From positions 272,409-336,408 of the forward strand of contig JAKLJI010000001.1 of NCBI GenBank assembly GCA_023151275.1: DNA of 64,000 nucleotides, in the 5' to 3' direction. The notes under the pieces were generated by a model. It did no database searches, was not told the DNA's origin, and saw only the letters and a program-made list of their open reading frames with translations. This DNA comes from Bacteroidia bacterium (GTDB taxonomy: Bacteria > Bacteroidota > Bacteroidia > UKL13-3). A program made the translations under genes and the position numbers. Positions 1 through 64,000 of this stretch are shown piece after piece; the first letter of the stretch is position 1, and each line of letters begins with the position of its first letter.

Positions 1-582
1 AAATATGGAGGAACAGGTTTAGGATTGGCAATTACTAAAAACCTAACCCAGTTGCAAGGTGGGGATATTTCCATTTCAAGCGAAGTAGGAAAAGGTACCA
101 CGTTCTCAGTAGTCATCCCATATCATCGCGGAGAAAAATCTGTGGTGCAGGAACGCGAAAAGAAATCAGCCGAGGAAACCTACGATTTGTCGAAACTGAA
201 AATTCTATTGGTTGAAGATAACCTTATGAACCAGTTTGTAGCTAAGCAGTTCTTTAAAAAATGGAACAACGAAGTATTGGTTGCAAACAATGGTGCTGAG
301 GCCATAAAGGTACTTAGTGAAAGAGCCGATATTGATTTGGTTTTGATGGACTTACAGATGCCTGAAATGAGTGGATTTCAAGCGGCAGAAATCATCCGAG
401 CAGAAAAATCAATGGTAAAAAACGCAGCAGTTCCAATCATCGCTTTATCGGCAGATGCATTTCTTGAAACCCGTCGCAAAGTGCTTGAAGCTGGAATGGA
501 TGATTTTGTAACTAAACCATTCAAACCGGAGGAGCTATTCCAGAAAATAGTTAAATATACAAGTAGGGAAGCAGAAGTATGA
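1..582 (+). CDS. Hybrid sensor histidine kinase, C-terminal part (5' truncated)
   Basis: The reading frame is open from base 1 and ends with TGA at 580-582, so the gene starts left of the window. The first residues (KYGGTGLGLAITKNL) are the G2 box of a histidine-kinase ATPase domain. A linker leads to a receiver domain with the acidic pair in LLVEDN, the phospho-acceptor Asp in VLMDLQMPEM and the conserved Lys in FVTKPFKP. This is the layout of a hybrid kinase that passes phosphate from its kinase core to an attached receiver. No output domain follows. The sensor part is not visible, so the signal is unknown. The stop overlaps the start of the next gene (ATGA), which suggests translational coupling to the thioesterase. 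Confidence 0.9.
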   Translation, partial: KYGGTGLGLAITKNLTQLQGGDISISSEVGKGTTFSVVIPYHRGEKSVVQEREKKSAEETYDLSKLKILLVEDNLMNQFVAKQFFKKWNNEVLVANNGAEAIKVLSERADIDLVLMDLQMPEMSGFQAAEIIRAEKSMVKNAAVPIIALSADAFLETRRKVLEAGMDDFVTKPFKPEELFQKIVKYTSREAEV

Positions 583-1016
583 GTTTGTTTTTCAAACCCG
601 AAGAAATTAGTATCGACCAGCTAAACAAACGATGTGAAAACACACTAAGTCACTGGATTGGCATTGAATTCACCGAAATGGGTGAAGATTATTTAATGGC
701 AAAAATGCCTGTAGACCACAGGACAGTTCAGCCATTGGGTGTGGTGAATGGCGGAGCATATTGCACACTCGCAGAAACGCTTGGTAGTATGGCTGCAAAC
801 CTCTGTATAGATCGTTCTAAATATGTGGCATTGGGCTTAGATATAAATGCAAACCATGTACGCTCTGCCGGAAAAGGCTGGGTAACTGCCATCGCAAAAC
901 CCTTTCATGTTGGAAAAACTACGCAGGTTTGGGAAATAAAAATGATGGATGATGATGGTAAACTGTGCTCCATATCCAGGTTAACCATGGCGGTTATAGC
1001 CATCGATAAAAACTAA
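579..1016 (+). CDS. Hotdog-fold thioesterase (PaaI/MenI-like)
   Basis: This 145-residue protein has the pattern of the 4HBT/PaaI hotdog family: HRTVQPLGVVNGGAYCTLAETLGS contains the VVNGG and the acidic residue of the active-site helix, followed by the conserved strand LDINANHVRS. It starts inside the stop of the preceding kinase gene and ends directly before menF, with no intervening base. Hotdog thioesterases beside menaquinone genes usually hydrolyse 1,4-dihydroxy-2-naphthoyl-CoA (the MenI step). That substrate is inferred from the neighbour and not from the sequence alone. A general acyl-CoA thioesterase is the alternative. Confidence 0.85.
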   Translation: MSLFFKPEEISIDQLNKRCENTLSHWIGIEFTEMGEDYLMAKMPVDHRTVQPLGVVNGGAYCTLAETLGSMAANLCIDRSKYVALGLDINANHVRSAGKGWVTAIAKPFHVGKTTQVWEIKMMDDDGKLCSISRLTMAVIAIDKN

Positions 1017-2039
1017 ATGGACCAGGTATTTTTTAAACTACCTGGAGAAGATAACATTAAGCATTGGACCGGACATTTTAGCCTCCAAGCTGAAGAAATT
1101 CCAAGCCATTCAAAGGAACAGGTTTTTATTTTTGGGAAGTTCAATGAAGGAACCAAAGCATTTTTGCTTTATCCAGAAGAAAGTAAGCAGAATTCTTTTG
1201 AGCAATTCACAGAAATTCAACTACAAATATCCACTTCAAAACACCTAAGGAGCGAAGCCGAAAAGAATGAAGCGGATTATATTAAGCTAATTGCAAAGGC
1301 AGTAAACTGGCAATCCAAAAAATCGGGAAACTCCAAAGTAGTTTTAGCAAGATCCGAAACACAAAGCATAAGCATCAATGCAATTGAAAGCTTTAGGCGG
1401 TTTTGTGAGTCCTTTCCCAAAGCATTAGTTAGCTTAGTGGTATCAAAAGACCACGGTTGCTGGTTAGGAGCAAGCCCTGAAATATTTTTGAAAGCAGATT
1501 CAACAGGAATATCAACCTTCTCGCTAGCAGGAACTAGAAAGGCAAACGAAAACCAACAGCCCTGGGGAACAAAGGAAATTCGTGAACAGCAACTGGTAAC
1601 CCAATTTATTGAGGATAACTTAAACCGATTGATGGTTGATTTTAAAGCAAAAGAAACTGAAACCCTTCGCATTGGCGAATTAGAACATATTCTCACACGG
1701 ATTGAGATTGAAACCCATCAAAAAAACAAACTGAGTGAGATAATAGAGGCCTTGAATCCAACACCGGCAGTTTGTGGATTGCCAAAACAGGAAGCTATTC
1801 AATTCATTGAAGAGGAAGAAGGATTAAAACGCGAGTTTTATGCAGGATTAATAGGCCCAATCCTCACCAACAACGAAATTCACCTTTATGTTAACCTCCG
1901 TTGTCTAAGTTTTGATGAAAAACAGATCAGGCAGTTTGCGGGCGGAGGAATAACCTCCGAATCAGACCCGGAGAAAGAATGGGAAGAAACCAAAAATAAA
2001 ATGGCGTTAACTCGGAAAAAACTGGTCCTAGGAAGCTGA
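1017..2039 (+). CDS. menF: Isochorismate synthase
   Basis: The 340-residue protein belongs to the chorismate-binding family (MenF/EntC/DhbC), which converts chorismate to isochorismate as the first committed step of menaquinone synthesis. Family landmarks are LAGTRKANENQQPWGTKE (the substrate loop), FIEDNLN, the LNPTPAVCGLPKQEA stretch, FYAGLIGP and the C-terminal FAGGGITSESDPEKEWEE, which carries Mg-binding acidic residues. It begins immediately after the thioesterase stop, so the two form an operon. Its last 12 bases overlap the 3' end of the convergent DUF2461 gene. MenD and MenB lie about 56 kb further on. Siderophore synthesis (EntC role) is less likely because no siderophore genes are nearby. 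Confidence 0.93.
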   Translation: MDQVFFKLPGEDNIKHWTGHFSLQAEEIPSHSKEQVFIFGKFNEGTKAFLLYPEESKQNSFEQFTEIQLQISTSKHLRSEAEKNEADYIKLIAKAVNWQSKKSGNSKVVLARSETQSISINAIESFRRFCESFPKALVSLVVSKDHGCWLGASPEIFLKADSTGISTFSLAGTRKANENQQPWGTKEIREQQLVTQFIEDNLNRLMVDFKAKETETLRIGELEHILTRIEIETHQKNKLSEIIEALNPTPAVCGLPKQEAIQFIEEEEGLKREFYAGLIGPILTNNEIHLYVNLRCLSFDEKQIRQFAGGGITSESDPEKEWEETKNKMALTRKKLVLGS

Positions 2040-2687
2040 AGCCCTAAGCAGAAAATCCATAAAAGGCTTACCAACAGCTACGAGATTTACTAGATTTTCC
2101 AAAAGCCCAGCACTATTTAATTCTTTGTCGCTAAGCTGCTTTTCAAGGATAAAATCTTTATGCTTAAGGTAAGCAATCAAGGGATGATCTTTTGCATAAC
2201 CACGGGGAGCAGAACTCAAGACAGAACCTCCCATTTGACCAAATGTTGTTGAAATAGTTGAAGATTCTACAATACCCAGAAACTCTTGTTGTGAATAATC
2301 AATTTCTTGCCGAATAGCAGCCAAACGCGAGGAGGGTGGCATATATGCACCCATTGCAAAAAAAGATTTTCCAGGCTCCAGATGAAGGTAATAACCCAAA
2401 AACTCTTCCTTGGAACCGGCAATATTCAGGTTCATTCCAAAATTCGTTTTATAGGGATTTTTATTCGCACTAAACCGAATATCGCGATTGATTCTGAAAA
2501 TGCATTTGGAAGGATTAAGGCCAACCAAGCGCTCATCAATAGCAGAAGCCTCCTGAATAAATCGATCAACAAAAAGAATAAACTCTTTCCGGTGTTGTTG
2601 ATAGGTATCCCGGTTTGCATCAAACCAAAGCTTATCATTATTGGCAGTTAACCCATTCAAGAAAGCAAAAAGACCATTCACATTCAT
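2028..2687 (-). CDS. DUF2461 family protein
   Basis: This 219-residue protein matches the DUF2461/TIGR02453 family. Recognisable parts are the N-terminal FLNGLTANNDKLWFDANRD, the central CIFRINRDIRFSANKNPYKTN with its invariant RDxRFSxxKxPYK pattern, and GYYLHLEPGKSFFAMGAYMP. The biochemical function of the family is not known. The ATG at 2687 is well placed, and the gene is convergent with menF, overlapping it by 12 bases. The 64 bases between it and the divergent methyltransferase gene must contain both promoters. Confidence 0.85.
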   Translation of the reverse strand: MNVNGLFAFLNGLTANNDKLWFDANRDTYQQHRKEFILFVDRFIQEASAIDERLVGLNPSKCIFRINRDIRFSANKNPYKTNFGMNLNIAGSKEEFLGYYLHLEPGKSFFAMGAYMPPSSRLAAIRQEIDYSQQEFLGIVESSTISTTFGQMGGSVLSSAPRGYAKDHPLIAYLKHKDFILEKQLSDKELNSAGLLENLVNLVAVGKPFMDFLLRASAS

Positions 2688-2751
2688 GATTGAAAGATAA
2701 TCAAAAGTGATTCACCTGAAAACGGTATTTTCGTAGCCGATTAGTAAAAAC

Positions 2752-3528
2752 ATGTTCGACAGAGAAAGACCCAGTTTTGAAGATAGCAACAATGTAACCG
2801 TAAAGCGCTGCTTTTTTGCTTACGAGATTGCATCAGAAATAGTAAAAGATAAGATTACGGCAGACATTGGATGTGCCGATGGATATGGCACACAATACTT
2901 GGCAGGATTCAGCAAACATACTACAGGTGTTGATTACAGCGCTGTAACCGTTGAGGAGGCGCGCGCTAAGCACAAAGACAGAAAGAACCTAAGCTTTATT
3001 TCATCATCTGTACCACCCCTACCCTTTGATGATGCTTCTCTTGAGGTAATAACAGCTTTTCAGTTCATCGAACATATTCACGAACGCAAAGCTTTTATGC
3101 AAGAAGTAAAGCGCGTTTTAAAACCCGGTGGAATATTCTTATGCAGTTCCCCAAACAATTTGATGAGCATTGCACGAAATCCGTTTCACGTGCATGAATA
3201 CACTTTTAAGGAAATGGAAGCCGAAGCCAAATCAGTATTTGGTGAAATAGAACTCATGGGAGTTCAGGGTAATGCAAAAGTGAACAAGTACTATGAGGAT
3301 AATTCAAAGTGGGCAAAGAAAATTCTCAGACTTGACCCCTTGGGAATCCATAAGCTAGTTCCAGCATCGTGGTTGGTTTGGCCATATAATTTCCTCACCA
3401 GCATGATGCGCAAGGACTTAAAGCAAGTAAACAAAGATACCTTGGCAATTGAAACCAGCGATTTCTTTCTAACAAAAGAAAGCCTTGACTCTACCTGGGA
3501 TATATTCTTGAAAGTAACCAAGAAGTAA
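2752..3528 (+). CDS. Class I SAM-dependent methyltransferase
   Basis: The 258-residue protein carries the Rossmann methyltransferase motifs: motif I ADIGCADGYGTQYLA, motif II around TGVDYSAVTVEEA, the acidic/aromatic FDDASLEVITAFQFIEHI (motif IV) and LKPGGIFLCSSPN. This places it in the Methyltransf_11 group. The C-terminal third (residues about 160-258) has no motif that identifies the substrate; proteins of this type in Bacteroidota often act on glycolipids or quinone precursors. A possible -7 element (TATTTTCG, 2726-2733) lies 18 bases before the ATG. It is transcribed alone. Confidence 0.85.
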   Translation: MFDRERPSFEDSNNVTVKRCFFAYEIASEIVKDKITADIGCADGYGTQYLAGFSKHTTGVDYSAVTVEEARAKHKDRKNLSFISSSVPPLPFDDASLEVITAFQFIEHIHERKAFMQEVKRVLKPGGIFLCSSPNNLMSIARNPFHVHEYTFKEMEAEAKSVFGEIELMGVQGNAKVNKYYEDNSKWAKKILRLDPLGIHKLVPASWLVWPYNFLTSMMRKDLKQVNKDTLAIETSDFFLTKESLDSTWDIFLKVTKK

Positions 3529-4065
3529 AATCAAACTTCTCATTTCTCCATTGGAGGACTTAGGATTAGCAAATCAAATTATCTAATCTGAACACTATTT
3601 CCTGAATTTGCCTCTAGAAATGGGCTGTATTGTAGCTCAACATCCATAACACAATCCCATTTCTCAAGTAAAAACATCCAGCTACAAGCTTGCTATAAAA
3701 TTCAAGTTCTCAAGAACCGAGGGCGAATTTTTCCCGGAATGGACCTAAGCTAACAGGTTAAAGTTATTCAGTTCCCAGGCTGGCAAAACCGCATGCACTC
3801 CTGTTGGACCATCATTTAGCATAAAACCCGGAATAGGCATTGACCATCAATTACTGCCCTGTAACCTGAATAGTGCAATTGTTCAGCTATTACTTTCCAA
3901 AATGCCTGTGAACCTGGGCATAAACTCTGTTTCCCTGACGCACTGTAAAGATTCTCTATGCCTTGCTCATGAAACTGCAAATTCTTAGGCTTTTTAACCC
4001 TTACGACCAATTTCAATTGCATAATCAGAGTTTGAAAACTTGGTTCCTTAATCCCCGAAAAGCAA
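3529..4065. other. Intergenic region without a supported gene
   Basis: This stretch lies between the methyltransferase stop and the terminator of the giant surface-protein gene. A 68-codon frame exists on the minus strand (3816-4022), but it has no recognisable domain, no ribosome-binding site and a cysteine-rich, low-quality composition, so it is not called. No RNA gene, long inverted repeat or promoter with both elements was seen. Confidence 0.5.
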
Positions 4066-4095
4066 AAGAGCCGGCAACGAATGTTGCCGGCTCTT
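4066..4095 (-). terminator. Rho-independent terminator of the 3020-residue protein gene
   Basis: A perfect 13-bp inverted repeat (AAGAGCCGGCAAC, loop 4079-4082, GTTGCCGGCTCTT) lies 20 bases downstream of the stop codon of the minus-strand gene. On the minus strand the stem runs into a T-rich tract (TTTTGCTTTT). Confidence 0.9.
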
Positions 4096-4115
4096 CTATT
4101 TCAACCAATTAGGAA

Positions 4116-7100
4116 TTAGTTGGTCTTAGTAACCTTGATAGTTTTGCTTAAACCACCTTGGCTTACACGAACAAAGTACATTCCTCCGCTAAGTTTGCTC
4201 AGATTCTTGATTTCATGGTAGTTTGAACCAACAACCACGTTCAATGATTCTGTGCTAATCACACGACCTTGCATATCCAATACGCTAACACTAGCAGTAC
4301 CGGAATTTGAAGCTTCGATGTTAACACTTACCTGAGAAACGAATGGATTCGGGAACACACTCACTTCATCTTTCAATAGATCTTCTTCAGAAACCGCTAC
4401 TACATTCGAGTAAGCAAAAGCTCCATCAAAATCTACCTGACGTAAGCGGTAGTAAAGTGTAGTTAAACCTGTGCGAGCAAAGGCGTTGTAATCAACACTT
4501 GCATAGTTAACAGTAGTTTTACTGTTTCCTTTACCGGTAACGAAACCAATTTCTTCAAATTTCTCTCCATCCAACGAACGCTCGATGAAGAATCCTTTGT
4601 TATTGATTTCAGTTGAAGTTGCCCAATTCAGGTTAACATCGCCAGCTGCATTAGAAGCTTTAAACATAACCAGGGTAACTGGCAAGGTGTTTACCAAGGT
4701 ATCACCACCAACACCATACTGACCATATTGAGTCATATTGGTACGGCTAAGTACTGGAGCGGCATTTGAACCGGCAGTAGTTACGTGAGTACCATTGATA
4801 GCCCAGTTGGTAGCATTTCCTGATCTTCTCATTAAGAATAAACCAGTGTAGCTATTTACTCCTGTGAAACCAGTAGCATTAAATGTACCAGTAAACTCAC
4901 CACCATTGATACCATTTGGAAGCAATGACCAGTAGCCATTCACCCCAGCACGAGTAGCAGTTACAGAAGCAACTGGATCACTTACAGGTAAACCTGCATT
5001 ACCAGGGATTGCATTCACGAAGCTGGCGGTTAAAGAACCATATTGAGTGGCACCAACAGTGTACTGAACGGTAACCTCTCTAGTAGTACCAGCAGTATCA
5101 ATCAGTGGGAACGAAACTTGACCAGTAGTTGAATTAAACCAACGAGCAAAACTTCCATTTACACCAGAACCGGTTCCAACAATCAGAGTACCTGTTGCAA
5201 CGGTATCTTTACCTGAAGCCAAAGTGAAGTTTGCACCGTTTCTTACACGAGCATTGTTTCCAAGTGACAAAGTATCAGATACAGACAATGTATTTCCTGA
5301 ACCGGCAAGGTTAACTACAGTTCCATTGGTTACTTCCATCACACGTACGGTTTCAGTAGCAACACCCGTAATTGTAATTGGGGAAGTAGAGTTAAACACC
5401 AATTTATCGTTCATGTTTGGAAGTGTACGAACCGGAGTCCAGTTAGCAGGCAAGGTGTAGACATTTGAGGTTGAACCTGTCCAAACGTAGTTGTTGAAAG
5501 GAGCATCCTGAATATCTACAGAGTAGTCTTCAGTTTCACCCCAATTGTAAGCTTGACAAGGAGTTGGCAAAGTACCTTGCTCACTGTAAATCACGCGCAT
5601 TCTGGTTTTTCCTGTGCTGGCAGAAGTTGGAACAACCACCTGACCATTGAACAATTGACCAAGATTGCTTGATGTATGATTACCTGTGCTGTAAACCAAT
5701 TCATTTGGATCTGTGAAGTCGCCATCGCCATTGAAGTCGATGTAAACAGCTCCCCAAGCACCATAGTTACCACCGCAAGAAGAAAGATTCAAGCTTAAAG
5801 AATAAGAACCACCTTTATAAAGAATTGGAGCGGCTAACTCAGTATAGTTGTTGTAGCGCTGAAGCACTGAACCTGGTCCACCCAATGAATTACAATTTGT
5901 AGTATTATTCAAGGTACCTAAAGTTACGTTCCAAATTTCCTCATCAGCAGTAGAACCGGCAATTGAAGGGCAATAAGGAGCACGAATTTTTCTTGCACCA
6001 AGTGGAGCAGTAACGGTTGGGATACGTGAAACACCTGCTACAGTTACACCAGCCATTTCAGCATCAACCGAGTCACCAATAATTGCATTTGATTTGATAT
6101 CATATACAACCCAGAAGTAGTTTGTACCATTCAATAGCGCTTGAGTTCCTGTAACAGCATAAGCACCTGTTGCAGTTGGAACATAAGTAGTACCAAACTG
6201 AGTTACCTGAGCAACTGTTGGATTAGCATTAGCACCAGAGTAGTAAACTTTAATTCCAGCAATGTTTGAGGTATCAATACCACCGCCATTGGTGCTCAAG
6301 TCAAACTGTGTTACGTTGATTGGAGCACCCGCAGCACTTGTAACCACATCTACTCTCAACATTGGGTTGTTGATTGAAGACTGTTCAACAGCTGATAAAT
6401 CAGGATGAGCAGTTGTGGTTGAAATGAAGGTCATTGGAACAGCTACGATTCTGCTTCCGGTTGGAGCTGAAACAGTAGGCACATACCAGTTACCAAAGGC
6501 TTGAACACTATCAAAACGAGCATCCAATAAATTACCGTTTGCAGCTGTTGCGCTAACATCGTAAGCCAACCAGTAGAAGTTGGTATCATTAATTGCAGTA
6601 TCTGACACAAGGAATGAGAATTGGCCAGAAGGTGAAGTTACAGTACCAACAAGGTTGTTGTTATTAAACACACCTGAGCTGCCGGTTTTGTAAAGTTTAG
6701 CAGAAACTATATCAGCAGCAGCTGTTGTACCAGCGGTATTGAACCTTAGTTCAGAAATAATACCAGGAACACAAGGTGTAGCAACAGCTTTAACAGGAAC
6801 ACGTAATACGGGAATATCAGTAGAACCGGCACCAACCGAACCTGTAATTTGTTCTGCTAGTGAAGTAGTATAAGAAGCTGGCTGACTGATGATATTAACT
6901 GTATAATCTTCAGTTTCGCCATAGCCATAAGTTCCACATGCAGAAGGAACCATACCCTCAACCATTACCACACGCATTCTGGTTAAACCAGGAGTTGCAG
7001 TACAAGGAACCATGAAAGTTCCCGTGCGGAAAACATTTAAACCATATGTAAATGAAGGCGAGGTATGCGCATTTTCACCTGGATCAGTAAAGTCACCATC

Positions 7101-10100
7101 GTTGTTGAAGTCAACAAAGATTGAAACATAACCTGTGTAGTTACCACCGCAAGTTGCAGCATGGATTGAGAAGGTATTAGCTAAACCTGCAATAACATTG
7201 ATTGGGGTTAATCCGGTGTAATCCGAATATTGATTCTGAACCGAACCAGGACCACCTGTTGAAGCACAAGTTGAATTGTTTGTAACAGAGTTAATTGTTA
7301 CACCCAAAATTTCACCATCAAATGTAGTAGTAGCAGAAGAAGTACAGTAAGGTTGACGGATTACACGTGCACCGGCAGGTGCAGTTGTAGTTGGAACGCG
7401 AGTGATTGAAGCCACATCAATACCGGTCACTTCGCAATCTACAGAATCACCAATGATAGCACTAGCAACACCTTTGATGTCATAAGTTACCCAGAAGTAG
7501 TTTGCTCCACCTGCTAATGGCTGAATACCTGTAACATTGAATGAAGCACCAACAGCAACCGGAACAAATGTAGTACCGAACTGACTGGTAGTTGCAAAAG
7601 TGCTACTGTTTCCAGTGTACCAAACTTTAATTGCTGAAATGTTCGAAGTATCAATACCTCCACCATTGGTGCTTAACGCAAACTGAGTAAGGTTAATTGG
7701 AGCACCAGTTGCGCTAGTATTTACTACAATACGCAATAGTTGGTTGTTAACTGAACCTGTTTCAACTTTCGACAAACTTGTATGAATGGCATTAGATGAA
7801 ATGTAGGTCATTGGAGTAGAAATGGTAACTGAACCAGCAGGGCTGCTAACAATCGGTGCGTAGTAAGCACCAAATGCTTGTACACTATCAAAACGAGCAT
7901 CCAACACATTGTTATTTGCAGCAGTAGCAGCTACATCATAAGCCAACCAGTAGTTATTGGTATCGTTAGCAACTGTATCAACAAAGTTGAATACAAACTG
8001 ACCACTTGGAGCAGTAACAGTACCCAACAAGTTGCTGTTGTTGAACACAGCTGAAGCACCTGTTTTATACAATTTAGCAGTCAAGATATCAGCAGCAGTG
8101 GTAGTTCCTGAGGTATTAAAACGCATTTCGGTAATAACACCAGGGATACATGGAGTTGCAATAACTTTAACAGGAACACGAAGAACGGCAACATCGGTAG
8201 CGCCAGCTGATGTAGTTCCAGTGATTTGAAGAGTAGTAGCATTTTGATAAACCGGAGGAGCAGAAATAATATTTACAGTATAATCCTCAGTTTCACCATA
8301 GCCATAAGTTCCGCAAGGAGTTGGAACAGCACCTTCAACCATAACAACGCGCATTCTGGTTAAGCCACCAACTGCAGTACAAGGAACAACAAAACTTCCA
8401 GTGCGGAATACATTCAAACCATAAGTGAAAGATGGAGAAGTATGCGCATTTTCACCTGGATCGGTAAAGTCACCATCGTTGTTGTAATCGATGAAGATAG
8501 AAACATAACCCGTGAAGTTACCACCACAAGTAGCAGTATGGATGGAGAAGGTATTAGCTAAGCCTGCAACAATATTGATTGGAGTCAATCCTGTATAATC
8601 TGAATACTGACTTTGTACTGAACCAGGACCACCAGTTGTTGAACAAGTAGAGTTATTGGTTGTAGAATTGATTGTTACTCCCAAAATCTCACCATCAAAA
8701 GTTGTTGTTGCCGATGATGCACAATAAGGCTGACGAATAATACGTGAACCTGCTGGAGCTGTAGTAGTTGGAACACGTGTAATTGAAGCAATATCAATAC
8801 CATTTACTTCACAATCTACTGAATCGCCAATGATTGCGCTTGCCACACCCTTGATATCATAAGTTACCCAGAAGTAGTTAGCTCCATTTGCCAAAGGCTG
8901 AATACCAGTTACGTTAAACGAAGCACCAACGGCTACAGGAACAAAAGTGGTTCCAAACTGAGTGGTTGTAGCAAATGTACTGCTGTTGCCAGTGTACCAA
9001 ACCTTAATACCTGCAATGTTTGAAGTATCTATACCACCACCGTTTGTACTTAAGTTAAACTGAGTAAGTGAAATTGGAGCTCCAACAGCACTTGTATTTA
9101 CTACAATACGCAGCATTTGGTTGTTGGTTGTTCCTGTTTCAACTTTTGAAGTTGTTGTATGAATAGCATCCGATGAGATATAAGTCATTGGAGCAGCAAC
9201 AACCCTTGAACCAGCAGGGCTACCAACTAGAGGAGAATAGTAAGAACCAAATGCCTGAACACTATCAAAACGAGCATCTAACAGGTTGTTGTTTGCAGCA
9301 GTTCCTGCTACATCATAAGCCAACCAGTAGTTGTTGGTATCATTTGAAACGGTATCAACGAAGTTAAATACAAACTGACCGTTTGGACTTGTTACAGTAC
9401 CCAAGAGGTTGCTGTTTGTGAAAACACCTGAATTACCTGTTTTGTAAAGTTTAGCAGCCAAGATATCACCTGCTGTAGTTGTACCAGCAGTATTGAAACG
9501 CAATTCGGTAATCACTCCAGGAAGACAAGGGGTTGCAACAACTTTTACAGGTACACGAAGCACCGGAACATCGGTTGCCCCTGTTGAGGTGGTTCCGGTT
9601 ACTTGAATTGCAGTTGCGTTTGTGAAGGATGGAGGAGAAGCCACAATATTAACCGTGTAATCTTCTGTTTCTCCATAACCATAAGTTATGCAAGGTGTTG
9701 GAACTGAACCTTCAACCAGAATAACACGCATTCTGGTCAACCCTGGATTTGCGTTACATGGAACGGTAAAGGTACCTGTTCTGTAAACATTCAAACCATA
9801 GGTGAAAGCAGGTGTAGTGTGTACATTCTCACCGGCATCAACAAAATCACCGTCATTATTATAGTCAATGAAAATCGACATATAACCTGTGAATTGGCCA
9901 CCACAAGTAGCTGTGTGCACCGAGAAGGTATTAGCTAAACCTGCTACCAAGGTAATAGGACCAAGGTTGGTAAAGTTTGAATACTGGTTCAAAATTGAAC
10001 CGGTGGTTCCAGTAGTTGCACAGGTTGAAACATTGTTGAACGAATTGATTTGTACACCTAAAATTTCGCCATCAGCAGTTGTTGTTGCATTAGATGGGCA

Positions 10101-13100
10101 ATAAGGAGCGCGAATTATACGCGAGCCAGCAGGTGCAGAGGCAAGTGTTTGTGCAATCCCGTTTACAGTCAATCCTGAAATTTCGCAATCTACTGAGTCA
10201 CCAACCGGAGCGGTTGCTAACAAATCATAAGTTACCCAGAAATAGTTAGCTCCGTTTACCAGATTCACGTTACCATTGATAACAAAAGCACCGTTTGGAG
10301 CCAAAGTAGTTCCAACCAAATTGGTTGTTGCAAATGAATTGCTTGATCCGGTAAAGTACAATTTGGCATTCGCCAATGAAGTGGTTGGGCTAGCAAATGT
10401 ACCGTTGGTGTTCAATGCAATTTGTGTTAAAGCTACAGGAGCACCTGTTGCCGACATATTCACCTGAACATTCAAAATCTGTCCATTGGTTGCACCCTGT
10501 TCAATTTTTGAAAGAACTACCTGATCAGCAGAAGCACTCACATAAGTCATTGGCGAGCTAACAATACGGTAACCGGCAGCAGGAGCTGTTGGATTAGCAA
10601 CTACACTATTAAATGTATATGACGTTAAATTAGCCGACAAACTATCGCCGAGGTTAGCAGTTCCAGATACATTGTATACAAGCCAGAAATAATTATCACC
10701 GGCACTAATGGTTTGTGTTCCGTTAACTGTGAATGATGCACCCAGTGTTGTTACCAGTGAACCAAATGTAGAGTTCACATTAAACGTAGAGTCACTTCCG
10801 GTAAAATACACACGAGCTCCTGTCAAAGCAGCCAGATTGTTTGTGCCAGCAGTGCTGAAAACCATCTGAGTCAAATCTTTTGGAACCTGACCAGTTGCAG
10901 TTAACTTAATGCGCAACATGGCATTGTTTGAAGTACCTGGAGAAACTGGGTTTGTATTTCTTTGGATATCTGTAGCGTTAACAGCCATAAGGCCCGCATT
11001 AGAAACAAATCCGAAATAAGAACCGTTGTTTGCTAGCGGAGCAATTGGACCAAAAGGACTGGTTGTTGCAGTTGCAAATGTATAAACCGTATTGTTTGCA
11101 AACGCAGTTGTGTTTGTTGAAGCGTTCGAACGTCTCTTCCAGGTTGAACCTGTTAATGCCGGAGCTTGTCCAACAAACAACTGATTCTGATTACCTGAAA
11201 TATTATCACTATTGCCAAAAGTATAGTTTTGAGCTCTTAAGGTAAGTGTGGCGTTGGTTCCTAAATCATTACCATTGTTTAAGTCGAGGTAATAGAATTT
11301 ATCACCCATTAAAGTTGTTAATCCGGTATCAACTGTTCCACCAGCTGGGCTAACAATTGAGAAGGTGATTTGTTGGTTATTCCAAGTTGCACCTGGAGCA
11401 AGAATTACAGTTTTCAAGTGGTTTGAATTGACTGTGCTTTGCAAGTAAGAACCTCCAACACCCAATGGAACAGTTGCAGAAGTTGAGTTTGCAGCACCCC
11501 TCACCATTCTAACAGGACCAACCACATAAGAACCTTGTGTAGTTGGTGGATTTGTAGTAGAAGGAGTAGCGCCTGTAGCACCATTTCCAAGTTGACTAAT
11601 AATCAAAGGATTTGCAGCACTAGTAAATACAATACCACGGCTAAACGTAGTTGCACCTCCTAGTGTAGCATTACCTACACGCAAAGGAGCTGTTGTACGA
11701 ATATGGTCCATGGTGTTAATAGTTAAGGTACCAAGTACCAATTGTTCACCATTTGAAACCGAATCACACTCAAAACCTGTAAAAATCGTATCACGACCTA
11801 AAATGGCCTGTTGCATGTTACCATTGGTAGTACCTCCATAATATACGTTACGCGCACTTGTACCCAAAGAAGGATAAATTGGTCTTGATGTAAAGAAACC
11901 TCTTGCATTACGGGTAATGGTCATGGCGTTTCCGGTTAAACCAACAGTTAAATTACCATTTGGAGCAACAGGACCTTCAATTAGGAATACACTATTTCTT
12001 AAAACCAAAGGTGAGTTAACGGTAAATCCACCTGAGTTTGCAAAATAAGTAACGGGAATTATACCACCGGTAATGGTACCTGCTCCAGAATAAGTAGCAG
12101 GAGAACCTCCTGAGAAGAACAAGGTGGTTGCAGTTGAACCATTCACAGTTAAGGTACCATCGTTGACTAAACTTTTTCCAATGTAAGTCCATCTGGAAAC
12201 AGTTGTAGAAAGAGCAGTATTTGATGAGTATGTTCCACCTGTATTAACAATTAAGTCACCAAAGGTTTGCAATACCTGGTTGGTACTTGAAGAGTAAAAA
12301 CGTAAAGTGCCGTTTACAGTCACATTTTGCGCACGCGCAATGTTCACATCAATTTCAACAGTATGGCCCACATCAACAATTACGTTGTTGTTTGCATCTG
12401 GCACAACACCACCTACCCAAGTTGATGGATTGCTCCATAAACCCGAAGCAGCAGAGATAATAGGAGTAGGAGTAAATTCTTCTACCGATAAACTGTCAAT
12501 ATAAAGATTAGAAGCAAAGCTGTAAGCTGCATTTCTTACCAAACCAATTTTAGCATTGGTTACCTTATAGGCATCAGGGATTCGAACAATAATATTTGAC
12601 CAAGGTGTTGTTGCTAGCATTGATCCGGCAGCTGTTGTTCCTGTTGCAGCAACAGGTGCATTTGGCTGAACATGCATAATTGGCTTCCAGGTCTGACCAT
12701 TGTCGTTTGAAGCTACAACAATTAACGGATAAGTGTAGTTAGAGGTCTGACTGCACCAGTACTTAAACTTCACATAAGGCGAAGTTGAAGAACTCAAGTT
12801 CATGGCAGGAGATTCCATTCTTCTTGAAAGCGCGTTGGTTGTTGTACCGAAGTAGTAATCTTCAATCCACAACACACCGTTTCCAGAAACAGAAGCCGGA
12901 AGAGGAGTTGCAAAGCCTGGCTTTGACCAGCTTGTTCCGGTACTTACATTTTGTTCCCAATCTTTGGGACCAGCTACGTTAATAGCTGCGGGAGTTCCAT
13001 CCGACCACAAATTGAACCTAGATTGGGTCCAGTTTGTCGGAGCAGAAGGAGTACCCGTGAACGTTCCATCAAAGTTTTCCGTCAGATACACCTGTGCTTG

Positions 13101-13178
13101 TGCTCTGCTGAAAACTCCGATAGTCAGAAGAAGAGCTGCTGAATACAACAGTCTTTTCAAGAGTAATCGTTTATTCAT
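4116..13178 (-). CDS. Giant repetitive T9SS-secreted surface protein (GEVED and BNR-associated repeats)
   Basis: The 3020-residue protein starts with a signal peptide (residues 1-29, ending SRAQAQ). Next come a jelly-roll-like domain (about 30-235), a G8-like segment (WSNPSTWVGGVVPDANNNV, about 240-300) and beta-rich sequence to about 720. From about 726 there are domains resembling the N-terminal domain of BNR-repeat neuraminidases (PF14873-like; pattern LRI-V-TS-GAP-LTQF...YFTGSS..F...NYFWVTYD). GEVED domains (CGGNFTGYVSIFIDYNNDGD ... YGETEDYTVNI) sit near 1023-1180, 1480-1638, 1940-2098 and 2403-2558. The DYNNDGDF loops look calcium-binding. After a last beta region and an FN3-like module, residues about 2945-3020 form a T9SS type A sorting domain (VFPNPF ... 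GGMYFVRVS). An adhesin or structural role at the cell surface is inferred. No catalytic domain was recognised. Confidence 0.9.
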   Translation of the reverse strand: MNKRLLLKRLLYSAALLLTIGVFSRAQAQVYLTENFDGTFTGTPSAPTNWTQSRFNLWSDGTPAAINVAGPKDWEQNVSTGTSWSKPGFATPLPASVSGNGVLWIEDYYFGTTTNALSRRMESPAMNLSSSTSPYVKFKYWCSQTSNYTYPLIVVASNDNGQTWKPIMHVQPNAPVAATGTTAAGSMLATTPWSNIIVRIPDAYKVTNAKIGLVRNAAYSFASNLYIDSLSVEEFTPTPIISAASGLWSNPSTWVGGVVPDANNNVIVDVGHTVEIDVNIARAQNVTVNGTLRFYSSSTNQVLQTFGDLIVNTGGTYSSNTALSTTVSRWTYIGKSLVNDGTLTVNGSTATTLFFSGGSPATYSGAGTITGGIIPVTYFANSGGFTVNSPLVLRNSVFLIEGPVAPNGNLTVGLTGNAMTITRNARGFFTSRPIYPSLGTSARNVYYGGTTNGNMQQAILGRDTIFTGFECDSVSNGEQLVLGTLTINTMDHIRTTAPLRVGNATLGGATTFSRGIVFTSAANPLIISQLGNGATGATPSTTNPPTTQGSYVVGPVRMVRGAANSTSATVPLGVGGSYLQSTVNSNHLKTVILAPGATWNNQQITFSIVSPAGGTVDTGLTTLMGDKFYYLDLNNGNDLGTNATLTLRAQNYTFGNSDNISGNQNQLFVGQAPALTGSTWKRRSNASTNTTAFANNTVYTFATATTSPFGPIAPLANNGSYFGFVSNAGLMAVNATDIQRNTNPVSPGTSNNAMLRIKLTATGQVPKDLTQMVFSTAGTNNLAALTGARVYFTGSDSTFNVNSTFGSLVTTLGASFTVNGTQTISAGDNYFWLVYNVSGTANLGDSLSANLTSYTFNSVVANPTAPAAGYRIVSSPMTYVSASADQVVLSKIEQGATNGQILNVQVNMSATGAPVALTQIALNTNGTFASPTTSLANAKLYFTGSSNSFATTNLVGTTLAPNGAFVINGNVNLVNGANYFWVTYDLLATAPVGDSVDCEISGLTVNGIAQTLASAPAGSRIIRAPYCPSNATTTADGEILGVQINSFNNVSTCATTGTTGSILNQYSNFTNLGPITLVAGLANTFSVHTATCGGQFTGYMSIFIDYNNDGDFVDAGENVHTTPAFTYGLNVYRTGTFTVPCNANPGLTRMRVILVEGSVPTPCITYGYGETEDYTVNIVASPPSFTNATAIQVTGTTSTGATDVPVLRVPVKVVATPCLPGVITELRFNTAGTTTAGDILAAKLYKTGNSGVFTNSNLLGTVTSPNGQFVFNFVDTVSNDTNNYWLAYDVAGTAANNNLLDARFDSVQAFGSYYSPLVGSPAGSRVVAAPMTYISSDAIHTTTSKVETGTTNNQMLRIVVNTSAVGAPISLTQFNLSTNGGGIDTSNIAGIKVWYTGNSSTFATTTQFGTTFVPVAVGASFNVTGIQPLANGANYFWVTYDIKGVASAIIGDSVDCEVNGIDIASITRVPTTTAPAGSRIIRQPYCASSATTTFDGEILGVTINSTTNNSTCSTTGGPGSVQSQYSDYTGLTPINIVAGLANTFSIHTATCGGNFTGYVSIFIDYNNDGDFTDPGENAHTSPSFTYGLNVFRTGSFVVPCTAVGGLTRMRVVMVEGAVPTPCGTYGYGETEDYTVNIISAPPVYQNATTLQITGTTSAGATDVAVLRVPVKVIATPCIPGVITEMRFNTSGTTTAADILTAKLYKTGASAVFNNSNLLGTVTAPSGQFVFNFVDTVANDTNNYWLAYDVAATAANNNVLDARFDSVQAFGAYYAPIVSSPAGSVTISTPMTYISSNAIHTSLSKVETGSVNNQLLRIVVNTSATGAPINLTQFALSTNGGGIDTSNISAIKVWYTGNSSTFATTSQFGTTFVPVAVGASFNVTGIQPLAGGANYFWVTYDIKGVASAIIGDSVDCEVTGIDVASITRVPTTTAPAGARVIRQPYCTSSATTTFDGEILGVTINSVTNNSTCASTGGPGSVQNQYSDYTGLTPINVIAGLANTFSIHAATCGGNYTGYVSIFVDFNNDGDFTDPGENAHTSPSFTYGLNVFRTGTFMVPCTATPGLTRMRVVMVEGMVPSACGTYGYGETEDYTVNIISQPASYTTSLAEQITGSVGAGSTDIPVLRVPVKAVATPCVPGIISELRFNTAGTTAAADIVSAKLYKTGSSGVFNNNNLVGTVTSPSGQFSFLVSDTAINDTNFYWLAYDVSATAANGNLLDARFDSVQAFGNWYVPTVSAPTGSRIVAVPMTFISTTTAHPDLSAVEQSSINNPMLRVDVVTSAAGAPINVTQFDLSTNGGGIDTSNIAGIKVYYSGANANPTVAQVTQFGTTYVPTATGAYAVTGTQALLNGTNYFWVVYDIKSNAIIGDSVDAEMAGVTVAGVSRIPTVTAPLGARKIRAPYCPSIAGSTADEEIWNVTLGTLNNTTNCNSLGGPGSVLQRYNNYTELAAPILYKGGSYSLSLNLSSCGGNYGAWGAVYIDFNGDGDFTDPNELVYSTGNHTSSNLGQLFNGQVVVPTSASTGKTRMRVIYSEQGTLPTPCQAYNWGETEDYSVDIQDAPFNNYVWTGSTSNVYTLPANWTPVRTLPNMNDKLVFNSTSPITITGVATETVRVMEVTNGTVVNLAGSGNTLSVSDTLSLGNNARVRNGANFTLASGKDTVATGTLIVGTGSGVNGSFARWFNSTTGQVSFPLIDTAGTTREVTVQYTVGATQYGSLTASFVNAIPGNAGLPVSDPVASVTATRAGVNGYWSLLPNGINGGEFTGTFNATGFTGVNSYTGLFLMRRSGNATNWAINGTHVTTAGSNAAPVLSRTNMTQYGQYGVGGDTLVNTLPVTLVMFKASNAAGDVNLNWATSTEINNKGFFIERSLDGEKFEEIGFVTGKGNSKTTVNYASVDYNAFARTGLTTLYYRLRQVDFDGAFAYSNVVAVSEEDLLKDEVSVFPNPFVSQVSVNIEASNSGTASVSVLDMQGRVISTESLNVVVGSNYHEIKNLSKLSGGMYFVRVSQGGLSKTIKVTKTN
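5505..10120 (-). repeat. 1377-bp tandem intragenic repeat (459-residue unit)
   Basis: Equivalent positions in successive GEVED units lie at about 9681, 8304 and 6927 (exactly 1377 bp apart) and 5547 (1380 bp). Each unit holds one GEVED domain and two BNR-associated modules. The units at about 8740-7365 and 7365-5990 are the most alike, with long near-identical stretches such as VKVWYTG/IKVWYTGNSSTFATT. The outermost copies have diverged. Recent duplication or gene conversion inside the gene is inferred. Confidence 0.9.
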
Positions 13179-13281
13179 AGTTAAAAATTAGTGATTCTTG
13201 GTCCCCAATTTAGGAAAAATTTAAGTTGGTGTGAATTGAACACCTTGTCAACATTTTAAACAGCTGAAAAACAGGACTTAA

Positions 13282-13326
13282 AAAAAGAACAGCGCCAGAT
13301 TCGTGAAATCTAGCGCTGTTCTTTTT
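13282..13326 (-). terminator. Rho-independent terminator of the endonuclease I gene
   Basis: A 20-bp inverted repeat with one mismatch (arms 13282-13301 and 13307-13326, 5-base loop) begins with a run of A and ends with a run of T. It lies 20 bases past the stop of the minus-strand endonuclease gene and separates it from the giant gene downstream. Confidence 0.9.
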
Positions 13327-13345
13327 CACAATTTTTAAACAAATA

Positions 13346-15874
13346 TTATTCAAAAATCAGCAAGCGACTTTGAATGCCTGAATGAAATTTTAAGGTTATA
13401 ATAGCCAACTTGCCTTCAAAGCCAGGACTAAGTTGAATGCGATTGTCTTGACTTATTTCAAAACCAAGTTTCCTGCCTTGAATATCTTGAATACCAATTT
13501 CCGTGAATGCCTCTTGGGTAGCTAGAAAGAAGCTTCCATCTTTTACCGGAACAGGGAAAATAGAAAATTGTGAAACAGCGTTACCTATTTTTTTCAACCC
13601 AACAGGCTTTTCAATTTCAAACAATTCGCTTGTATCTGCCGCTTTTGAATGAATGTCCTTCGCTATAATTAAGCCAAAGTCACTTGTTGGTGTTAAGTTG
13701 GGCTGAACCACTACTGAATCTTTGCTTGATGAAAACACACCCATGCTCGAATAGGTTAATCCTGAATCCACGCTCATCAAGAGTTCAACTGAATCAATAT
13801 TTTCAGATTCCCACTGAACAGTTAAGTCCTCTCCTTTTGTCCAGATAACATCTGAATTTGGCTTCACCAATAATATAGCAGGAACAGGTACCGGAGGGTT
13901 ATTGTCAATCCAGGTCATGTTTGAAAAATCAATTGCATCCATCCAATTCGGATTATCGATAAATGGATTTCTATTACCCTGAGTTGCATGGATGAACTCA
14001 TTTCTACTTTTCTCAAACGCATCCGGTGGATCCTGGCGAGCCCAAGCTTTTAGTAAATTCTGGTCCTGTTGGGCAGGAAGTGCCCAATTCTTTCCTCCCA
14101 CGCCATTGTAGCATACGGCCATATAAAACAAGGCACGAGCTACGTCTCCTTTTTGTTCAGCTCTTGGTTCATAAACCGTTTTGCCGGCGCTATCTTTACC
14201 CAAAACACCAAAACCGGTGGGGGCAGTATAGGTAGGCGTTGCTACCGCACCAAAAGGATTGTTAGAACGGCGCGCATTGGCATTTGCTTGATGAGCAGGA
14301 AAGAGATTGTGTAAATCATTGAATTCGGGCAATTCTCTATTGGTGCCCGGTGCATTGGGCCAGCTTGGATTGCCTTGGTTACTTGGCATCCAGCTTTGCG
14401 GGTAAGTATGCTCACGCGTTAACGTTGCGCCATTATTTCCGGCCGCCCATTGGAAAGGGTCGGTATATACGTATTGCGAACCCGTGTAAACACAGGTAAC
14501 CACTTCTTTTCCATCGGCAGTATCTCTTGCCAACCAAGGATCTACAACTCTAGGAATATACAAGCTATAGAATACGGTGTCGTGCGGATTTATTTTTGAA
14601 GACAAATCACTCACAAAACTGCTTTTAAGTGGATCTAAAGTTCCATAATAGGTTCCGGGATTTGCGTTTAAATTCGTTACAGAAGCTGTTGCAGGCACTG
14701 CATAGTAATTTTCAAAACCGGTTGGACCATTGAAGCTGAACGCTGAATAGTAATAGGTTTGACCCTGAACAGTAGCATTTGGCGTATAACTAATAGCAGT
14801 ATCTGCAAAGAAAGCTACCTGGCCATTGCCAATAGCATCGCCTCTTTTGTAGGAAACACCATCTAAAGGACCATTTCCCGTTAGTGGCATTGTGCTTTTT
14901 ACCACGAGATACTTCTCAGCGGCGCCAATACTCGGAACCAATGAAAGCGTATGTCTGTAACTTTTAATATCTGAGAAATTTAGGGCACTAGCCGAAGCGC
15001 TTGGTTCAGACGCAAATCTTCCACCAATACCATACAATTTAATGAGGAATGGATTTTTTAATGCGTCGTTTGAATAAACCAACAAATTAGCAAGTCTTGA
15101 ACCAGAATCTTGTGGGTTGAAATACAATTTCAAGTTTTGACTTGCAAGCGGAGAAACAGTATCTGCAAGCAATGAATAGGTGTAATCTGAAGCATGGGTT
15201 CCTTGCAAGCGAACGCTATCAATACGAAGTGTTTGCTCTGCACCTGCATTTTCAATGGAGAAAACGGTTGAATCTGAATTGCCTACTACATACACCAATC
15301 CATTCACCAAAGTTGTTGAGCCCTTTTTGATGGAAATAGTTGCTTCAGAGGCAAGGCCTTTGCGGATAAATACTGAATCCACAGCCATGTTTCCGCCGGG
15401 AGCAGAAGGTTGTCCACCGGGAAGTTTGGTAGTAAAGATAAAACGAACGAATCGGGTTGAAGCGCTCAGGTTATCTTGATACCTGCCACCATTGAAATTT
15501 GTAGCTGTTGTTGATTTAGAGGTAATGGAGCGAATGGTTGTCCAATTTGTGCCATTGGCACTTTCTTGAATATCAAACTGTCCACCCCAAGGAGAACCCG
15601 CATTCTGAGGGCTCAAGTAATAACTGATTGGACCGGGCTTATCGGTAAAAGCAACGATAAAGTTTTCTCCGGTTGCATCGAGGCGGCATGAAAGTGCATC
15701 ACCAATACCGAATGCATAGGTGAGATTTCCGTTAGTTCCCAAATTCATTGTCCAACCTTGCGGAGGAGTTGCAATGGCAGGTGTACTAAAATTCCAGAAT
15801 GTTGGAAGTGTGGTTTGTGCCTGAAGCCAAAGAAAGGAAGCCAAGCCCCAAAAAAGAGTAACTAATTTTTTCAT
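13346..15874 (-). CDS. Secreted endonuclease I family nuclease with T9SS sorting domain
   Basis: The 842-residue protein has a signal peptide (1-19, ending LWLQAQ). A discoidin/jelly-roll-like N-terminal region (20-170) and an ASH/choice-of-anchor-like module (175-280) follow. The endonuclease I domain (PF04231) begins near 405 at YYGTLDPLKSSFVSDLS. Its metal-dependent core is visible in LTREHTYPQSWMPSNQ, PEFNDLHNLFPAHQANANARRSN and the later GDVARALFYMAVCY. A short beta module precedes a T9SS type A tail (FSIFPVPVKDGSFF ... LLIFE). It probably degrades extracellular DNA at the surface or in the medium, for nutrition or biofilm turnover; that role is inferred. It is the upstream neighbour of the giant surface-protein gene but each has its own terminator. 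Confidence 0.92.
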   Translation of the reverse strand: MKKLVTLFWGLASFLWLQAQTTLPTFWNFSTPAIATPPQGWTMNLGTNGNLTYAFGIGDALSCRLDATGENFIVAFTDKPGPISYYLSPQNAGSPWGGQFDIQESANGTNWTTIRSITSKSTTATNFNGGRYQDNLSASTRFVRFIFTTKLPGGQPSAPGGNMAVDSVFIRKGLASEATISIKKGSTTLVNGLVYVVGNSDSTVFSIENAGAEQTLRIDSVRLQGTHASDYTYSLLADTVSPLASQNLKLYFNPQDSGSRLANLLVYSNDALKNPFLIKLYGIGGRFASEPSASASALNFSDIKSYRHTLSLVPSIGAAEKYLVVKSTMPLTGNGPLDGVSYKRGDAIGNGQVAFFADTAISYTPNATVQGQTYYYSAFSFNGPTGFENYYAVPATASVTNLNANPGTYYGTLDPLKSSFVSDLSSKINPHDTVFYSLYIPRVVDPWLARDTADGKEVVTCVYTGSQYVYTDPFQWAAGNNGATLTREHTYPQSWMPSNQGNPSWPNAPGTNRELPEFNDLHNLFPAHQANANARRSNNPFGAVATPTYTAPTGFGVLGKDSAGKTVYEPRAEQKGDVARALFYMAVCYNGVGGKNWALPAQQDQNLLKAWARQDPPDAFEKSRNEFIHATQGNRNPFIDNPNWMDAIDFSNMTWIDNNPPVPVPAILLVKPNSDVIWTKGEDLTVQWESENIDSVELLMSVDSGLTYSSMGVFSSSKDSVVVQPNLTPTSDFGLIIAKDIHSKAADTSELFEIEKPVGLKKIGNAVSQFSIFPVPVKDGSFFLATQEAFTEIGIQDIQGRKLGFEISQDNRIQLSPGFEGKLAIITLKFHSGIQSRLLIFE

Positions 15875-15981
15875 TATTGAATTACGGAATGCCTTTAAAA
15901 ATTCCGGATAACCCGCAAATTACCAATTAGATTTAAGGAAAAAACCCAAATCGGGAGATTTACAAAAAATTAATTTCGGGA

Positions 15982-17304
15982 ATGAATCAAATTCTACCCC
16001 TCAAGCAAATCTATCCCAGCGAAGAACTGCTCTATTTTGTCTGGAAAAACAGGCAGCTTGAATCCAAACCACTCTGCCTAATCAATGGCGAAAAACTCCA
16101 GATTATTCAACCGGGTTTTCGGAATTTCAACTCCGGACCAGATTTTCTCCAAGCACGCGTTCAGCTTGGGCCCATTCAATTGTTCGGTAATATTGAATTC
16201 CATGTCAGGAGTTCGGATTGGTTTAAGCACAATCATCAAAACGACAAAGGCTATGAATCGGTAATTCTGCATGTGGTTTATGAGTATGACCAGGAAGTCA
16301 TTTTGGAAGATGGATTTGAAATCCCGGTGCTGGAATTAAAAAATTATTTAGATGATGAGCTGCTGAATCGCTACAACTACCTCTTCATGAACCAAGACGA
16401 AAAAGCTTGCCATAACTTTGATGACTTACCCACACGGATTCAATTGGAGCAATGGACGAACAGATTAGCCACAGAGCGGATGGAAGAAAAATTCGAACGA
16501 ATTCAATTGCGCTTAGCCGAAAGCAAGAATCACTGGGAGGAAGTCTTTTTCAAGGAATTGCTTAGGAGTTTTTGTGGCAGTTTGAACAGTGATGGAGCAG
16601 AATCTCTGAATGCAAAAATTGATTTTGGCTTGATTTTAAAATACAGGCAACAACAATTCAATTTTATCTCTTTGGTATGGGGACTTGCTGGATTTTTGGA
16701 GGAAAAAGGAAAAGGAAATTTGGCAATTGAGCTGCGTAAAACCTGGCTGTTCTTGAAAGAAAAACACAGGCTGGAAGCAATGCCTATACATGTTTGGAAG
16801 TTTTCAAAAACCCGACCGGCAAATTTCCCGAGCAACAGACTATTGCAGCTTGCCCTTTTCTATACCCATGACAAAGTAAATCTGTTTAGCTATGCCGGCA
16901 TGAGAAGTCCAAAAGCCATAGCAGAATCACTAGAATCTAACCTATTGACAAAACTTGCTGAATTTCCGGAAATTTCGAATGGAAACAAATTAACCAAAAC
17001 CGGAAAAGCCGGTAAAGAATTACTTTATCGAATTTTGGTAAACACCATTGCACCCATGCTGTTTGCGCTGGGGAAAAAGCGAGACGAAACACACTTGCAA
17101 GAGCTCGCTTTGGACATTTGGAACTATTGTCCGGCTGAAAACCACCAGCAATCTAAGTATTGGAAAACCAGGGGTTGGCAAAGTCATTCCGCACTTGATT
17201 CTCAAGCCATGCTGGCGCAACATTTGCATTATTGCATCAAACGGAACTGCCTGAGTTGCATGCTTGGACAATATTTTATCAAACCAAAAACAAATAGCAG
17301 CTAA
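15982..17304 (+). CDS. DUF2851 family protein
   Basis: The 440-residue protein matches DUF2851, a family found mostly in Bacteroidota. Characteristic parts are LLYFVWKNRQL, the central GFRNFNSGPDFLQARVQLG, and GNIEFHVRSSDWFKHNHQND with YESVILHVVYEYD. The C-terminus contains cysteines in CIKRNCLSCMLGQ that could bind metal. The fold and function are not established; the N-terminal part resembles a nuclease-like core in outline only. A TAATTTCG box ends 3 bases before the ATG. The short gap to the PspC gene suggests co-transcription. Confidence 0.85.
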   Translation: MNQILPLKQIYPSEELLYFVWKNRQLESKPLCLINGEKLQIIQPGFRNFNSGPDFLQARVQLGPIQLFGNIEFHVRSSDWFKHNHQNDKGYESVILHVVYEYDQEVILEDGFEIPVLELKNYLDDELLNRYNYLFMNQDEKACHNFDDLPTRIQLEQWTNRLATERMEEKFERIQLRLAESKNHWEEVFFKELLRSFCGSLNSDGAESLNAKIDFGLILKYRQQQFNFISLVWGLAGFLEEKGKGNLAIELRKTWLFLKEKHRLEAMPIHVWKFSKTRPANFPSNRLLQLALFYTHDKVNLFSYAGMRSPKAIAESLESNLLTKLAEFPEISNGNKLTKTGKAGKELLYRILVNTIAPMLFALGKKRDETHLQELALDIWNYCPAENHQQSKYWKTRGWQSHSALDSQAMLAQHLHYCIKRNCLSCMLGQYFIKPKTNSS

Positions 17305-17330
17305 ATTTCGTTTATTTTGCCTTTGAGAAT

Positions 17331-17549
17331 ATGGATAAGATAAAGTATACTGTTGAAAAAAACGTATTTGGGGTTTGCACTTACTTGGGCGAAAAGTTCA
17401 GGATTTCAAGTAGCAGAATCCGCCTTTACTTTATTTATACGTCGTTTATTACATTTGGTTCACCCATTATCATTTATTTGATTGTTGCTTTTTGGTTGAA
17501 CCTGAAAAAGTACATCCGGAATAGCCAGCGGATTATTTGGGATTTATAA
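17331..17549 (+). CDS. PspC domain protein
   Basis: A 72-residue protein with the PspC layout: an N-terminal amphipathic segment including GVCTYLGEKFRISSSRIR, then one membrane helix (LYFIYTSFITFGSPIIIYLIVAFWL) and a short basic tail. PspC proteins sense or respond to inner-membrane stress. It is followed after 12 bases by a sensor kinase gene, so a role in envelope stress signalling together with that kinase is a reasonable inference. The sequence GTTTATTTTGCCTTT just upstream (17310-17324) also occurs before the cyclophilin gene. Confidence 0.8.
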   Translation: MDKIKYTVEKNVFGVCTYLGEKFRISSSRIRLYFIYTSFITFGSPIIIYLIVAFWLNLKKYIRNSQRIIWDL

Positions 17550-17561
17550 ACCACTTTTCAT

Positions 17562-18668
17562 TTGAATCGCGCAAGATTACTATTCTTATTGGTTTCAATT
17601 TACATTGTTGCAGCCTTTAGTTGGTGGACATACGCCCACTACAAAAGCAGCAAAACCATTTATGAACTAGAACGCAAAGGGCTTGAATCGCATTCTTACG
17701 AAGCAAGTTTTGACGTTGAAATGGCACGTCAGCAAGAGCTATTTGAAGATAGCACAGCCATGAAGAACTATTTCTACGCTCATCACCCCAAACACGAACT
17801 ATTTTTCATTCCGCAAGGCGACCCTCTTTATAATTTCATGGTTAGGCCTAAATGGGAGGCTTATCAGGAGCTGGAAACCATTTACAAGCGGAAGGTTCGA
17901 ATGTTTATTCTAGAAGGCGCTGTAATGATGGCGCTGATTTTCTGGGGATTAATCAGAATTTTTTACAGCTTAAGTCGAGATTTGAAAGTAAAGCGAAATC
18001 AGCGAAATTTTCTTCTTAGCGTTACCCATGAATTAAAAACTCCACTTACATCAATCAAGCTCTATTTAGAAACTTTACTTAAACGCAAACTCAGCGAAGA
18101 ACAAACACGGACCATCGTTCAAAATTCATTGCAGGAAAGCGAACGCTTGAATTTATTGGTTGAAAATCTTTTGTTATCGGCACGGCTTGAGAGTGCTCAT
18201 TTTGATTTGGATATCCGGAATTTGAATCTGAGTGAATTGACCGAAGAAACGGTGAGAAACTTTGCCATTCCCAGAAATCTGAATGAACGCATTAGCATGG
18301 AGATTGAGCCATCGGTTTATGTAAAAGCAGACCCGAATGCGATGGAAATTATTTTAACAAACTTGCTATCCAATGCTTTAAAATACACTCCGGAAGGAAG
18401 CCAAATTCAGGTAAGACTACTCTCTTCAAAACAAGAAGTACGTTTACAAATTTTAGACGAGGGGCCGGGCATTTCCGAAGAAGACAAAAAAGAATTATTT
18501 ACCAAGTTCTTTCGGATTGGGGATGAAAACACCCGAAAAACAAAAGGGACTGGTTTGGGGTTATTTATCGTGAAAAACCTTGCAAATCTGCAAAAAGCAG
18601 AAATACAAGTTGAAAATAGACTACCCAAAGGTAGTATTTTTGAATTAAGGCTTAAAAACAATGGCTGA
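17562..18668 (+). CDS. Two-component sensor histidine kinase
   Basis: The 368-residue protein has two membrane helices (about 5-22 and 114-137) enclosing a sensor segment of about 90 residues, and no HAMP domain. The HisKA box LLSVTHELKTPLTSIKLYL carries the phospho-acceptor His156. The ATPase domain shows NLLSNALKYTP (N box), LQILDEGPGIS (G1) and KGTGLGLFIVKNL (G2). Translation appears to begin at TTG 17562; no better ATG is available before the first helix. The stop overlaps the response-regulator start by 8 bases, so the two are cognate. This organisation is like the RprX/RprY type systems of Bacteroidota. The signal is not known. Confidence 0.92.
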   Translation: MNRARLLFLLVSIYIVAAFSWWTYAHYKSSKTIYELERKGLESHSYEASFDVEMARQQELFEDSTAMKNYFYAHHPKHELFFIPQGDPLYNFMVRPKWEAYQELETIYKRKVRMFILEGAVMMALIFWGLIRIFYSLSRDLKVKRNQRNFLLSVTHELKTPLTSIKLYLETLLKRKLSEEQTRTIVQNSLQESERLNLLVENLLLSARLESAHFDLDIRNLNLSELTEETVRNFAIPRNLNERISMEIEPSVYVKADPNAMEIILTNLLSNALKYTPEGSQIQVRLLSSKQEVRLQILDEGPGISEEDKKELFTKFFRIGDENTRKTKGTGLGLFIVKNLANLQKAEIQVENRLPKGSIFELRLKNNG

Positions 18669-19401
18669 CAGAATTTTACTCGTAGAAGATGAATTGAGTC
18701 TTCAGCACGCGCTGAAGCTAAACCTCGAATTGGAGGGATATTTTGTTCATGTTTGCGGAACAGGAACGGAAGCTGTAAAAACATTTAGGGAGCAGAAGTT
18801 TGACTTGGTTGTTTTAGATATCATGTTACCCGAGATGGACGGTTTGATGGTATGTGAAAACATCCGCTTATACGACAACAACATTCCCGTTTTATTCTTA
18901 TCAGCCAAAAACACCGCAGAAGACCGCATTCAAGGCCTGAAAAAAGGCGCTGATGATTACCTAACCAAGCCTTTTGAGTTGGAAGAACTTATTCTAAGAG
19001 TTCAAAAACTGCTGGAAAAAAGCAAGCAAATCAAACACGCCAATACCGGCAAAATACCTAAGATTTTCCATTTCGGAGAAAATTGGATCAATTTTGAAAG
19101 CCATGAAGCTCACGGAGTTCAAGGTGCATTTGAATTGACCAAAAAGGAACTTTTGCTGATGCGTTTGTTGATTGAAAACAAAAATCAAGTGGTGAGTCGC
19201 GAACACATTCTAAAGGTTGTTTGGGATTATACAGTTATTCCCAATACACGCACCATAGATAACTTTGTTTTGGCACTCAGAAAATACTTTGAAAAGGACC
19301 CAAAACTTCCGGTTTACATTCAATCGGCAAGAGGAATAGGTTATCGTTTTTCAGACCCTTCCGAAGTTTATTCAGAGCAGGCTGCTGCCCAAAATGCGTA
19401 A
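18661..19401 (+). CDS. OmpR-family response regulator
   Basis: The 246-residue protein has a receiver domain (residues 3-118; acidic pair in VEDE, phospho-acceptor Asp53 in VVLDIMLPEMDG, Lys in DYLTKPFE). A winged-helix Trans_reg_C domain follows (about 145-235; FELTKKELLLMRLLIEN, VSREHILKVVWD, RTIDNFVLALRKYFE, ARGIGYRF). It overlaps the kinase gene by 8 bases and is its likely partner. Target genes cannot be deduced here. rpoN follows after 63 bases and may or may not share its transcript. Confidence 0.95.
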   Translation: MADRILLVEDELSLQHALKLNLELEGYFVHVCGTGTEAVKTFREQKFDLVVLDIMLPEMDGLMVCENIRLYDNNIPVLFLSAKNTAEDRIQGLKKGADDYLTKPFELEELILRVQKLLEKSKQIKHANTGKIPKIFHFGENWINFESHEAHGVQGAFELTKKELLLMRLLIENKNQVVSREHILKVVWDYTVIPNTRTIDNFVLALRKYFEKDPKLPVYIQSARGIGYRFSDPSEVYSEQAAAQNA

Positions 19402-19464
19402 GAAACCACTTATTAATTTATAAGTAGGTAGCATAGGAATATTACTTATTTTCGCGGTACTCCT

Positions 19465-20940
19465 ATGCTAAAACAAGGTTTACAACAAAGCCAGCTTCAG
19501 AAATTATCGCCGCAGCAAATTCAGTTTATCAAATTGCTGCAACTCAATTCTGTGGATATTCTCCAGCGAATTGACCAAGAATTGATAGAAAATCCTGCCC
19601 TACTTAGGTCGGGAGATGAAGATGCTGCACCAAGTGAAAACCCCGAAGATTTAAAAGACAATCAGGAAACAGATACCGCCTCGGAAGATCTTTCGGTAGA
19701 AGACTTTTTAGCCGATGAATCGTTTGATGTAAAAGAATACGTGAACGACGAGTATGACCCCGAAGGTTTTCACCTGAGTGATGAAGGAGACGAAGAAAAA
19801 AAGGAAAGGCCATTAACAGAATCCAATTCCTTTCACGAAGAACTTCAGGAACAATTCAATGCGATTGCCGAATCGGAAAAAGAATTGATTATTGGCACCC
19901 AAGTAATTGGCACATTGGATGATGATGGTTACTTGAGAAGGCCTTTGGAAGCCATCATCAATGACTTGGCATTTTCATTAAACATTGAAACCAATTTGGA
20001 GGAAATGAAGAAAGTGCTTGCCAAAATTCAAGGACTTGACCCCGCCGGAATTGGTGCAACTAGCCTTCAGGAATGTTTATTGATACAACTCAAGCGAAAG
20101 GACCAAAAACTTAAAACAGTTCAACTGGCCATTCGCATTCTGGAAGATTATTTTGACGACTTTACCAAGAAGCACTACGAAAAGCTGGTGAAGGTTTTAA
20201 AAATCAACGAAACTGAACTAAAAGAGTGCATCACCCTCATTACCAAATTAAACCCTAAGCCCGGAGAGGCAATTGACAACTCCGCAACCCAATACATCAC
20301 TCCTGATTTTTTGCTGATTGATCAAGACGGAAAGCTCAGCATTTCATTAAATTCAAGAAATGCCCCCGATTTACGCATAAGCAGATCGTACCTGGAAACC
20401 TTAAAAGGTTACGATGAAGCAAAAAATCCCACCCGTGAGCAGAAAGAAACAGTTCAATTTATCAAGCAAAAGCTTGACAGTGCAAGGTGGTTTATTGATA
20501 GCATCAGACAAAGACATCAAACTTTGTTGCTGACTATGAATGCCATTTTAAACTACCAGAAATCTTTTTTTGAAGAGGGAGATGAAACTCGGCTCAAACC
20601 CATGATTTTGAAAGACATTGCTGAGAAAACCGGTTTGGATATTTCAACCATTTCACGAGTTGCCAATAGCAAATACATTCAAACCGATTTTGGCGTTTTT
20701 CCACTCAAGTTTTTCTTCAGTGAAGGCATAAGTACAGATGAAGGTGAAGAAGTTAGCAGCCGGGAAGTGAAAAAGATTTTGAAGGATGCTATTGAGGCAG
20801 AAGATAAGGCCCGCCCATTGCCTGATGAGAAACTGATGGACATCCTGAAAGAAAAGGGATATAACATTGCTCGCAGGACCGTAGCCAAGTACCGCGAGCA
20901 AATGAATATCCCGGTTGCGCGGCTAAGAAAGGAAATTTAA
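19465..20940 (+). CDS. rpoN: RNA polymerase sigma-54 factor
   Basis: The 491-residue protein has all sigma-54 regions. Region I is glutamine/leucine-rich (LQQSQLQKLSPQQIQFIKLLQLN, ending ENPAL). Acidic region II covers about 45-125. The core-binding domain runs from about 130 to 300 (LQGLDPAGIGATSLQECLLIQL, TKLNPKPGE). The DNA-binding domain includes LKDIAEKTGLDISTISRVANSKYIQT and the RpoN box RRTVAKYREQMNIP near the C-terminus, which reads the -24 element. It directs transcription together with bHLH-type AAA+ enhancer proteins, none of which is in this window. A TATTTTCG box (19447-19454) lies 10 bases before the ATG. Confidence 0.98.
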   Translation: MLKQGLQQSQLQKLSPQQIQFIKLLQLNSVDILQRIDQELIENPALLRSGDEDAAPSENPEDLKDNQETDTASEDLSVEDFLADESFDVKEYVNDEYDPEGFHLSDEGDEEKKERPLTESNSFHEELQEQFNAIAESEKELIIGTQVIGTLDDDGYLRRPLEAIINDLAFSLNIETNLEEMKKVLAKIQGLDPAGIGATSLQECLLIQLKRKDQKLKTVQLAIRILEDYFDDFTKKHYEKLVKVLKINETELKECITLITKLNPKPGEAIDNSATQYITPDFLLIDQDGKLSISLNSRNAPDLRISRSYLETLKGYDEAKNPTREQKETVQFIKQKLDSARWFIDSIRQRHQTLLLTMNAILNYQKSFFEEGDETRLKPMILKDIAEKTGLDISTISRVANSKYIQTDFGVFPLKFFFSEGISTDEGEEVSSREVKKILKDAIEAEDKARPLPDEKLMDILKEKGYNIARRTVAKYREQMNIPVARLRKEI

Positions 20941-20966
20941 GGGCTGATTTCCATTCGCGCATTGCT

Positions 20967-21173
20967 TTAAATCCCGAACTGGTCTTTGCACCAGAAATAC
21001 AGATTATCCAATGGAAAATCTATAGCGGGATAAATATCTATATGGTATTTGTGTTTCACTTCCATGACCAAGATGGAAGCAAAAAACAGAACGAGCATAC
21101 TCATCAACCAATATTTTTTAATCAAGTTGTAGAATAAATGAGTTTGTTCAAGCAGAAAAAACCGCAATTGCAT
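20967..21173 (-). CDS. Small single-pass membrane protein, paralogue of the protein at 22277-22549
   Basis: The proposed 68-residue protein starts at ATG 21173, whose first base is the last base of the upstream stop codon (TAATG); an ATG at 21185 would add four residues. It has one membrane helix (WLMSMLVLFFASILVM) and a short tail, EVKHKYHIDIYPAIDFPLDN then LYFWCKD. The tail matches that of the first gene of the operon in the pattern E(V/L)KH..H(I/V)D(I/L)(Y/F)P..D.P(L/I)DN(L/V)Y...KD. No known family was recognised. It is the last gene of a three-gene operon. Confidence 0.65.
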   Translation of the reverse strand: MQLRFFLLEQTHLFYNLIKKYWLMSMLVLFFASILVMEVKHKYHIDIYPAIDFPLDNLYFWCKDQFGI

Positions 21174-22255
21174 TAAGCTTCCCATTCTAAGTGGTATTTG
21201 TTATGACGGAATGAACGCTTAACATGAAAACGGTTAAAAGCCGATTCAGCTCCTGATTTGAGGCCTTCAGCCAAAAGAATCATCAGCAGTACCGAAATGC
21301 TTAAAAGAGACAAATAAATGAACGGTGAAAAAGAGGTAAACACACGATAATCAACCCCTATAAGCACAGTTTCAGTAAAGGCGAGTAAAAAGAAAAGAAT
21401 TCTACAAAGTTGACTTGAAAAACGAAGGGCAAGACTTTTAGTAAAACTGTGAACAAAGACTCTTCCATTTAATCTGGCGTGAAAACGCATTAAAAGCAAA
21501 TGAAAATGGGGAAGCAATAAGCGTTCACCAAGAATATTATTGGATTCTGATTCAGAAGCAATAGAAAACTGATTAGGAAGTTCCGGCTTGGAGTTTGAAG
21601 CAGATTGAAAACGGTTGCTAACAATTTGAGCAAACTGTCCTGGCAATAGGTTGAAGAGCTCATCCCCAACAACAACCGCAGCTGGGAAGCCCTCTACAGG
21701 ATTATTGAATAGTACCTGAGCCACCTGATTCTTAATTTCCAAAAATGATTTTGAGGTTGAAACCATTTCATCCAAAGGATTCGAACCCGACTGCAATTCA
21801 AAGAAGCTAAAGCCCTCCGATTTTTTTAATTCAAGCGATTCAACCAAGAATTCAGAAAAAGATTTTACCGGATTAAGCATTACCAAAAAGCCGGGTTCTT
21901 TGCGAGAGGCGTAGGCTACCATCTCAAGCATTGTTTCGGGTCTGAAGGACTTTTCATCGACATGAAAAATATGTATGCCAGCCAATTGATTGCTTTGAAC
22001 AAATGGTCTATCAATAAAGAAAAAGAACTCATGACCTTTTTCGCGCATCTCATCTGTTTCTTGAATTCGTTCAAACAAAATTTTCTCATCCACCAAACCC
22101 ATAAAAACAAAGGCGAATGACTTATTGGACAGAGCAGGAACAGATTTGTCTGAAACTGCACGATTGCTAAAGCGGGTAAGAAGGATTAAATAAACCAGAC
22201 TTACTACAGCTAAAGTCAACACCAACTCGGAAAAATAGGCTACTAAAATTTCCAT
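21173..22255 (-). CDS. Membrane protein, possibly a degenerate family-2 glycosyltransferase
   Basis: The 360-residue protein has one N-terminal membrane helix (about 5-26), a soluble domain (about 40-270) and two C-terminal helices (about 278-300 and 308-330). This is the topology of membrane glycosyltransferase-2 enzymes. Segments such as FLVMLNPVKSFSEFL, FPAAVVVGDELFNLLPG and HLLLMRFHARLNG sit where such enzymes have the DxD metal site, the acceptor loop and the QxxRW helix. None of those catalytic residues is present, so the assignment is tentative and activity is doubtful. It lies 21 bases after one mini-protein gene and overlaps the next by one base. Confidence 0.6.
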   Translation of the reverse strand: MEILVAYFSELVLTLAVVSLVYLILLTRFSNRAVSDKSVPALSNKSFAFVFMGLVDEKILFERIQETDEMREKGHEFFFFIDRPFVQSNQLAGIHIFHVDEKSFRPETMLEMVAYASRKEPGFLVMLNPVKSFSEFLVESLELKKSEGFSFFELQSGSNPLDEMVSTSKSFLEIKNQVAQVLFNNPVEGFPAAVVVGDELFNLLPGQFAQIVSNRFQSASNSKPELPNQFSIASESESNNILGERLLLPHFHLLLMRFHARLNGRVFVHSFTKSLALRFSSQLCRILFFLLAFTETVLIGVDYRVFTSFSPFIYLSLLSISVLLMILLAEGLKSGAESAFNRFHVKRSFRHNKYHLEWEA

Positions 22256-22276
22256 GATTTGTAGGATTAGTGGTGA

Positions 22277-22549
22277 TTAAAAAATTCCTTGTGAAGCAGC
22301 GTCTTTACCAGCGTAGTAAACATTGTCGATTGGAGTATCAACGCCAGGAAAAAGGTCAACATGAAAAATATGTTTCAATTCGATAACAGCACAAACCAAC
22401 AAGACTAATACTGAAACCAAATACAAATACTTGGCAAAACTGATTAGCTCTTTTCCGCCCTTCAATACACCAACACTGATTTTAGCTTTCAAACTCAAAC
22501 TTGAGCCTTCATTTGAGTAATTTCCTTGGAGTGTAGAAATTGTTTTCAT
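22277..22549 (-). CDS. Small single-pass membrane protein, first gene of a three-gene operon
   Basis: A 90-residue protein with a polar N-terminus (about 1-38), one membrane helix (YLYLVSVLVLLVCAVIEL) and a tail KHIFHVDLFPGVDTPIDN that ends VYYAGKDAASQGIF. The helix and tail are paralogous to the last protein of the same operon (20967-21173). The N-terminus differs and is rich in Ser and Lys. No family was recognised. The ATG at 22549 gives a clear start, and 519 bases without a gene lie upstream. Confidence 0.65.
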   Translation of the reverse strand: MKTISTLQGNYSNEGSSLSLKAKISVGVLKGGKELISFAKYLYLVSVLVLLVCAVIELKHIFHVDLFPGVDTPIDNVYYAGKDAASQGIF

Positions 22550-23068
22550 GTTCAGCAGTTTAATTGGGTGATGAATAAGTAACCTTGATTTGTGAATCGA
22601 AAATACTTATTCGAGTTGCTGTTTTTTCTATTTAAATTGCATATCTCCGTAACTCGCAGATTTTCAAAGGAATTATTTTTATTCAAACAGCCTTTTTACT
22701 GATTCAGGCCGCTGTTTTTTAGATTTAAATAGACTTTTTTACGATGCAGGTAGTGCATTATGCTATCCAAATAGCAGCCAGCTTACGTGAGTGGCATTAT
22801 TTTTATACGAGCTGCGGTGAATTCATTCCAAGTTGGGAAAAATCACCAAAAATCAAAGGGAAGACCTAAAACACGAAGCACACAGCAAGATTTTGATGAG
22901 TTTGAAACAAAACCCAACTAATCAAGACTTTACACAAAATTTCTAAACAAGAATAAACTTGGAATGCTCTGGCGAAAACCAAGAACATGAAAAACGACCA
23001 AAATCAAAAAAACCAGTTTGAGTGGCGTTTTGATTATTTAGGTAGCGTATATTTTATTTAAGCTGCGG
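22550..23068. other. Intergenic region with short internal repeats
   Basis: This gene-free stretch lies between the DUF4286 gene and the mini-protein operon. Two 20-base words, GCTGTTTTTTCTATTTAAAT (22618-22637) and GCTGTTTTTTAGATTTAAAT (22711-22730), differ at two positions. A second pair shares GAGTGGC at one end and AGCTGCGGT at the other (22789-22818 and 23020-23069). It probably holds the promoter of the operon. No TAnnTTTG box was found on the minus strand and no open frame looks real. Confidence 0.5.
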
Positions 23069-23386
23069 TTAAGCGTGAACAAAATGCTCTTCCATTAAAG
23101 TTCGAAAAGCAAGCACTTTGTTTCCATACTTTTCGAGGGTTTTACGCTGCAACTCGGGACCAAACTCATCGCGGTACCTAAAGTAATCATCGAGACTTGC
23201 GGCTTTGTATTGTATGGCGTAAGTAAACCCAGTTTCACCTTCCTGGCGGCTTATTAAAGCTAGCATCTTTGATTCCTGAAACATACCCGTGGCCATTACC
23301 TCGGGAATATGGATTGTTTTCATCCAATCTAGCCATTCATTGTGAATGTCTTCCTCAACATTCACGGTAACATTATAAATTATCAT
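23069..23386 (-). CDS. DUF4286 family protein
   Basis: A 105-residue protein matching DUF4286, a Bacteroidota family of small ferredoxin-like-fold proteins: MIIYNVTVNVEEDIHNEWLD, HIPEVMATGMF, YAIQYKA and YFRYRDEFGPELQ. The function is not established. It begins one base after the stop of the TPR-protein gene, so the two are co-transcribed. Confidence 0.85.
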   Translation of the reverse strand: MIIYNVTVNVEEDIHNEWLDWMKTIHIPEVMATGMFQESKMLALISRQEGETGFTYAIQYKAASLDDYFRYRDEFGPELQRKTLEKYGNKVLAFRTLMEEHFVHA

Positions 23387-23387
23387 A

Positions 23388-25214
23388 TCAATGAGATTCT
23401 TGTTGATTTAAGTCGTCGCCCCGCAGCACCCTATAACGTCTTCTGGCTTCTGAAACAAAAAAGCTACCACCATAATCCAGAATTAAACGCTCATACAATT
23501 TGGATGCAGCCGTTTTATCCTGAAGTTTAAACTCTGTCCATTCAGCCATCTGAAACAAGGCATTATCGGCTAAAATATCCTGTCCATGCTTAGAAAGTAA
23601 ACTATCTAAGCAAGCAATTGCAGCAGGAAAATTGGATTCACCTGCACGTATCTGCGCCTTTTTGAACAAAATATCATCACTTAAAGCATGGCCGGGGAAT
23701 AGTGTTGAAATGCTATCTAATCTAAGCTCTGCATCCTTGTACAAATGCCGGTTCAATAAAAGCGATGCAGCAGAAAAAAGGCGCAAAGGCTCCGGATTGC
23801 TATCTACCATGTTTTCTTGAATGAGCAAGGACAATTCCATGGCATTGTTGGAAATCAATTGAGTAGTGGCTGTTTTTAAAACATCAAGTTGAGCCTTGGC
23901 CCATTCAAACTCGCCCATGTAAAAACTTAATCGGGCATTTCTGTAGCGAGCTTCCTGACCAAGTGGATCCTCGCTAAAGTCTTTATCAACCTGACCAAAA
24001 AGAAGCATGGCATCCCAAACTTCACCTTTTAAGATGTACACTTCAGCTAATTCCAATTTGCAATTGGCAAGAAAGCGCTTGTCTAAGCGAACTAAACCTG
24101 TCAGAAAAAGATAATGGTTTACAGATTCCTGGAGTTTATTGAGGTAATTGGCTTCAAGCCAGGCTAAATCCCGTATAGTTTGTGCCGTACCTTCGTGTTC
24201 ACCAAACTCCTTAAGCATGAGTTTGTATTCTTGCTCCAAATCACTCAAATCGGCAGCTTGGTAATTACCGGTAAGCAATTTCTTGGCACGCGCTTCCAAG
24301 GCAGTTTGCTTTGCAAGAGCAAAATAGGGCTTATCTGTTCCCATAGCCACCACTTCATTCAAAACAAAAACTGCATCATCAAAACGGGAATTGGCCATTG
24401 CCAAATAGGCTAAATCCATCAATTGCCTTCCCTCGGTTCTATTTCTTCTTTCGAGTTGCTTCACAAAAGGAATGGCCCCGGCATAATCATTCTTCTGAAC
24501 ATACAGCCAAATCAGCATTTCCTGGTAAACTATCTTATCCGCATGTTGACGAATTCGCTTTAGCAAAGCTTGCCGACAGATTTCGTACTCCGCGGCATTT
24601 TTAAGATAATTTTGAAGGAGACCCTGAACCTGTTCTTCTTGCCTTTCATCTTCAAACAACACATTCAGATATTCCTCAACAGTTTCTTTGGTTTTACCCA
24701 AATCGGCATACAAGCCACCCAATTCCGATGAAAAAATGAGGTTATTCCGCAAAACCTGACGGCCCTTGAGGTAGGTTTCAATGGCCAAACTTTTATCTCC
24801 ACGTTTTTGAAAAGCCAAAGAAAGCTCAGCAATGAGAGAAGGATTTGAGGGAATTTCAGCCAAGAGGTCTTTCCGAATTTGAGCAGCCTTCTCCTTCTTT
24901 CCAAACTCCTCCAAAACCCAAGCCTGATCTACACGATAGGCGGGATTTACATCGTAGCGACGACTTTGCTTTTTGATTAAACGTAGCGCTTCTTCCTCAT
25001 CCTTCAATTTCAAATAGCAGTTAAGAAGATTGTCGTAGAGAAAAATGGAAGAGCTGTTTTTATTCAACAGTTTCTCATAAATATCGGCAGCTTTTCTGAA
25101 CTCACCAGCCGACAAATATTGACCAGCCAATTGCTCATCTGTTTTCTGGGCCCAGGTGCTTACAGGCAGCAAGAGGCCTAAGGAAAGGAGAAGGAAAACG
25201 AGGAACTTTTGCAT
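23388..25214 (-). CDS. TPR-repeat protein with signal peptide
   Basis: The chosen start, ATG 25214, gives a clean signal peptide (MQKFLVFLLLSLGLLLPVSTWAQ) and a 608-residue protein; an in-frame start at 25280 would add 22 residues before it. The mature protein is made almost entirely of helical TPR repeats, for example AGEFRKAADIYEKLLNKN, GDKSLAIETYLKGRQVL and NDYAGAIPFVKQLERR. Later repeats include FPAAIACLDSLLSKHG and TAASKLYERLILDYGG, a YbgF-like C-terminal pattern. It probably works as a scaffold in the periplasm or at the outer membrane. The gene is divergent from the flippase gene, with about 90 bases between them. Confidence 0.8.
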   Translation of the reverse strand: MQKFLVFLLLSLGLLLPVSTWAQKTDEQLAGQYLSAGEFRKAADIYEKLLNKNSSSIFLYDNLLNCYLKLKDEEEALRLIKKQSRRYDVNPAYRVDQAWVLEEFGKKEKAAQIRKDLLAEIPSNPSLIAELSLAFQKRGDKSLAIETYLKGRQVLRNNLIFSSELGGLYADLGKTKETVEEYLNVLFEDERQEEQVQGLLQNYLKNAAEYEICRQALLKRIRQHADKIVYQEMLIWLYVQKNDYAGAIPFVKQLERRNRTEGRQLMDLAYLAMANSRFDDAVFVLNEVVAMGTDKPYFALAKQTALEARAKKLLTGNYQAADLSDLEQEYKLMLKEFGEHEGTAQTIRDLAWLEANYLNKLQESVNHYLFLTGLVRLDKRFLANCKLELAEVYILKGEVWDAMLLFGQVDKDFSEDPLGQEARYRNARLSFYMGEFEWAKAQLDVLKTATTQLISNNAMELSLLIQENMVDSNPEPLRLFSAASLLLNRHLYKDAELRLDSISTLFPGHALSDDILFKKAQIRAGESNFPAAIACLDSLLSKHGQDILADNALFQMAEWTEFKLQDKTAASKLYERLILDYGGSFFVSEARRRYRVLRGDDLNQQESH

Positions 25215-25304
25215 ATTTATCGAACGAAAATAAGACAATGAGCCAAGCAATTGGAAAAATTGCATGAGTGGTAAACGCAAAATGACGTTTTTTGTACTGT
25301 GAGT

Positions 25305-26762
25305 ATGCTAAAAAAGCTTGCTGGACAAACAGCAATTTACGGGTTGAGTACCATTGTAGGTAGATTTATCAATTACTTATTGGTTCCCATTCAAACCAGA
25401 ACCTTGAATGCAAGTCAGTTTGGCGTTGTAACCGGACTTTACGCATATGTAAGTTTCTTCAATATTCTGCTAACTCATGGTATGGAAACCAGCTTTTTTA
25501 GGTTTGCCGAGAAAAGGAAAAATCCAGATGAGGCTTATGGAACGGCATTAAGGTCGGTAACCTGGGTATCCATCGGATTTTTGATTTTAAGCTGGTTGTT
25601 TTCGAGTCAGATATCGGAGTTAACAGGCATTGGAAACCAACCCTGGATAGTACGCATGACAGCGGCGATTATTGCACTTGATGCTGTAAGTGCCATTGCA
25701 TTTGCCAAGTTGAGAAAAGAAAACAAGGCGCTTCGTTTTGCTCTAATCAAAAACCTGGGAATAGCCTTAAACATCATTCTTAACCTGTATTTCTTGATGT
25801 TGTGTCCGTATTGGCATAAAACTACCGGACAACTTCTTCCACTATTTAGCGGAACTCCGAATCCGGAAATGATTTTCTTATCCAATTTATTTGCTTCGGC
25901 ATTGAGCTTTCTGGCCCTATTGCCTGAACTTCGAAAAATTCACAACCCTGCCGAAAAGGGATTGTACAAGGAAATGCTGAATTATGCCATGCCCATGATG
26001 GTTGTGGGATTTGCAGGTATGATTAATGAAACGCTCGACAGAATTCTATTGATCAAGCTATTACCCAATCAGGAAGATGCCTTACGTTTAACTGGGATTT
26101 ACGGCGCCAACTACAAGTTATCCATTATCATCACCTTATTCATTCAAGCATTTAAGTATGCTGCCGAACCCTTCTTTTTTGCTTTGGGTGAAAAGGGAGA
26201 AAAGAAAACCATTTATGCCAATATTATGACCTTGTTTGTTGTGGTATGCTTGAGCATATTCTTGTTAGTAGGATTGAATATTGAATTCTTCAAGCATTTT
26301 ATTGGTGAGGAATTTCACGAAGGATTGCAAGTTGTACCGGTATTGCTTTGGGCAAATATTTTCCTTGGCATCTACTATAACTTAAGCATTTGGTACAAGT
26401 TGAGCGATCAAACCCAAAAAGGCGCACAAATAGCTTTAATTGGTGCCGCGATTACCTTGGTAGGCAACTATTTACTCATTCCCCAATTTGGATATTTTGG
26501 CTCGGCTTTAGCCACCTTTATTTGTTATTTCCTCATGATGGTAATTGCTTACATCTGGGGAATGAAATACTATCCAATTCCTTATGAAACCGGTAAATTC
26601 ATTCAATACTCCGTATTAAGCATGGTGATCTATGCAACAGTGCGATTCTTCCAGAATTCACAAGCAGGAAGTCCCATGTACTATGTTTATTCCATAACTG
26701 GACTAATCCTATTTTTAAGCATCTCCATTTACCGGGAACGAAAAAAATTCAAACATGGATAA
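25305..26762 (+). CDS. Polysaccharide/lipid-linked oligosaccharide flippase (Wzx-like)
   Basis: The 485-residue protein has about 12-14 membrane helices and the N-terminal signature of the polysaccharide synthesis family ([25 protein letters not shown]). It also has the family's [20 protein letters not shown] and [17 protein letters not shown] stretches. It is expected to move lipid-linked sugars, or a peptidoglycan-type precursor, across the inner membrane. ATG 25305 is preferred over a GTG at 25299. It starts a conserved Bacteroidota cluster: flippase, dut, sugar nucleotidyltransferase, TPR protein, DUF4292 lipoprotein and EnvC-like protein. It overlaps dut by 8 bases. Confidence 0.88.
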
Positions 26763-27198
26763 ACCTATAAGCGTATCTGTAATCAACGAATCCGGGAATC
26801 CCCTTCCCGAGTATCAAACCCTGCATGCAGCGGGAATGGATTTATTGGCGAATTTGGAGGAGGAAGTTTCACTTCAACCCGGCGAACGCAAACTAATTGG
26901 CACAGGCCTTAAACTTGCACTTCCGGAAGGCTATGAAGCCCAAATTAGGCCCAGAAGCGGACTTGCACTAAAACATGGAATAACGGTACTAAACAGTCCG
27001 GGAACGATTGACGCCGACTACAGAGGCGAAATTAAAGTGCTGTTAATCAATCACGGTCAAGAACCATTCAGCATCAAACACGGCGAGCGAATTGCCCAAT
27101 TGATAGTGGCTAAATACAGTCAAATAAGCTGGGAAATTGTAGAAAAACTACCCGAAACTGAGCGCGGTGAAGGCGGATATGGAAGCACCGGCAAATAA
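26755..27198 (+). CDS. dut: dUTP diphosphatase
   Basis: The 147-residue protein is a trimeric-type dUTPase, which hydrolyses dUTP to dUMP and keeps uracil out of DNA. All five motifs are visible: [43 protein letters not shown] and the C-terminal [11 protein letters not shown]. The length is normal. The start overlaps the flippase gene by 8 bases, suggesting translational coupling. Confidence 0.97.
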
Positions 27199-27275
27199 GT
27201 GGGCCTGATTATACACCAAAAATTAATGGCAGAATAGGCAGAAAAGACTAATTTTCGCCTTGAATTACTACAACT

Positions 27276-28286
27276 ATGAGAATAATTGTTCCAATGGCAG
27301 GTATGGGAAAACGCATGCGTCCACATACCCTAACTGTTCCAAAACCCCTGATTCCTGTTGCAGGAAAACCTATTGTTCAAAAGATAATTGAGGACCTTGC
27401 TAAGGTTTGCGGAACGCAAATTGAGGAAGTTGCCTATATCATTGGGCCAACATTTGGCGATGAAGTTGAAAAGCAGTTGGTTGAAGTAGCCGGAAAACTA
27501 GGCGCAAAAGGAAGCATTTATTACCAACATGAACCACTAGGCACTGCGCATGCTATTATGTGTGCGAAAGAAAGTTTGGAAGGGAATGTATTGGTTGTGT
27601 TTGCTGATACTTTATTCAAAGCAGACTTTACATTAGACCGCGAACAGGACGGAATTATTTGGGTACAAAAAGTTGAAGACCCTCGTCCGTTTGGCGTGGT
27701 GAAGGTTGACAGCAACAACGTAATTACAGACTTTGTAGAAAAGCCTGAACATTTTGTTTCTGACCTAGCAATTATTGGTATTTACTATTTCAAAGATGGA
27801 GCTTATTTGCGGAATGAGCTTCAGTACTTGTTGGATAACGATATCAAAGAAAAAGGTGAGTACCAACTTACCAACGGTTTAGAAAACATGAAAACCAAAG
27901 GCACCAAATTTGTGCCAGGCCAGGTAACTGAATGGTTGGATTGTGGAAACAAGAATGCAACCGTTTATACCAATTCACGCATTTTGCAGTTTATGCATGA
28001 TGGCGGTGAAAAACTGGTTGACGATAGCGTAAAGACAGAAAATTCGGTAATTATTCAACCTTCTTACATCGGCAAAAACGTTACCATTCGTAACAGTGTG
28101 GTTGGACCCTATGCAAGTATTGGCGACAATTGCACGATAGATAAATCGCTTATATCGAATAGCATTGTACAGAAATCAACCAAGCTGGTGAATGCCAATA
28201 TTGACAATTCAATGATTGGTAGCAACTGCGAATACAAAGGAAGTTCACGCGACCTAAGTATGGGAGATTTCAGTACCGAGCAATAA
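27276..28286 (+). CDS. Sugar-phosphate nucleotidyltransferase with left-handed beta-helix
   Basis: The 336-residue protein has the NTP-transferase signature (VPMAGMGKRMRPHTLTVPKP) and a nucleotide-binding core with EPLGTAHAIMCAKES and VVFADTLF. EWLDCGNKNATVYTN and a C-terminal hexapeptide beta-helix (about 245-320) follow, with repeats such as IGKNVTIRNSVVGPYASIGD. It should activate a sugar 1-phosphate with dTTP or UTP for envelope polysaccharide synthesis. The exact sugar cannot be read from the sequence. A paralogue with the same architecture lies at 41449-42441. A TAATTTTCG box is found about 20 bases before the ATG. Confidence 0.9.
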   Translation: MRIIVPMAGMGKRMRPHTLTVPKPLIPVAGKPIVQKIIEDLAKVCGTQIEEVAYIIGPTFGDEVEKQLVEVAGKLGAKGSIYYQHEPLGTAHAIMCAKESLEGNVLVVFADTLFKADFTLDREQDGIIWVQKVEDPRPFGVVKVDSNNVITDFVEKPEHFVSDLAIIGIYYFKDGAYLRNELQYLLDNDIKEKGEYQLTNGLENMKTKGTKFVPGQVTEWLDCGNKNATVYTNSRILQFMHDGGEKLVDDSVKTENSVIIQPSYIGKNVTIRNSVVGPYASIGDNCTIDKSLISNSIVQKSTKLVNANIDNSMIGSNCEYKGSSRDLSMGDFSTEQ

Positions 28287-28319
28287 TCGCTATAAGCCGT
28301 TGGCTTAGTTAATTTGAGC

Positions 28320-30038
28320 ATGAAGAGAAACCTCAGTATAAAAAGGGGGCTGATTCAGTTACTGTTTCAGCCTCTTTTCTTGTTAACAGCAAGTATTGCT
28401 TTTGGGCAACAAAAGCCTTTACCGGAAGCGCAGCGCATTGAATTTGACAAATACTTTTTCAATGGCATGCGCGAGAAATTGATTGGCAACTATGCAGATG
28501 CAGAAAGCAACTTTTTAAAAGCTTCTGAGATTGACCCTAACAATGCCAACAATTGGTTTCAATTGTCGTCCACCTTGCTGCAATCCAAACAAGTAGCCAA
28601 GGCGGAAATTTTTGGAGAAAAAGCTGCAAAGCTTGATCCGGCAAACGAATGGTACACTCGTCAATTGGTTGATATTTACAGGTACAACCGAAATTACAAC
28701 AAAGCCGAAGAGCTTTTAAGCGCCCATTACAAGGCTACTAAAAATCCGGACGTATTGTTTGAATTGGGCATGATTCAACACCAAGGTGGAAACTACAAGA
28801 AAGCCTTGAAAAGCTTTGATGCCTATGAGAAGGTGAAAGGCATTTCGGAAGGATTAACAAGGCAAAAGGAGCAGATTTACCTGCAAATGAACAAACCTGC
28901 AAAAGCCATTGACGAGGTAAAGAAACTTATTGCTGCATTTCCGGATAACCTTCAATTTAAAGGAGCTTTAGCCGATTTGTACATGGCCACACGTAAAGAG
29001 AAAGAAGCCTTGGCCATATACCACGAAATCATTCAAAAAGAACCTAAAAACGGCTACGCAGCATTTGCTTTGGCTGAATATTACAAAAACAAAGGCGATA
29101 AAAACCTCTGTTATTCTTGGATGGAAAAAGGACTTTCTGGCGAAGCAGATATCAAAACAAAATTGAATGTACTTACTGAGATTATTCCCGGGAATTATTT
29201 TGAACCAGAACATCTGAAAACTTGCCAAAACTTACTGGAAACATTTGAAAAAGCGCATCCCGGCGACCCGAGTCCTTACATTTTGCAAGGTGATTTGTAC
29301 TTGCAGGACCGCAATTTTGAACAAGCCAGAGAGCGCTACCTTAAAGCCACAGGCATGCAAAATGCCGGAATATTATCTTGGGAGCAAGTGTTGCAATGTG
29401 ACCAATTGATGCAGCGGTACGATTTGATGCTGGAAGATTGCTCAAAAGTAATTGAGTTGTTTCCTAGCTATGCACCCGCTTACTTATTTAGCAGCATCGC
29501 AGCAATGTCGTTGAAGAAGTATCCCATTGCAGAAAATTCAGCCAGAAAAGGTGTGGAATATGCAGACAACGACGAATTAAAATCGCAACTATTAAGCAGT
29601 TTAGCAGATGCCGCTCATTACAACGGACATTATACCACTAGCGATTCTGCTTACGATGAAGCTTTGCTTATTGACCCTGAGAATGCGTATGCCATGAACA
29701 ACTATGCATATTTTCTTTCGCTAAGAAATGAAAGGTTGGATAAAGCCGAGCAATTGAGCAGAAAAAGCATTTCCATCGACCCCAAAAACGCATCATACCA
29801 AGACACCTATGGGTGGATTCAATACCAATTGAAAAACTATTCGGAAGCCAGAAATTACATAGAAAGATCCTTGCAGTTATCGCCGGAAAATCCTGAAGTA
29901 ACAGAGCATTTGGGAGATGTTTTGTTTAAACTGGGGCAAGAGGAAGATGCCTTAGCACAATGGAAGAAGGCAGCAGGATTGGGAAATCCGAGTGAGGCTT
30001 TGTTGAAAAAAATAAAAGAGCGGAAATTGCAGCCATGA
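28320..30038 (+). CDS. TPR-repeat protein with signal peptide
   Basis: The start at ATG 28320 gives a 572-residue protein with a signal sequence (LIQLLFQPLFLLTASIAFGQ). The rest is a series of TPR repeats, for example GNYADAESNFLKASEIDPNN, GNYKKALKSFDAYEKV, RNFEQARERYLKATG, LDKAEQLSRKSISIDPKNAS and NYSEARNYIERSLQLSPEN. It is expected to be periplasmic or outer-membrane associated and to act as an assembly scaffold. The stop overlaps the start of the DUF4292 lipoprotein gene (ATGA), linking the two. Confidence 0.88.
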   Translation: MKRNLSIKRGLIQLLFQPLFLLTASIAFGQQKPLPEAQRIEFDKYFFNGMREKLIGNYADAESNFLKASEIDPNNANNWFQLSSTLLQSKQVAKAEIFGEKAAKLDPANEWYTRQLVDIYRYNRNYNKAEELLSAHYKATKNPDVLFELGMIQHQGGNYKKALKSFDAYEKVKGISEGLTRQKEQIYLQMNKPAKAIDEVKKLIAAFPDNLQFKGALADLYMATRKEKEALAIYHEIIQKEPKNGYAAFALAEYYKNKGDKNLCYSWMEKGLSGEADIKTKLNVLTEIIPGNYFEPEHLKTCQNLLETFEKAHPGDPSPYILQGDLYLQDRNFEQARERYLKATGMQNAGILSWEQVLQCDQLMQRYDLMLEDCSKVIELFPSYAPAYLFSSIAAMSLKKYPIAENSARKGVEYADNDELKSQLLSSLADAAHYNGHYTTSDSAYDEALLIDPENAYAMNNYAYFLSLRNERLDKAEQLSRKSISIDPKNASYQDTYGWIQYQLKNYSEARNYIERSLQLSPENPEVTEHLGDVLFKLGQEEDALAQWKKAAGLGNPSEALLKKIKERKLQP

Positions 30039-30820
30039 GCAAATCCTATTCCTTTCTGCTTTTGCTGGCTATAGTGGTTTTCATGGGCGCCTGTAAAACC
30101 AAAAAGAACTTGAGTTCAACAAAACCAGAACCCAAGGGAACTGCTGTTGAAGAGTTAAGCCGTCAAAAGTTGGTTGAAAACATTCTGCAGCAAAAAAACT
30201 CAAGCGAATGGTTGTATGCCAAGGCGGAGGTGAATTACAAAGACGACAAGCAGGATTTGAGTTTCGATATGGAAATCCAGGCACATCAAGACGATTATAT
30301 TTGGTTGAATGCCCGTGCCATGGGCTTACTCAATGTGGCGAGAATTCTAATCAAACCGGATTCCATTCGCATTATTGACCTGATGAACAAAGTGTATATC
30401 AGTGCATCCTACGATTACCTGAAGAAATTCAGCCCAAGTCCAATTGGATTTAAGCAGTTGCAAAACATTGTTTGGGGCAATGCTCCTTTTGACCCCACCG
30501 CAACGAGTAAAATAGACACCACAACCCAAAAGCTATTAATAACACTTTTGGTTGGAAATGGACAACAGGAAAGCGGCTACTTATCAAACCTGAAAACACA
30601 AAAAACGACTCTGCTTGATTTACAAACCAGACGATCAATGAGCATAGACCATGAACATTTCATGGATTTTGGTCAGAATAGTATTCCATCCACACGAATC
30701 TTCAACATCCAGTCGGAAAAAAAAGTGGAATGCCGATTTCAACTGAACAATATTGCGATTTCATTCAAACGCGAACCCAGTTTTGTTATTCCTAAAACAT
30801 ACAAAGTGCTTGTTTACTAA
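30035..30820 (+). CDS. DUF4292 family lipoprotein
   Basis: The 261-residue protein has a lipoprotein signal (LLLAIVVFMGAC; lipid-modified Cys at about residue 20) and a DUF4292 domain. Recognisable parts are SSEWLYAKAEVNYKDDKQDLSFDMEI, DDYIWLNARAMGLLNVARILIKPDSIRIID and LNKVYISASYDYL-like strands. The fold is thought to be LolA/LolB-like, which fits a role in lipoprotein or lipid handling at the outer membrane; this is an inference. It starts within the stop of the TPR gene and overlaps the following EnvC-like gene. Confidence 0.87.
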   Translation: MSKSYSFLLLLAIVVFMGACKTKKNLSSTKPEPKGTAVEELSRQKLVENILQQKNSSEWLYAKAEVNYKDDKQDLSFDMEIQAHQDDYIWLNARAMGLLNVARILIKPDSIRIIDLMNKVYISASYDYLKKFSPSPIGFKQLQNIVWGNAPFDPTATSKIDTTTQKLLITLLVGNGQQESGYLSNLKTQKTTLLDLQTRRSMSIDHEHFMDFGQNSIPSTRIFNIQSEKKVECRFQLNNIAISFKREPSFVIPKTYKVLVY

Positions 30821-32105
30821 ATGCATTGGCAGATTTCTTGTTCTGCTTCTACTGGTTCAACCGGTTGGTATGCTTCATGCCCAAAAGGCCAGCCAGAAGC
30901 GGAAAGAACTTGAAAACAAGCGCGCACTTTTACTCAAGCAAATTGAGGAGAACAAAAAAAAGCTGGCCCAGGTAAAAAAGCAGGAAGCCAACAAAGCCAA
31001 AGAACTTCAGGTAATTGGTAAGCAGATAGAGCACCGGGAGAAATTGATTGACAATATTGGCCAGGAAAACTTTGAACTATCAATTGAAATTGATGGACAG
31101 AAAAGAGAGCTCGGAAAATTAAAAGAAGAACTGCAGGAGCTGAAAGAAGATTACGGCAGGTATATTCTATCAGCCTACAAAAAAAGGCAGCTCAATCAAG
31201 AACTTGTATTCATTTTCAGCTCAAAAGATTTTCATCAAGCCATTCGTCGCATTAGGTATCTGAATCAATATGGAAATTATCGGATGCAGCAAGCCCGATT
31301 GATTGTTAACACACAAAAGGCCATCATTGAAGCAATTAATGGCATGATAGCCGCCAGGGACCAGAAAACCTGGCTAATGAATGTAAAAGAGAAAGAGAAG
31401 AAGGAGCTTGAACAAGACAAGCAGGAAGAAAACAAGCTATTGAACCGTTTGCAGGTACAGGTTAGTTTGATAAAAACGCAAATTACCAAGCAAGAACGCC
31501 AGGAAAAAGAGCTCAACAAGGCAATTTCAAACCAGATTGCAAAGGAAATTGCAGAAGCTCGCCGATTGGAAGAAGAACGTAGGAAAAAGGAGGAAGCCAG
31601 AAGATTGGCAGAAGCAAAACGAACCAAAAAGGCTCCTGTTCCTCAAGAGAAAACCACTTCAAACTCCTATTTATCCAAGGTTGATTTTGCCTTGAGCAAA
31701 AACTTTGAAGACAACAAAGGCAAACTGCCTTGGCCTATTGAAGGTGTTATTGTTGGTAAATTTGGCAAAACACCTCATCCTGAGCTGAAAGGCGTTGTAA
31801 AAAACAACTTGGGCATTGATATCAAAGCCAAAGCTAAGAGCTCTGTTCGGGCGGTTTTTAATGGAACAGTTGTACGCACCTTCCCTATTCCAGGAATGGA
31901 CCAAGTTGTACTCATTAGCCACGGTGAATATTATAGCGTGTATGCACGACTGGAAACGGTAACTGTAAAAAAAGGCCAAGAAGTAAAAACTAAGGACATC
32001 ATTGGAACGGTAATTACCAATCCGGAAGACCAACAAAGCATCCTGCACTTTGAAATATACAAGCAAACCGAATTGCAGGATCCTGCAAAATGGATTAAAA
32101 AGTAG
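30810..32105 (+). CDS. EnvC-like murein hydrolase activator (degenerate M23/LytM domain)
   Basis: The protein has a signal peptide (GRFLVLLLLVQPVGMLHAQ) and a long coiled coil (about 25-265, KxKELxxK-rich). The C-terminal LytM/M23 domain begins at LPWPIEGVIVGKFGKTPHPE. The zinc-binding residues of active M23 peptidases are mostly missing: NNLGIDI has Asn for His, YSVYARL has Arg for His, and SILHFEI keeps only one His of HxH. This is the pattern of EnvC/NlpD activators that switch on amidases during cell division. The start is uncertain: no ATG precedes the signal peptide in frame, so TTG 30810 is chosen (TTG 30753 is possible). It overlaps the lipoprotein gene by 11 bases. Confidence 0.85.
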   Translation: MFTKCIGRFLVLLLLVQPVGMLHAQKASQKRKELENKRALLLKQIEENKKKLAQVKKQEANKAKELQVIGKQIEHREKLIDNIGQENFELSIEIDGQKRELGKLKEELQELKEDYGRYILSAYKKRQLNQELVFIFSSKDFHQAIRRIRYLNQYGNYRMQQARLIVNTQKAIIEAINGMIAARDQKTWLMNVKEKEKKELEQDKQEENKLLNRLQVQVSLIKTQITKQERQEKELNKAISNQIAKEIAEARRLEEERRKKEEARRLAEAKRTKKAPVPQEKTTSNSYLSKVDFALSKNFEDNKGKLPWPIEGVIVGKFGKTPHPELKGVVKNNLGIDIKAKAKSSVRAVFNGTVVRTFPIPGMDQVVLISHGEYYSVYARLETVTVKKGQEVKTKDIIGTVITNPEDQQSILHFEIYKQTELQDPAKWIKK

Positions 32106-32192
32106 CTATCCTAAAAAATATTTAAGGTTTGAATAACGGGCAGGCAACAAATCTGGCCTGAAGTTTGTCTATACTTGAATAAAAGACAATCT

Positions 32193-32987
32193 ATGAAAAA
32201 ACGTTACTTAGTTGGACTCTCGTTAGCGATGTTATTAATAGCAAGCGACTTATTGCAATCCAACCCAACCGGAGCTCCGGCAGGAAGAACCGGGTCGCCC
32301 GGCGATGGAGGAGCAACCTGCTTTACCAGTGGATGCCACAGCGGCGCTCCAACTGATGCCACCGGCATCATTACCACCAATGTACCAACTGAAGGATATA
32401 CTCCGGGAAGCACCTATACAGTAACTGTTACACTTAGCGGAAATGGAAGAAAAGGCTTTCAGGTATCACCACAAAAAGCTGATGGAACCTTAATGGGAAG
32501 TTTAAGTGCGGGCTCCGGAAGCATGGTTATTTCGAGCAAATACATCACCCATACATCGGCTAAACAAACCAATCCGGCGGTTTGGACATTTAGCTGGACA
32601 GCACCTGCTGCTGGAAGTGGTGCAGTTGATTTTTATGGAGCCTTTGCTCAAACCACTTCAATAACCAGAAAAGAAAAGATTACCATTAACGAGAAAACAG
32701 CTACCGGCATCAACGAAAATGGTTTTGTTTCCTCTTTAGAAGTGTATCCAAATCCGGTGGTTGGTCGCAATTTGAATATGGGATTTGATTTGAAGAAATC
32801 AGGCCAGGTTAAAATTGCTTTGATTGATATTACCGGCCGTGAAATTAACCGCATGGTAGATGGCTTTGAAAGCGCCGGCAATAAGCAGTATGAATTTGAG
32901 TTACCGGAAATGAACAGAGGCATTTATTTTGTTCAGATTCAAGTAAACGGAGAGCGATTAAGTCGCAAAATCCTGGTGAATAATTAA
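32193..32987 (+). CDS. Choice-of-anchor V domain protein with T9SS sorting domain
   Basis: The 264-residue protein starts at ATG 32193 with a signal peptide (MKKRYLVGLSLAMLLIAS). The segment NPTGAPAGRTGSPGDGGATC begins a choice-of-anchor V/reelin-like beta domain (about 25-160). Right after this comes a CFTSGCH motif (CX4CH), which resembles a c-type haem site with a long spacer. The C-terminal 75 residues are a T9SS type A domain (LEVYPNPVVGRNLN ... GIYFVQIQVNGERLSRKIL). It is therefore exported to the cell surface. A role as a surface electron carrier or redox-linked protein is possible but not shown. A strong terminator follows. Confidence 0.85.
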   Translation: MKKRYLVGLSLAMLLIASDLLQSNPTGAPAGRTGSPGDGGATCFTSGCHSGAPTDATGIITTNVPTEGYTPGSTYTVTVTLSGNGRKGFQVSPQKADGTLMGSLSAGSGSMVISSKYITHTSAKQTNPAVWTFSWTAPAAGSGAVDFYGAFAQTTSITRKEKITINEKTATGINENGFVSSLEVYPNPVVGRNLNMGFDLKKSGQVKIALIDITGREINRMVDGFESAGNKQYEFELPEMNRGIYFVQIQVNGERLSRKILVNN

Positions 32988-33008
32988 GAACTAAGTTCCA
33001 ATTGAAAG

Positions 33009-33054
33009 CATAAAAAAAGAGGACGGGAATTGAATCTCGTCCTCTTTTTTTATG
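33009..33054. terminator. Bidirectional terminator between convergent genes
   Basis: A perfect 17-bp inverted repeat (33009-33025 and 33038-33054, 12-base loop) contains AAAAAAAGAGGACG on the left arm and its complement on the right. T tracts therefore follow the stem on both strands. It ends both the choice-of-anchor V gene and glyA. Confidence 0.95.
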
Positions 33055-33063
33055 CGTAAAAGC

Positions 33064-34335
33064 TTACTTGTACAAAGGAAATTTCTTCATCAGCTCATTC
33101 ACACCTGAACGAACGGATTTGATTACTGCTTCGTCTTCCGGATGCATCAAGACTTCATCAATAAATGAAACAACTGCTTCCATATCGGCAGTCATCATAC
33201 CACGTGAAGTGATAGCAGCTGAACCAATACGAATTCCTGAAGTAACGAATGGGGATTTATCGTCGAATGGAACCATGTTTTTGTTGATGGTAATTTCTGC
33301 CTTAACCAGCGCATTTTCGGCAGCCTTTCCACTGATGTTTTTATTTCTCAAATCAATCAACATCAAATGGTTATCTGTACCCCCGGAAATGATTTGATAG
33401 CCGCGATCCATAAATGCTTTTGCCAATGCAGCCGCATTTTCTTTCACTTGTTTTACATAAGCCGCGTATTCAGGAGTTAAAGCCTCACCAAATGCAACCG
33501 CTTTAGAAGCGATAACATGTTCAAGCGGACCACCTTGTGTACCTGGGAAAACAGCGGCATCCAACAAAGCCGACATCATTTTAATTTCACCCTTTGGTGT
33601 TTTATGTCCCCAAGGATTTTCAAAATCTTTTCCCATAAGAATAACACCACCTCTAGGACCGCGCAAGGTTTTGTGTGTGGTTGAAGTTACAATATGGCAA
33701 TGTTGAACGGGATCGTTCAATAGTTTTCCAACTATCAAACCGGCAGGATGCGAAATATCTGCAAGCAGCAATGCACCAACTGCATCTGCAATGGCTCGTA
33801 AACGAGCATAATCCCAATCTCTAGAATAGGCAGAAGCGCCACAAATAATCAATTTCGGTTTTTCACGATGTGCGGCTTCTTCAACCTTATTCCAGTCGAT
33901 TAAGCCGGTTTCGCGCTCAACCCCATAAAAACTTGGCACATACAATTTTCCGGAGAAATTTACAGGTGAACCGTGAGTTAAGTGTCCACCATGCGACAAA
34001 TCAAAACCCAGAATTTTATCACCCGGATTTAAGCAAGCCAACATAACTGCTGCATTGGCTTGAGCACCGCTATGTGGCTGAACATTAGCCCAAGCTGCAC
34101 CAAACATTTTCTTCAACCTGTCAATGGCAAGGTTCTCTACAACGTCAACTACTTCACAGCCGCCATAGTAGCGCTTACCCGGAAGACCTTCTGCGTACTT
34201 GTTTGTAAGTACACTACCCATGGCTTCCATAACCTGGCGACTTACAAAATTTTCAGAAGCAATTAGCTCGAGGCCATTTTCCTGGCGGTGCAATTCCTGT
34301 TCAATCAGGTTAAAGATTTCGATGTCTCTGTTCAT
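33064..34335 (-). CDS. glyA: Serine hydroxymethyltransferase
   Basis: The 423-residue protein is a PLP-dependent SHMT that interconverts serine and glycine and supplies one-carbon units on tetrahydrofolate. Visible are [20 protein letters not shown], the tetrahydrofolate-side [18 protein letters not shown], the PLP lysine in [15 protein letters not shown] and the C-terminal [17 protein letters not shown]. Length and all key residues are normal. It is transcribed alone from ATG 34335, and the divergent receptor gene starts 158 bases away. Confidence 0.98.
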
Positions 34336-34456
34336 AACTGTTTGGTAACGGTTGCAAGTTATTCCATGAAGCAGCCTTCACCAAATCATAATTCAGGGCT
34401 GTGAATAATTTCAGGACGCCGAAATCGAGCTCTTTACGGGTGTGAAATAAGTATTT

Positions 34457-34487
34457 TTGGCTGGCAAGCTGTCAGGAACTAGTTTTG
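34457..34487 (+). promoter_or_regulatory. Bacteroidota-type promoter of the TonB-dependent receptor gene
   Basis: TTG (34457-34459), 20 bases and TAGTTTTG (34480-34487) match the Bacteroidota housekeeping consensus (TTG at -33, TAnnTTTG at -7). The -7 box ends 6 bases before the ATG at 34494, so the transcript would have almost no leader. Confidence 0.65.
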
Positions 34488-34493
34488 CAGCCC

Positions 34494-36308
34494 ATGAAAA
34501 ATTTGACCCTAGCTGGACTATTGGCCTTTGCTGCGTTGCCATTATTCGCGCAAAAATCCTCGGCCATTCCTGAATTTGTATTCACAGAGAACAAGCATAA
34601 AACAGCCGGAATTAGCAGTCTGCGCATTGTTCAGATTATTGATTCAGCCGCTATTCGGATGAGTCCGGCCCAAACGGTGGCCGAATTACTGGAAAATACC
34701 GCAGGAGTAGATATTCGTTCAAGAGGTCCATTTGGAACCCAAGCCGATGTGCAAATTAGAGGAGGAAGTTTTGAGCAAACACTTATTCTATTGAATGGAG
34801 TAAGAATGACCGACCCTCAAACCGGGCATCACCTGCTTAACCTTCCGGTTTCAACTTTTGATATTGAACGGATTGAAATTCTGAAAGGCGCAGCAGCTCG
34901 TGTGTATGGAATGAATGCTTATGCGGGCGTAATCAATATTATTACACGGAAACCCGTTGGAAAAAATTTAAGCTTTCAGGTTGCCGGCGGACAATATGGA
35001 TTCAGGCAATTGTTAGGCAGTTCCGATTTTAAACTGGGTAAAACGCAGCATCGCTTTTCAATTCAAAACCTAAGTTCTGATGGCTACCGCAGCAATACCG
35101 ATTTCGACAACTCCCAATTACTCTATCAGAATGAACTTCAGGTTTTGCAGGGAAGCATGGAAACCATGGCGGGACTTCAAGCAAAAAAGACCGGCTCAAA
35201 CGGTTATTATACCGACCGTTTTCCTAAGCAATACGAAGAAACTAAATTGGGATTTGCCTCTTTAAACTACCAGCACAAAAATGGAAAACTAAAAAGTAAA
35301 CTCTTATTCCGGGCTCATGGCGATGAGTTCTTGTTGAAACGCGATACGCCATCGTTTTCGCGAAACACTCATACAAGCCAAACCCTGAATTTCGACATCA
35401 GTTATGGTTCTGAAAACAAGCTGGGACATTGGAACACCGGTTTAGAATTCAGACAAGAATTATTGACCAGCAATAGTCTTGGCAACAGAAGCCGAAGCAT
35501 CACGGGTTTCTTTGCAGATCAGCACATCCAGTTAGGCGAGAAGTTTAAGGTGATTCCGGGAATTTGCCTCAACAATTACTCCGATTTTGGATTAAGCTCT
35601 TATCCTTCGCTTGATTTGGGATATACCGGAGAAGCCTTAAGCATGTCTGCTCAAGTTTCGCGTGGATTTAGGGTTCCCTCATTCACCGAATTGTATTATT
35701 CAGATGCTGGAAAAACGAGTATTGGAAATCCGGATTTGCAAGCGGAGCAGGCCTGGAATTATGAACTGAATCTCTTTTATCGAAAAAACTGGCTGGTACT
35801 TCAGGCAGGAGTTTTCTTACGCGATGGCATGAAGCAAATTGACTGGATTCGGGACTCGGCAACGGCCATCAGTTGGGTTGCACGAAATCAAAGTGAATTA
35901 AAAACGAGTGGCTACGAATGGAACCTAGCCATAAAACCATCCTTTTTTAGAGAAGAAACCAAAATCCAAAATATCCAGTTGGCTTATTGTCGTGTAGACC
36001 TCAATCAAACCAATCCATCCGGAATTTCAAGGTACGTGTATGATTACTTGCAAAATCAATTTACCGCAACAGTTCAGGTAAAAATGAACAAGAGTTTGGA
36101 TGCCTTTGTGCGGGCACGCAACGAAAGTAGGGTTGGCTATGCACAATACTGGTTATGCGATTTGAAAGTACAATACCAGCGCAATAGGTTTTCATTGTTT
36201 GCCGAAGCCAGCAATTTGTTTGATGCAAGTTACCGTGAGGTTGGCAATGTTATTATGCCCGGAAGGTGGGTAAGAACAGGGTTATCGTATAGGTTTGATT
36301 ACAAGTAA
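34494..36308 (+). CDS. TonB-dependent outer-membrane receptor
   Basis: The 604-residue protein begins at ATG 34494 with a signal peptide (MKNLTLAGLLAFAALPLFAQ). A plug domain follows (about 45-150; AELLENTAGVDIRSRGPFGT, DVQIRGGSFEQTLILLNGVR, IERIEILKGAAARVYGMNAY), then a 22-stranded barrel ending in the aromatic signature GLSYRFDYK. It resembles the BtuB-like group in size and plug sequence. The substrate is not evident, and no cobalamin riboswitch was recognised upstream. The last codons and the bases after them recur as a near-identical sequence 969 bp downstream, flanking the inserted toxin-antitoxin module. Confidence 0.9.
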   Translation: MKNLTLAGLLAFAALPLFAQKSSAIPEFVFTENKHKTAGISSLRIVQIIDSAAIRMSPAQTVAELLENTAGVDIRSRGPFGTQADVQIRGGSFEQTLILLNGVRMTDPQTGHHLLNLPVSTFDIERIEILKGAAARVYGMNAYAGVINIITRKPVGKNLSFQVAGGQYGFRQLLGSSDFKLGKTQHRFSIQNLSSDGYRSNTDFDNSQLLYQNELQVLQGSMETMAGLQAKKTGSNGYYTDRFPKQYEETKLGFASLNYQHKNGKLKSKLLFRAHGDEFLLKRDTPSFSRNTHTSQTLNFDISYGSENKLGHWNTGLEFRQELLTSNSLGNRSRSITGFFADQHIQLGEKFKVIPGICLNNYSDFGLSSYPSLDLGYTGEALSMSAQVSRGFRVPSFTELYYSDAGKTSIGNPDLQAEQAWNYELNLFYRKNWLVLQAGVFLRDGMKQIDWIRDSATAISWVARNQSELKTSGYEWNLAIKPSFFREETKIQNIQLAYCRVDLNQTNPSGISRYVYDYLQNQFTATVQVKMNKSLDAFVRARNESRVGYAQYWLCDLKVQYQRNRFSLFAEASNLFDASYREVGNVIMPGRWVRTGLSYRFDYK

Positions 36309-36319
36309 TTCGGGAGTTA
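36292..36319 (+). repeat. Direct repeat, left copy (3' end of the receptor gene)
   Basis: GGTTTGATTACAAGTAATTC followed by GGGAGTTA encodes the last receptor residues (RFDYK, stop) plus 11 bases. It is repeated at 37261-37287 with one substitution and one missing G. The two copies enclose the HepT/MntA genes. Confidence 0.8.
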
Positions 36320-36640
36320 TTTTACCTCAGCTTTAGGACTTTCATAAAACACCACACCTACCCTTTTCATGTGGTTAAGTAAATCCTGGTTTTGTATTTG
36401 CCGCTGGATAGACAAATCAATTTTGTAAGGCAAAAGCAATTCTTCCAAATCAAGCTCAATTTTTTGGAGCGTGCTCAAATTAAGGTTTTCACCGGTAAGT
36501 GTGAGGTCAATGTCTGAACCCGGTTTGAAATTTCCCTTTGCCCTTGAGCCATAAAGAATGGCTTGATGCACATCCGGAAATCTGGCTAATACTTGCTGAA
36601 TGGCCGAAACTGTCTCTTTTTTTAATCCATGGGCTATCAT
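36317..36640 (-). CDS. mntA: MntA-like nucleotidyltransferase antitoxin
   Basis: A 107-residue minimal nucleotidyltransferase with the GSX10DXD motif intact (Gly31-Ser32, Asp43, Asp45 in GSRAKGNFKPGSDIDL). In MntA/HepT modules this enzyme adds AMP to the toxin and so silences it. It lies 3 bases after the HepT-like gene, the usual pairing (HI0073/HI0074 type). It converges on the receptor gene, whose stop is 9 bases away. Confidence 0.88.
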   Translation of the reverse strand: MIAHGLKKETVSAIQQVLARFPDVHQAILYGSRAKGNFKPGSDIDLTLTGENLNLSTLQKIELDLEELLLPYKIDLSIQRQIQNQDLLNHMKRVGVVFYESPKAEVK

Positions 36641-36643
36641 AAC

Positions 36644-37099
36644 TTATCTGTTAAGCAAGTCTTCCATGCGGATTTTAAACTGGGAAAATTCAGGATAATA
36701 CTCAACCACAATTTTCTGAAAAATAGCATCAGCAGTTTCTTCATTGTAAGTATGCGAAGTTCTATTGCGACTTTGAATCATGTCCATCCAAACTTCACCA
36801 TTGGAGATTAAATCGAATGCAAATGCTTCCCGAGTGGCGTCCCTCGAACCAAAAATTCCATTATTTCCGGAATACTCCAGGAAATCCTTCATTACATTCC
36901 AAGCCAATTCATGGGTATATTCAAAACGCTGAATTACACCTTCCTTAATGATATCCTCCAAAAAAGTATCCTGACTGATTTTCGCGTCTCCTCCATAAGC
37001 ATACGTTCCTTTAACATTAAGAACAGCCTCTTCCAGTTTGATAAACGCCTTAACAAAATTGCTAAAGCGTTGCTTCCAGCGTATATCAGCGTTATTCAT
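36644..37099 (-). CDS. hepT: HepT-like toxin / nucleotidyltransferase substrate-binding protein
   Basis: The 151-residue all-helical protein belongs to the HI0074/HepT group (TIGR01987-like; EGVIQRFEYTHELAWNVMKDFLEY). The toxin RNase motif RX4HXY is present as RNRTSHTY (Arg111, His116, Tyr118), the Tyr being the usual AMPylation site. It is upstream of the MntA-like gene and on the same strand. A dyad 27-48 bases upstream could be an operator. The alternative is a non-toxic substrate-binding partner; the intact motif favours a toxin. Confidence 0.85.
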   Translation of the reverse strand: MNNADIRWKQRFSNFVKAFIKLEEAVLNVKGTYAYGGDAKISQDTFLEDIIKEGVIQRFEYTHELAWNVMKDFLEYSGNNGIFGSRDATREAFAFDLISNGEVWMDMIQSRNRTSHTYNEETADAIFQKIVVEYYPEFSQFKIRMEDLLNR

Positions 37100-37125
37100 T
37101 TTGATTAATTATTCTTTGTGAATCA

Positions 37126-37147
37126 ATTTCATCCAAATTGGTGAAAT
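37126..37147 (-). promoter_or_regulatory. Dyad upstream of hepT/mntA (possible operator)
   Basis: The arms ATTTCA and CCAA pair with TTGG and TGAAAT, with one bulged T and a single central A. It lies 27-48 bases before the hepT start. Confidence 0.35.
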
Positions 37148-37260
37148 GATAACAAATCTGACCAGTTGTAAAGATAGTTTTCGGACTTGAATTTTGCATT
37201 GTTGATTCAAAACCGAAAAGAGCTCAGTTTCTAAGGTGATCTGGGCCAAGCTATTTTATC

Positions 37261-37287
37261 GGTTTGATTACAAGTAGTTCGGAGTTA
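37261..37287 (+). repeat. Direct repeat, right copy
   Basis: Second copy of the sequence at 36292-36319 (GGTTTGATTACAAGTAGTTC then GGAGTTA), here without an upstream receptor coding region. It marks the far edge of the inserted toxin-antitoxin segment. Confidence 0.8.
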
Positions 37288-37318
37288 AATATAGAAGGAT
37301 AAATAGTACCTCCCACTT

Positions 37319-38410
37319 TTATTCAAATTCAACAGGAACAAAGAATTTTCTTCCGAAAGAATAAGGAAGCACCCCTTCATGTTGCAAACGCCCAACAATA
37401 ATTGCAGGATGTGTATTAAACTTAGTAGCCAATTTAATTATCTCATTCTCTGATGCATTAAACCGCTTTAAAACTTCGTCCTCCTCTTCTTTTGAAAGTG
37501 TCCATTTCACAGCAAAGCTGTCAGCTTCATTTTCTTTTTGTTTATCTTTTTCGGAGTAGTCAATGTCCTCAAGAAAGATATCCTTTTTCCCATGGAGCAA
37601 AATGTGGCCAGCCTCATGAAAGAAAGTAAACCAAAAACTATCGTTCCGTTTATATCGTCCAGTTAATTGGATTAAAGGCGTATCGCCTAGCCATCGTGTA
37701 CTTCCGCTTATTGGTGCCTTATTTACACAAGGCGTATGGACAACCTTTACACCCGCATTTAAGCAAACTCGTTGCAATTGCCCAAAAAAGTTTTCGGGAT
37801 GCCTGGCCATTATAGCTTTTATTTCAAGTAAACATTCCTTGAAAACTTTTTCATCATAAGGTTTACTGATAAGCTCGGCAGCTTGCAATTCCCCCTTGCG
37901 TAACCATGCAGAAATGGCATAGGGATCTTTAATATGCGCTAAGGAAATGCGAAATGCCACCTTCAGCTGTTGATTAAAATAATAATCCTCCCAAGCGCTG
38001 TGGTTACTGATACTGAAAAAAGCCAACAATTCGGATGTTTTTTCTTCTATTGTCCCTTTTTTAGCCAGCCAGCCTTTTTTTACCATGTCAGCTATGGGAA
38101 ATTTTTTTGCCCAATCAGCCGACTCTTTTATCAGTTCATTTCGCTCTTCACGTGCCAAGAACTCGTCAAAAGTTCGCTGCATATTCAACCAAAAATGTGC
38201 AGGAATTTTCAGAACATGTTCAAACTGAACAGCCATTTCTGGAGTGATGCTGCTCTTACATTTTAAGATTGCTATTATGGTTTTTTCGGGCTTTCCTGTT
38301 CGTATTGCAAACTCTTTAGGACCCATGCCTAATTCCTCTAACTTCTCTTTTAAGGTTTCACCAGGATGAAAAGCTATTTGAGGATAATACTGATTCTTTT
38401 TAGTTTCCAT
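37319..38410 (-). CDS. higA: HigA-like antitoxin fused to an ImmA/IrrE metallopeptidase domain
   Basis: The 363-residue protein has an N-terminal HigA-type helix-turn-helix (HPGETLKEKLEELGMGPKEF, AIRTGKPEKTIIAILKCKS) that should bind the operator upstream. A C-terminal ImmA/IrrE domain carries the zinc motif HEAGH (about 265-269, in FTFFHEAGHILLHGKK). It follows the HigB-like toxin gene by 14 bases. Long antitoxins of this kind are known to pair with HigB toxins. The peptidase part may remove a repressor or regulate the antitoxin; that is an inference. Confidence 0.88.
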   Translation of the reverse strand: METKKNQYYPQIAFHPGETLKEKLEELGMGPKEFAIRTGKPEKTIIAILKCKSSITPEMAVQFEHVLKIPAHFWLNMQRTFDEFLAREERNELIKESADWAKKFPIADMVKKGWLAKKGTIEEKTSELLAFFSISNHSAWEDYYFNQQLKVAFRISLAHIKDPYAISAWLRKGELQAAELISKPYDEKVFKECLLEIKAIMARHPENFFGQLQRVCLNAGVKVVHTPCVNKAPISGSTRWLGDTPLIQLTGRYKRNDSFWFTFFHEAGHILLHGKKDIFLEDIDYSEKDKQKENEADSFAVKWTLSKEEEDEVLKRFNASENEIIKLATKFNTHPAIIVGRLQHEGVLPYSFGRKFFVPVEFE

Positions 38411-38424
38411 CTTTAGCTAAATTA

Positions 38425-38763
38425 TTATTTGGAATGGTAGTCTGTAACTTCAATTATTTCAACATTTTCAATCTTAACCCAAAGGTATTTGCCGTTATCA
38501 TCCTGGGGTATGGGCTTTTGGCCAGGCTCAAAAACTAAACGATAGGGCTGATCCAAGTCACAAGCCCATTGACCTTTTCGATCTCCCGTTAGTTCATGAT
38601 ACCTACCCGGGAGGTAACGCACATCTTCAAGGGTAACCGCATTTCGTAGATCTCCGAGTCGTCTATTAAAGAGTTTTGCTCGAATTTGGCCCATCTCTTT
38701 TTGACACCTGGAATAATCATTTGCCAGTTTTTCCAGCTTTTTATTGCTAAATGTTATTTCCAC
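38425..38763 (-). CDS. higB: HigB-like RelE-superfamily toxin
   Basis: A 112-residue protein of the RelE/HigB ribosome-dependent RNase superfamily: KKLEKLANDYSRCQKEMG, LFNRRLGDLRNAVTLEDVRY, GRYHELTGDRKGQWACDLDQ, PYRLVFEP and the C-terminal VEIIEVTDYHSK. The start is GTG 38763. It is the first gene of the operon with the HigA-ImmA antitoxin, the toxin-first order typical of higBA. Confidence 0.9.
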   Translation of the reverse strand: MEITFSNKKLEKLANDYSRCQKEMGQIRAKLFNRRLGDLRNAVTLEDVRYLPGRYHELTGDRKGQWACDLDQPYRLVFEPGQKPIPQDDNGKYLWVKIENVEIIEVTDYHSK

Positions 38764-38786
38764 TTCAAATTTACAAACATTTTAAG

Positions 38787-38801
38787 TTACACCAAATGTA
38801 A
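38787..38801 (-). promoter_or_regulatory. Palindromic operator overlapping the higBA -7 box
   Basis: TTACACCAAATGTAA is a 5-bp inverted repeat around five bases. On the minus strand the same bases contain TACATTTG, an exact match to TAnnTTTG, 24 bases before the higB start. Antitoxin binding here would block RNA polymerase. Confidence 0.6.
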
Positions 38802-38995
38802 GTCAAAAATAAAATTAATCACATTGATTGCGCCTCGTAAAATGCCAAAACCTCCACAATGAAAGTATTTTCAACACATTTATCAGGAACATGGAGAAAA
38901 AGCAACAAATAAAATCTCTTTATACAGGATAATAATCTTCAGCCTTAAATTTCCCACCTCTAATCCAAAAGCCAGCTTGCTCCGTATAGTAAAAG

Positions 38996-39035
38996 CACAG
39001 GGTTATCTGACGGATTCGGCACGGATAACCCTGTG
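38996..39035 (-). terminator. Hairpin downstream of creD
   Basis: A perfect 12-bp inverted repeat (CACAGGGTTATC, 16-base loop, GATAACCCTGTG) lies 6 bases past the creD stop. The T tract after it on the minus strand is weak (CTTTTA). Confidence 0.75.
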
Positions 39036-39041
39036 GTTCCT

Positions 39042-40370
39042 TTAATCCTGATACCAATTAATTTTCCTTGAAACATACATGAGCAGGGCCAAAACCAAGA
39101 ATAGACCGAGGCTTCCCAACAATAAGGCAAATTGCTGCTGTTGAATCAACACAAATACATAGCCATAAAAAGCAGAAAGAACAGCCAGGAGTCCGAGTGA
39201 GTTCTTCCATTTCCCAAAAATGCTAAGGCTGTAGGCAGATATCAAAAGCACTACCAAGGCTGTACTTAATAGGTAAGCATAAGAAAATCCAATTTGCTCT
39301 GAAAACGAAAGCAAAAGGATATAAAACAAGACCATTGCCGCACCAATGAGCAAGTATTGGAAAGGATGAATCCGGATTTTAAGAATCATTTCGGTTAGAA
39401 ATAGCGCAAGAAAACTTAGCAATACCACCAGCATGCCATACTTGGAAGAGCGCATGCTTTTTTGATACTGGTCTACCGGCATAAGCAGGTTTACCGTTGC
39501 AAGAGAGTTACCCAAATCCGGAGGACATTTTCCGAGCCATTGTTGAGCAAAAGGTCGATTAAAACCTAAAACAGACCAGCTTGCTGTAAATCCTGAATCG
39601 CTAACCTGCCGCTGCACGGGCAAAAACTTTCCGTCAAAACCAGGATCCGGCCAATTGCTTTTTAGAACAATTTCTGATTCATTTCCAACCGGCACAAACG
39701 AAAGAAACTTACTACCTCTTAAACTCAGTTTCATCGAAACATTTGCCAATTGCTCCAAGGAATTCAGGTTGGGGATTGCCGCTGCCAGGTATTGCGCCGC
39801 AGGTAGCTCTTCGCTTACAAGCGGATGAAAAGCCTCAAAGGTCAATTGATTGTTTTGGAAAGTCAAACTAGGTACTGAACTCAAACCACGTAAGTCGCTA
39901 AAGCCAAACAAGAGCTTTGCTCCTTTCCAGTCTATGGCAGAAGGTTCAATTTCAAGCTTGGTAAGTTCGGCGGCAGTGTACCCAAACGACAGGTTAAACG
40001 TACCATTATAAACAACAGCATCAAAAATGCCCCGGTTCAATTCCTCTGCTTTCAGGTTTCCGTTTACCTTAAATCTGGCAGGTAAGAAATACGCAAATTC
40101 CCTAAGCGTTTCTACACCGGTTTTGGTTTTTACCAGCTTGGAATAAGGCAACTGAACTATTGGGCCTGTAACCAATTGAGCCTCTCCCCACTTGGAAGAA
40201 ATTTCGTCAATTGCTTCTTCGGCGCGGCTTTGCCGCTCATAGATAACCGACTCAATCATGGAGCTCGGGATTAATAAAATCAAGACTAGAAAACCAATGG
40301 TGCCAATTTTTACCAAAACCGAACGTTTTAGCCAGGCATTGAAGCGATTAATAATTGATTCTGTTTCCAT
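39042..40370 (-). CDS. creD: CreD family inner-membrane protein
   Basis: The 442-residue protein matches CreD: an N-terminal membrane helix followed by PSSMIESVIYERQSRAEEAIDEISSKWG, a periplasmic domain with TGPIVQLPY and the conserved FSDLRGLSSVPS, and five or six C-terminal helices. CreD is linked to envelope integrity and beta-lactam or colicin response; its mechanism is not settled. A dyad very like that upstream of the first gene of the operon lies 5 bases before its ATG, so it is probably controlled by the same winged-helix regulator. Confidence 0.93.
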   Translation of the reverse strand: METESIINRFNAWLKRSVLVKIGTIGFLVLILLIPSSMIESVIYERQSRAEEAIDEISSKWGEAQLVTGPIVQLPYSKLVKTKTGVETLREFAYFLPARFKVNGNLKAEELNRGIFDAVVYNGTFNLSFGYTAAELTKLEIEPSAIDWKGAKLLFGFSDLRGLSSVPSLTFQNNQLTFEAFHPLVSEELPAAQYLAAAIPNLNSLEQLANVSMKLSLRGSKFLSFVPVGNESEIVLKSNWPDPGFDGKFLPVQRQVSDSGFTASWSVLGFNRPFAQQWLGKCPPDLGNSLATVNLLMPVDQYQKSMRSSKYGMLVVLLSFLALFLTEMILKIRIHPFQYLLIGAAMVLFYILLLSFSEQIGFSYAYLLSTALVVLLISAYSLSIFGKWKNSLGLLAVLSAFYGYVFVLIQQQQFALLLGSLGLFLVLALLMYVSRKINWYQD

Positions 40371-40375
40371 AAAAG

Positions 40376-40394
40376 TGCTTTGAATTACAAAGTG
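40376..40394 (-). promoter_or_regulatory. Operator-like dyad immediately before creD
   Basis: TGCTTTG-AATTA-CAAAGTG: six of seven arm bases pair. It is separated from the creD start codon by AAAAG (plus strand), exactly as the matching site at 41341-41359. Confidence 0.6.
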
Positions 40395-40409
40395 AATAGT
40401 TAAAAAAAT

Positions 40410-40706
40410 TTATTTTTGCTTGTTAATGAAATTTTCAATAGCCGCCAGATGCTTTTTAAAAGCGAGCTTCCCGGCCTCGGTTGCTGAGTATTTTGTCAAA
40501 GGTTTTCTTCCATTATAGCCTTTCCAAACCTGCACATAATTCTCTTTTTCCAGTGCCTTAATATGCGAAGCCAAATTTCCATCGCTTAGCTTAAGCAGCT
40601 CCTTTAGGAAATTAAACTCCAACTCCTCGTTCACCACCAGAACCGACATAATTTGAAGCCGAACCCGGTTCTCAAAGGCCTTATCAAAACCACTTAGCAA
40701 ATCCAT
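40410..40706 (-). CDS. Winged-helix transcriptional regulator (ArsR/HTH_34-like)
   Basis: A 98-residue DNA-binding protein: RVRLQIMSVLVVNEELEFNF, LKLSDGNLASHIKALEKENY (recognition helix), VQVWKGYNGRKPLTKYSATE and a short C-terminal helix. This fits the HTH_34 type common beside creD in Bacteroidota. Its start overlaps the stop of the upstream gene (TAATG). It probably represses the operon by binding the two dyads at 40376-40394 and 41341-41359. Confidence 0.87.
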   Translation of the reverse strand: MDLLSGFDKAFENRVRLQIMSVLVVNEELEFNFLKELLKLSDGNLASHIKALEKENYVQVWKGYNGRKPLTKYSATEAGKLAFKKHLAAIENFINKQK

Positions 40707-41335
40707 TAGTGCTTCGATTCATAGCGTGAATACATCAAGGCGCCGTATGCAATATGCAAGAGCCCAAATCCGGCACCCCAAAAAATCAATCCATACCCGG
40801 GAATCCATGCAGAAATAAGCCCTAAACCAATTTCAAGAGCGCCTAGAACCCGAATTTCCGAATAGGTAAAATTTCCTGCATTCATCAAAGCCAAGCCATA
40901 AAACAGCAAACAAGCAGGAGCAACTATTTCTAAATTTCCTTTCAACAACATCAACCCAATAAAAACCGCACCCGAAACCAAAGGGACCAAAATAGAGAAT
41001 AAAAACCTGCGGGTAATAGCACTCCAAACCGGCAAACCGCTGGCAATGGCCTTGCGCCTACTAAAATAAAAACCAGATAAAACAGAAGCAATTAAAACCA
41101 AGGCCGCAGCTACCAGTAATTTCAGTAAAACAGAGCTTTGATTCACGTATACAAACCTAAACCCGAAAGGACTATTGGGGTAGTAAATCAAAAAATACGC
41201 ATAAACCGTTCCGGCAAGCGCAAAAAGCCCGGCAAAAATGCCCGATAAGCCACTAAGTGAAACAAAGCGACTCGATTTCTCCATCATATCGCGAATGGAA
41301 GCCAGGTCTTTTTGAAAATCAGTTGTATTGCCCAT
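40706..41335 (-). CDS. Multi-pass membrane protein, first gene of the creD operon
   Basis: ATG 41335 is chosen; an in-frame start further out (41458) would add 41 residues that run through the operator and into the divergent gene. The 209-residue protein has a polar start with DFQKDLASIRDMMEKSSRFV and about six membrane helices (SLSGLSGIFAGLFALAGTVYAY onward). It resembles hypothetical membrane proteins often found with PadR/HTH_34 regulators. The function is unknown. Coupled to the regulator by one base of overlap. Confidence 0.8.
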   Translation of the reverse strand: MGNTTDFQKDLASIRDMMEKSSRFVSLSGLSGIFAGLFALAGTVYAYFLIYYPNSPFGFRFVYVNQSSVLLKLLVAAALVLIASVLSGFYFSRRKAIASGLPVWSAITRRFLFSILVPLVSGAVFIGLMLLKGNLEIVAPACLLFYGLALMNAGNFTYSEIRVLGALEIGLGLISAWIPGYGLIFWGAGFGLLHIAYGALMYSRYESKH

Positions 41336-41340
41336 AAAAG

Positions 41341-41359
41341 TACTTTGCACTACAAAGTA
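41341..41359 (-). promoter_or_regulatory. Operator-like dyad before the creD operon
   Basis: TACTTTG-CACTA-CAAAGTA is a perfect 7-bp inverted repeat, 5 bases from the start codon at 41335. On the minus strand TTACTTTG matches TAnnTTTG at seven of eight positions, so the operator may overlap the -7 element. Confidence 0.65.
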
Positions 41360-41448
41360 ACAATCAGCAATCCTAAAATCCAAGGATAAATTGCGAAAGG
41401 CATCAAAAAAGCAGGAATTGTTTATTTTTGAAGCTTGCACCCGCATCC

Positions 41449-42441
41449 ATGAAAGCAATTATTCCTGTAGCAGGAATCGGAACTCGCCTCCGTCCACATA
41501 CACATACTCAGCCAAAAGCACTTATTCCTATTGCCGGCAAACCCATTCTTGGCCATATCACCGAATACCTTAACCAAAATGGAATAACGGATTTTGTGTT
41601 TATCATTGGCTACCTGGGCGATAAAATCGAGCAGTACATCCAAAAAAGTTTCCCGCATATCAACGCCCGCTTTGTTATTCAAACCACGGGTAAGGGCGTA
41701 GGACATGCCATTTGGCTGGCCAAAGAACATGTTAAGCCTGCAGAAGAGGTGCTAATTGTTTTTGGAGATACGATTGTGGACATGGACGCTCAGGCCGTTT
41801 TTGCTTCTGAATACTCAACCTTGGGTGTTAAAAAAGTTGACGATCCCAGGTTGTTTGGTGTAGCAGAAGTTGACCGAAATGGCTTCATTACCCGCATGGT
41901 TGAAAAGCCAAGTATTCCAAAAAGCAACCTTGCCTTGGTAGGCGTGTACAAAATCCGTGAAAGTGAATTGCTTTTCGAGGCTCTTGAAGAAAACGTAGCC
42001 CAGCAACTCAAAACCCATGGCGAGTTTACCCTTACCGATGCACTCATGAAAATGGTTGAACAAGGGGTAAAATTCAGCACCTTTGATGTAGATAATTGGT
42101 TTGATTGCGGCAAAAAAGAAGTGTTAATCGACACCAACTCCTTGCTCCTGCGCAGGTTGAATTACGACACAAGTCCTTACCAATTCGAAAACACCATTAT
42201 CATCCCACCGGTATTTATTGGTGAAGGCTGCAAAATCAGCAATAGCATCATTGGGCCGCATGTTTCCATTGGCGAAAATGCCATTTTAAACTACGCCACC
42301 ATCAAAGATTCCATTATTGGTCCTTACGCGCAAATTGAATACGCCATTCTCCATCGCTCGCTCATAGGCAACGATGCGCTACTCAAGGGCATGATTCAAA
42401 GCCTGAACATTGGCGACAGTACCGAAATCAACTTCGGTTAA
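41449..42441 (+). CDS. Sugar-phosphate nucleotidyltransferase with left-handed beta-helix (second paralogue)
   Basis: The 330-residue protein starts at ATG 41449 with the signature IPVAGIGTRLRPHTHTQPKA, followed by TGKGVGHAIWLAKE, VFGDTIVD, WFDCGKKEVLIDTN and hexapeptide repeats (IGEGCKISNSIIGPHVSIGE). It has the same layout as the protein at 27276-28286 and should activate a sugar 1-phosphate for surface polysaccharide. A TATTTTTG box (41423-41430) 18 bases upstream is an exact -7 match. The gene is divergent from the creD operon. A structured repeat element begins 20 bases after its stop. Confidence 0.9.
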   Translation: MKAIIPVAGIGTRLRPHTHTQPKALIPIAGKPILGHITEYLNQNGITDFVFIIGYLGDKIEQYIQKSFPHINARFVIQTTGKGVGHAIWLAKEHVKPAEEVLIVFGDTIVDMDAQAVFASEYSTLGVKKVDDPRLFGVAEVDRNGFITRMVEKPSIPKSNLALVGVYKIRESELLFEALEENVAQQLKTHGEFTLTDALMKMVEQGVKFSTFDVDNWFDCGKKEVLIDTNSLLLRRLNYDTSPYQFENTIIIPPVFIGEGCKISNSIIGPHVSIGENAILNYATIKDSIIGPYAQIEYAILHRSLIGNDALLKGMIQSLNIGDSTEINFG

Positions 42442-42461
42442 AATTTAGGTTTGTAGGGCGT

Positions 42462-42658
42462 GTTTTGTGGCAAGCAAAATGGCGTTTCAATTGCCAATCC
42501 CTACCGCCACAAAACCAGGCCATCCGCTCAAAGGCATTGCAGGCTATGTCAGCTTTGCAGCTGCTTTTGGTAGCTTCCTGTGGTCGCTCCAAAACCAGCG
42601 CAAAGCTAAGCCATACCCAGCGGCTGCCTAACCGCTGCTGTCCTTCACGCGAGGTGAA
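42462..42658 (+). repeat. Structured dispersed element, copy 1 (four hairpins)
   Basis: H1: GTTTTGTGGC 42462-42471 pairs with 42506-42515, loop of 34 bases. H2: AGCTTTGC 42551-42558 with 42600-42607, GCTG with CAGC, TTTTGG with CCAAAA, apical loop 42571-42588 containing GCTTCCTGTGGTCGC. H3: CAGCGG 42618-42623 with CCGCTG 42632-42637. H4: TTCAC 42644-42648 with GTGAA 42654-42658. The order of H1-H3, the 34-base loop, the words TTTCAAT, CATC and TTGC at equal offsets and the H2 loop are shared with copy 2 at 62544-62754. It contains no convincing gene. It may be a small RNA, an mRNA-end structure or a non-autonomous mobile element. Confidence 0.75.
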
Positions 42659-42699
42659 CGACTAAAAACAACAACCTATTAAATTGATAAGATTAAATT

Positions 42700-44307
42700 T
42701 TATTCTTCAATTACAATGCGTTTGAAATAGCTATTTCCATTAAAGGCATTCACCTTCAACAAATAAACCCCACCGGGTAAAGAAAATGGAACTTTCACAT
42801 GAAAATCTGTTGATTCCACCTTATCTGACCAAAGAGCTTCACCAACTAAGTTCATCACCTCAAAACTATTCACCTCAAAAGAACAATTCACCCAAAATTG
42901 CCCTGATAAAGGATTAGGAAAGACCTGAAATCGTTCATGTTCTTCTGAAATATCATCAAACCCAACATGCTCATTCGATATCCTAACCAACATAGCAAAG
43001 TAATCTTTACTCAGGTTTGAAGGATCTTTAATAAAATTTTGCGTGTACCCGCTAAGTAAAACAAAAGAGTCTGAAACAAATGAAACCTGCTTGATTGTTA
43101 CCATTTCATTCAAAAAAATCCGTTTCTCTACATACTTGCTTAAATCAGAATTCACAAATGAAATCAACAAAGTATCTGGCATTTCAAATGAAGTTGAACC
43201 AGAAGAAAATTTGGTATAATTAAGCATGCCTGCAAAAACAAAGTCACCATGAGTGGATTGGTCAAGACAATCAACTAAAGCAGGAACCTGATTCTCATAA
43301 CTATCATAGGTTTCAAAAAGTGTAATTATTCTACGTGAACATGTTGATTTCAAATTGGGAAAATCAACATCAAGGGTATCGAAAACACGTTCCGCTATAA
43401 AAAAGGAATTCACATGATCTTGAGTACTTCTTCGACCCGCAAGCCAATACGAATTTGAGTCTTCTCGATTGGTGAGTAAGCTAAAATAAGGAGAATAAAA
43501 AGGAATGGAATACAATAAATCATAGGGGCCATTTATAGTGCTTAAAACCCTATATCCCAAATCTTTAAAATCGGAATCAAGCACCTTAAAACGAAAACTG
43601 TTCTCATAAAAGTTATTATCTGCCCCTCGATGAACAACATACCCTTTGCCAATTTGCTTTAGTATTTCTGCACCTTGAGTGTAATCATTTAGGTTTGAAG
43701 AGTCCATAAAACATTTAAAGACATCATTTGAATCCAAGAAAAAATAAACTGTTGCAAATTGCTCATCAAACCTACCTGGATACTGAAGTTCCAACTTATT
43801 TAATTTACAAGCCAGTCCACCATATCGTTCCAAATTTTCACCCAATCGACACTTAAGCAAATATGGAAAAACAGAAAGGTTGAAAGGGAGTTTGAAAAAC
43901 TTTATCCAAGAATGGTTTAACGAATCATTCACATGGACAACACAAATACTTGCACGACGAATACTAACAGAAGTATCCTGGCTCTTAAGCGCTGAATAAC
44001 CCCAAATTTCATAGCCAGTCTTTACTTTAAGAACTGAAAAAAATGAAAAACTGGAATCCATACACAACGGTATCTGCAGCTTACGAATAAAAATGCCATC
44101 CTGGGTGAATTCCTTCACAATCAAAGCCTGTTCATTACCGCCCAATTCAGACCCAAAAAGTAAAAATGAATGAGGGAGAATGATGTCACCAAAAAACAAC
44201 TCATCCTTATCATTTGAATATTCTGAATCTGGGGTTAATTGGATGGATTGGGATCTTCCAACATGAAAAACAAAAACCAACCAAATCAAAATCAATACCT
44301 TCTTCAT
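42700..44307 (-). CDS. Secreted protein of unknown function with T9SS sorting domain
   Basis: The 535-residue protein has a signal peptide (MKKVLILIWLVFVFHVGRSQ) and a long central part (about 25-455) of beta-rich, hydrophobic-alternating sequence with no domain I recognise. The C-terminal T9SS type A tail runs from ERFQVFPNPLSGQFWVNCSF to GGVYLLKVNAFNGNSYFKRI. It is exported to the surface or medium. No operon partner is apparent, and the CotH-like gene upstream on the same strand is separated by 340 bases. Confidence 0.85.
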   Translation of the reverse strand: MKKVLILIWLVFVFHVGRSQSIQLTPDSEYSNDKDELFFGDIILPHSFLLFGSELGGNEQALIVKEFTQDGIFIRKLQIPLCMDSSFSFFSVLKVKTGYEIWGYSALKSQDTSVSIRRASICVVHVNDSLNHSWIKFFKLPFNLSVFPYLLKCRLGENLERYGGLACKLNKLELQYPGRFDEQFATVYFFLDSNDVFKCFMDSSNLNDYTQGAEILKQIGKGYVVHRGADNNFYENSFRFKVLDSDFKDLGYRVLSTINGPYDLLYSIPFYSPYFSLLTNREDSNSYWLAGRRSTQDHVNSFFIAERVFDTLDVDFPNLKSTCSRRIITLFETYDSYENQVPALVDCLDQSTHGDFVFAGMLNYTKFSSGSTSFEMPDTLLISFVNSDLSKYVEKRIFLNEMVTIKQVSFVSDSFVLLSGYTQNFIKDPSNLSKDYFAMLVRISNEHVGFDDISEEHERFQVFPNPLSGQFWVNCSFEVNSFEVMNLVGEALWSDKVESTDFHVKVPFSLPGGVYLLKVNAFNGNSYFKRIVIEE

Positions 44308-44647
44308 GCTAAAATGGATTAGGGTCAGGAACTAGGGTTCTTCTAGCAAAAACACTTTTTATTGATTAACTAGATAATTTCATTTTCAACTTAAGGGAAA
44401 ATCCAATTGGTTATACGCCAATAAAATTTAAAGATTCGACAAAAAAATCAAGCTGAAAATTAGTGGAAAAAGTAACCCGCCATAAAAAATTAAACCGCTC
44501 CAATTACAAAAAATAGTTATCAATAGAATATACAGACCAACACACCACAATAACAACCTAGCTTTAACAAAGATTGGCAATGAAAAACTGAATAAAAATG
44601 AGTTCAATCAGGTACAAAAAAATGCAACGTCTAGAAACAAACCAACC
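44308..44647. other. Intergenic region, AT-rich, no gene seen
   Basis: About 340 AT-rich bases between two minus-strand T9SS genes. No frame of note, no strong hairpin and no exact TAnnTTTG box with a matching -33 was recognised. It should contain the promoter of the downstream gene and the end of the CotH transcript. Confidence 0.5.
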
Positions 44648-46198
44648 TTAGGAACCTACAACCATTCTAAAAAGCCGAACCGAATCATTTCCGTGCTTAT
44701 ACTCCAAAAAATACACGCCTGATGCTAAGTGATTCAAACGGAGGACGCCTGTACCAGAGGAAGCTAATTCCCATTCCATCAAAAACTCCATAGTCAAAGA
44801 ATACAGCCTAATACGCACTGGAGCTTCAGAAATTTCATACCTTAAAATTCCATCCGTAATTGGGTTTATAAAAATCGGCGCTTTATAGCCAAAATTCTCA
44901 TAACTCCCCGTACTCAATTTCACCTGAGCCTGCGCAGAATTTTTCCGTTGTGTGATATAGGGTTTGATGCCATTTTTTACATGGCCGCCAAGACTTCCGG
45001 TAAACGATTGATTCCAATCTGCAAAATCAAAACCATAATCCGATTCCCTTTGGCCGGCATAAAAAGGATCGGTTTGCACCGCGCTCGAAATCTGAGCCTT
45101 CATGCTGTCAATCATCGGAAACAAGGATTCATTAAACACCTCTTCACACAACCACTTTATCTTACGGTTATAGCTATCCTTAAAAGCGGGAACACTCAGA
45201 ATTTTATAGGTTAATGGCGATTTGGACCACGACAAATTACCCCAGTTGTTAATATCGCGGCTACCAATGTCGGGAACCGACCACTCTACTCCCAGGGTAT
45301 TGTCTAAATCGTAGCTGAAATAATGCGCTTTGCCGGTTTCCGAATGAAAATAAAGGTAGTAGTTGTTCTTATTGAAAAAGTAATTGTCCCAATGCCCCAA
45401 AAGAACTTCGGCTGCCAATACGTTCAAGTACGCATCTACTTCAAAAACCTGATTCAATTTTTGCTCAAGCTCCGCGCTCGGTGTGGAACTTACAACCTGA
45501 ATCAAATTTACCAGCATGCTGTAATCATCAGCAGATTCATTGGTTTGCAACTCGTAAGCACGTTCGTTTAAAGGACTCGGATTTATGATTGCTTTATATG
45601 CAGTTTGGTTGGTTCCCAAGTAATCCAAATCGGCCGGCCAGGTACACTTGAACAGATTACCTTTTTTATTCCCCAGGCGGCTGTCCAAAAAGGTTTTCCC
45701 TACATGCTCAACCTGCATATACAAACCTTGATACACCGAATTAAAATACACCTTCACCGGATTTACACGATAGCCCGGAATTCCGGCACGCAGCAAAACC
45801 TGACTGCAAATCCATTGGCGCAGCAAGGAAGGGTCGTTGTGCTCTCCCTTGAGGTGAAAAGTTTTTATACCCTGAAAATTTTGCTCGGCAAACTCATCCA
45901 AATCAACCCGAAAAGCAAGTCGTTTTGCATTCCGCGAAGTATTGCCACGAATGCGAATGCCGACGTTTACCAAGGTATCTTTCCCATCATAAACCAGGTT
46001 AGCCGGATACTTGTGATTGGTCCACCTGTTTTCCGGTTTCAGCAAATCAGCAAGCGAATCCGGCGGAATAACAATCCGAATTTCATGCAATACATTATCA
46101 TACAAGGTACCCGAGGCAGGAAAAATGGCCGTTTGCGAAAAGGAATGAGAAATCAACCCAAGGCCAAACAGAATCAGAAAAACTAGCTTTGCGCGCAT
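44648..46198 (-). CDS. CotH kinase family protein with T9SS sorting domain
   Basis: ATG 46198 gives a signal peptide (MRAKLVFLILFGLGLISHSF) and a 516-residue protein; an in-frame start at 46330 would add a 44-residue non-signal extension. The CotH domain spans about 40-400: VGIRIRGNTSRNAKRLAFRV, FHLKGEHNDPSLLRQWICSQ, VYQGLYMQVEHVGKTFL, the HWDNYFFNKNNYYLY box and SYDLDNTLGVEW. CotH proteins are atypical kinases that phosphorylate secreted proteins. The C-terminus (FINPITDGILRYEIS ... GVYFLEYK) is a T9SS type A tail, so the enzyme would act outside the cell. Its substrate is unknown. Confidence 0.9.
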   Translation of the reverse strand: MRAKLVFLILFGLGLISHSFSQTAIFPASGTLYDNVLHEIRIVIPPDSLADLLKPENRWTNHKYPANLVYDGKDTLVNVGIRIRGNTSRNAKRLAFRVDLDEFAEQNFQGIKTFHLKGEHNDPSLLRQWICSQVLLRAGIPGYRVNPVKVYFNSVYQGLYMQVEHVGKTFLDSRLGNKKGNLFKCTWPADLDYLGTNQTAYKAIINPSPLNERAYELQTNESADDYSMLVNLIQVVSSTPSAELEQKLNQVFEVDAYLNVLAAEVLLGHWDNYFFNKNNYYLYFHSETGKAHYFSYDLDNTLGVEWSVPDIGSRDINNWGNLSWSKSPLTYKILSVPAFKDSYNRKIKWLCEEVFNESLFPMIDSMKAQISSAVQTDPFYAGQRESDYGFDFADWNQSFTGSLGGHVKNGIKPYITQRKNSAQAQVKLSTGSYENFGYKAPIFINPITDGILRYEISEAPVRIRLYSLTMEFLMEWELASSGTGVLRLNHLASGVYFLEYKHGNDSVRLFRMVVGS

Positions 46199-46391
46199 AT
46201 TCCGGTAAATTTCGGCAAACAAAGAGGGAATAGCAAGGTAATAACAGCGAGGCAAAATTTGCGATGGAAAAGCGCTTTCCAACAACCGGCATTCAACAGA
46301 AATATTAAGGTCAAGATTGTACAAATTCACAGTAATCTCTAGCTACCTAACAATCTCTGCTTAAAGAGGATAGAGGATGCTTTCTAGGTTG

Positions 46392-49300
46392 TTACCCATT
46401 CCCTTCTACAATTTTTATTTCTTCTGGTGTCAACTCGTAAAGTTGGTAAACCAATTGGTCGATTTGGTATTCTAAGTCTGCTGTTTCGGCTGATGGGTTT
46501 TGTTTCTTAATAGCCAGGATTTGGTTAACTAAAACTTCGATTTCATTTTCTTGGTCTTTTGAAGAAATTTTTATAGGCAACAACTCAATTTTGTATTTCT
46601 TCCATCTGTTTGTTCCCATTCCTGTTGTTGTTCCAATTAAATTGAAATACCACTCTGAAACTTTTGAATTTAATATTGCTAAAAGGAATTTCAATTTTTC
46701 ACCTGTCATCAGAAAAGTAGTTGCCTCCGCAAAATACTTTTCATCGTCAAAGGCAAATTTTGGCTTATCTGATATTTCACCCCAAATAATCTTGGGTTTT
46801 TCAAAATCTTCCCAATATGAAATTGAATCCTGGGTTTCAAACCATAAATTACTCGTTTTCTTTCTGCTCCCCTGCTTCCCAGATTGTTCTAGTCGACTTT
46901 TTCCTATTGCAAGAAAATAACTCTTGAGAACTGGATAATCTTCGATGTCTATACGCATACTTGGAAAAGTACAGATGCACCACTTATTACCAAAATCAAT
47001 ACTGTACTTCTTTAAATCCCTGCCACGAACTATCGGTTTAATTAATCCAGCGTTTTTTCCATCAGCACTTACTAACTCATTTTTCTGGATTTCGTCAATA
47101 ATAAATGCGTCATTATAACCCGTTTTAATACCGAAGTTTATACGAACATCAAAATCCTTCAACAGTCTTGTACCATTTTCAATTTTCCACTTTAATGCCT
47201 CAACAGACTGATTTCCGATAAACCACTCGGATACAGAGGTAGGAACAAATTCAAAGCTATTTCTTTTGAAATATTCACTCAAGGAATCACCTAGTAAGTA
47301 ATCTTTAGAAAGATTGACAACTGGAAATGAACTTGAATTCCCTGAATTTTGAAGTATAATAATATTTGATTCAACAGTAGCTTCCTCAAATATTTGAACA
47401 TCTTCAATGTTCATTAAAGAAACTGGCAGTAATTTCTGACCGAAATATTTCTTTAAAAGCTCCCCATAAATCGCCCTTAACCAAGAGTTGGAGGTGATAT
47501 AGGTCAAAAAGCCCGATGGTTTTAAAATAGTACCACCAAGTTCATAGAACAAACAATAAATGTCAGCACCTTTAGAATACGTTACATAATTAGCTTTTGA
47601 AAAATACTCTGACTGCTCCTTTACTTTTGAAAGTGAAAAATACGGCGGATTCCCAATCACCACATCAAAGCCCACAAAATCGCCATTATCATTCAACACC
47701 TCAGGAAATTCAAAGCGCCATTCAAAGGCGTTTTCAAAAATCTTGTTGGCCTTTATCTCTTCTATTTCTTTCTCAAGTTTTTGGGTTTCGGCAGTTAGGA
47801 GGTTTACTTTCTTGTTCCAATCGGCTTTTTCTTTTTTATTGCGCTCAAACAATTGAACCTGGTTGGTTAATTGAAACAACTCGCCGCTGAGTTTGCGAAG
47901 CTTTAATACCTTGGGGTCATTCTGGGAGATTTCACTTCTAAAATCTGATTTAATGTCGGCAATCAGCTGCTCCATTTCTCGCTTTTGTTCCTTGCTTTGG
48001 GCGTTGCGGTACGTATCAACAGCAATTCTATACCCATCAATGGTCCACTTGCTTTTTTTCAGGGCCTGCTTCAGGTCGGCATCAATCGGAAAACGACTTA
48101 CCAAGGAATTGCCGCACTTGATGTTGATGTCGATATTCGGAAGTGTTTCAAGCGCCGTAAAATTACTTTCAGGGGTGTAATAGGCACTTTTTAATAGTTC
48201 AATCCAAAGCCTCAACCGACAAATCTTAACAGAGTTAGGGTTAATATCCACTCCAAACAGGCAGTTTTCTATAAGAGTTTGCTTTTCGTGGAATATTGAC
48301 TGTTGAACAACCTGTCTTTCTGTAAGGTGTTTAGCTGTATATGTAAAAGCACCGCCACCAAAGGTGTATTTAATTGTCTTCTCTTTCCTTGGTGCTGGTG
48401 CTAGATAATAAAACTCTTCGCCACTTTCTTTTTCTGTGATAAACAATTCATCATTTACAATTTCGACCCAATAGTTTTTCAAGGACCGGCCTTCGAAGTC
48501 GCAGAGAATTCCTAAGTCGTTTTTAACGGCAATCATTTCATTAAGTGCCGAAACTAAAAAGTGGCCAGAACCCACGGCAGGGTCGCAAATTTTAATGCTG
48601 TTTACAATCTGGTTGGCTTCTTTTCGGTCTTCAATTTTGTCGTAAAGCTCTTCAAGGCTGCTGCAGTTCCAATTCTTTGTTTCGTTAAACTTCTGAACTA
48701 CAGCTTTGCGAATGGTTTCACGGCACATGTACATGGTAATGAAACCGGGAGTGAAGAAAGAGCCGTCTTTGTACCCGTTAATTTTCTCAAAAATCAACCC
48801 AAGAACAGAAGCAGTGATGAGCGTTTTGCTGTCTTCCTGAATTTCTTCACTGCCCTCTGCGCCAAAGTCGTAAGCATCTAAAAATTCAAACAAGTAATGA
48901 AGCGTAGTCATTTTGCCTGTTCGCTTCTTGCCTTGTTGGTCTTTCAACACAGTTTGCGAAAAAATCGGAATGGTTTTATCGTCTTTCAGGTTGCTGATAA
49001 AGAGGGTAAGCTGCTCAAGGCTTGTTGGCTCAAAAAGCGACGAATTGAGATAGGGAACTTTTTCAAAAAGCTTTTTTACATCTTCGTTTCGCTCGTCTTG
49101 TTTGCGTGCCAACACCTGAAAAAACAAGCTGTTCAGGTCGTCGTAGTTTTTAATCTTATCAAGATTTAGAAACGAATAGGATTTATCGCCTTTCTGATAG
49201 GTAATTAGCTGCGCTTCCAACAACTTTAAAAACAAGATTCGGTTAATCCAGGTAATTGAAAGTTCAAGGGCAACATTAAAAAGCTTTTCCTGTTGGGTAT

Positions 49301-50222
49301 TTCCAAATTGGCTTGGCTTCTCCAAACGGCTTAATTTGTCTAGGCTATCAAGCTGAATTATAGCATCTTCAAGAATTGTTCCAGTATGCCGTTCGCCTTC
49401 TTTGTTTCGTTCAATCAGCTTTTTGCCTCCTTCTTTGGTTTCTGTCAACCCAATAATGTGCAGCAATTCACTGTAAAAGCGTTTATCAAGGCTATTGCTA
49501 TCGTTGGTAAAAGGAAGTTTTAAAAGATGTTCGGGCGAAAGAATCTTGAATAAAGCAATGAGCGAATTATCATCTGCTTTGTCGCTATTGCGAAGTGGTT
49601 TTTGAAAGTCTTGAAGGTTGAAATACGTAAATTCAATTTCAGAAGTAATGCTATCAATAAAGGGCTCGGCAATCTCTTTGTAAAAAACCTCTGTTGTTTT
49701 CTTACTTGCCTCAAATTGTTCAAACTGCCTTACAAAGGCTTTATTCTGGGCGAAAAGTTTTTCAAATAAATGCTCGTTAAAAATGAACCACTCATTTATG
49801 TTGGTAGCAACTAAATGCTTAACTTCAAGGTTCTTGTGAGAAATTCTTTCGCGTAGATAATACAAAACCAACTCTTGAAATGCTTTTTTATTGAGATTTT
49901 CTCTCGTAATCATTTCCGCTTTGTTGGTTGGCTTTTTCGCCTCAATAATTACACCTACTGTTGAGCTTGCTTGTTGTCCGTTATGAATTACCAGATCGTT
50001 TCTACCTTTGGTATTGATGAAATGGTTTTGCTTGTAATAGGTATCCTTCAAAAAGTCAGAAACCAGGTTTTTATGAAACTCTTCACTTTCGGTATCGTTA
50101 GTCCTGTCAAGTAAAGCAATAAGATTGGCCTTGAACCCTTCAATTTCAGTCCTGTTTGGTTTTACTTTTAAAAAGGCTTTGTTCAGTGCCTTCCGGGGTT
50201 TCAATTCTTTTAAGTTATTCAC
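46392..50222 (-). CDS. Type IIG-like restriction-modification enzyme (single chain)
   Basis: The 1276-residue protein joins nuclease, methylase and target recognition. The N-terminus has a PD-(D/E)xK-like nuclease core (Asp76 in GRNDLVIH, Glu94 and Lys96 in VIIEAKKP). A helical region follows. The adenine-methylase core has motif I DPAVGSGHFL (about 544) and motif IV NPPYFSLSK (about 857). A coiled coil lies between them (about 780-830), and the C-terminus (about 990-1260) resembles a target-recognition domain. Such enzymes methylate one adenine and cut DNA a fixed distance away, defending against phage. No separate specificity gene is nearby. The 278 bases before its start (50223-50500) contain the promoters of this gene and the divergent one. 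Confidence 0.9.
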   Translation of the reverse strand: MNNLKELKPRKALNKAFLKVKPNRTEIEGFKANLIALLDRTNDTESEEFHKNLVSDFLKDTYYKQNHFINTKGRNDLVIHNGQQASSTVGVIIEAKKPTNKAEMITRENLNKKAFQELVLYYLRERISHKNLEVKHLVATNINEWFIFNEHLFEKLFAQNKAFVRQFEQFEASKKTTEVFYKEIAEPFIDSITSEIEFTYFNLQDFQKPLRNSDKADDNSLIALFKILSPEHLLKLPFTNDSNSLDKRFYSELLHIIGLTETKEGGKKLIERNKEGERHTGTILEDAIIQLDSLDKLSRLEKPSQFGNTQQEKLFNVALELSITWINRILFLKLLEAQLITYQKGDKSYSFLNLDKIKNYDDLNSLFFQVLARKQDERNEDVKKLFEKVPYLNSSLFEPTSLEQLTLFISNLKDDKTIPIFSQTVLKDQQGKKRTGKMTTLHYLFEFLDAYDFGAEGSEEIQEDSKTLITASVLGLIFEKINGYKDGSFFTPGFITMYMCRETIRKAVVQKFNETKNWNCSSLEELYDKIEDRKEANQIVNSIKICDPAVGSGHFLVSALNEMIAVKNDLGILCDFEGRSLKNYWVEIVNDELFITEKESGEEFYYLAPAPRKEKTIKYTFGGGAFTYTAKHLTERQVVQQSIFHEKQTLIENCLFGVDINPNSVKICRLRLWIELLKSAYYTPESNFTALETLPNIDINIKCGNSLVSRFPIDADLKQALKKSKWTIDGYRIAVDTYRNAQSKEQKREMEQLIADIKSDFRSEISQNDPKVLKLRKLSGELFQLTNQVQLFERNKKEKADWNKKVNLLTAETQKLEKEIEEIKANKIFENAFEWRFEFPEVLNDNGDFVGFDVVIGNPPYFSLSKVKEQSEYFSKANYVTYSKGADIYCLFYELGGTILKPSGFLTYITSNSWLRAIYGELLKKYFGQKLLPVSLMNIEDVQIFEEATVESNIIILQNSGNSSSFPVVNLSKDYLLGDSLSEYFKRNSFEFVPTSVSEWFIGNQSVEALKWKIENGTRLLKDFDVRINFGIKTGYNDAFIIDEIQKNELVSADGKNAGLIKPIVRGRDLKKYSIDFGNKWCICTFPSMRIDIEDYPVLKSYFLAIGKSRLEQSGKQGSRKKTSNLWFETQDSISYWEDFEKPKIIWGEISDKPKFAFDDEKYFAEATTFLMTGEKLKFLLAILNSKVSEWYFNLIGTTTGMGTNRWKKYKIELLPIKISSKDQENEIEVLVNQILAIKKQNPSAETADLEYQIDQLVYQLYELTPEEIKIVEGNG

Positions 50223-50500
50223 TGGCTATTCCGGTTTTAATCGTATTCATGAATCCGTATGCGGATTTCACCTTCAAATTAAATTTTCTTTTTCGGTCGG
50301 TTAAGATACATTTTTCAGCTGTAACGGTTTCCAAATTGGGGTTACTCAGAACCAAAAAAATGCCAATTGAACTCGGCCAAAGGAAACTTCAAAATCAAAA
50401 AGCCAATTGCACCTGCTTGAATGCAGCATTTTCTCCACTCCTAATCTTTTGTACTGTCAACTGCTTGTTAGGCTTGCAGGCAACTCCCCTATATTGCAAC

Positions 50501-51463
50501 ATGCTCAATTTTCAAGAAAATTCGGTTTGCAAGCTTTTTGGAATAAAGCTGCCCATTGTTCAAGGTGGTATGGTTTGGGTAAGCGGTTGGAAGCTTGCAG
50601 CAGCAGTTTCTGCACAAGGTGGTTTAGGCTTGATTGGAGCCGGAAGCATGTACCCGGAATTGCTCGAAACCCATATTCAAAAATGCAAGGCAGCCGGTAT
50701 CGAAAAATTTGGTGTGAACCTTCCCTTGCTCTACCCGCATGCTGAAGCCCATGTAGAAGTCATCATCCGAAACCGTGTGCCGGTGGTTTTTACATCGGCA
50801 GGAAATCCTGCTCTATACACCCAAAGGTTGAAAGCGGAGGGAATTACGGTTGTGCATGTAATTGCCAATGAAAAGTTTGCTTTAAAAGCCCTAGATGCCG
50901 GTGTAGATGCATTGGTTGCCGAAGGATTTGAAGCAGGCGGACACAATGGAAAAGAGGAAACAACGACATTGGTTCTAATTCCTCAAATTCGGAAAATTTG
51001 CCCGGTACCCTTGCTGGCAGCCGGTGGAATTGCAAGTGGACAATCCATGCTGGCAGCACTAGCACTGGGAGCAGATGGTGTGCAAATTGGTTCTGCTTTT
51101 GCAGTTTGTGAAGAATCATCGGCTCATACCAACTACAAAGAGGCCGTTTTTCAAAGCAAAGAAGGCGATACACAATTGACCTTGAAGGAACTTACTCCGG
51201 TAAGAATGCTGAAAAACGAGCTATTCAACCAGTTGGAGCAGGCAAAACAAAATGGAGCAAGCAAAGAAGAATTGAAAGCAATTTTGGGAAAAGGCCGCGC
51301 CCGCAAAGGAATTTTGGAGGGTGATTTACAAGAAGGGGAATTGGAAATTGGTCAGGTTGCCATGCAGCTAAAAAATTCGCTGAGCGTTGAAGCTTACATC
51401 AAAAAACTACTGCAAGAAGTGGAAGAAGGGCTTTTCAACCTAAATAAAATTCAGACAACTTAA
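50501..51463 (+). CDS. Nitronate monooxygenase / 2-nitropropane dioxygenase-like flavoprotein
   Basis: ATG 50501 gives a 320-residue protein; an in-frame start at 50156 would add 115 residues overlapping the restriction gene's 5' end. The TIM-barrel FMN enzyme shows KLFGIKLPIVQGGMVWVSG, GGLGLIGAGSM, EGFEAGGHNG with the His conserved in the family, LLAAGGIASGQSMLAALALG and ADGVQIGSAFAVCEES. The family includes nitronate monooxygenases and FabK-type enoyl-ACP reductases. The sequence alone does not decide between them. The 3' end overlaps the convergent helix-turn-helix gene by 4 bases. Confidence 0.88.
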   Translation: MLNFQENSVCKLFGIKLPIVQGGMVWVSGWKLAAAVSAQGGLGLIGAGSMYPELLETHIQKCKAAGIEKFGVNLPLLYPHAEAHVEVIIRNRVPVVFTSAGNPALYTQRLKAEGITVVHVIANEKFALKALDAGVDALVAEGFEAGGHNGKEETTTLVLIPQIRKICPVPLLAAGGIASGQSMLAALALGADGVQIGSAFAVCEESSAHTNYKEAVFQSKEGDTQLTLKELTPVRMLKNELFNQLEQAKQNGASKEELKAILGKGRARKGILEGDLQEGELEIGQVAMQLKNSLSVEAYIKKLLQEVEEGLFNLNKIQTT

Positions 51464-52476
51464 CTCCCAATCCGAGTTCTCAGAATTTCAATCTTATCGC
51501 GCAGTTGCTTAAAGAATTGATTCCGCTGCTTTTCGGCCACTCCGCTAATCAGGGTTGATTTTTTTACCAGGTTGTTCAACCAATACTCGTTTTCATGCAC
51601 AAAATCGGCATTGGTGGTGCTCATCATGTTGAAGGTATTGTTGCTAACATAGGCTATTTTGGTTGAACCAATATTGGCCAGAATGCTGTTGTTACCAATC
51701 ATTACTTCACTCTTGTATAGTTTAAAATTCTCGGTTCCCGATTCACCGGTACCAATAAGTTTGGAACTTTTTGCGGCTTTTTTCTGAAGTAAATTCATCT
51801 CTTCCAGCAACAAATCACAAATCATCAGTGCATCCTCCTTCGACCTAAAAAAACCCGATTCCCAGAAGTATTCAATCTGTTTTAAGTTGCTGTTAATAGT
51901 ATCTTCTGTCCACACTTCGGATGAAGTAGTGCGGTTGTAATTGTTCATCAATTCCCTGGCATAGGAAATCATGTCCGGGTCAATCTCATCCGGATCAAAC
52001 AAACTATCCGCGTATTCAGGAGCACCCAAAATGCTCTTTAACCAGTAAAAGAGCTTAAAGGCTATGAGTTTATCGCTAAAAAAGTGGTGCCAAATTGGAA
52101 CATCATCTGCTGCATACATGATTTGATTGTTGGGCGATGCTCCAATTTTTTTGATATCGTTTCCCATGGCATGCAGCCACAGCCTGAAATTTTCTTTTTT
52201 ATCGTCAAGCTTCAGGTAATCAAAACTCACCTTATTGGCCAGGTGCTGCACTTCCGGATCAAAACTTACCCTAAAATGCTTACAAACCAAGGTAATCTCT
52301 GCAATGTTGAACAGGGTTTCACAGCGGATACGACGGTAGGCACTATCTGTACTTACGTTCAAGAGGTCGGCCAGTTCATCAACAAAAGAAACGTTTGAAG
52401 GAAGCGCGGATTTTATCCGTTGAATAAACTGTTCCTGAATTTGTTTTGCTGCTTGTTCCATAATCTGTTCATACAA
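51460..52476 (-). CDS. Helix-turn-helix protein (putative regulator, Bacteroidota-specific)
   Basis: The 338-residue protein has an N-terminal DNA-binding helix-turn-helix (about 28-70; FVDELADLLNVSTDSAYRRI, then RCETLFNIAEI). The C-terminal domain of about 250 mostly helical residues has no recognised signature. Proteins with this layout are frequent in Bacteroidota and not characterised. A later start (ATG 52461) would remove five residues. The convergent flavoprotein gene overlaps it by 4 bases and the phosphatase gene lies 29 bases upstream. Confidence 0.75.
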   Translation of the reverse strand: MYEQIMEQAAKQIQEQFIQRIKSALPSNVSFVDELADLLNVSTDSAYRRIRCETLFNIAEITLVCKHFRVSFDPEVQHLANKVSFDYLKLDDKKENFRLWLHAMGNDIKKIGASPNNQIMYAADDVPIWHHFFSDKLIAFKLFYWLKSILGAPEYADSLFDPDEIDPDMISYARELMNNYNRTTSSEVWTEDTINSNLKQIEYFWESGFFRSKEDALMICDLLLEEMNLLQKKAAKSSKLIGTGESGTENFKLYKSEVMIGNNSILANIGSTKIAYVSNNTFNMMSTTNADFVHENEYWLNNLVKKSTLISGVAEKQRNQFFKQLRDKIEILRTRIGS

Positions 52477-52505
52477 ATAAACACGTGAAAACCGAATTCC
52501 AATTT

Positions 52506-53879
52506 TTATTTCTTGTCAGCTCCCGTTTTTAGCTCCGATTCCGGAATTTGATAGCCCCATTTTACCAATCCATTTTTATCGTAACAGGTAACTAAGGCAA
52601 TACGCTCGCCCTTCTTACCACTGATGCGAATGCTGCAATAATTTTGTTCAACCGTTAAGGTATTTGGCACCCGTTGAGGATTTTTGGCTTCATCGGTTTT
52701 CAACACATTTGAAACACCTGAACTCAGGGGCGAGGAGGTAATGTCATAAAGCGAATAACCCAGCTTTTCCTTCACGCTTTCATCCTTCAAAATTTCGGTA
52801 TGATGCCTGTCGCCACTGAGAAAAACCACTCCTGAAATTTTCTGTTGAACCAGAAAATTCAATAACTCCTCGCGCTCTTTTTTATACAGGTTATAGGATT
52901 CCTTGTCGGTATGTTTATTCAACACCTGGCCACCAACTACAATAAACTTAAATGTTGCCTTGCTATGCACCAATTTGTTCTTTAGCCATTCCAATTGCTT
53001 TTTTCCAAGCATGGCTTTTTTTCCATCCAATTCCTCCATTTCAGAGGCATCTCTAAACCAACGGTCATCGCAAAGAAAAAACTCTGCATCACTCCAAGAG
53101 AAGCTATGGTAAACGCCTTGCTCATCTTCACCGTAGGTTTTGTTTGGCCAATAGTCCATAAACAAACTGCGGCTAGTTTTTTTCAGCCCAAAGCTTGAGT
53201 TTCCATCATTATCACCATAATCATGGTCGTCCCAGGTGGCATAATTGGGCATTGCTCTCAGCAAACCTTGAAGATTGCTATCGGCACGTGTATGTTTATA
53301 CCTGTAGGCCATGCCGCTTTTACTGCTAAAATCAGCTTCACGCAAATAGGTATTATCGCCCAACCAGAGCATAAAATCGGCGGGTGTTTGCTTCATAAAC
53401 TTCAGTATCTCGCTTGAAGCGCCATAAGCTTTTCCGGGTCTATCATAGGCACTATCGTTGATATACAAGCAAGAGCCAAGCAAAAACGTGAAATCAGGAG
53501 CAGGAGTTCGCCATTCCCAAAGTGTTTTGGTCTTGAAATTCAGTTCATCTTTGCATTCCCAAACTTTCCCATCCAGCAAAATTTGATAGGTATAGCTTGA
53601 ACCCGGTGAAAGCAAAGCGGGAGTAAACCGAGAAATTCCCAATTCATTCGGTTTGGCTTTTACTTGCTCCCAACTTGAACTGCCTGATAATTTGTAGCGC
53701 AGTGAAACCTCCTGTACGGCTTCGGTTTGAATCCAAATACTAACTTCGCGGTGCTCTGCATATCCCAACATGGGACCAGCCACAACCTTAGCCATACTTT
53801 TCTTTGCAGGAGAAGCATTCTGGGCATTTAATGAAGCCAGATTCAGCACTGCACATAACAGGATAAAAACTACTCTCAT
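52506..53879 (-). CDS. PhoD-like alkaline phosphatase / phosphodiesterase
   Basis: The start at ATG 53879 gives a signal peptide (VFILLCAVLNLASLNAQ) and 457 residues. An N-terminal Ig-like domain covers about 35-125. The PhoD metallophosphatase domain follows with metal ligands in LLGSCLYIND, LWLGDNTYLREADF, YATWDDHDYGDNDGNSSF and LSGDRHHTEIL. The enzyme is secreted and should release phosphate from phosphomono- or diesters. It is divergent from the small gene at 53955. A start at 53897 is possible but would spoil the signal peptide. Confidence 0.92.
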   Translation of the reverse strand: MRVVFILLCAVLNLASLNAQNASPAKKSMAKVVAGPMLGYAEHREVSIWIQTEAVQEVSLRYKLSGSSSWEQVKAKPNELGISRFTPALLSPGSSYTYQILLDGKVWECKDELNFKTKTLWEWRTPAPDFTFLLGSCLYINDSAYDRPGKAYGASSEILKFMKQTPADFMLWLGDNTYLREADFSSKSGMAYRYKHTRADSNLQGLLRAMPNYATWDDHDYGDNDGNSSFGLKKTSRSLFMDYWPNKTYGEDEQGVYHSFSWSDAEFFLCDDRWFRDASEMEELDGKKAMLGKKQLEWLKNKLVHSKATFKFIVVGGQVLNKHTDKESYNLYKKEREELLNFLVQQKISGVVFLSGDRHHTEILKDESVKEKLGYSLYDITSSPLSSGVSNVLKTDEAKNPQRVPNTLTVEQNYCSIRISGKKGERIALVTCYDKNGLVKWGYQIPESELKTGADKK

Positions 53880-53954
53880 CCAACAAATGTAAGCCACAGA
53901 ATTTACACAAGGCTGATAGGTTTCATAAATTCAATTTGATTTCTTTGCGGCTGC

Positions 53955-54359
53955 ATGCAGGACACAACAACACAATTGGAAATTCAGCTGACAGACCGTG
54001 AAAAATCGCTTTGGTACCGCTTGCAATTCGACCTAAAAAAGCAATACGGAAAAAAGCCGGATATGAATGCCCTGTTGTTTTTGGTAGGAATGAATGAATT
54101 GGGCATTGTACGTGAATTCAGCAAGCAGGAAAAAATGGATTTGATGCATATAGCCACCTGCAAACTACTAAGCTACGAAGGCCATTTTGTGTTCTCGTAC
54201 AAAGACGAAGACGGTTGGCCACATTACGAACAAAAATCGAGGCCGCCCTATGGCGATTTACTGAATCAGGAATTGCTGCTTAGACGCTTGTTGGTTCGCT
54301 ATTTCGACGAATCGGGATTTTTTGAAACTGAAGCCGCTCCTGCAGACAACACACACTAA
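53955..54359 (+). CDS. Conserved hypothetical protein
   Basis: This 134-residue, charged, soluble protein has no signal peptide, membrane helix or recognised domain. Segments such as LTDREKSLWYRLQFDLKKQY, LLFLVGMNELGIVREFSKQE and KLLSYEGHFVFSYKDEDG look like a conserved globular protein, and codon use matches its neighbours. The function is unknown. ATG 53955 follows a TTTCTTTG box. Confidence 0.7.
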   Translation: MQDTTTQLEIQLTDREKSLWYRLQFDLKKQYGKKPDMNALLFLVGMNELGIVREFSKQEKMDLMHIATCKLLSYEGHFVFSYKDEDGWPHYEQKSRPPYGDLLNQELLLRRLLVRYFDESGFFETEAAPADNTH

Positions 54360-54481
54360 ACCTTTTTCGATTAAAGTTCTTGCCGAAAAACGGCCACTTA
54401 TCCCGGCATTTTAGCCACTTCAACCAAAGCCTATGGCGGCATTGGCCTAAAATGTTTATTTTGCCTTTCTTAATTCCGAAT

Positions 54482-55369
54482 ATGAAAAAAGCACTTATAA
54501 TCTTTGTTTCACTTTGTATTAGCCTTACGGTATTTGCACAAACCAAACCGCAAGCAAAAACACAGCCCAAAGGAAAATCCAAAGCCGCACCTGTTCAGGC
54601 CAAAAAAACACCTAAACCTTATCGTGAAAAAGAACGTATGGTTGAAATTACCACTGATTTTGGAACCATGGTTGCTGTACTTTACAACGAAACGCCCAAA
54701 CACCGGGATAACTTCGTAAAGCTTGTGCAGCAAGGTTTTTACGACTCTTTACTCTTTCACCGCATCATCAAAAACTTCATGATTCAAGGCGGTGATCCCT
54801 TGTCAAAAACGGCAGATTCAACAGCTATGCTTGGCAATGGTGATGTAGGCTACCGCATTCCTGCCGAATTTGACAACCGCATCTTTCACAAAAAAGGGGC
54901 TCTTGCCGCCGCTCGCGATAACAACCCCGAAAGAGCCTCAAGCGGTTGCCAGTTTTACATTGTTCAAGGAAGAACCTATACCGTTGAAGAGCTTGAAAAA
55001 ATCATCAATACCCGTAACCTAACCCGGAAACAAATGATGATGTACAACCTGTTTCAAAGCGATACTGTTCAAAACAAACTTCAGGTTTATCAAGCCAAAG
55101 GCGATAAAGAAGGCCAACAGAAATACATGCTTTCATTGCAGGAAGGAATAGAGAAAGAGTACAACAAACAAAACCCAAACACGATTGATTACGGCATTAT
55201 CGACTACTACATGAAAGTGGGAGGAACTCCGCATTTGGATGGCGACTATACCGTATTTGGCGAATTGGTTTCCGGATTGGAAGTTTTGGATAAACTGGCT
55301 TCGGTTCAAACCGGAAATGCAGATCGTCCACTGAAGGATATTCGGATGAAAATCAGACTTTTGAATTGA
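54482..55369 (+). CDS. Secreted cyclophilin-type peptidyl-prolyl isomerase
   Basis: ATG 54482 gives a signal peptide (MKKALIIFVSLCISLTVFAQ) and a 295-residue protein. After a Lys/Pro-rich linker, the cyclophilin domain starts near 55 (ITTDFGTMVAVLYNETPKHR). It shows the catalytic segment FHRIIKNFMIQGGDPL, then KGALAAARDN, ASSGCQFYIVQG and the C-terminal DGDYTVFGELVSGLEVLDKL. An insertion of about 80 residues (about 175-255) with charged helices interrupts the domain, as in other Bacteroidota members. It assists folding of exported proteins. GTTTATTTTGCCTTT (54454-54468) precedes the start. Its stop overlaps the next gene's TTG. Confidence 0.92.
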   Translation: MKKALIIFVSLCISLTVFAQTKPQAKTQPKGKSKAAPVQAKKTPKPYREKERMVEITTDFGTMVAVLYNETPKHRDNFVKLVQQGFYDSLLFHRIIKNFMIQGGDPLSKTADSTAMLGNGDVGYRIPAEFDNRIFHKKGALAAARDNNPERASSGCQFYIVQGRTYTVEELEKIINTRNLTRKQMMMYNLFQSDTVQNKLQVYQAKGDKEGQQKYMLSLQEGIEKEYNKQNPNTIDYGIIDYYMKVGGTPHLDGDYTVFGELVSGLEVLDKLASVQTGNADRPLKDIRMKIRLLN

Positions 55370-57876
55370 AAAAGCTGCTTGTCATTTATCTGTTTATTAC
55401 TGTCTGCATTGGCTTAAAGGCCCAAAGTGTGACAAGTGTAACAGGAAAAATTCAGGACAAGCGAACCAAAGAAGCTTTACCCTATGTAAGCCTTGGCTTT
55501 AAAAACAACCTAGGCGGCACTACAAGCGATTTTGAAGGCCATTTTAAATTGGCAGCGGCCAATGCTGATACCCTATTAATTAGCTATATGGGTTACAAGC
55601 CCTTGCGTATTGGACTCAAAAAGGGGCAGTCGCAAACCTTGCTGATAGAACTGGAAGAACTAACCCATGAGATTGGCGAAGTAGTCATTACTCCAGGCGT
55701 AAATCCTGCCTTACGCATTGTTGATAAAGCCCGCAAAAACCGGACGCAAAATAATCAGGAAAATCTTAGTGCTTATGAATACGATTCGTATTCAAAACTG
55801 GATTTGTCGCTTACCAATGTCTCACCCGACATGAAAAAGAATCCGGTATTTAAACCACTGGAGTCCTTGTTTGATACCCTTAATCAAATGAAGAATGCAG
55901 AAGGAAAACATATCCTTCCGGTGATGGTATCCGAAACCTTCAGCCGCTATCATTTCAAAAACAATCCGGTTAAAACCAAAGAGATTATCAAAGCCAATCG
56001 CTACTCCGGAATTGGGGTTGAAAAGAACTCGTATATCGTTGATTTGATGGGTGGAGAATTGCACCACTACAACTTGTACAACAACTATGTAAGGATTTTG
56101 AACAAGGATTTTATTAGTCCAATTGCTGATGGAGCCCACAGCTTTTACATTTATACGCTATTGGATTCTAGTCAAGAAGAAAGCCGGGAAACCTACAAAA
56201 TCCAATTGAACCTAAAACGCAAACAAGATTTGGGTTTTGAAGGAACCATTTGGATTGATTCTGCCTCGGGAGCACTAACCAAAGCAGATTTAATCATCTC
56301 CAAAGAAACCAATATCAATTTCCTGAACCGCATTCGCATGCAACAGGAATGGATTTACACCCCCTTTGGTCCTTGGATTAATTCAAAAAGCAGAATAGTT
56401 TTTGATTTTGCCCGCTTTGCAAAATCAGGTTCAGGATTGCTAGCCAGTTTCTACAATGCCTATTCTGCCTTTGAATACAATCAACCCAAACCCGATGAAT
56501 TTTTTGATTATCCCATTCTTACCGAACCGGGTGTAGATAAGAAAGACAGTAGCTTTTGGGAAAACAAAAGAACAGAGCCTTTGAGCAAGGTTGAAAAGCA
56601 AATGTACCTGATGGTTGATTCTGTAAACAACCTCCCCATTGTAAGAACCTATATCGATATTGTTCAAACCATTGTTGAAGGCTACCGCAGAATTGGCAAA
56701 GTGGACTGGGGACCCTATTTAAGTTTGGTTTCGTTTAATCAGGTGGAAGGACCACGCTTTAGACTTGGCTTCAAAACCAATTATGATTTCAATCCAAAAC
56801 TCATTTTAAGTGGCTACCTGGCTTACGGCACACGCGATCAAAAATTCAAGTACCGCTTGGGGATGGATTATATTCTCGACTCCAAAAAATGGACTCGCTT
56901 TTCGTTGAGTTACCGCAACGATTACGACTTGCTTGGAATTACAAACTCGCCAATTTCTTCCATTGGAAACAGTGGCGTTTTCCAGTTTTTCAACTTCTTT
57001 ACTTCCAATGTACGTATGAATTCTTCATCCGAGTGGAAGACTTCTTATACCCAATCCTTTTCCAATTATTGGTCGTTCACCTTGCATGGCAGCCAGGCCC
57101 AATTTGCCCCGGTAGGCAATTTTAACTTCGCCTTTCTAAATCACCCCGAAAAAGGCCACAGCAGTGACAATATTTTTGAAAGCTTTTCGCATACCACAGT
57201 AGGGTTGGAAGCTCGATTTGCCTACCGCGAAAAAATGATTTCAAGAGGACATGACCGCTTTCGGATAGAGGCATCAAAAGCTCCGGTAGTGGTAATGAAT
57301 TATCAACGGGGAATTAAAAACTTTTTGAATGGCGATTTCAACTACCACCGCGTAAACTTTACCCTAAGTCACAGATCGAATCTGGGCACTTTTGGAAATG
57401 CCGATTGGTGGTTGTATGCCGGTAAAATCTGGGGCACGCTTCCTTATCCCTTGCTTGATGTTGCTCGAGGAAATGAAAGCTTTATCTACAGCGACTTCAA
57501 TTATAGCTTGATGAATTTCTATGAGTTTATCAGCGACCAATATGTTCACCTTTCTTATACCCAACGCTTTGAGGGCTTGCTGCTGAACAGAATTCCGTAT
57601 ATCCGCGATTTAAAATGGAGAAATTTCCTGGTTGTAAAATCGGCTTATGGACAGTTAAGCAACAGCAATCTTGGAAAAATGTCGCAAGTAGATTCTCAAG
57701 GAAATCCGGTACTGGCCGTACACAGTTTCGACAAAGGACCTTATGTAGAAATGGGTTATGGAATAGAGAATATCTTCAGGTTATTATCGCTGGGCGTTTT
57801 CCACCGCTTAAACTACCACGAACTGCCCAATGCCCGCAAATGGGGCATCAATATGGGACTTCGTGTACAGTTCTGA
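55366..57876 (+). CDS. DUF5686 / carboxypeptidase-regulatory-like outer-membrane protein
   Basis: TTG 55366 is the only start that preserves the signal peptide (KLLVIYLFITVCIGLKAQ). The 836-residue protein has a carboxypeptidase-regulatory-like domain (about 24-105; GKIQDKRTKEALPYVSLGFK, GTTSDFEGHFKL, ISYMGYKP). The DUF5686 region follows (EVVITPGVNPALRIVDKARK, DLMGGELHHYNLYNN, LDPLGI-like barrel strands) and ends in the aromatic GINMGLRVQF. It is probably a TonB-independent outer-membrane barrel. Start and upstream stop overlap (TTGA), so it is co-expressed with the cyclophilin. Confidence 0.88.
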   Translation: MKKLLVIYLFITVCIGLKAQSVTSVTGKIQDKRTKEALPYVSLGFKNNLGGTTSDFEGHFKLAAANADTLLISYMGYKPLRIGLKKGQSQTLLIELEELTHEIGEVVITPGVNPALRIVDKARKNRTQNNQENLSAYEYDSYSKLDLSLTNVSPDMKKNPVFKPLESLFDTLNQMKNAEGKHILPVMVSETFSRYHFKNNPVKTKEIIKANRYSGIGVEKNSYIVDLMGGELHHYNLYNNYVRILNKDFISPIADGAHSFYIYTLLDSSQEESRETYKIQLNLKRKQDLGFEGTIWIDSASGALTKADLIISKETNINFLNRIRMQQEWIYTPFGPWINSKSRIVFDFARFAKSGSGLLASFYNAYSAFEYNQPKPDEFFDYPILTEPGVDKKDSSFWENKRTEPLSKVEKQMYLMVDSVNNLPIVRTYIDIVQTIVEGYRRIGKVDWGPYLSLVSFNQVEGPRFRLGFKTNYDFNPKLILSGYLAYGTRDQKFKYRLGMDYILDSKKWTRFSLSYRNDYDLLGITNSPISSIGNSGVFQFFNFFTSNVRMNSSSEWKTSYTQSFSNYWSFTLHGSQAQFAPVGNFNFAFLNHPEKGHSSDNIFESFSHTTVGLEARFAYREKMISRGHDRFRIEASKAPVVVMNYQRGIKNFLNGDFNYHRVNFTLSHRSNLGTFGNADWWLYAGKIWGTLPYPLLDVARGNESFIYSDFNYSLMNFYEFISDQYVHLSYTQRFEGLLLNRIPYIRDLKWRNFLVVKSAYGQLSNSNLGKMSQVDSQGNPVLAVHSFDKGPYVEMGYGIENIFRLLSLGVFHRLNYHELPNARKWGINMGLRVQF

Positions 57877-57945
57877 GTACGGTGTTTATTACTTAAGCCG
57901 CGGCACTTGCTCTAATGGGTTAAGTTTGAATTAAAATCCATCCTT

Positions 57946-59643
57946 GTGCAGCAACATGTTTTTACCATAGCCAAAGTTTGTCAGGAGTTTGGCGTTGAAG
58001 AGGCCGTTATATGCCCCGGCAGCCGCTCGGCACCGCTCGTTTATGCTTTTCTGAAGCAACCCGGAATAAAATGCAGCTCGGTAGTTGACGAACGTTCTGC
58101 GGGATTTATTGCCTTGGGTAAGGCTCAGCAACACCAAAAACCCGTAGTTTTAATTTGCACCTCAGGCACAGCATTGCTCAATTTCTTTCCCGCCATAGCA
58201 GAGGCCTTTTACCAAAAGGTTCCTTTGTTGGTGCTAAGCGCCGATCGTCCGCCCGAGCTATTAAACCAACAAGACGGACAGATGATAATGCAAAAAAACG
58301 TGTACGGAAAACACGTAAATGGAAGTCACGAACTGCTTTGCTTTGAAGAAGGAAAAGTGGATTTTCAACTCACAGAGCGCATTGTTCTAACTGCACTTTA
58401 CGAAACTATCCTTTCTTCAGGGGCTGGTCCGGTGCATATCAATGTTCCTTTGCGAGAACCCTTGTACCCCGAACAAATTCAATCGGCTATACCACGCTTG
58501 CACCAATTTAAAGACATTGGACATACCCCATTACCACTTCCAACACAAGTATTAGACGAAGTGAAGCAGGCTTGGTATTCTACCTATAGAAAACTAATCA
58601 TCGTAGGTCAAATGCCTCCCGATGAAGGTTTATCGATCACCCTAAAAAGATTACAAGAGCAGCCTGATGTTGCGATTATTGCCGATGTGGTTTCAAACCA
58701 ATGCCATTCTGCTACAGTTCCCGGTTTTGATGCACTTATTCAATATGCGGATGAAAATCGGCTCAAAGACCTGGAACCCGATTTCATCTTTTCCCTTGGA
58801 GGACCTTTGGTTTCAAAAGCATTGAAGAATTGGCTCAAACAACTTAAACCATTGTATCATTTCCGGTTAGGACCCGAGAAAACCGGAATAAATACCTACC
58901 AGAATTTAACCCATTTTATTCGCTGCAAGCCTAAAGATTTTTTGAATGCAGTTATAGCAATCACCCGAAAACCAGCTGCTGCACCCGAATTTTACGCAAG
59001 CGTTTGGAAAGCCTACCACGAAAAAACCACAACAGCCCAACGCAATTGGTTTGGTAAAACAGGCTGGTGCGAACCGCTTGCGGTAAACCTTATACTTGCA
59101 CAACTTGGTAAAAACCACAGCTTACAGCTGGCCAACTCAGGAACAGTTCGCTATGTATCGTGGATGTGTGGCATGAGCGAAGGCATTGAAGTATATAGCA
59201 ACCGGGGAACAAGCGGAATTGACGGAACTGTATCTACAGCCATTGGGGCAGCAAGTGCGAAGCCTGAAAAAACACATGTACTCATTGTTGGCGACCTCTC
59301 TTTGCTTTACGATAGAAATGCATTTTGGATAAAAGAATTACCGCACAACCTACGCATTGTTGTGCTGAATAATGGTGGCGGAAAAATATTTGAATGGATT
59401 GAAGGTCCAACCAAACATGCAGACTACCTGGAATGGTTTACCACACCACATCATCGAAACCTGAAAAATTTGTCAGATGATTTTGGCTTTGCCCATTACA
59501 TTTGCAGCAATCCGAATGAATTGCAACATAGGCTTGGTAGCTTTCTGGATGCTGAAGCCGGTTTTGGCCTGCTTGAACTACAATTCAACAACCAAGCAAA
59601 CATTGCAGCCATTCGTGAGTTTAAATCCTTAACGATAAACTAA
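57946..59643 (+). CDS. menD: 2-succinyl-5-enolpyruvyl-6-hydroxy-3-cyclohexene-1-carboxylate synthase
   Basis: The 565-residue TPP enzyme starts at GTG 57946 (VQQHVFTIAKVCQEFGVEEA). It joins isochorismate and 2-oxoglutarate in the second step of menaquinone synthesis. Landmarks are AVICPGSRSAPLVYAFLKQP, CTSGTALLNFFPAIAEA, SADRPPELLNQQDGQMI, the TPP/Mg motif GDLSLLYDRNAFW, and NNGGGKIFEWI. A TAAGTTTG box (57921-57928) lies 17 bases before the start. menB follows after 6 bases. Confidence 0.97.
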   Translation: MQQHVFTIAKVCQEFGVEEAVICPGSRSAPLVYAFLKQPGIKCSSVVDERSAGFIALGKAQQHQKPVVLICTSGTALLNFFPAIAEAFYQKVPLLVLSADRPPELLNQQDGQMIMQKNVYGKHVNGSHELLCFEEGKVDFQLTERIVLTALYETILSSGAGPVHINVPLREPLYPEQIQSAIPRLHQFKDIGHTPLPLPTQVLDEVKQAWYSTYRKLIIVGQMPPDEGLSITLKRLQEQPDVAIIADVVSNQCHSATVPGFDALIQYADENRLKDLEPDFIFSLGGPLVSKALKNWLKQLKPLYHFRLGPEKTGINTYQNLTHFIRCKPKDFLNAVIAITRKPAAAPEFYASVWKAYHEKTTTAQRNWFGKTGWCEPLAVNLILAQLGKNHSLQLANSGTVRYVSWMCGMSEGIEVYSNRGTSGIDGTVSTAIGAASAKPEKTHVLIVGDLSLLYDRNAFWIKELPHNLRIVVLNNGGGKIFEWIEGPTKHADYLEWFTTPHHRNLKNLSDDFGFAHYICSNPNELQHRLGSFLDAEAGFGLLELQFNNQANIAAIREFKSLTIN

Positions 59644-59649
59644 GCGTAC

Positions 59650-60474
59650 ATGAAATCTATTTTTCCCTGGGAAACCATCAAACCGTATCAGGAAATTCTT
59701 TTTCAATTCTATGACGGCATTGCCAAAATAAGCATCAACCGTCCACATAAACACAACGCTTTCACCCCATTAACCGTAAAGGAAATGAGTGAAGCCATGG
59801 AAATTGCGAGACAGCGTGAAGATGTTTATTGCGTTATCCTAACCGGTGAAGGTGGAGAAGCTTTTTGCTCCGGTGGCGACCAAAGCGTGCGCGGACATGG
59901 AGGCTATGTAGGTGATGATGGAGTGCCTCGCTTGAACGTGCTCGACTTGCAAATGCAAATTCGTCGTATTCCCAAGCCCGTTGTGGCCATGGTTGCTGGT
60001 TGGGCAATTGGTGGCGGACATGTACTGCACGTAATTTGTGACCTTTCTATTGCCGCTGAAAACGCAAAATTTGGACAAACAGGTCCTAAAGTTGGAAGCT
60101 TTGATGGTGGATTTGGTGCCGGTTATTTGGCCCGTGTTGTAGGACAGAAAAAAGCACGCGAAATTTGGTTCCTTTGCGATCAATACAATGCACAGGAAGC
60201 CTTGGATATGGGATTGGTTAACAAAGTTGTGCCGCTTGAAATGCTTGAGCAAACCACTGTTGAATGGTGCCGCAAGATGATGGAAAAAAGTCCTATCGCT
60301 TTGCGTATGCTAAAAAGCGCTTTCAATGCCGAACTGGATGGACAAGCCGGTATTCAGGAACTTGCCGGTAACTCAACCTTGTTGTATTACCTAAGTGATG
60401 AGGCCAAAGAAGGAAAAAATTCCTTCCTTGAAAAACGCAAACCCGACTTCAAGAAATTCCCTAAGTTTCCTTAA
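59650..60474 (+). CDS. menB: 1,4-dihydroxy-2-naphthoyl-CoA synthase
   Basis: The 274-residue crotonase-family protein has [40 protein letters not shown] (the oxyanion and MenB-specific loop), [20 protein letters not shown] and [20 protein letters not shown]. It closes the naphthoate ring of o-succinylbenzoyl-CoA; the thioesterase at 579-1016 could act on its product. It is 6 bases after menD and 11 before a sensor-kinase gene. Confidence 0.97.
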
Positions 60475-60485
60475 ACCAGCAATCC

Positions 60486-61226
60486 ATGCTCCGGGATCTA
60501 CCACTGGACTATTGGCTTGGTTTTGGCGCCGTTCTTCTCAGCACAATTCTTTCCGGAATATGGTTTGTTTGGCTGGGTTTAAAACGCAAACGCTACCTCA
60601 AACTGCTTAAGAGCCTACGCAGCAGCATAGCCTCCGATTTACACGATGAGGTTGGTGCTGCTTTAAGCAGCGTTTCGTTTTATAGCGAAGCCGCTCTCCG
60701 TCATTTGGAAAACGGCAATACCGAAAAAACTGCCGAAATCCTTCGGAAAATGGGAACGCAATCGCGCTCTACCATTGAGTCGATGTCGGATATCGTTTGG
60801 ATGATTAATCCCGGCAACGATTCCTTTCAGAAATTACTCGACCGCATTGAAAATTTTGGTCACGAACTCTTTGGCTCAAAAGGCGTAACCTTTATGTTCT
60901 ACAAAGATGAAGCTGTGCCTCAACTTGAGCTTGAGTTGGCCATTCGTAAAAACCTCTTCCTCATCTGCAAAGAAGCCCTGCACAATTCAGCCAAATATTC
61001 CCAGGCCAAAACGGTGCAATTGCTCATGTCACTAAAATCAGGCAGGCTTGATATTGTGATTACAGATGATGGACAAGGATTCAACCAAGACGAAGTAAAA
61101 GCAGGCAATGGGTTAGCTAGCATGCGGGTTAGGGCACAACAACTCGGAACCAAATTGCTTATCTCTAGCAAAACCGGTATGGGAACCACCCTAAGTTTTG
61201 CCATTAAGTATCCCCAAAAGTGGTGA
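60486..61226 (+). CDS. NarX/DesK-type sensor histidine kinase without sensor domain
   Basis: The 246-residue protein has one N-terminal membrane helix (about 11-32), then directly the HisKA_3 box DLHDEVGAALSSVSFYSEAA with phospho-acceptor His53. The HATPase domain shows LICKEALHNSAKYSQAKTVQ, VITDDGQGFN and GNGLASMRVRAQQLG. There is no periplasmic or PAS domain, so it must sense through the membrane helix or a partner. The kinase follows menB by 11 bases and the response regulator comes 35 bases later. Confidence 0.92.
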   Translation: MLRDLPLDYWLGFGAVLLSTILSGIWFVWLGLKRKRYLKLLKSLRSSIASDLHDEVGAALSSVSFYSEAALRHLENGNTEKTAEILRKMGTQSRSTIESMSDIVWMINPGNDSFQKLLDRIENFGHELFGSKGVTFMFYKDEAVPQLELELAIRKNLFLICKEALHNSAKYSQAKTVQLLMSLKSGRLDIVITDDGQGFNQDEVKAGNGLASMRVRAQQLGTKLLISSKTGMGTTLSFAIKYPQKW

Positions 61227-61261
61227 TTTTTTGAGAGGCTCTAATCTGGTAACTTTGATAG

Positions 61262-61900
61262 ATGGAAATCAAAGTATGCCTGTTCGACGATAGCCGCGCT
61301 ATCACCGATTCGTTTGAGGTGCTATTGGCCTCTGATCCGGAATTTACCTTGGCAGGGGTTTTCCCCGATGCTTCAAATGCCATCCAGCGCGTAAAAGATT
61401 GCCAAGCCAATTTAATTATCATGGACATCGACATGCCCGGAACCAACGGCATTGAAGGTGTTAAAGCGCTTCGAACTGCGTTTCCTGAATTGGTAATTAT
61501 CATGTTCACCGTTTTTGAAGACGATGATAAAATTTTCCGCTCCATTTGCGCGGGCGCCAACGGGTATCTGCTCAAAAAAACCGAACCTGCAAAAATCTTA
61601 CAAGCTCTCCATGAAGCCCGCAATGGTGGCGCGCCAATGAGTCCCGGAATTGCACGCAGAGTATTGAGCATGTTTAGTGAAAACTTGAGCAAAAAACCGT
61701 CTGAATCCTACGACCTCACCCAACGCGAAACCGAAATTCTCCGCTCACTTACCCGTGGCCTGAGCTACAAAATGATTGCCGCCGAATGCGGAATTAGCTT
61801 TGAAACCGTGCGCAGCCACATCAAAAACATTTACTCCAAACTGCACGTGGCCTCAATGACAGAAGCCGTGGCCAAAGCACTCAACGAAGGCCTAGTTTAA
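61262..61900 (+). CDS. NarL/FixJ-family response regulator
   Basis: The 212-residue protein has a receiver domain (phospho-acceptor Asp55 in IIMDIDMPGTNG; acidic pair DD; conserved Lys in YLLKKTEP). The LuxR-type helix-turn-helix lies at about 147-205 (LTQRETEILRSLTRGLSYKM, GISFETVRSHIKNIYSKLHV). It is the likely partner of the preceding kinase. Location after menB suggests a link to respiration; the regulon is not known. Confidence 0.95.
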   Translation: MEIKVCLFDDSRAITDSFEVLLASDPEFTLAGVFPDASNAIQRVKDCQANLIIMDIDMPGTNGIEGVKALRTAFPELVIIMFTVFEDDDKIFRSICAGANGYLLKKTEPAKILQALHEARNGGAPMSPGIARRVLSMFSENLSKKPSESYDLTQRETEILRSLTRGLSYKMIAAECGISFETVRSHIKNIYSKLHVASMTEAVAKALNEGLV

Positions 61901-61950
61901 CCACAATCCTGTCCATTTGTAGCCCAATTCACCTAATTTAGTGGCTTATT

Positions 61951-62511
61951 ATGGAAGCTTTCAACGAAAACCACAACCCCTGGAAAACCCTTTCCACCGA
62001 AATAAAATACGACAATCCCTGGATACAGCTTCAACATTCAGATGTAATTAACCCATCCGGAAATCCGGGCATTTACGGACTCGTTCATTTCAAGAATCTG
62101 GCCATTGGCATCATTCCCCTCGACAGCGAAAACAATACCTGGATAGTGGGACAATACCGCTATGCCATAAACCGCTACTCTTGGGAAATTCCGGAAGGTG
62201 GCGGAAAACTTGAAAACGACCCGCTCGATTCAGCAAAACGTGAGTTATTGGAAGAATGTGGCATCGTTGCCAACTCCTGGAACTTGCTCATGGAAATGCA
62301 CCTAAGCAATTCGGCCACCAACGAGCATTCTTTGGTTTACGTAGCCCGCGATTTATCTTTTACGGAGGCACAACCCGAAGACACCGAAGATCTACGCCTG
62401 CGCAAACTGCCCTTTGAAGAGCTGTATCAACTGGTAATGCAAGGTCAAATTACCGATGCCATAACCGTGGCTGCGGTGCTAAAACTCAAACTGCAACTCT
62501 CCGGAATTTAA
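61951..62511 (+). CDS. NUDIX hydrolase (ADP-ribose pyrophosphatase-like)
   Basis: The 186-residue protein has the ADP-ribose pyrophosphatase layout: GLVHFKNLAIGIIPLDSENN, WIVGQYRYAINRYSWEIPEG and a NUDIX box GGGKLENDPLDSAKRELLEE ending CGI. Between the first Glu and the REx2EE core there are eight residues rather than the usual seven. The downstream LRKLPFEELYQLVMQGQITD is also family-typical. It would hydrolyse nucleoside diphosphate derivatives such as ADP-ribose. A structured repeat element starts 32 bases after its stop. Confidence 0.9.
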   Translation: MEAFNENHNPWKTLSTEIKYDNPWIQLQHSDVINPSGNPGIYGLVHFKNLAIGIIPLDSENNTWIVGQYRYAINRYSWEIPEGGGKLENDPLDSAKRELLEECGIVANSWNLLMEMHLSNSATNEHSLVYVARDLSFTEAQPEDTEDLRLRKLPFEELYQLVMQGQITDAITVAAVLKLKLQLSGI

Positions 62512-62543
62512 CCCGCCGATTTTAAGCTTTTCTTTTGGGGCTT

Positions 62544-62754
62544 GCACCTTGCCAAGGAAAGGTCATTTCAATCAAAACTACGTTCCGCAAGGTGCCGGGT
62601 CATCACTCCTACTCCCTTGCAAAAAACGCGCAACTGTAGGGCGCAATTGGGCTTCCTGTGGTCGCCAATGGCACCCAACAGTTCCTGCATTTTTTAGCTG
62701 CGGGGGTATCCGCATCTGCCCCTAAGCCGGAGGGGAGGCGCATTAACTCGCGCC
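62544..62754 (+). repeat. Structured dispersed element, copy 2 (five hairpins)
   Basis: H1: GCACCTTGC 62544-62552 with GCAAGGTGC 62587-62595, 34-base loop. H2: AACTGT, GGG, GC and ATTGG (62632-62650) pair with CCAAT, GC, CCC and ACAGTT (62665-62683) with three single mismatches, around the loop GCTTCCTGTGGTCG. H3: TGCGG 62699-62703 with CCGCA 62710-62714. H4: CCCCT 62719-62723 with AGGGG 62731-62735. H5: GGCGC 62737-62741 with GCGCC 62750-62754. The order of hairpins and conserved words matches copy 1 at 42462-42658. The bases on either side up to the next gene (62512-62845) show nothing else. Confidence 0.75.
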
Positions 62755-62845
62755 ACAACTCACACTTATTGTATCCTTTGACTTTGTAATAGATCCTCAA
62801 TTTGATTTCCGTACATTTTTTCCTGATCTTGGTTTATAAATCCAT

Positions 62846-63061
62846 ATGACATACAGGTTAATACTTCCTGTAGAAGACAATAAAGTTGTTGTGACGCTTC
62901 CTCCAGACTTTAAAGGAAGGAAAGAAGTAGCTGTGTTTATTGACGATGAGGTGTGCACTCGGTCACAAAAATTTGAGGAGCTTAAATTGGCTATGACGAA
63001 TCCATTACTCCTCTCAGACATTGCAGAGGTCCATCAGGAATTTGACGCCATCGACAGTTAG
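62846..63061 (+). CDS. Small protein, possible orphan antitoxin
   Basis: A 71-residue protein starting at ATG 62846: a beta-rich N-terminus (LILPVEDNKVVVTLPPDFKG, EVAVFIDDEV) and a helical C-terminus (FEELKLAMTNPLLLSDIAEV, HQEFDAIDS). The beta-then-helix layout and the acidic C-terminus recall small antitoxins, but no toxin gene is next to it in the window. No named family was recognised. Confidence 0.5.
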   Translation: MTYRLILPVEDNKVVVTLPPDFKGRKEVAVFIDDEVCTRSQKFEELKLAMTNPLLLSDIAEVHQEFDAIDS

Positions 63062-63130
63062 ACTTTCAAACAAATCAACAGTGTAGCTCTAGCCGCTAAC
63101 ACCGAGCATTATTGAAAAATTAACCTCCCA

Positions 63131-64000
63131 TCAATCCAAATCCAACCAAGCATCTATCCGTATAAATAAGGTATCCTCAGGGTTTCCAAAATTTTGATTT
63201 CCGGCTTGCTGCCTGCGCCTGTTGCTGGCCTGATTTTCCCAACTTCCTCGCGTTAACTTAAACTGCTTGTAGTTTCTGGTAAAGCGTTTTAATACCAACA
63301 CGTAATTCCCGGACTCCATGCGCCTAAACCGATAACGTTCATCAGCAGGTTGCCAGTTGTTGAAGTTTCCGGTGAGGTAAATGCCATCTTTTGGTGGCGT
63401 ATTCGCAGGCACTTGATCCAACACAATAACCAATTTTCTAAAAGGTAATTCATCTACCCAACGGGCAATTTTTAAGTGCAGGGTATCTTGAGAATAACCG
63501 CCCGGAATGCGTTTATTTCCCATTTTTCGGCCATGTTGGTCTGCTTCTTCGGTTTCCCAGCTGCCACGGGTAATTTTATACTCATGTGCTCGCGAATCGT
63601 TCAACTTAAGCGTAAACAGATAACGTCCTCCCGAAATTCGCTTAAACCGATACTGCGGATCGCTGGCATTCCAGTTGTTAAAATCTCCGGCCAAGTAAAT
63701 AAACTCATCCTCCTGGGTATAGTCCGAAACTTGCTCTATAATAAAGGTGAGCTTCCGAAATCCATCGGTTTCAAAATAATTCTCAGGTGCAATTGGCGGA
63801 CCTGTCGGAAGAGGAATCACCAGAGGTTTTTGCTCGTTAGGCACCTGTTGATGGGCCAAATCCGGAGCTTTAGGACTTTTGTTTTTAGGGTCTTTAGGAG
63901 AAAAATCAAGCCAGTTCTCAATATCCAGGTATAGGGTATCACCACTAACCTTTACTTCCCTATCGGGAATTTCACCAAAGTTGCGGTTCGTTTCAACTTT
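63131..64000 (-). CDS. Tandem carbohydrate-binding-like (CBM48/AMPK-beta E-set) domain protein, N-terminus outside the window
   Basis: The frame is open from the right edge of the window without a stop down to 63131; an in-frame TTG at 63859 is not the real start. At least three units are seen. Two are complete, each with a core such as FIYLAGDFNNWNASDPQYRF or IYLTGNFNNWQPADERYRF, then GGRYLFTLKLND and RGSWET. The third is cut, ending TLYLDIENWLDF. This is the early-set pattern of glycogen-binding/AMPK-beta-like domains (CBM48). Units are about 115 residues apart. A carbohydrate-binding or cell-surface role is likely, the rest of the protein being outside. Confidence 0.8.
   Translation of the reverse strand, partial: KVETNRNFGEIPDREVKVSGDTLYLDIENWLDFSPKDPKNKSPKAPDLAHQQVPNEQKPLVIPLPTGPPIAPENYFETDGFRKLTFIIEQVSDYTQEDEFIYLAGDFNNWNASDPQYRFKRISGGRYLFTLKLNDSRAHEYKITRGSWETEEADQHGRKMGNKRIPGGYSQDTLHLKIARWVDELPFRKLVIVLDQVPANTPPKDGIYLTGNFNNWQPADERYRFRRMESGNYVLVLKRFTRNYKQFKLTRGSWENQASNRRRQQAGNQNFGNPEDTLFIRIDAWLDLD

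Follow-up and report, generated by a model that had tools for sequence, protein, structure and literature searches.

A folded repeat with covarying stems in Bacteroidia, almost certainly a long form of Flavo-1, with features that suggest a spreading piece of DNA

What is the element of about 195 nt that occurs twice, behind two different genes, in the 64,000-nt stretch of Bacteroidia DNA analysed here (the window), and why do its stems differ between the copies and yet pair in each? A sequence-only reading had proposed a structured element with covarying stems at both places, and this proved to be real, both by folding against shuffled sequences and by covariation over the family. The fold of copy 1 beats 200 of 200 dinucleotide shuffles (RNA z = -4.07), as does that of copy 2 (200 of 200, RNA z = -2.64). 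Both copies are complete representatives of a single family of ~195 nt, scored here with R1, a covariance model built from an alignment (A2) of 32 copies from the source genome. The stop codon of a nucleotidyl-transferase gene (41428-42441, + strand) lies 14 nt ahead of copy 1, and that of a NUDIX gene (61951-62511, + strand) lies 26 nt ahead of copy 2. The parts of the two copies are as follows.

42456-42650, + strand: copy 1, full length, 195 nt (cmsearch with R1, 142.6 bits, E 1.2e-37)
42458-42462, + strand: copy 1, 5' strand of P1, GCGTG, pairing with CACGC at 42646-42650
42463-42514, + strand: copy 1, hairpin P2, TTTTGTGGC / GCCACAAAA, with a 34-nt loop
42517-42644, + strand: copy 1, arm P3-P4-P5, of which P3-P4 is the Flavo-1 core
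42517-42522 and 42639-42644, + strand: copy 1, P3, AGG.CA / TG.CCT
42532-42536 and 42625-42629, + strand: copy 1, P4, AGGCA / TGCCT
42551-42607, + strand: copy 1, stem P5, AGCTTTGC (42551-42558) / GCAAAGCT (42600-42607)
42573-42587, + strand: copy 1, apex GCTTCCTGTGGTCGC
42646-42650, + strand: copy 1, 3' strand of P1, CACGC
62538-62728, + strand: copy 2, full length, 191 nt (cmsearch with R1, 123.5 bits, E 2e-32)
62539-62543, + strand: copy 2, 5' strand of P1, GGCTT, pairing with AAGCC at 62724-62728
62544-62595, + strand: copy 2, hairpin P2, GCACCTTGC / GCAAGGTGC, with a 34-nt loop
62597-62722, + strand: copy 2, arm P3-P4-P5
62597-62602 and 62717-62722, + strand: copy 2, P3, GGG.CA / TG.CCC
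62610-62616 and 62702-62708, + strand: copy 2, P4, TACTCCC / GGGGGTA
62651-62665, + strand: copy 2, apex GCTTCCTGTGGTCGC
62724-62728, + strand: copy 2, 3' strand of P1, AAGCC

The two elements had thus been located correctly, but their ends, placed before at 42462-42658 and 62544-62754, had to be moved to those listed. The apical motif is identical in both copies, as had been noticed, and the 34-base loop reported for the first hairpin is typical of the family, where P2 loops have a median of 33 nt and fall between 31 and 35 in most copies. The loop word TTTCAAT and the word TTGC, both taken for conserved, are present in only 4 and 22 of 100 copies and are no family feature; CATC, conserved across the window copies, occurs in 42 of 100 and is not family-wide. 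The third hairpin of that description, AGCGG/CCGCT, was seen in 2 of 80 copies, CCGCT standing unpaired in the internal loop between P3 and P4 in the family fold, while the stems P1 (GCGTG/CACGC; GGCTT/AAGCC) and P4 (AGGCA/TGCCT; TACTCCC/GGGGGTA) were absent from it.

The tip motif, allowing up to two mismatches, marks 51 sites in the 3.9-Mb source genome vs 4 for a reversed control, and the loci at these sites form one family with a fixed architecture and changing stems. Building a covariance model, proposed earlier as a check, did bring up further copies, R1 finding 106 in the source genome; a scan of the genome and of viral collections with a 14-base pattern was set aside as too unspecific, with mostly chance matches. 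In the family fold, a closing stem P1 leads into a three-way junction from which hairpin P2 and the long arm formed by P3, P4 and P5 branch off; the element ends read GGGCNNG...CNNGC with variable letters. P1 has five pairs behind GG and covaries across copies (e.g. GCGTG/CACGC, GGCTT/AAGCC, GCCTG/CAGGC, GCGAG/CTCGC), and P2 has about 6-13 pairs and a loop with A-rich triads at fixed positions and otherwise few shared letters. P3 takes the form GGG-N-NN/NN-N-CCC, the P3/P4 internal loop carries CCGCT-like words on both sides, P4 is usually TACTCC/GGGGTA (in copy 1 instead AGGCA/TGCCT), and P5 is a long stem with a fixed tip, in the window form an extra of ~75 nt.

Covariation was measured on A2, a plain sequence alignment, and on A4, in which 100 copies were fitted to the structure of the model, and the two agree even though A2 was built without structure. 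In A2, paired cells make up 79% (61.8% after shuffling) and double-change cells number 305 (vs 124.5); A4 has 86% paired cells (61.5% after shuffling), and in it 1177 cells are changed on both sides of the pair (vs 392). When the partner was slid by 1-3 columns, the covariation score of A4 dropped from 0.519 to 0.07-0.11. With paired cells and double changes so far above the shuffles, the earlier claim of selection on structure holds. Pairing might also be kept by copying errors, through template switching between the arms of the palindrome, so that covariation would arise without selection or function. The scarcity of wobble or mismatch intermediates between stem types would fit such a process, as would P2 stems that have nothing in common in copies whose 3' parts are nearly the same (95% identical). 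We nevertheless regard it as very unlikely, since the unpaired words, the loop length and the junction geometry are kept across the whole bacterial class, and the short stems P1 and P3, which enclose long insertions, covary too.

The sequence-only reading knew of no named family that fits, but the element almost certainly belongs to Flavo-1 (RF01705), a motif that this reading had itself named for checking, and is its long form. Scanning the window against Rfam at gathering scores gave nothing relevant, and E-value scans of both copies stayed free of Flavo-1 as far as E 5; a plain Rfam scan misses these copies because they are a long variant, and the identity was reached instead via short forms on the opposite strand. 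Among 58 relatives searched with R1, 22 have shorter forms of 65-190 nt, mostly 75-125, which score 24-36 bits against Flavo-1 on the opposite strand, under its gathering score of 42. In the source genome itself, Flavo-1 matches of 57.9 bits (C6:25647-25744, +) and 54.7 bits (C11:592902-592999, +) coincide with reverse-strand short copies of the element at C6:25652-25776 and C11:592907-593031, respectively. Conversely, a second covariance model, R2, built from the short forms and covering P1-P4, was compared with 24 Flavo-1 loci in other families and matched 22 of them on the reverse strand, mostly at full model length. P1 and P2 covary clearly in the matched loci too; some classic Flavo-1 loci are without P1 and P2 as such. 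Judged from these matches, the P3-P4 core is Flavo-1 read on the opposite strand, and the long form belongs to the family through a chain leading from long form to short form to Flavo-1. The two share a homologous P3-P4 core with unpaired CCGCT-type words, the Bacteroidota as hosts, many copies per genome and the absence of an assigned function. They differ in that the Rfam model is 76 nt long, lies on the opposite strand and takes in P3-P4 only, whereas the element described here adds P1 and P2 and, in the window form, the ~75-nt stem P5 with its conserved tip, with a nil score for the Rfam model. Flavo-1 is listed without a function in Rfam and the literature (Weinberg et al. 2010, PMC2864571; PMC9029176), and a literature search for a described Bacteroidota repeat of this type turned up only mentions of Flavo-1. 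The long form also exists beyond the source genome, forms with the GCTTCC-NNN-GGTCGC tip being found in another family of the class (L348:1501-1689, genome G042) and in a Sphingobacteriaceae MAG (L005:1-125).

In RNA helices, G-U is far better tolerated than A-C. The intact helices of the 100 copies (2877 cells) contain 11 G-T, 39 A-C and 113 other mismatches, and all well-paired columns (3950 cells) contain 74 G-T and 62 A-C; a small tRNA control (7 tRNAs, 155 pairs) gave 10 G-T and 0 A-C. Indirectly, these counts suggest that pairing is judged at the DNA level. One P4 pair is an exception, being a conserved T-G in 80 of 99 copies, and among the short forms G-T is slightly the more frequent (13 vs 4 A-C). 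The transcriptome of Flavobacterium psychrophilum agrees with a reading at the DNA level, Flavo-1 being found there in sense or antisense without preference and many copies being untranscribed (PMC9723704). All this points less to an RNA gene than to DNA that spreads; of the two options left by the sequence-only reading, the hairpin-dependent mobile DNA is the one favoured and the structured RNA is the less likely.

The placement relative to genes speaks for an RNA nevertheless. In the source genome, the upstream gene lies on the strand of the element in 78 of 100 copies, with the element at a median of 32 nt past the stop codon, and sense placement behind genes is also what one would expect of a structured RNA in the 3' untranslated region, acting in stability, termination or processing, or of an sRNA as in the Rfam label; to that extent it counts against a DNA repeat. 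The same placement recurs on plasmids, phages and a microvirus, the fold resembles an RNA three-way junction, and orthologous copies are better conserved than their flanks. We still consider an RNA of this kind unlikely: G-T is no commoner than other mismatches, unlike in the tRNA control, 17 of 100 copies follow a complete intrinsic terminator that ends at the 5' edge of the element (0 end at the 3' edge), the classic Flavo-1 loci show no orientation preference, nor do the published transcripts (PMC9723704), and presence among relatives ranges from 0 to >100 copies. In the relatives, the bias towards sense placement is weak (24 vs 20). The flanks are T-rich on the 5' side and begin with A on the 3' side.

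The element is present in 31 of 64 genomes of the taxonomic family, with 0-23 copies vs >100 in the source genome, and the R1 search found none in three congeners; Flavo-1 is present in 57 of 149 genomes of the class. The genes preceding both window copies have orthologues in the three congeners without an element behind them, and no exact empty site could be drawn for the window copies, the neighbourhoods differing in these congeners. The element is carried by 83 plasmid records from Bacteroides, Phocaeicola, Parabacteroides and Butyricimonas (plasmid p5482 has two copies), by tailed phages behind the terminase gene and by one microvirus, where a minimal form of 68 nt follows VP2 at a distance of 42 nt on the virion strand. 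Two matches labelled 'Bacteriophage sp.' (L473, L474) were rejected as viral since they look like chromosomal or plasmid scaffolds, and only one true microvirus is therefore counted. The 106 copies, the patchy occurrence in relatives, the congener sites without an element and the plasmids, phages and microvirus argue for mobility. Copies can also persist, since orthologous copies are conserved between species of some genera, being more alike than their downstream flanks, and this outlasting of the flanks suggests a host function. This counts against a spreading repeat, as does the divergence of copies within one genome, which is far greater than a recent burst would predict. Contig C26 of the source genome (G000; 34,042 bases) contains one and the same copy, identical flanks included, at two places 17,024 bases apart (L379 = L380), and is probably a double assembly of one ~17-kb circle, either a plasmid or a phage with the element. 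Candidate composite elements with a copy at either end (G028, G061, G040, G017) enclose ordinary genes only.

From the plasmid records, with two copies on p5482, and from the virion strand of a single-stranded DNA microvirus, it could be proposed that the element is a folded single-strand site for replication, transfer or recombination (second-strand priming, or attC-like) that has been scattered onto chromosomes; integron attC sites likewise lie directly behind genes and conserve structure over sequence. This is quite improbable in our estimate, given that just one microvirus has the element, that its ends are variable P1 letters without the R''/R' boxes of attC (RYYYAAC ... GTTRRRY), and that the copies are dispersed and form no cassette arrays. 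The RNAs of HEARO and IscB-type mobile elements are also structured, multi-copy and dispersed. The present element differs from them in that no nuclease gene adjoins the examined copies and no HEARO match appeared in the Rfam scans.

REP/BIME repeats, mobilised with TnpA-REP (RAYT), are likewise palindromes of extragenic DNA that reach high copy numbers and lie close to the ends of genes, and a small repeat of this kind behind genes could be spread by a Y1 (RAYT) transposase. The element differs in being much larger, with a three-way junction and stem letters that are not conserved, and in having neither a linked Y1 gene nor a tetranucleotide tag. Y1 or reverse-transcriptase genes had been named as neighbours to look for, and no link was found: Y1 counts are unrelated to element counts across genomes (rho 0.12, p 0.36), genomes without any Y1 still carry 23, 14, 7, 7 and 6 copies, the element is at 0 of 31 Y1/RT loci and at neither of the source genome's two Y1 loci, and neither of its two RVT_1 genes adjoins a copy. 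The Y1 transposase was thus rejected as the mobiliser, and spread as a REP element by such an enzyme appears extremely unlikely. The two Y1 genes of the source genome (L291 and L292; contigs C44 and C75 of G000) have their own palindromic flanks, of another REP family (CGACCCCTTCAGGGTCG; GCCCCGAAGGGGCGTAATCCCTCAACTATGGGC). As to other traces of mobilisation, an unsystematic look found no target duplications, no mobilising enzyme was found among Y1 and RT genes, and, of the signs expected of a retroelement, one clear 5'-truncated copy was seen (L269, 98% identical to L302).

The most similar copy pairs share only their 3' ~140 nt, and their P2 hairpins are unrelated, each pairing with itself; L388/L393, L366/L384 and L360/L375 are 91-96% identical in the shared 3' part. 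Over all pairs, identity of the hairpin and identity of the module are uncorrelated (rho -0.003), P2 arms being 37% identical in module-similar pairs vs about 31% in others. This mismatch could stem from recombination between copies or from renewal of P2 on insertion. A bolder version, which we think doubtful, is that in a mobile DNA recognised by its shape only the 3' module (P3-P5, ~135 nt) would be copied, with P2 and P1 rebuilt at each site as fresh sequences that pair well; we know of no described bacterial repeat that rebuilds a hairpin and closing stem at each new site.

Considering all of these findings, the interpretation that we prefer and hold to be probable is that of a non-autonomous, structure-recognised DNA repeat working like REP elements. 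A protein would recognise the DNA folded as a single strand or cruciform, and this folded DNA would also be what is spread; insertion would favour positions directly after genes and their terminators, in line with the placement seen in the source genome, and the copies would then stay put. Recognition would go by shape and by unpaired words, namely CCGCT in either strand of the P3/P4 internal loop and, in the long form, the GCTTCC-NNN-GGTCGC tip, so that stem letters could change as long as they did so in pairs. Flavo-1, filed since 2010 as an sRNA without an assigned function, now appears as one half of a bigger folded repeat that reads best on the opposite strand and is found on plasmids and phages and in >100 copies, and this changes which experiments fit. 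The >100 paired-stem variants within one genome offer a clean natural set for finding a protein that reads DNA shape.

A second repeat, of ~171 bp or double that length, adjoins the structured repeat at 4-31 bp in at least six loci and does not occur in the window. Its inverted ends are AACCCGGATTA..GCATTTGAACTTC ... GATGGTCAAATGCGTATTCCGGGTT, and its positions, in coordinates of the element strand, are L313:1707-1877, L386:655-825, L358:976-1146, L306:1143-1478, L318:1154-1489 and in L258. A short form at L335:1501-1621 (G048) holds in its apical loop an unrelated, known-looking repeat, CGTCATTGCGAGCAGAGCGAAGCAATCTG, and is thus a case of a repeat nested in a repeat. Elsewhere in the window, 4116-13178 is a gene for a secreted protein of 3020 aa with GEVED domains, whose DNA repeats have a period of 1377 bases, and 46392-50222 encodes a protein of 1276 aa with DUF7149, DUF7814, Eco57I methylase and TaqI_C domains, likely a one-chain restriction-modification enzyme.
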